In this document: positions 1 to 15,053 of the stretch, piece after piece
How positions within the stretch are numbered: the stretch's first letter is position 1
How the letters are laid out: each line of letters starts with the position of its first letter
NCBI GenBank assembly: GCA_025928415.1
Contig: JAICJK010000016.1
Coordinates: 1 to 15,053, forward strand
Direction of reading: 5' to 3'
Length of the DNA stretch: 15,053 nucleotides
DNA from: Solirubrobacteraceae bacterium
Lineage (GTDB): Bacteria > Actinomycetota > Thermoleophilia > Solirubrobacterales > Solirubrobacteraceae
Position numbers and translations under genes: made by a program
The notes under the pieces: model-generated
The model's database searches: none
What the model was told of the DNA's origin: nothing
Seen by the model: the letters and a program-made list of their open reading frames with translations, nothing else

Positions 1-1031
1 GCCTCCACGGCGCCGCTGCGGGCCAGCGCCTCGAGCGACTGCCGGGAGGTCGGGTTGACGTCGAAGGACACGGCGTCGTCGGTCTGGCGGCCCTCCACGA
101 TCCGCGCGGCGACCTCGAAGTCGCGCAGCCCCGGGTTGGCCGACGAGCCGATCACGACCTGGGAGATCTCGCGCCCGGCGACCTCGCGCACCGGCCGCAC
201 CTTCCCGGGGCTGGAGGGCAGCGCGATCAGCGGCTCGAGCGCCGACAGGTCGAGCTCCTCCTCGACGTCGTAGGCGGCGTCCTCGTCGGCCAGCAGCTCG
301 GTCCAGTCGCTCTCGCGCGCCTCGGAGGCCAGGAAGCGCCGGACGGCGTCGTCGGACGGGAAGACGCTGGTGGTGGCGCCCAGCTCCGCGCCCATGTTGG
401 CGATCACGTGGCGGTCCATCGCGCTCAGGCCCGCCAGCCCCGGGCCGTGGTACTCCACGATCCGCCCGAAGCCCCCGTCGACGTCGTGGCGGCGCAGCAG
501 CTCGAGGATCACGTCCTTCGCGCTGACCCAGTCGGGCAGCTCGCCGGTCAGGCGGACGCCCCAGATCTCGGGCATCCGCACGTGGTAGGGCTCGCCGGCC
601 ATCGCCAGCGCCACGTCGAGGCCGCCGGTGCCGATCGCCAGCATGCCGAGCGATCCGGCTGCGCAGGTGTGCGAGTCCGACCCGAGGAGCGTCTTGCCGG
701 GGGCGCCGAAGCGCTGCATGTGGACGGGATGCGACACGCCGTTGCCCGGCTTGGAGAACCACAGCCCCCACTTGAGCGCCGCCGAGCGCAGGAACAGGTG
801 GTCGTCGGCGTTGCGGAAGTCCGCCTGCAGCAGGTTGTGGTCGACGTACTGGGCCGACAGCTCGGTCCGGACCTCGGGCAGGCCGAGGGCCTCGAACTCG
901 AGCATCACCATCGTGCCCGTCGCGTCCTGGGTCAGCGTCTGCTCGATCCGCAGCGCGATCTCCTCGCCCGGGGTGGGGTCCCCGTCGACGAGGTGCGCGT
1001 CGATCAGCTTGCGGGCGACGGACCTGCCCAT
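1..1031 (-). CDS. Aconitase-family hydratase (Aquifex-type aconitate hydratase), C-terminus outside window
   Basis: Only the N-terminal 343 residues lie in the window; the frame stays open to the left edge. Family signatures are clear: DHN at about residues 64-66, a GNGVSH segment near 96-101, DSHT at 119-122 followed by a GGLDVA stretch, and the expected Fe-S loop at 294-299. It resembles the roughly 650-residue LeuC-like 'Aquifex-type' aconitases that isomerise citrate to isocitrate in the TCA cycle; a 3-isopropylmalate or homoaconitate role cannot be excluded. Oddity: the loop usually reading GSCTN reads GSSAN here, so the first [4Fe-4S] cysteine ligand is Ser297. The later CxxC ligand pair would lie beyond the window. 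Start is the ATG at 1031, 12 bases after the stop of the small zinc-type gene, so the two are probably co-transcribed. No strong Shine-Dalgarno is seen. Confidence 0.88.
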   Translation of the reverse strand, partial: MGRSVARKLIDAHLVDGDPTPGEEIALRIEQTLTQDATGTMVMLEFEALGLPEVRTELSAQYVDHNLLQADFRNADDHLFLRSAALKWGLWFSKPGNGVSHPVHMQRFGAPGKTLLGSDSHTCAAGSLGMLAIGTGGLDVALAMAGEPYHVRMPEIWGVRLTGELPDWVSAKDVILELLRRHDVDGGFGRIVEYHGPGLAGLSAMDRHVIANMGAELGATTSVFPSDDAVRRFLASEARESDWTELLADEDAAYDVEEELDLSALEPLIALPSSPGKVRPVREVAGREISQVVIGSSANPGLRDFEVAARIVEGRQTDDAVSFDVNPTSRQSLEALARSGAVE

Positions 1032-1043
1032 CGCCGCGCGGCC

Positions 1044-1259
1044 TCAGGGCCGCTCGCCGGGATCGGCGCCGCCGCCGTCGGCCCGGGCGATCTCCTGGTC
1101 GTCCTCCTCGACGGGGAGCACCTCCTCGGCGTGCACCGAGCACAGGAAGGGCCCGGCGGTCTCCCGGGCCGCGTGGATCTCGCTCTCGGTCAGCACGGCG
1201 CCGCAGACCGCGCAGCGCTCCTCGAGCGAGTCTTCGAGCGTGTGTTCCTCGAGGTCCAT
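1044..1259 (-). CDS. Small Cys/His putative zinc-binding protein
   Basis: This 71-residue acidic protein has C16-x2-C19 and, about 20 residues later, C40-x2-H43, a zinc-ribbon or treble-clef-like spacing. The tail (residues 50-71) is Asp/Glu/Gly-rich and probably disordered. It precedes the aconitase gene by 12 bases on the same strand and is divergent from the acyl-CoA dehydrogenase gene, 55 bases away. The CxxC/CxxH arrangement resembles small DksA/TraR-type zinc fingers, but it is too short and lacks their coiled-coil arm. I do not recognise the family and assign no function. The frame is supported by the patterned cysteines and by fitting exactly between neighbouring genes. Confidence 0.6.
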   Translation of the reverse strand: MDLEEHTLEDSLEERCAVCGAVLTESEIHAARETAGPFLCSVHAEEVLPVEEDDQEIARADGGGADPGERP

Positions 1260-1277
1260 GGGCTACGGGTGCCCGCC

Positions 1278-1308
1278 CTGGCAGCCGCACAAACGGGTGC
1301 GCGACACT
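1278..1308 (+). promoter_or_regulatory. Weak candidate promoter for the acyl-CoA dehydrogenase gene
   Basis: CTGGCA (1278-1283) and GACACT (1303-1308) are separated by 19 bases, and the second box lies exactly 6 bases before the ATG at 1315. The match to consensus is poor. It is listed because the -10/N6/ATG spacing recurs at other starts in the window and no Shine-Dalgarno is visible. Confidence 0.22.
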
Positions 1309-1314
1309 CCCGGG

Positions 1315-3048
1315 ATGACCGAGGCCGCCGCAGCGCAGTCCTTCTCGAAGTCGCTCGTGCTGGGGGAGATCGAGGAGGATCTCGTGTTCCCGTTCCCGGT
1401 CCGGCGCGAGCCCGCCGAGGAGGACCGGATCCGGGCCCTGAACAGCGCCTTTCGCGAGTACGCGGCGGAGCACGTGGACTCGCGCGAGATCGACCGCGCC
1501 GCGTGGATCGAGGACCACGTGTTCCGCGATCTCGGCGAGCTGGGGCTCATGGGCCTGTACGTGCCCGAGGAGTACGGCGGGCAGGGGCTGTCGCAGACCG
1601 GCTACGCGCGCGTGTTCGAGACGCTGGGGCAGGCCGACGGGTCGCTCACGGTCGCGATGGGCGTACACCAGTCGATCGGCATGAAGGGCATCGTCATGTT
1701 CGGCACCGACGAGCAGAAGGCGCGCTTCCTGCCGGACCTCGCCGCCGGGCGCAAGCTCGCCGGCTTCGCCCTCACCGAGCCCGAGGCGGGGTCGGATGCC
1801 TACAACATCCGCTCGCGCGCCGTCGAGCAGGCCGACGGCTCGTGGGTCCTCAACGGCGAGAAGCGCTGGATCGGCAACGGCGGCCGCGGCTCGGTCTTCG
1901 TGGTCTTCGCGCGCACCGAGGTCGGCGGCAAGGACCGCCACACCGCGTTCATCCTCGAGCGGGGCACGCCGGGCTTCGAGGCCGGCGAGCCCTACGACAC
2001 GATGGGCCTGCGCGGCAACAACCTCTGCCCGCTGTCGTTCCGCGACGTGCGCGTCGGTCCCGAGAACGTCCTCGGCGAGGCCGGCGAGGGCTTCCACATC
2101 GCCATGCAGATCCTCAACAACGGCCGCATGAGCCTGGGCACGGGGGCCGTCGGGCTGGCCAAGCGGCTGCTCGACCTCACCATCGGGCACGTCACCGAGC
2201 GCCGCCAGTTCGGGCAGCCGATCGGCGACTTCGACATGGTCGAGGACAAGATCGGCTGGATGGTGTCCTACCTGTTCGGCATCGAGTCGATGGCCTACAT
2301 GACGACCGGCCTCGTGGACGCCGGCGTCGAGGACTACGCGGTCGAGTCGGCGATGGCCAAGGTCGCCGGCACCGAGTTCGTCTGGTACCAGGCCAACCGC
2401 GCGCTGCAGCTCAAGGGCGGTGAGGGCTACATGCGCACCGAGCCCTACGAGCAGATCGTCCGCGACATCCGCGTCTTCCCGATCTTCGAGGGAGCGAACG
2501 ACGTGCTGCGCTCGTTCGTCGCGCTGTCGGCGCTCAAGCCGCTCGGCGAGCAGCTCGAGCTGCTCAGCGACATCGACCTGCGCGACCCGATCGGCACGCT
2601 GGGCACGTTCGCCGACTACGCGCTCGGCCGCCTGCGGCGCGGGGTGCGCCCCGCCGCGATCGCGCACGCCCACGCCGAGCTGGGCAAGCTCGCCGACCGC
2701 ACGAGCGGCCAGGTCGCGCGGCTGCGCGACGAGGGCGAGCGGCTGCTGCGCCGCCACGGCCGCGCGATCGGCGAGCAGGGGATGAGCCACAAGCGCTTCG
2801 CCGACGCGCTGGCCGACGTCTACGCGCAGATCGCCGTGCTCTCGCGCGTGACCGCGATCTTCCAGGAGCAGGGCGTGGAAGCCTCCGGCCAGGAGCGCTT
2901 CATCGCCGAGACGTTCTGCACCCGCGCGGCGAGCCGGGTCGACCGCTGCCTGGACCACCTGCACGACAACGATGACGAGCGCATGCACTCGATCGCCCGG
3001 CTGGCCTACCGGCGCGGCGCCTACGGCTACGCGCTGTACGAGGACTGA
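1315..3048 (+). CDS. Long-form acyl-CoA dehydrogenase (VLCAD/FadE-like)
   Basis: This 577-residue flavoprotein oxidises acyl-CoA to trans-2-enoyl-CoA, the first step of beta-oxidation, passing electrons to ETF. The order is typical: N-terminal helical domain with a YVPEEYGG segment; the FAD/substrate signature FALTEPEAGSDA near residue 150; the GEKRWIGNGG beta-domain motif near 182; the C-terminal helical domain with RRQFGQPIGDF; and IFEGANDVLR with E392 as predicted catalytic base. A further roughly 170-residue C-terminal extension matches the dimeric VLCAD/ACAD9-type layout rather than the 380-residue short forms. The open frame extends upstream to 628, but that part is antisense to the aconitase and zinc-type genes. 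The ATG at 1315 gives a natural family N-terminus. Chain-length specificity cannot be read from the sequence. Confidence 0.93.
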   Translation: MTEAAAAQSFSKSLVLGEIEEDLVFPFPVRREPAEEDRIRALNSAFREYAAEHVDSREIDRAAWIEDHVFRDLGELGLMGLYVPEEYGGQGLSQTGYARVFETLGQADGSLTVAMGVHQSIGMKGIVMFGTDEQKARFLPDLAAGRKLAGFALTEPEAGSDAYNIRSRAVEQADGSWVLNGEKRWIGNGGRGSVFVVFARTEVGGKDRHTAFILERGTPGFEAGEPYDTMGLRGNNLCPLSFRDVRVGPENVLGEAGEGFHIAMQILNNGRMSLGTGAVGLAKRLLDLTIGHVTERRQFGQPIGDFDMVEDKIGWMVSYLFGIESMAYMTTGLVDAGVEDYAVESAMAKVAGTEFVWYQANRALQLKGGEGYMRTEPYEQIVRDIRVFPIFEGANDVLRSFVALSALKPLGEQLELLSDIDLRDPIGTLGTFADYALGRLRRGVRPAAIAHAHAELGKLADRTSGQVARLRDEGERLLRRHGRAIGEQGMSHKRFADALADVYAQIAVLSRVTAIFQEQGVEASGQERFIAETFCTRAASRVDRCLDHLHDNDDERMHSIARLAYRRGAYGYALYED

Positions 3049-3073
3049 CCTCGCGGGCCGCCCGCGCGGTCAG
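3045..3073. terminator. Hairpin containing both stop codons of convergent genes (candidate bidirectional terminator)
   Basis: Perfect arms CTGACC (3045-3050) and GGTCAG (3068-3073) enclose CGCGGG (3052-3057) and CCCGCG (3061-3066) around a CCG loop. That makes 12 base pairs with a single T-C mismatch. The TGA of the acyl-CoA dehydrogenase (3046-3048) and the TCA complement of the glycosyltransferase stop (3070-3072) are both in the stem. No U-tract follows on either side. Confidence 0.6.
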
Positions 3074-3885
3074 CCGGAGAGCGCGGCCGGCTCGGGGAGG
3101 ACGCCGGTGCGCCGGTAGGCGAGGAAGTCCGGGCGGTGCTCGGCCAGCCACGCCATGGCCTCGCGGTTGAGGCGCTCGCAGGCCTCGAGGCCGTCCGCGC
3201 TCGACCGCATGCCCACGTGGTGGACGTAGGCGCGCGAGATCCAGCTCGTGTAGCCCTCCCGGGCCAGGTCGAAGCAGGCGAGGTCGTCGCTGAACCACTC
3301 GACCTCGGGGGAGCCGACGACCTCGGTGGCCTCGCGGCTGACGTACGCGCAGAAGGGGGAGATGCGGTCGGCGCGCAGGATCGTGGCCTCGCTGGTGTAG
3401 CCGTCCACGGCGCCCTCCCAGGTGCCGCCGTTGGCGGCGCGCACGTTCTGCGCGCCGGGGGCGAAGTTCGAGCGGCACCCGACGATGCCCGGCTTGTAGC
3501 CGTGGCTGCGGATGAACGCGACGTCCTCGAGCAGCCGGTCCACGGTGTCGGGCTGCAGGACGACGTCGTCGCTGAGGCCGATGAAGTCCTCCGCGTCGGT
3601 CTGCTGGGCGGCCCAGTAGTGGGCCTGGGGGGACTTCAGGCCGCCCGGGCGGCGCAGCACGCGGCAGCGTTCGTTGCGCGGCAGGTCGAGCGGCTCGCAC
3701 GGCCCGTCCCACGCGACGATGACCTCGAAGCCCTTGGCGTAGGCGGCCACCGCCGACAGGCAGACGCGCAGGTCGTCCCACTGCTCCTGGACGGCTGCGC
3801 CCTGGCGATAGGCCGGGACGATGATCGCGGTGCCCATGACCGGTCGATCGGCGCGCGGGCCGCCAGGTTGAGCCGGGATGTCCAT
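3070..3885 (-). CDS. GT-A-fold glycosyltransferase-like protein
   Basis: This 271-residue protein has a nucleotide-sugar transferase N-terminus, a short beta strand followed by IIVPAYRQG (from about residue 20). Next come a predicted second strand with VIVAWDGP and the acidic metal/sugar-binding-type motif LSDDVVLQPDT near residue 115. This pattern is GT2-like. No membrane segment is evident, so it is probably cytosolic. It is third in a minus-strand run, 24 bases downstream of the PfkB kinase stop. Two starts are possible, the ATG at 3885 used here and an ATG at 3837 that puts the first strand at residue 3 as in many GT2 enzymes. Neither has a clear ribosome site. Donor and acceptor are unknown, and it may not share a pathway with the upstream sugar genes. 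Confidence 0.72.
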   Translation of the reverse strand: MDIPAQPGGPRADRPVMGTAIIVPAYRQGAAVQEQWDDLRVCLSAVAAYAKGFEVIVAWDGPCEPLDLPRNERCRVLRRPGGLKSPQAHYWAAQQTDAEDFIGLSDDVVLQPDTVDRLLEDVAFIRSHGYKPGIVGCRSNFAPGAQNVRAANGGTWEGAVDGYTSEATILRADRISPFCAYVSREATEVVGSPEVEWFSDDLACFDLAREGYTSWISRAYVHHVGMRSSADGLEACERLNREAMAWLAEHRPDFLAYRRTGVLPEPAALSG

Positions 3886-3909
3886 GCCCGGCCCGGCCGG
3901 CGCGGAGGC

Positions 3910-4833
3910 TCAGCGCGCGCCGAGCGCGTCGGCCGCGGCGAGGTCGAACGCGCCGTGGTCGGTGCCCAGGCCCTGGGCGACGAGCGCGGCGGTCGCGCAG
4001 CCCAGGACGGCGGCCTCCTCGCGCGAGCGGCCCAGCGACAGGCCGCGCAGGAACCCGGCCGAGAAGGCGTCGCCGCATCCGGTGGTGTCCACGACGTCCA
4101 CCGGCAGCGCCGGCACGCGGGTGGCGCCCGCCGCGTCGACGATCAGCACGCCGTCGGCGCCGCAGGTGGCGGCGACGCAGCCGACGCCGCGGCCGATCAG
4201 CGCGCGGCAGGCCGCCTCCAGGTCGCGCTCGCCGGTGAAGCCCGTCGCCTGCTCGTCGTTGGGCAGCAGGAAGTCCAGGTGCTCGAGGGCCGGCGCGATC
4301 CACTCCAGGATGCCGCTGTCGCCCGGCGCGAGGATGTCGGCCGAGGTGATCGCCCCGCCGTCGCGCGCGCGGGACAGGATCTGCGCCGCCGCCTCGCCGC
4401 CCATGAACTCCGGGCCGCCGAGGTGCAGGAAGCCGGACGCCGCGATCGCCTCCCACGGCGCGTCGGCGGGCCCGTAGGCCGCGTTGGCCCCGACCACGTG
4501 GAAGGCGGGCCGCGAGCCGTCCGGGCGGATCGGCAGCACGGACGCCGAGGTCTGGACGTCCGGGCGCCGCAGCAGGAGGGAGGTGTCCACGCCGTCGCGC
4601 TCCAGCAGCGCGACGAGCATGTCGCCGAGGGCGTCGGCGCCGACCGCCCCGGCCGAGCGCACGCGCGCCCCGAGCTTGGCCAGGACCAGCGCGGTGCCGC
4701 CCGCCGAGCCCGCGGCGGTCATGCGGATCTCCTCGACGAGCTGCCCGCCCTGCCCTTCGGGGATCGCCTCGACCGGGCGCACGAGCACGTCGAGCACGTG
4801 CACGCCCATGCAGATCGCGGTCATCTCGTTCAT
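3910..4833 (-). CDS. PfkB-family (ribokinase-like) sugar kinase
   Basis: This 307-residue kinase of the ribokinase/PfkB superfamily would phosphorylate a sugar, sugar phosphate or nucleoside with ATP in the cytosol. Visible motifs are the N-terminal glycine-rich substrate region GSAGGT (residues 42-47), PNDEQ near 191-195, and the C-terminal anion-hole signature DTTGCGDAF (249-257) with D255 as catalytic base. The usual Ala of DTTGAGD is Cys. The conserved Asn that often follows the first GG is absent, so this is a divergent subgroup. Its ATG overlaps the aldolase TGA as ATGA, and an AGGAGGG ribosome site precedes it, so coupled translation is expected. The pairing suggests the kinase makes a phosphorylated sugar that the aldolase cleaves; the substrate is not identifiable. 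Confidence 0.88.
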   Translation of the reverse strand: MNEMTAICMGVHVLDVLVRPVEAIPEGQGGQLVEEIRMTAAGSAGGTALVLAKLGARVRSAGAVGADALGDMLVALLERDGVDTSLLLRRPDVQTSASVLPIRPDGSRPAFHVVGANAAYGPADAPWEAIAASGFLHLGGPEFMGGEAAAQILSRARDGGAITSADILAPGDSGILEWIAPALEHLDFLLPNDEQATGFTGERDLEAACRALIGRGVGCVAATCGADGVLIVDAAGATRVPALPVDVVDTTGCGDAFSAGFLRGLSLGRSREEAAVLGCATAALVAQGLGTDHGAFDLAAADALGAR

Positions 4834-5513
4834 CGGCCCTCCTGGTGTGCGGGGCGCGTGGCGCCGTAGCCGGTCCGCAGCGCGGTCTCGACCACCGCCC
4901 GCCGCTGGTCGGGGCCCAGCGTGCGCGGGGTCCCGATCGCGGCCGCCCGCCAGTACACCGTGCAGGCCCACTCGAGCAGCTCGGCCGCGCGCAGCGCGGC
5001 CTCGAGGCCGGGGCCCCAGGTGACCGCGCCGTGGTTGGCCATCAGCGCGGCGGAGCGGTCCTCGAGCGCGGCGACGACGGCGGCGGCGAGCTCGGCGCTC
5101 CCGAAGGTGGCGTAGGGGGCGACGCGCACGGTGCCGCCGAGCGCCAGCAGCTCGTAGTGCACGCACGGCAGCTCGTCGAGCACGCACGACAGCGCGGTGG
5201 CGAAGGGCGCGTGGGTGTGCACGAGCGCCCCGGGGCCGCGCTCGCGGTGGACCCCGAGGTGCAGGCCGGTCTCGCTCGTGGGGGCCAGGGCGCCGCCGGC
5301 GACGTTGCCCTCGAGGTCCAGGACGCAGACGTCCTCTGCGCGCAGGTCGGCCAGCGCGGCGCCGGTCGGCGTGATCGCGACGTGCTCGCCGGCGCGCACC
5401 GAGACGTTGCCCGACGTGCCGCGCACCAGCCCGGCGGCGGCCAGCCGCCGGCCGGCGGCCGCGACCTGCGCGCGCTCGGCAGGGAGCAGCCCGGTCTGCG
5501 CCGCAGCGGTCAT
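4830..5513 (-). CDS. Class II aldolase/adducin-family sugar-phosphate aldolase
   Basis: This 227-residue enzyme belongs to the zinc-dependent FucA/AraD/RhaD fold. Visible signatures are TSGN at 33-36 (phosphate loop), E81 in SETGLH (catalytic acid/base), the metal ligands H99 and H101 in HTHAP, and H161 in NHGAV. These support retro-aldol cleavage (or 4-epimerisation) of a ketose 1-phosphate or ketose 5-phosphate, typically giving DHAP and an aldehyde. It is the first gene of a minus-strand operon with the PfkB kinase. Fuculose-, ribulose- and 5-deoxyribulose-type substrates are all possible. A sugar isomerase that would complete such a pathway is not adjacent. The start at 5513 is preceded by a TAGGCT box 6 bases away and no Shine-Dalgarno, suggesting a leaderless message. 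Confidence 0.9.
   Translation of the reverse strand: MTAAAQTGLLPAERAQVAAAGRRLAAAGLVRGTSGNVSVRAGEHVAITPTGAALADLRAEDVCVLDLEGNVAGGALAPTSETGLHLGVHRERGPGALVHTHAPFATALSCVLDELPCVHYELLALGGTVRVAPYATFGSAELAAAVVAALEDRSAALMANHGAVTWGPGLEAALRAAELLEWACTVYWRAAAIGTPRTLGPDQRRAVVETALRTGYGATRPAHQEGR
4837..4843 (-). promoter_or_regulatory. Shine-Dalgarno site of the PfkB kinase
   Basis: AGGAGGG on the minus strand lies 3 bases before the ATG at 4833 and inside the last codons of the aldolase gene. It fixes the kinase start and excludes the longer open frame that extends upstream to 5187. Confidence 0.75.
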
Positions 5514-5519
5514 CGGGGC

Positions 5520-5525
5520 AGCCTA
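5520..5525 (-). promoter_or_regulatory. Candidate -10 box of the aldolase/kinase operon (leaderless)
   Basis: TAGGCT (minus strand, 5525 to 5520) matches TANNNT and lies 6 bases before the aldolase ATG at 5513. Transcription would then start at or next to the A of the ATG. No good -35 box is seen at 16-19 bases. Confidence 0.4.
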
Positions 5526-5561
5526 ACGAGCGGGACCGAAGCGCCGCCGCCGATTATCGAT

Positions 5562-5600
5562 CGTCCTCCCCCTGCCGATCGTCCGGCTGGGGGAGGGACG
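5562..5600. other. Long imperfect hairpin in divergent intergenic region
   Basis: CGTC-CTCCCCC (5562-5572) pairs with GGGGGAG-(G)-GACG (5589-5600, one bulged G). After a T-T mismatch, GCCG (5574-5577) pairs with CGGC (5584-5587) around a 6-base loop. That gives about 15 pairs. It lies between the divergent aldolase operon and the small gene at 5662, so it is not an ordinary 3'-end terminator. It could be a leader structure for the rightward gene or a protein site. The sequence GATCGTCC also occurs twice (5559-5566 and 5577-5584, the second copy in the loop region). Confidence 0.4.
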
Positions 5601-5661
5601 GCGGCCGGCGCGCCGTCGAGGATGTCCGCCCTCCCGTTCCCCCGCAGGAGCTGAGAACCGC

Positions 5662-6006
5662 ATGCGACCACGACGCCTCCCACGACGCCTCCCGCGGCGC
5701 GCCGGCCCGTCCTGCGCGCCACCCGCCGATCCGGTGCGCGACCTGCTCGCCTCGCTGCCGTGGACGCACCCGAGCGGCGCCCCCGAGGGCTGCGTCGCGC
5801 TGCTGCGGCGCGCCGCCGAGGAGCGCGGCGCCGACCTGAGCGCCGTCGACCCGTGGGTGCTCGACCACGGCGGCACGATCGCCTCGGCGCTGCTGGGCAA
5901 CCGGCCGCTGGGGCGCAGCGGCGCCCGGGCGGGCGCCCACGAGGTGCCGTACTACGTCGTGCCGGTCGCCGCGCTGGAGGGCGACCCGGCGGCCTGCGGG
6001 CGGTAG
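5662..6006 (+). CDS. Uncharacterised small protein (114 aa)
   Basis: This 114-residue soluble protein starts with an Arg/Pro-rich segment (residues 1-24) encoded partly by a 12-bp tandem repeat. A more ordinary mixed sequence follows, with a predicted helix (residues 40-60) and a Gly-rich/Tyr-Tyr-Val-Val strand-like end. The start at 5662 has AGGAG at 5646-5650, 11 bases upstream, which is rather far. An in-frame GTG at 5734 would remove the odd basic segment and may be the true start. The last 55 bases overlap the 3' end of the convergent gntR gene. No family was recognised. Reality is supported by the ribosome site and by having no better frame over 5730-5950; function is unknown. Confidence 0.5.
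   Translation: MRPRRLPRRLPRRAGPSCAPPADPVRDLLASLPWTHPSGAPEGCVALLRRAAEERGADLSAVDPWVLDHGGTIASALLGNRPLGRSGARAGAHEVPYYVVPVAALEGDPAACGR
5668..5691 (+). repeat. Perfect 12-bp tandem duplication
   Basis: CCACGACGCCTC occurs twice back to back (5668-5679 and 5680-5691). A third partial copy follows. In the 5662 frame it encodes the repeated Arg-Arg-Leu-Pro segment. Confidence 0.85.
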
Positions 6007-6791
6007 CTCCCGCCGCGATCCTCCCAGCCCGGGCTGCGGACCCGGACGACGAAGCGCGCGCGGTCGCCGCGATGGTGGTCGCGGGCGAACTCGACCGGCG
6101 TGCCGGCGGCGGTGCGGGCGACGCGCTCGACGAGCATCAGCGGCGCGCCGACCTCCACGCGCAGCGCGGCCGCGTGGTGCTCCTCGGCGAGCACGGGGAC
6201 GAGCCGCTCCTCGGCGCAGGCGGGCGCCATCGCGTAGTGGTCGGCCAGCAGCGCGTACAGCGAGCCGCGCAGGTCGCGCTCCAGCAGGCCCGCCAGCGGC
6301 GCCGCCGGAAGCCACGAGTCCTCCAGCACGAGCGGCGCCCCGTCGGCCAGGCGCAGCCGCTCGATCCGCCACACCGCCGCGCCCGGCTCGAGCGCGAGCT
6401 CGCGGGCGACCCACGCGGGCGCCGGCAGCTCGGCCGTCGCCCGGATCCGCGCCTGCGGGGCGAGGCCGTGGCGGCGGGCGACCTCGGTGAAGCCGGCCAG
6501 CGCTGTGAGGTCGTGCTCGACCCGGGGCCGGGCGACGAACGTCCCGCGCCCGACGCCCCGCTCGACCAGCCCGCGCTCGGCGAGGCCGCGCAGCGCCGCG
6601 CGGGCGGTCATGCGGCTGATGCCCAGCGCGGCGGCGAGGTCGCGCTCGGCCGGCAGCCGGTCGCCGACTGCGAGCTCGCCGGCGTCGATGAGGCCCGCCA
6701 GGCGCCGCTCGAGCTGCGCGTAGGCGGGCACGCTGGAGCCGCGGTCGAGCGCCCAGCGGGCGGTGATCGCCGAGGCCGGCGCGGCGGGCAT
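5952..6791 (-). CDS. GntR-family transcriptional regulator, HutC/UTRA subfamily
   Basis: This 279-residue regulator has an N-terminal winged helix-turn-helix (about residues 20-88), with the typical GDRLPAERDLAAALGISRMTA region and the wing GRGTF. It is followed by a UTRA ligand-binding domain (about 95-235). The protein is usually a dimer that releases DNA when a small effector binds. It is divergent from the dehydrogenase at 6873. The shared intergenic region carries two identical operator-like sites and back-to-back promoters, so it most likely controls both that gene and itself; the effector may be a substrate of the dehydrogenase. The ATG at 6791 is preceded by TTGACA-N18-CAGGCT-N6, which favours a leaderless start. 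The C-terminus is about 30 residues longer than typical and overlaps the convergent 5662 gene by 55 bases. Confidence 0.92.
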   Translation of the reverse strand: MPAAPASAITARWALDRGSSVPAYAQLERRLAGLIDAGELAVGDRLPAERDLAAALGISRMTARAALRGLAERGLVERGVGRGTFVARPRVEHDLTALAGFTEVARRHGLAPQARIRATAELPAPAWVARELALEPGAAVWRIERLRLADGAPLVLEDSWLPAAPLAGLLERDLRGSLYALLADHYAMAPACAEERLVPVLAEEHHAAALRVEVGAPLMLVERVARTAAGTPVEFARDHHRGDRARFVVRVRSPGWEDRGGSYRPQAAGSPSSAATGTT

Positions 6792-6797
6792 GGCGTC

Positions 6798-6827
6798 AGC
6801 CTGCACGCTGGTCCATACCAATGTCAA
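6798..6827 (-). promoter_or_regulatory. Promoter of the HutC-type gntR gene
   Basis: Minus strand: TTGACA (6827 to 6822), an 18-base spacer, CAGGCT (6803 to 6798), then 6 bases to the ATG at 6791. The -35 box is perfect and the -10 is weak. The operator at 6809-6820 lies within the spacer, fitting autoregulation. Confidence 0.5.
6809..6820. promoter_or_regulatory. GntR/HutC operator-like site 1
   Basis: TGGTCCATACCA is an inverted repeat (TGGT-N4-ACCA). It matches 10 of 12 bases of the DasR-type core TGGTCTAGACCA known for HutC-subfamily regulators. With two following bases (AT) the 14-bp sequence recurs exactly at 6874. It sits between the -35 and -10 of the gntR promoter. Confidence 0.7.
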
Positions 6828-6841
6828 GCAGCGGCTTGACA
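6822..6841. repeat. Inverted repeat of two outward-facing -35 boxes
   Basis: TGTCAAGC (6822-6829), spacer AGCG, GCTTGACA (6834-6841): a perfect 8-bp inverted repeat whose arms are the -35 elements of the two divergent promoters. Confidence 0.75.
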
Positions 6842-6865
6842 GGCCGCTTTGACGTGCAGTAGAGC
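6836..6865 (+). promoter_or_regulatory. Promoter of the dehydrogenase gene
   Basis: TTGACA (6836-6841), an 18-base spacer, TAGAGC (6860-6865), then 7 bases to the ATG at 6873. There is no Shine-Dalgarno, so the transcript is predicted to be leaderless. Operator 2 covers the start point. Confidence 0.55.
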
Positions 6866-6872
6866 TGCCATC

Positions 6873-9329
6873 ATGGTCCATACCAATCTTCCCGACGCCG
6901 CCGCCTGCGTCGTGATCGGCGGTGGCGTGGGCGGGACGAGCATCGCCTACCACCTGACGCGCCTGGGCCTGCGCGACGTCGTGCTCGTCGAGCAGCACGA
7001 GCTGACGGAGGGGACCACGTGGCACTCCGCGGGGTTCGTCGGTCAGCTGCGCTCCACGATCAGCCAGACGCGCATGATCATGTACTCGGGCGGGCTCTAC
7101 GCCGAGCTGGCCCGCGGCACCGGCCGCGACCCGGGGTGGCGGGGCGTGGGCGGGATCCGCGTGGCCACGACGCCCGAGCGCGTGCAGGAGCTCGAGCGCC
7201 AGGCGGGCTCGGCGACGACCTACGGCCTGCAGCTCGACCTGCTGAGCCCGGCGCAGGCACAGGAGCGCCTGCCGCTGCTGGCCGTCGGCGACGTGCTCGC
7301 CGCCGCCTGGATGCCGGGGGACGGCTACCTGGATCCCGTGCTGCTCACCGAGGCCCTGGCCGAGGGCGCGCGCCGCGGCGGCGCGGCCCTGCACGCGCGC
7401 ACCAAGGTGACGGGCATCGACGTGCGCGACGGGCGCGTGACCGGCGTGCGGACCGACCGCGGCGCGATCGCCGCCGAGACCGTGGTGATCGCCGGGGGCG
7501 CGGCCAGCGGCGTGCTGGGCCGCCTGGCGGGCGTGACGATCCCGGTCATCCCGATGCGCCACCAGTACGTGGTCACCGAGCCGCTGGACCCACCCGTCGG
7601 CGAGGTCCCCACCGTCCGCGACCCGGACGGGATCATGTACTTCCGCCCCGAGGCCGGCGGCCTGCTGGTCGGCGGCTACTCGCGCGACCCGGTGACCTGG
7701 GACGTCGCGGAGCCGCTCGCCGAGCCGCGGGCGCTCTTCGGCGCCGACATGGAGCGCTTCGGCGAGTCGTGGGCCAACGCGGTCCGGCGCGTCCCGGCGC
7801 TGCGGGACGCGGCGATCGCGAAGGTCGTCAACGGCCCCGAGGCGTTCACCCCCGACGGCGAGTTCGTCCTCGGCGAGACCGAGGTCGGCGGCCTCTGGGC
7901 GGCCGCGGGGTTCTGCGTGCACGGCCTGGCGGGCGCGGGCGGCGTGGGCAAGGTCATCGCCGAGTGGATCGTCGACGGCCGCCCGGAGTACGACGTCGCG
8001 TCGATGGACATCCGCCGCTTCGGCGCCCAGTACCGCAGCGCCCGCCACGTGCGGGTCAAGGCCCTGGATGCCTACTCGCGCTACTACGACGTCGTCTACC
8101 CCCACGAGGAGCGCGATGCCGGGCGCCCGCTGCGCGTCCCGTCGACCTACGAGCGGCTGGCCGAGCTCGGCGCGGCCTTCGGCGAGAAGGCGGGCTGGGA
8201 GCGCGCGAACTGGCTGGAGGCCAACGCCGCCGCGGGCGAGGCGAGCCTGCGCCCGCGGGGCTGGGCCGGGCGCTTCTGGTCGCCGGCCATCGGCGCGGAG
8301 TGCCTGGCCACGCGCGACGCCGCCGCGCTGTTCGACCAGTCGTCGTTCAGCAAGCTCGACGTCCGCGGCCCGGGCGCGGTCGCCGCCCTGGGCCGGCTCT
8401 GCGCCAACGACGTCGACAAGCCGGTCGGCAGCGCCGTCTACACGCAGCTCCTGAACCCCGCCGGGGGGATCGAGGCGGACCTCACGGTCACCCGCGTCGC
8501 CGAGGACGCCTTCCGCGTGGTCACCGGCACCGCGTTCGGGCGCCGCGACCTCGCGTGGATCCGCGGGCACCTGCCGCGCGACGGCGCGACGGTGGCCGAA
8601 GACGTCACCTCGGCGCGCGCCTGCCTGTGCCTGTGGGGGCCGGCGGCGCGCGAGATCCTCCAGCCGCTGACCGACGCGGACCTGTCCCACGAGGCCTTCC
8701 GCTTCCTGACCGCGCGCGAGATCGGCGTCGGGGCCGTCCCGGTGTTCGCCCAGCGCATCACGTTCGTCGGCGAGCTGGGCTGGGAGCTGTACTGCCCGGC
8801 CGAGTACGGCCGGGCGCTGTGGGACGCGCTGTGGGCCGCGGGCGCCGGTCACGGGCTGCGCGCGGGCGGCTACCGCGCGATCGACTCGATGCGCCTGGAG
8901 AAGGGGTACCGCGTGTGGGGGACCGACATCACGCCCGAGACGACCCCCGACCAGGCCGGCCTGGGCTTCGCGGTCCGGATCGACAAGCCGGGCGGGTTCA
9001 TCGGGCGCGAGGCGCTGCTGGCCGCCCGCGAGGCCGGCGGCCCCGCCGAGGCGCTGCGCTGCCTGGTCCTCGACGACCCGCTGGCGATCTGCCTCGGCGA
9101 CGAGCCGGTCCGCGTCGGCGGTGTCCCCCGCGGCCGCGTCACCTCCGGCGGCTACGGGCACCGCGTGGGCTGCAGCATCGCCTACGCCTACCTGCCCGCC
9201 GCGCTCGCCCCCGGCGACCGCGTCGAGGTCGCCGTCTTCGGCCGCTGGATCGGCGCGCAGGTCGCCCGCGAGCCGCTCTACGACCCGGGCAACGACCGGG
9301 TCAGGGGGACGGCGACCGCGGCGCGCTGA
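6873..9329 (+). CDS. Dimethylglycine/sarcosine dehydrogenase-type FAD oxidoreductase with GcvT domains
   Basis: This 818-residue two-part enzyme has an N-terminal FAD-binding DAO domain with GGGVGG at 16-21. TTWHSAG follows, with H51 at the position of the covalent FAD histidine of DMGDH/SARDH. A linker (FAO_M-like, about 370-430) leads to aminomethyltransferase (GcvT) domains from about residue 440 to the end. GGIEADLTV with D536 matches the catalytic Asp of the folate-binding site. The family oxidatively demethylates N-methyl amines, passing the methyl as 5,10-methylene-THF. Which N-methyl compound is used is unclear; dimethylglycine and sarcosine are candidates. A TTG at 6849 would add 8 residues, but the -10 position and operator overlap favour the ATG at 6873. 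It is single and divergent from its likely regulator. A toxin-antitoxin fossil follows directly. Confidence 0.92.
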   Translation: MVHTNLPDAAACVVIGGGVGGTSIAYHLTRLGLRDVVLVEQHELTEGTTWHSAGFVGQLRSTISQTRMIMYSGGLYAELARGTGRDPGWRGVGGIRVATTPERVQELERQAGSATTYGLQLDLLSPAQAQERLPLLAVGDVLAAAWMPGDGYLDPVLLTEALAEGARRGGAALHARTKVTGIDVRDGRVTGVRTDRGAIAAETVVIAGGAASGVLGRLAGVTIPVIPMRHQYVVTEPLDPPVGEVPTVRDPDGIMYFRPEAGGLLVGGYSRDPVTWDVAEPLAEPRALFGADMERFGESWANAVRRVPALRDAAIAKVVNGPEAFTPDGEFVLGETEVGGLWAAAGFCVHGLAGAGGVGKVIAEWIVDGRPEYDVASMDIRRFGAQYRSARHVRVKALDAYSRYYDVVYPHEERDAGRPLRVPSTYERLAELGAAFGEKAGWERANWLEANAAAGEASLRPRGWAGRFWSPAIGAECLATRDAAALFDQSSFSKLDVRGPGAVAALGRLCANDVDKPVGSAVYTQLLNPAGGIEADLTVTRVAEDAFRVVTGTAFGRRDLAWIRGHLPRDGATVAEDVTSARACLCLWGPAAREILQPLTDADLSHEAFRFLTAREIGVGAVPVFAQRITFVGELGWELYCPAEYGRALWDALWAAGAGHGLRAGGYRAIDSMRLEKGYRVWGTDITPETTPDQAGLGFAVRIDKPGGFIGREALLAAREAGGPAEALRCLVLDDPLAICLGDEPVRVGGVPRGRVTSGGYGHRVGCSIAYAYLPAALAPGDRVEVAVFGRWIGAQVAREPLYDPGNDRVRGTATAAR
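6874..6885. promoter_or_regulatory. GntR/HutC operator-like site 2, overlapping a start codon
   Basis: This TGGTCCATACCA is identical to site 1, including the following AT. It begins at the second base of the dehydrogenase ATG, so it covers the predicted +1 and codons 1-5 (MVHTN). The centres of the two sites are 65 bp apart, close to six helical turns. Confidence 0.7.
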
Positions 9330-9335
9330 CGGCCC

Positions 9336-9575
9336 CACCGCGCGCTGAAGGAGCGCGCGGCGCGGGAGGGCACGACGATGTCCGAGCTGGTTCTCGGCGA
9401 GCTGCCCCGGCTGGCGACCAGGCCGTCCAGGCGCAACCTCTCCGCCTACCACGCGGCCTACGTGGCGCTCGCGGAGGCGCTGCGCGACGGCGGCGCGCCG
9501 CTGCTGACCGCGGACGCCCGCTTCGCGCGAGCCGCGCGCGCCCATGGCCGCGCCGAGGTCCTGCTCGCGCGCTGA
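9336..9575 (+). pseudogene. Collapsed vapBC toxin-antitoxin remnant (antitoxin middle joined to PIN toxin C-terminal half)
   Basis: Read in one frame from just after the dehydrogenase stop, the first part (9336-9434) gives ALKERAAREGTTMSEL and a LATRPS tail. This is the helix-turn region of FitA/VapB-type ribbon-helix-helix antitoxins without their N-terminal DNA-binding strand. It runs straight into RNLSAYHAAYVALAEAL and LLTADARFARAA, the C-terminal half of a VapC PIN-domain nuclease. The toxin half with the first catalytic Asp and the Glu is absent, and the conserved Asp of the YDAAY motif is His. A 65-residue open frame from the ATG at 9378 remains and could be translated, but cannot be an active toxin. 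The most likely origin is an internal deletion fusing the two genes. Confidence 0.78.
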
Positions 9576-9602
9576 CGGCCGCGGAGCCCGGCGTCCGCCC
9601 GG

Positions 9603-10544
9603 TCAGGCGGCGGCCATGCGCAGCCGCACGACGGTGCCGGCGGGCAGCGAGCGGAGCTGGACGAGGTCGCAGAGCTGGTTGGCGATCCAGATGCCGCGGC
9701 CGCCGCGCTGGTCGACCGCCGGGACGCGGCGGCCGGCGAGCGGATCGTCGATGCGGCCCGGGTCGCGGACCTCGCAGACGAGGTCGCGTCCCTCGCGCCA
9801 TGAGCGCAGGACGCCGTGGCCGCCCGCGTGGCGCACGCTGTTGGAGGCGATCTCGTTGACCGCCAGCACGAGGTCGCCGGTGCGCGTCGCGCCCAGGCCG
9901 GCCTCCGCGGCGCGCCGGGCGGTGACGCCGCGCACGACGTCCAGCGTGCGGCGGTCGAAGCTCAGGGCCCGCGTGCTCGCGGGCGGCACGGAGAGCGGCG
10001 TCTCGAACGGCGCGGTCAGCTCGTCCTCGCCGCGGAAGTCGCGGCTCGGAGCCCGCCCGGCGCGGTCGGTCACGACCGGGTGGCTGCAGGCGGCCTCGCG
10101 CACGACCGCCGGGTCCAGCGCGCCGCGGTCGTAGGGGCACATCAGGCGAAACGGCCCGCTGCCCGCGAAGGCCACGTTGAGCAGCGCCTCGTGGAGCTGG
10201 CACTCGATGAGCTCCTCGGGCGTGCGCCCGTGCCAGATCGGCTCCCCGATCCCGCGCACCGCGCGCCCGGCGGCGTGGTGCTCGCCGGCGAACGTCTCCC
10301 AGGCGGGGATGATCCGCGCCGGGTTGCGCCCGAGCTCGGCCATGTCGACGAGCGCCACCTCCTCGGCGTCGTCGCCCAGCGCCGAGCGCAGCGCGGCGAT
10401 CTTCTCCGGGGTCAGCGCGACCATCACGGGCTCTCCGGCGCGCACGCCCTCGGCGATGAAGGGAAGCGCCCGCGCGATCAGCTCGCGGGGCCCGTCGTAC
10501 AGCAGGGCCTCGTGCGTGAACGACTCTGGCGGCGGGGACGGCAC
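9603..10544 (-). CDS. MEDS-domain anti-sigma regulator (RsbA-like sensor with HATPase)
   Basis: This 313-residue cytosolic protein has an N-terminal MEDS sensory domain (about residues 8-165, from HEALLYDG). A C-terminal HATPase_c_2 kinase-like domain of the RsbW type follows (about 190-310). ATP-fold boxes are visible: NEIASN at 230-235, DPG at 261-263 and GGRGIWIAN at 281-289. No phospho-accepting histidine domain is present, so a partner-switching role (binding or phosphorylating an anti-anti-sigma factor) fits better than a two-component kinase. The GTG at 10544 is chosen because the longer open frame overlaps the divergent cupin gene. It faces the cupin/RsbW-like operon across about 100 bases, suggesting one signalling module. 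Its sigma factor is not in the window. Confidence 0.82.
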   Translation of the reverse strand: MPSPPPESFTHEALLYDGPRELIARALPFIAEGVRAGEPVMVALTPEKIAALRSALGDDAEEVALVDMAELGRNPARIIPAWETFAGEHHAAGRAVRGIGEPIWHGRTPEELIECQLHEALLNVAFAGSGPFRLMCPYDRGALDPAVVREAACSHPVVTDRAGRAPSRDFRGEDELTAPFETPLSVPPASTRALSFDRRTLDVVRGVTARRAAEAGLGATRTGDLVLAVNEIASNSVRHAGGHGVLRSWREGRDLVCEVRDPGRIDDPLAGRRVPAVDQRGGRGIWIANQLCDLVQLRSLPAGTVVRLRMAAA

Positions 10545-10621
10545 GACCCGCCGACGGTAGCGAGGCGTGCCGGTGGGTGCGAGCGCGGGGGTGTCCGGGC
10601 GTTCGTGGAGGGACGCGAACG

Positions 10622-10646
10622 GGTTGCCGCCGCCGCGAGCGGGAAG
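10622..10646 (+). promoter_or_regulatory. Candidate alternative-sigma (SigB/SigF-like) promoter of the cupin/RsbW-like operon
   Basis: GGTT (10622-10625), 15 bases, then GGGAAG (10641-10646) resembles the GTTT-N14-16-GGGTAT form of actinobacterial stress-sigma promoters. If used, transcription would start near 10653. The GTG at 10656, in frame with the ATG at 10647, would then be the real, nearly leaderless start. The match is partial. Confidence 0.25.
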
Positions 10647-11006
10647 ATGCAGGACGTGGCGGACACGCGCACGGACGCACCGGTGGACCTGCTCGGCCCC
10701 GAGGGCGCCGGCCCGCTGTGGGGCCTCGCCGCCGAGGACCTCAACGCGACGCTGCTGGCCTGGCCTGCCGGCCACGAGGTGGCCGAGCACCGCAACGACG
10801 AGCTCGACGTCCTGATCGTGGTGCTCGCCGGCGTCGGCACGGCGGTGGTCGACGGTCGCGAGCACGCGCTGGCGGCCGGCACGGCGCTGCTGGTCGCCAA
10901 GGGCAGCGCGCGCCTGATCCGGGCGGGCGCCGGGGGCGTGCGCTACCTGACGGTCCACCGCCGCAGGGCGCTGCAGATCCAGCCGCTCGCGGCCGTGGCG
11001 AGCTGA
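10647..11006 (+). CDS. Small single-domain cupin protein
   Basis: This 119-residue protein has the small beta-barrel cupin pattern: an acidic/His stretch EVAEHRNDELD (about residues 44-54), followed by strands around VLAGVGTAVVDG and AAGTALLVAKG. The first cupin metal motif is degenerate: it has one His (H48) and acidic residues but not the full G(X)5HXH(X)3-4E set. A sensor or ligand-binding role is therefore more likely than an enzyme. The last residues (about 97-119) extend past the barrel. Start is ambiguous between the ATG at 10647 and the in-frame GTG at 10656, which has GGGAAG nine bases upstream. It ends one base before the RsbW-like gene, so they are surely co-transcribed; the cupin may sense a signal for that kinase. 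Confidence 0.75.
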   Translation: MQDVADTRTDAPVDLLGPEGAGPLWGLAAEDLNATLLAWPAGHEVAEHRNDELDVLIVVLAGVGTAVVDGREHALAAGTALLVAKGSARLIRAGAGGVRYLTVHRRRALQIQPLAAVAS

Positions 11007-11007
11007 G

Positions 11008-11418
11008 ATGGCGCGCGCCGCGCACCCGCGTGCGCTGCGCCGCACCGCGCCGGCCGTCCCCGCGTCGGTCGGCGACCTGCGCCGGGCGGCGGCGCGCCAC
11101 CTGCAGGCCGCCGGCGTCCCGGGCCCGGTCGTCGAGGCCGTCGAGCTGGCCGTCTCGGAGGCCGTCACGAACGTGGTCCTGCACGCCTACCCGGCCGGCG
11201 CGGACCCCGGGCCCGTGCACCTGACGGTCGAGGCCGGCGGGCCGGCGGTCACGGTGCGGGTGGCCGACGAGGGCGCCGGCATCGCGCCACGGCTGGAGAG
11301 CCCGGGCGCCGGGCTGGGGCTGCCGATCATCACCAACGTGGCCACCACGCTCGAGATGTCCCAGGGGGCCGGCGCGGGCACGGAGCTGCTGATGACCTTC
11401 CAGGCCGCCGCGTCCTGA
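11008..11418 (+). CDS. RsbW-like anti-sigma factor serine kinase (HATPase_c_2)
   Basis: This 136-residue stand-alone GHKL ATPase is of the anti-sigma type. It shows SEAVTNVVLHAY (E51, N55) as N-box, DEGAGI at 87-92 as G1 box, and GLGLPIITN at 102-110 as G2 box. Such proteins bind a sigma factor and phosphorylate an anti-anti-sigma (STAS) partner on Ser. Neither partner is encoded here. Its ATG follows the cupin TGA by one base, and the next gene's GTG starts three bases after its own stop, giving a tight operon. The pairing with a divergent MEDS-HATPase gene points to a two-kinase switch. Divergent RsbW relatives are common, so the exact target is unknown. Confidence 0.87.
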   Translation: MARAAHPRALRRTAPAVPASVGDLRRAAARHLQAAGVPGPVVEAVELAVSEAVTNVVLHAYPAGADPGPVHLTVEAGGPAVTVRVADEGAGIAPRLESPGAGLGLPIITNVATTLEMSQGAGAGTELLMTFQAAAS

Positions 11419-11421
11419 GCC

Positions 11422-11922
11422 GTGGAGCCCCGCCCGCCCCAGGCCTCCGAGTCGGTGCTCGTGCACTGGATGGGCATCGCGGACGCCAACCCGGCGGGCT
11501 TCGTCCACGGCGGGACGGTGATGCGGCTGTGCGACGAGGCGGCAGGGCTGGCCGCGATCCGGCACTCCCACCTGCGCGTCGTCACCGCCGCGGTGGACCG
11601 GATGACCTTCCTGGTGCCGATCCGGGTCGGCGAGCTGGTGACCTTCCGCTCGGTGGTCAACGCGGCCTGGCGCACGTCGATGGAGGTCGGCGTCCGCGTG
11701 GAGGCCGAGGACCCGGGCACCGGCCGCGTGCGCCACACCAACAGCGCCTACCTCACGATGGTCGCGCTCGGCGCCGGCGGCGCGCCGGCGCCGGTGCCGC
11801 CGCTGGTCGTCGCGGGGCCGGTGGCGATCCGCCGGGAGGGCGAGGCGCAGGTCCGGCGGCGCAACCGGCTCGCCGAGCGCAACGCGCTGCTGGCGGCGCG
11901 CGGGGCCGAGGGCTCGCGGTAG
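11422..11922 (+). CDS. Hotdog-fold acyl-CoA thioesterase
   Basis: This 166-residue protein starts at the GTG at 11422, three bases after the RsbW-like stop. It has a single hotdog domain of the BACH/YciA type: GFVHGGTVMRLCDEAAGLAA near residues 30-49 contains the HGG loop and the Asp used for hydrolysis in this family. Later come TAAVDRMTFLVPIRVGELV and a Ser-Tyr-Leu-Thr strand. The tail from about 130 is basic and carries the usual short extension. It cleaves acyl-CoA to free acid and CoA, and substrate length is unknown. No clear functional link with the anti-sigma genes is visible; it may be carried by the operon. Confidence 0.85.
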   Translation: MEPRPPQASESVLVHWMGIADANPAGFVHGGTVMRLCDEAAGLAAIRHSHLRVVTAAVDRMTFLVPIRVGELVTFRSVVNAAWRTSMEVGVRVEAEDPGTGRVRHTNSAYLTMVALGAGGAPAPVPPLVVAGPVAIRREGEAQVRRRNRLAERNALLAARGAEGSR

Positions 11923-11964
11923 CCGGGGGTCGCGCCCGCCCGCGCGGGCATCCATGATGGACCC

Positions 11965-12267
11965 ATGGACGCGCCCCCCGACACCCGGCTGCCGAGCTCG
12001 CCGTTCATCAAGTTCCTGCGCTACTGGCTGCCCGGGCTGGTCAGCCTGTCCGGCGTGATCGTCGCGGCGGCCCGCGGCTTCGACGACGTCGGGCTGGAGG
12101 GCGGCGCCGGCCTGGTCGGCGCGGGCGCGTCGATCTGGCTCATGAACGTGCTGCTCCGGGTGGGCATCAGCGGCGAGCGCGAGCGCGACGCGGAGGACGC
12201 GGCGCGGCGCCACTTCGACGAGCACGGCCGCTGGCCCGACGAGGACGGCCCGGCCGGGCGCCGCTGA
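11965..12267 (+). CDS. Small two-helix membrane protein
   Basis: This 100-residue protein has two predicted membrane segments: about residues 20-38 (YWLPGLVSLSGVIVAA region) and about 48-68 (GLVGAGASIWLMNVLL region). A charged, Arg/Asp/Glu-rich C-terminal tail that is probably cytosolic follows. It lies 42 bases after the thioesterase. CATGAT, 6 bases before the ATG, may be a -10 box, so it may have its own leaderless transcript or be the last gene of the operon. No family was recognised and no function is proposed. Confidence 0.68.
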   Translation: MDAPPDTRLPSSPFIKFLRYWLPGLVSLSGVIVAAARGFDDVGLEGGAGLVGAGASIWLMNVLLRVGISGERERDAEDAARRHFDEHGRWPDEDGPAGRR

Positions 12268-12270
12268 CCA

Positions 12271-12288
12271 GGCGAGCTAGGACTCGCC
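12271..12288. terminator. Short hairpin between convergent genes
   Basis: GGCGAG (12271-12276) and CTCGCC (12283-12288) are perfect complements around a 6-base loop that contains the rpiA TAG. It is between the membrane protein and rpiA ends. With only 6 pairs and no U-tract, it is weakly supported. Confidence 0.3.
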
Positions 12289-12903
12289 GACCACGACCTC
12301 GTGCACGAGCTCCGGCGCGAACAGCCCGTGGCCGGCGACGCCGGGGCACGCGTCGAGCCGCGCGCTCAGCGCGGCCGGGTCGTCGAACGCGTCCCGCAGG
12401 TCGGCGATGACGCCGCCGTCCGCGCTCGGCGGCGCTCCCACCCGGACCCGGGCGCCCTCCCCGAGCGCGGCGAGGGTGGCCGGCAGGCCGTAGCGGTAGA
12501 GCTCCAGCGGCACCGGAGGCCCGAGGTGGTCGACGAGCTTGTCCGCCCCGACGATGACCACGAACCGCTCGGCTGCCGCCGCCGCGATCTTCTCGCGCAG
12601 GTGCGCGCCGCCGCCGCCCTTGATCAGCCAGCCGTCCGGGGCGACCTGGTCGGCGCCGTCGACGGTGATGTCGAGGCGGTCCAGCGCGTCGAAATCCTCC
12701 ACCGCCAGGCCGAGCTCCGCGCCGCGGCGGGCGGTGGCGGGGGAGGTGGCGATGCAGCGCAGGCCCGGCAGCGCGCGGCGGGCCAGCGCGTCGAGGAAGA
12801 AGGCGACGGTCGACCCGGTGCCCAGCCCGACGCGCATGCCGGGCTCGACGAGCAGCGCCGCCGCCTCGCCGGCGTCCCGCTTGGAACGGTCGGGGTCGGT
12901 CAT
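12277..12903 (-). CDS. rpiA: Ribose-5-phosphate isomerase A
   Basis: This 208-residue enzyme interconverts ribose 5-phosphate and ribulose 5-phosphate in the pentose phosphate pathway. All active-site motifs are present: GTGST (28-32), DGAD (82-85), KGGGGAHLREK (95-105) with E104 as the catalytic base, and DKLVDHLG (121-128) with K122. The length is normal, slightly short at the C-terminus. It lies 30 bases downstream of the FCD-type gntR gene on the same strand, so some read-through is possible. However, TAGGGT, 6 bases before its ATG, suggests its own leaderless promoter. No functional tie to the Rieske oxygenase is obvious. Confidence 0.95.
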   Translation of the reverse strand: MTDPDRSKRDAGEAAALLVEPGMRVGLGTGSTVAFFLDALARRALPGLRCIATSPATARRGAELGLAVEDFDALDRLDITVDGADQVAPDGWLIKGGGGAHLREKIAAAAAERFVVIVGADKLVDHLGPPVPLELYRYGLPATLAALGEGARVRVGAPPSADGGVIADLRDAFDDPAALSARLDACPGVAGHGLFAPELVHEVVVGES

Positions 12904-12909
12904 GCGCCG

Positions 12910-12915
12910 ACCCTA
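12910..12915 (-). promoter_or_regulatory. Candidate -10 box of rpiA (leaderless)
   Basis: TAGGGT (minus strand, 12915 to 12910) fits TANNNT, 6 bases before the ATG at 12903. The -35 region is weak, and no ribosome site is visible. Confidence 0.4.
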
Positions 12916-12933
12916 CGCCGGGCGGCGGCGCGA

Positions 12934-13596
12934 TCACCGGGCCGCCGGCACGTCGCCCGCGGCCGCCCACGCGCTGCGCGTCAGCAGCAGGTGCTCGCGG
13001 GCGGCGGCCTCGGCCTCGGCGGGGCTCCCGCCGGCGACCGCGTCGAGGATCGCGCCGTGCCCCGCGGCCACGGCCCGCAGCGGGGCACCGTCCGCCGGCC
13101 GGGCGCCGTAGAAGCGCAGGTGGTCGCGCAACCGGTCGACGAGGTCGACCAGGCGCCGGTTGCCCGCATGCCGCAGCAGCTCCAGGTGGAAGCTGCGATC
13201 GAGGGCCAGGAAGGCGATCAGGTCGTCCCCGGCGGCGGCCTCGATGCCGCCCTCGACGAGCGCTCGCAGCCGCGCGAGGGCGGGGGCGTCGAGCGTGCGG
13301 GCCAGGCGGGCGATCGTCGGCGCCTCGACCAGCATGCGCAGCTCCAGCGTCGCGTCCAGCTCGCGCGCCGTGCGCTCGACGACCCGGAAGCCGCGGTTGC
13401 GCACCGGTTGCACCATCCCGCGGCCGGCGAGCTCGAGCATCGCCTCGCGCACCGGCGTCACCGACATCCCCACCTGCCGTGCGAGGTCCGGCGCGGAGTG
13501 GATCTCGCCCGGCGCCAGACGGCCGTAGACGATGGCGGCGCGGATGTGGCGCAGCGCCTGCTCGCGGAGGCTCGGGGCGGGGGCGTCAGGCCGCAC
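12934..13596 (-). CDS. GntR-family regulator, FadR/FCD subfamily
   Basis: This 220-residue protein has an N-terminal winged helix (about residues 10-75: SLREQALRHIRAAI and VTPVREAMLELAGRG). An all-helical FCD ligand domain (85-215) follows. The metal-site residues typical of FCD proteins are present: D133 and H137 in DRSFH, H180 and H202. It probably binds a metal plus a carboxylate effector. It starts with GTG at 13596, overlapping the 3' end of the Rieske oxygenase gene by 11 bases, so translation is coupled and the regulator is made with its probable target. The palindrome at 14715 in the Rieske promoter is a good candidate operator for it (or for the neighbouring paralogue). Confidence 0.92.
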   Translation of the reverse strand: MRPDAPAPSLREQALRHIRAAIVYGRLAPGEIHSAPDLARQVGMSVTPVREAMLELAGRGMVQPVRNRGFRVVERTARELDATLELRMLVEAPTIARLARTLDAPALARLRALVEGGIEAAAGDDLIAFLALDRSFHLELLRHAGNRRLVDLVDRLRDHLRFYGARPADGAPLRAVAAGHGAILDAVAGGSPAEAEAAAREHLLLTRSAWAAAGDVPAAR

Positions 13597-14671
13597 GCTG
13601 GGCGGCCAGCCCCTGCGCGCGCATCGCCCGGCGGTAGGCCACGGCCACCGCGTCGAACTTGAGGTGCATCTCGTCGGCGAGGTCGAACGGCACGCGGTCG
13701 GGACGCTGGGACTCGACGACCCGGCGGTCCTGCTCGAAGATCGTGTCCTCGAAGTCCTGCAGGACCTTGTCGGGCTGCTCGTGGTCGTAGTTGCGGCCGA
13801 TCACGACGTACCCGATGCAGGTGTCGGCGGCGACCGGCTGTGACGCGAAGAAGTAGACCATCCCGCGCTCGCCGCCCCACCCGAGCCGCAGCACGATCGT
13901 GTAGGGAAGGTGGAGCTGGTAGCGGCTGCGGCGCTCGGGCGCCTGCGTCTCCTCGTTGGCGAACACGGGGAACTCGTCGCTGTTGGGCGCCTCGGGGCGC
14001 ACGACGTCGTAGCGCAGCACGTGCCCGTCGGTCTCGACGGTGTGCTTGGGGACGACGGGCCGGCTCGGGTCGCCGAGCAGCCCCGGGTGCACCCACGGGA
14101 AGTGGCCGAAGTCGGTGAAGTTCTCGACCTGGCGCGAGGCGTCCGAGGCCCACTGGTACGGCCCGGTCCTGACCACCGTCCACTCGGACGACTCGAGCTC
14201 GGGGATCTCGGGCAACGGCCACCGGGCCTCGGCCATCGCGACCCACAGCAGCCCGTAGCGCTCCTGGCACGCGAAGGCCTCGACGCGCGCCTTCCCCGGC
14301 ACGCGCGTGGGGTCGGCGAGCTGCGGGATCGCCTTGCAGCGGCCGTCGGTGCCGTAACGCCACCCGTGGTAGGGGCACATGAGCTGGTCGCCGACGACGC
14401 GCCCGAGCGACAGGGCGGTGCCGCGGTGGATGCAGAGGTCGACGAGCGCGTGGGGGGCGCCCGCGGAGTCGCGCCACAGGACGAGCGCCTCGCCGAGCAG
14501 CCGGACGCGCAGCGGCTCGGTCCCGAGCTCGTGCGCGTAGGCGACCGGGTGCCAGCACTGCCGGAGCGCCTCGAGGTCCGGGATCGCGGCGGGAGCCTCC
14601 CCGGCGCCCGCGTCCGGGGCGCCGGCGTGACCGGTGGCGGTGGTGGTGGCGGTGGTGATGGCGGCGTGCAT
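13586..14671 (-). CDS. Rieske non-heme iron oxygenase, alpha-subunit type
   Basis: This 361-residue protein has a Rieske [2Fe-2S] domain (C80-x-H82 and C99-x2-H102). The mononuclear iron site has D187, H190 and H195 in ENFTDFGHFPWVH, with D315 in EQDRRVVESQRP as the likely third ligand. This layout matches VanA/phthalate-type oxygenases that demethylate or hydroxylate aromatic or N-alkyl substrates using electrons from a separate reductase, which is not in the window. The N-terminal 30 residues are a Thr/Ala/Gly-rich low-complexity tail with a 12-bp tandem repeat; the conserved core starts at about residue 36. The ATG at 14671 has AGGAG nine bases upstream. It is first in a series with the FCD regulator. 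The substrate is unknown. Confidence 0.92.
   Translation of the reverse strand: MHAAITTATTTATGHAGAPDAGAGEAPAAIPDLEALRQCWHPVAYAHELGTEPLRVRLLGEALVLWRDSAGAPHALVDLCIHRGTALSLGRVVGDQLMCPYHGWRYGTDGRCKAIPQLADPTRVPGKARVEAFACQERYGLLWVAMAEARWPLPEIPELESSEWTVVRTGPYQWASDASRQVENFTDFGHFPWVHPGLLGDPSRPVVPKHTVETDGHVLRYDVVRPEAPNSDEFPVFANEETQAPERRSRYQLHLPYTIVLRLGWGGERGMVYFFASQPVAADTCIGYVVIGRNYDHEQPDKVLQDFEDTIFEQDRRVVESQRPDRVPFDLADEMHLKFDAVAVAYRRAMRAQGLAAQRAA
14633..14656 (+). repeat. Perfect 12-bp tandem duplication in the Rieske N-terminus
   Basis: GGTGGCGGTGGT occurs twice in succession (14633-14644 and 14645-14656). On the coding strand it encodes the Thr-Thr-Ala-Thr-type stretch after the start. Confidence 0.85.
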
Positions 14672-14680
14672 CGGAGAGGG

Positions 14681-14685
14681 CTCCT
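14681..14685 (-). promoter_or_regulatory. Shine-Dalgarno of the Rieske oxygenase gene
   Basis: AGGAG on the minus strand (14685 to 14681) is 9 bases before the ATG at 14671. This fixes the start and shows this gene has a normal leader, unlike several others here. Confidence 0.75.
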
Positions 14686-14703
14686 GACCGGAGGGGTTCG
14701 ACG

Positions 14704-14733
14704 ATGGTATGTAAGGTACTACCGAGCTGTCAA
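14704..14733 (-). promoter_or_regulatory. Promoter of the Rieske-gntR operon
   Basis: Minus strand: TTGACA (14733 to 14728), an 18-base spacer, TACCAT (14709 to 14704). Transcription would start near 14697, leaving a leader of about 26 bases with the AGGAG site. The -35 box overlaps the TGA of the upstream regulator gene. Confidence 0.6.
14715..14723. promoter_or_regulatory. Candidate GntR/FCD operator in the Rieske promoter spacer
   Basis: GGTACTACC has arms GGTA and TACC around one base, fitting the GT-N3-AC core common in FCD-type GntR operators. It lies between the -35 and -10 boxes. Either neighbouring FCD regulator could bind it. Confidence 0.5.
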
Positions 14734-15053
14734 CGCCCGGGAGGGAGAGCCGCGGGGTCGTTGGCGCGCCGCCCGGCGAGGACGGCCGACCAGGCGCGCC
14801 GGGTCGAGGACAGGTGGTCGCGCACGGCCCGCTCGGTCGCCTCGCGCGAGCCGCCGGCCACCGCCTCCAGGACCGCATCCTGCCGCGCGGCGAGCTCGGC
14901 GCCGTACCCGGCCGCGGCCGCGAGCAGGAGCCCGTAGAGGCCCGCGTAGTCGCGCAGCCCCGTCAGCATCTCCAGCGCGGGAGCGTTCCCGGCGGCGCGC
15001 ACCAGCCCGAGGTAGACCTCCCCGTCGTGCTCGGCCCAGCCGCGCAGGTCGCC
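14730..15053 (-). CDS. GntR-family FCD regulator, N-terminus outside window
   Basis: The last 107 residues of an FCD ligand domain are visible; the DNA-binding half is beyond the right edge. The sequence aligns with the end of the 12934-13596 regulator (shared LEAVAGGSREA / RDHLSSTRRAW-type ends), so the two are paralogues. Metal-site differences are clear: the DRSFH motif is replaced by DGEVY, and the GHGAILDAV His by Gln in RQDAVLEAV. Only the last His of RDHL remains. It probably senses a ligand without the usual metal. Its stop overlaps the -35 box of the Rieske promoter and, being directly upstream, it could control that operon. A C-terminal tail of about 15 residues is Gly/Pro/Arg-rich. 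Confidence 0.85.
   Translation of the reverse strand, partial: GDLRGWAEHDGEVYLGLVRAAGNAPALEMLTGLRDYAGLYGLLLAAAAGYGAELAARQDAVLEAVAGGSREATERAVRDHLSSTRRAWSAVLAGRRANDPAALPPGR

Follow-up and report, generated by a model that had tools for sequence, protein, structure and literature searches.

A GntR/HutC-family regulator gene facing a DMGDH-like enzyme gene, with two identical putative operators, in a Solirubrobacteraceae genome

The window, i.e. the whole stretch of 15,053 nucleotides of Solirubrobacteraceae DNA that was analysed, carries two divergent genes, gntR and deh, separated by 81 bp (Table 1). The gntR product combines an N-terminal GntR winged helix-turn-helix (PF00392, 69.8 bits, cut-off 27) with a C-terminal UTRA effector domain (PF07702, 132.9 bits, cut-off 23.8), both as expected of the HutC subfamily; judged by its sequence, it is a regulator of the GntR/HutC type, and its nearest solved structures are NagR/YvoA and DasR. 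According to the available text on NagR, Arg38, Arg48 and Gly69 contact operator bases, reading the GG of each half-site (PMC4333415); counted along the alignment, these residues correspond to R50, R60 and G81 of the regulator, and all three are kept. The gntR start codon (ATG, 6791–6789) is backed by the ortholog with 62% identity, which has an N-terminus of equal length as far as a common RW.

The deh product shows the DAO + FAO_M + GCV_T + GCV_T_C architecture of the DMGDH/DMGO family and has DMGDH and DMGO as its top PDB matches. On the basis of these domains and structure matches, we assign it as DMGDH-like; the NCBIfam matches among those listed (25 of 34) were below their cut-offs. Its start codon (ATG at 6873) is backed by an LP/IP/PP motif located 5–7 residues past the start in eight N-termini, those of the window and seven relatives, with starts chosen by the analyst. 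The MVHTN N-terminus, whose conservation the first-pass annotation of this DNA had proposed to check, was found in none of the seven relatives.

Table 1. Features of the gntR–deh locus (positions in the window)
Feature	Position	Strand	Evidence
gntR, 279-aa GntR/HutC-family regulator (GntR wHTH + UTRA)	5952..6791	-	domain search, structure matches, alignment
gntR -10 candidate CAGGCT (weak, 2/6), 6 nt before ATG	6798..6803	-	sequence; missed by strict scan
Putative operator 1, TGGTCCATACCAAT (palindromic core 6809-6820), in gntR promoter spacer	6809..6822		sequence, motif scans
gntR -35, TTGACA	6822..6827	-	sequence, shuffles
20-bp inverted repeat TGTCAAGC-AGCG-GCTTGACA, made by both -35 elements	6822..6841		shuffles
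deh -35, TTGACA	6836..6841	+	sequence, shuffles, relatives
deh -10 candidate TAGAGC (weak, 3/6), 7 nt before ATG	6860..6865	+	sequence, relatives; missed by strict scan
deh, 818-aa DMGDH/DMGO-like FAD- and folate-domain enzyme	6873..9329	+	domain search, PDB matches
Putative operator 2, second copy of the 14-mer (core 6874-6885), covering start codon and codons 2-5 of deh	6874..6887		sequence, motif scans, codon use

The geometry of the control region is as the first-pass annotation had described it: two perfect outward TTGACA hexamers together make up an 8-bp inverted repeat, and a 14-mer is present in two exact copies 65 bp apart, both palindromes fitting within 79 bp, one inside the gntR promoter spacer and the other over the deh start codon. 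Operator 2 is only nominally intergenic because its first base lies inside that codon. The 18-base spacers proposed for both promoters rest on weak -10 boxes, and a strict promoter scan detected no promoter.

Outside these two places, TGGTCCATACCAAT has no match in the window at up to three mismatches, and two matches were seen in none of 200 shuffles. Perfect TGGT-N4-ACCA is likewise confined in the window to these two places; with one mismatch allowed there were eight matches against a shuffle mean of 1.43. Dinucleotide shuffles of positions 6792–6890 (99 bp) contained at least one perfect site in 39 of 20,000 cases and two sites in none; both TTGACA hexamers appeared together in 11 of the 20,000. 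Across the 3.25-Mb assembly, the 12-bp operator core at up to one mismatch matched the two sites alone, controls giving 1 and 2 matches on the two strands, and TGGT-N4-ACCA was mildly enriched (26 versus 16 control matches). There was no second operator match at this threshold that would point to a wider regulon in the searched, incomplete assembly. The glutamine-synthetase/kinase intergenic stretch of the same genome, on another contig (C164), has no site, its best 12-mer matching 8 of 12 bases with a score of 1.2 compared to 14–19 for known sites.

Comparison with relatives showed that ATTGG-N6-CCAAT, or a version one base off, is present at the orthologous gntR start in four genomes, G010, G021, G330 and G413, where gntR faces a glutamine-synthetase-like gene, whereas in the window it faces deh. 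Exact matches to the extended motif ATTGGNCNNGNCCAAT are present in 12 of the 232 genomes, compared with 6 for a control pattern, and in four of these 12 the motif lies in this gene cluster, namely at gntR of G010, G330 and G413 and at the kinase gene of G021, whose gntR site deviates by one base. In the left arm of the extended motif, two bases are not matched by the window sites, and in several relatives the operator follows closely behind a TAGNNT box. Pattern TTGGTCCATACCAA had a single match in the 232 genomes, a result of little weight because the window's own sites do not have the leading T. The closest ortholog (62%, G220) has no site at gntR; two imperfect sites between its deh and kinase genes, each with one mismatch, are what chance gives for the contig (2 versus a mean of 2.00, at least two in 114 of 200 shuffles). 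The regulators of these five genomes are 52–62% identical and form a clade in which gntR or a target carries a related palindrome. Among the relatives examined, no adjacent divergent gntR/enzyme pair with two sites was found: the exact layout with TGGT-N4-ACCA at both places, which the first-pass annotation had expected in orthologous loci, is in none of them, but the motif itself recurs.

In a broader sample, a HutC-type site was found upstream of 21 of 65 gntR homologs (20 of 64 without the window) versus 2 of 65 in-gene controls, but these 21 matches are not all independent because several come from closely related genomes and represent the same site. Start positions of the homologs were extrapolated from the alignment. 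Of 80 loci, 21 were inspected and 20 entered this count; altogether, 68 gntR loci were entered and 65 kept, leaving out L079 (E-value limit), L182 (a duplicate of L153) and L060 (truncated). Locus L079 carries TGGTCTATACCA near its start. The upstream site is absent in three of the seven homologs with at least 50% identity.

A class of HutC divergons with two operator sites has been described (PMC4494728). As in the examples in the available text of that paper, in the window a HutC-type gene faces a structural gene, and two GT-N4-AC palindromes, predicted to be bound by the regulator, each lie near their own gene. Unlike those examples, operator 2 of the window overlaps the structural gene at its start codon, and the searched text of the paper has no mention of 'overlap', 'dimethylglycine' or 'sarcosine'. 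The dre sites of NagR/YvoA and DasR share the GG-N6-CC half-site spacing with the window operators and differ from them in the palindrome centre (PMC4333415, PMC4398421); the same sources, as far as available, describe the Bacillus dre sites as imperfect palindromes and give the dre consensus as A(G/C)TGGTCTAGACCA(G/C)T (PMC4398421). The window core matches 10 of the 12 bases of TGGTCTAGACCA, as had been claimed, short of the exact consensus. The label 'DasR-type' given to the site in the first-pass annotation is apt for the operator class and for nothing beyond it. The neighbour is a DMGDH-like enzyme gene, not the amino-sugar genes of DasR/NagR, no such genes adjoin the regulator, and the incomplete assembly has no second operator match that would place them under it. 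Orthology to DasR was rejected as a classification and the likeness kept. HypR of Streptomyces coelicolor, a GntR-family regulator that represses its own gene along with a set of catabolic genes and whose own site covers the -10 region, resembles the arrangement proposed for the window; it differs in being of the FCD type (FadR) with another motif, according to the available text (PMC6608401).

We consider it highly probable that gntR and deh form an autoregulated GntR/HutC-family divergon in which the repressor blocks both promoters sterically. In the mechanism that we infer, the TGGTCCATACCA palindromes would each be bound by a dimer of the 279-aa regulator. At operator 1 the dimer would occupy the space between the -35 and -10 elements of the gntR promoter, and at operator 2 it would cover the point where transcription begins and the first codons of deh, whose transcript is probably leaderless; the bound regulator would thereby block RNA polymerase both ways. 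A metabolite of the methylated-amine pathway may bind the UTRA domain, releasing the regulator and inducing both genes. The earlier proposal of one HutC-family regulator for both directions is supported by the palindromes at the gntR, kinase and enzyme genes of relatives.

With two copies of the site placed 65 bp from each other in the 81 bp between the genes, joint action is also conceivable, two dimers looping the DNA or binding cooperatively and so closing both promoters. Of 60 HutC double-site divergons, Suvorova et al. interpreted 32 as cooperative pairs (PMC4494728, available text). For this locus we find joint action unlikely: 65 bp makes ~6.2 turns, of unclear phase, each site lies within its own promoter and not centrally, motif scans gave a single site each in G010, G330 and G413, and the two sites of G021 are ~1.8 kb apart. 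Looping, which had been suggested earlier, gained no support from this spacing, the placement of the sites in their own promoters or the four relatives with a single gntR site.

Slightly less probable again is that the 20-bp palindrome serves a different regulator as its operator and that the TTGACA hexamers have no -35 function, as the palindrome's exact 8-bp arms, centred in intergenic DNA, and the weak -10 boxes might suggest. However, an 8-bp inverted repeat is unremarkable as such (287 of 20,000 shuffles; 16 in the window, overlaps counted), the window has three TTGACA hexamers, all upstream of predicted starts and the third with an 18-bp spacer to TACCAT, and relatives show TTGACT-N18-TAGCGT at the kinase gene of G021 and TTGACC-N18-TAGGGT, read by eye, at gntR of G330. 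An origin by inverted duplication of the promoter arms was tried and rejected, the alignment of the -35-to-ATG stretches not rising above the level of shuffles, of which 3717 in 20,000 scored at least as high. Finally, despite the only mild genome-wide enrichment of TGGT-N4-ACCA and the absence of the two-site layout from the relatives examined, chance or a small duplication devoid of regulatory role is very improbable, given the shuffles, the uniqueness of the core in the assembly and the recurrence of the palindrome in four relatives, within the gene cluster of this regulator.

Returning to the autoregulated divergon, the suggestion that the operator shaped the first codons of the enzyme is backed by comparison, and codon use in codons 2–5 fits such pressure: the only CAT and the only AAT codon of deh both fall within operator 2. 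We tentatively propose, as a possibility that we rate somewhat below even, that in a leaderless deh the same DNA marks the start of both transcription and translation, binds the repressor and encodes the N-terminus, and that the regulon has been rewired, the operator that in relatives sits at a gntR facing the glutamine-synthetase-like gene, or at the kinase gene, having moved onto deh while the glutamine-synthetase/kinase pair lost it.

A limited literature search found no published description of a clade of HutC-family regulators linked to DMGDH-like enzymes. Knowledge of such switches is unchanged; what the locus adds is a likely operator and small regulon for this clade, and a clean candidate case of N-terminal codons being constrained by an operator.

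The 81-bp gap between gntR, which encodes a 279-aa GntR/HutC-family regulator, and deh, the enzyme gene facing it, together with the first codons of deh, holds two copies of the 14-mer TGGTCCATACCAAT, our putative operators 1 and 2. No third place within three mismatches was found in a scan of the whole window, two matches arose in 0 of 200 shuffles, and the 12-bp core, with at most one mismatch, is confined to the two operators in the whole 3.25-Mb assembly (669 contigs, 87.5% complete). Genome-wide, the bare TGGT-N4-ACCA pattern shows no more than a mild excess (26 vs 16 control matches). Within the gap, two TTGACA hexamers facing outward from the gap centre form TGTCAAGC-AGCG-GCTTGACA.

Coordinates of the features discussed (window positions unless a locus is named)
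Feature	Position	Strand or orientation	Remarks
gntR	5952-6791	minus	279 aa
Operator 1	6809-6822		gntR side
deh	6873-9329	divergent from gntR	818 aa
Operator 2	6874-6887		deh side
Second GntR-family regulator	12934-13596	minus	FCD type; near Rieske oxygenase and ribose-5-phosphate isomerase A
Third TTGACA with TACCAT	14669-14733	minus	upstream of plausible ATG (14671) of Rieske/VanA_C-type oxygenase gene
Glutamine-synthetase-like gene (75% to that of G010) and choline-kinase/APH-like gene	L200:2480-2700	divergent from each other	contig C164 of the window genome
Compact cluster of relative G010	L142:1415-7631		aldehyde dehydrogenase, amino-acid permease, glutamine-synthetase-like, gntR and kinase-like genes
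GTCTAGAC, classic HutC centre	L195:6551-6562		near start of distant regulator
Same	L184:6495-6502		near start of distant regulator
Same	L191:4688-4695		near start of distant regulator

The regulator has GntR and UTRA domains, reaches the cut-off of none of the NCBIfam models among the best 25 of 26 matches, and has DasR and YvoA/NagR as its nearest PDB entries. Arg38, Arg48 and Gly69, which read the operator in NagR (PMC4333415), correspond to R50, R60 and G81, counted along the alignment. The window sites show the GG-N6-CC spacing that the same source gives for sites of the DasR/NagR class (dre; consensus from PMC4398421).

Judging from its DAO, FAO_M, GCV_T and GCV_T_C domains and best PDB matches, the deh product is DMGDH/DMGO-like, a resemblance that implies no substrate. 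Its N-terminal length matches that of seven relatives, which supports ATG 6873 as the start; operator 2 thus does extend over the start codon and the four codons after it (2-5). Only 13 of the 818 codons end in A or T, codons 3, 5 and 6 among them, and the only CAT (1 of 13 His) and the only AAT (1 of 8 Asn) both lie inside operator 2. This usage fits pressure from the operator, although gene starts are often A/T-richer anyway.

Both -35 boxes are perfect and the -10 boxes imperfect (TAGAGC, CAGGCT); a strict promoter scan detected no promoter. Reading both TTGACA boxes as promoters is plausible because of their placement, all three TTGACA of the window lying upstream of predicted starts, and because similar pairs occur in related genomes, such as TTGACT-N18-TAGCGT before the G021 kinase gene and, by eye, TTGACC-N18-TAGGGT before the G330 gntR. 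The third TTGACA stands 18 bp from TACCAT. A TAGNNT box with an operator close behind was found at the G021 kinase gene, at gntR of G330, G413 and G010, and at the G220 enzyme gene; at the G220 kinase-side site TAGGCT immediately precedes the operator by eye, whereas the script ranked other boxes. The exceptions are the G021 gntR and the window gntR promoter, whose -35/-10 spacer contains operator 1. With -10 candidates only 6 and 7 nt upstream of the respective ATGs, both genes probably give leaderless transcripts; according to published abstracts, such genes are common in mycobacteria.

Across 146 genomes of the family, the regulator was detected at E<=1e-50 in five, the window genome included. 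A palindrome immediately precedes the gntR ATG in G010 (57%), G021 (54%) and G413 (52%), and G021 carries a further one, ATTGGACCAGACCAAT, at its kinase gene start. In G330, whose locus came from the motif search, a palindrome immediately precedes an ATG where a regulator of 53% identity (aligned in two pieces) starts. A glutamine-synthetase-like gene faces gntR in all four. HutC-type sites occur in 21 of 65 stretches upstream of gntR homologs vs 2 of 65 in-gene controls: 4 of 7 at >=50% identity (window included; controls 0 of 7), 4 of 16 at 43-50%, and 13 of 42 at 30-43%, where several hits belong to genomes closely related to one another. The regulators at L195, L184 and L191 have 44-49% identity, and these loci also hold deh relatives. 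Among 232 genomes of the order, 12 carry the extended motif ATTGGNCNNGNCCAAT and 6 the control pattern; four of the 12 have the motif in a gntR cluster, and for the other eight, no related gene was found within 1.5 kb on either side. Neither window site matches the extended motif exactly, each missing two left-arm bases.

Some observations in relatives speak against the operator reading. The closest ortholog (62%), in G220, has no site at gntR. Two one-mismatch sites lie in the 232-bp enzyme/kinase intergenic stretch of G220, a count no higher than chance gives on this contig (mean 2.00; at least two in 114 of 200 shuffles), and the extended motif is likewise at chance level (75 of 200). The probability that both one-mismatch sites fall into this particular stretch is ~6 in 10,000, assuming uniform placement and with the stretch chosen afterwards. 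At the examined loci that contain both, gntR and deh are in no case divergent neighbours.

In the window genome, no operator-type site was found between the divergent glutamine-synthetase-like and kinase genes of contig C164, so the regulon visible in this incomplete assembly would comprise gntR and deh. A GAAGGTA stretch close to where the C164 synthetase-like gene begins is also seen, by eye, in G010, G021 and G413. The G010 cluster may serve a gamma-glutamyl-amine route. The best NCBIfam match of the kinase-like proteins is to a model for a pre-guanitoxin N-oxide kinase but does not reach the cut-off, and we therefore do not claim that role.

We infer repression, binding and an inducer for the gntR/deh switch: each regulator dimer would most likely block its own promoter, from the gntR spacer or from the deh start, and a pathway metabolite would lift repression. 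Looping between the twin operators, raised as a possibility in the first-pass annotation, is not supported. Among the titles listed for GntR-type regulators that control dimethylglycine or sarcosine genes, we found none describing the present one. In the HutC sites covered by PMC4494728, GT and AC are mostly 4 nt apart, and 60 regulator divergons with double sites are on record there. In 32 of these the distance between the sites is constant, which is interpreted as cooperative pairing, and in 28 it grows, which is interpreted as one site for each operon. The gntR/deh switch is a further example of this already described class, the double-site HutC divergon.
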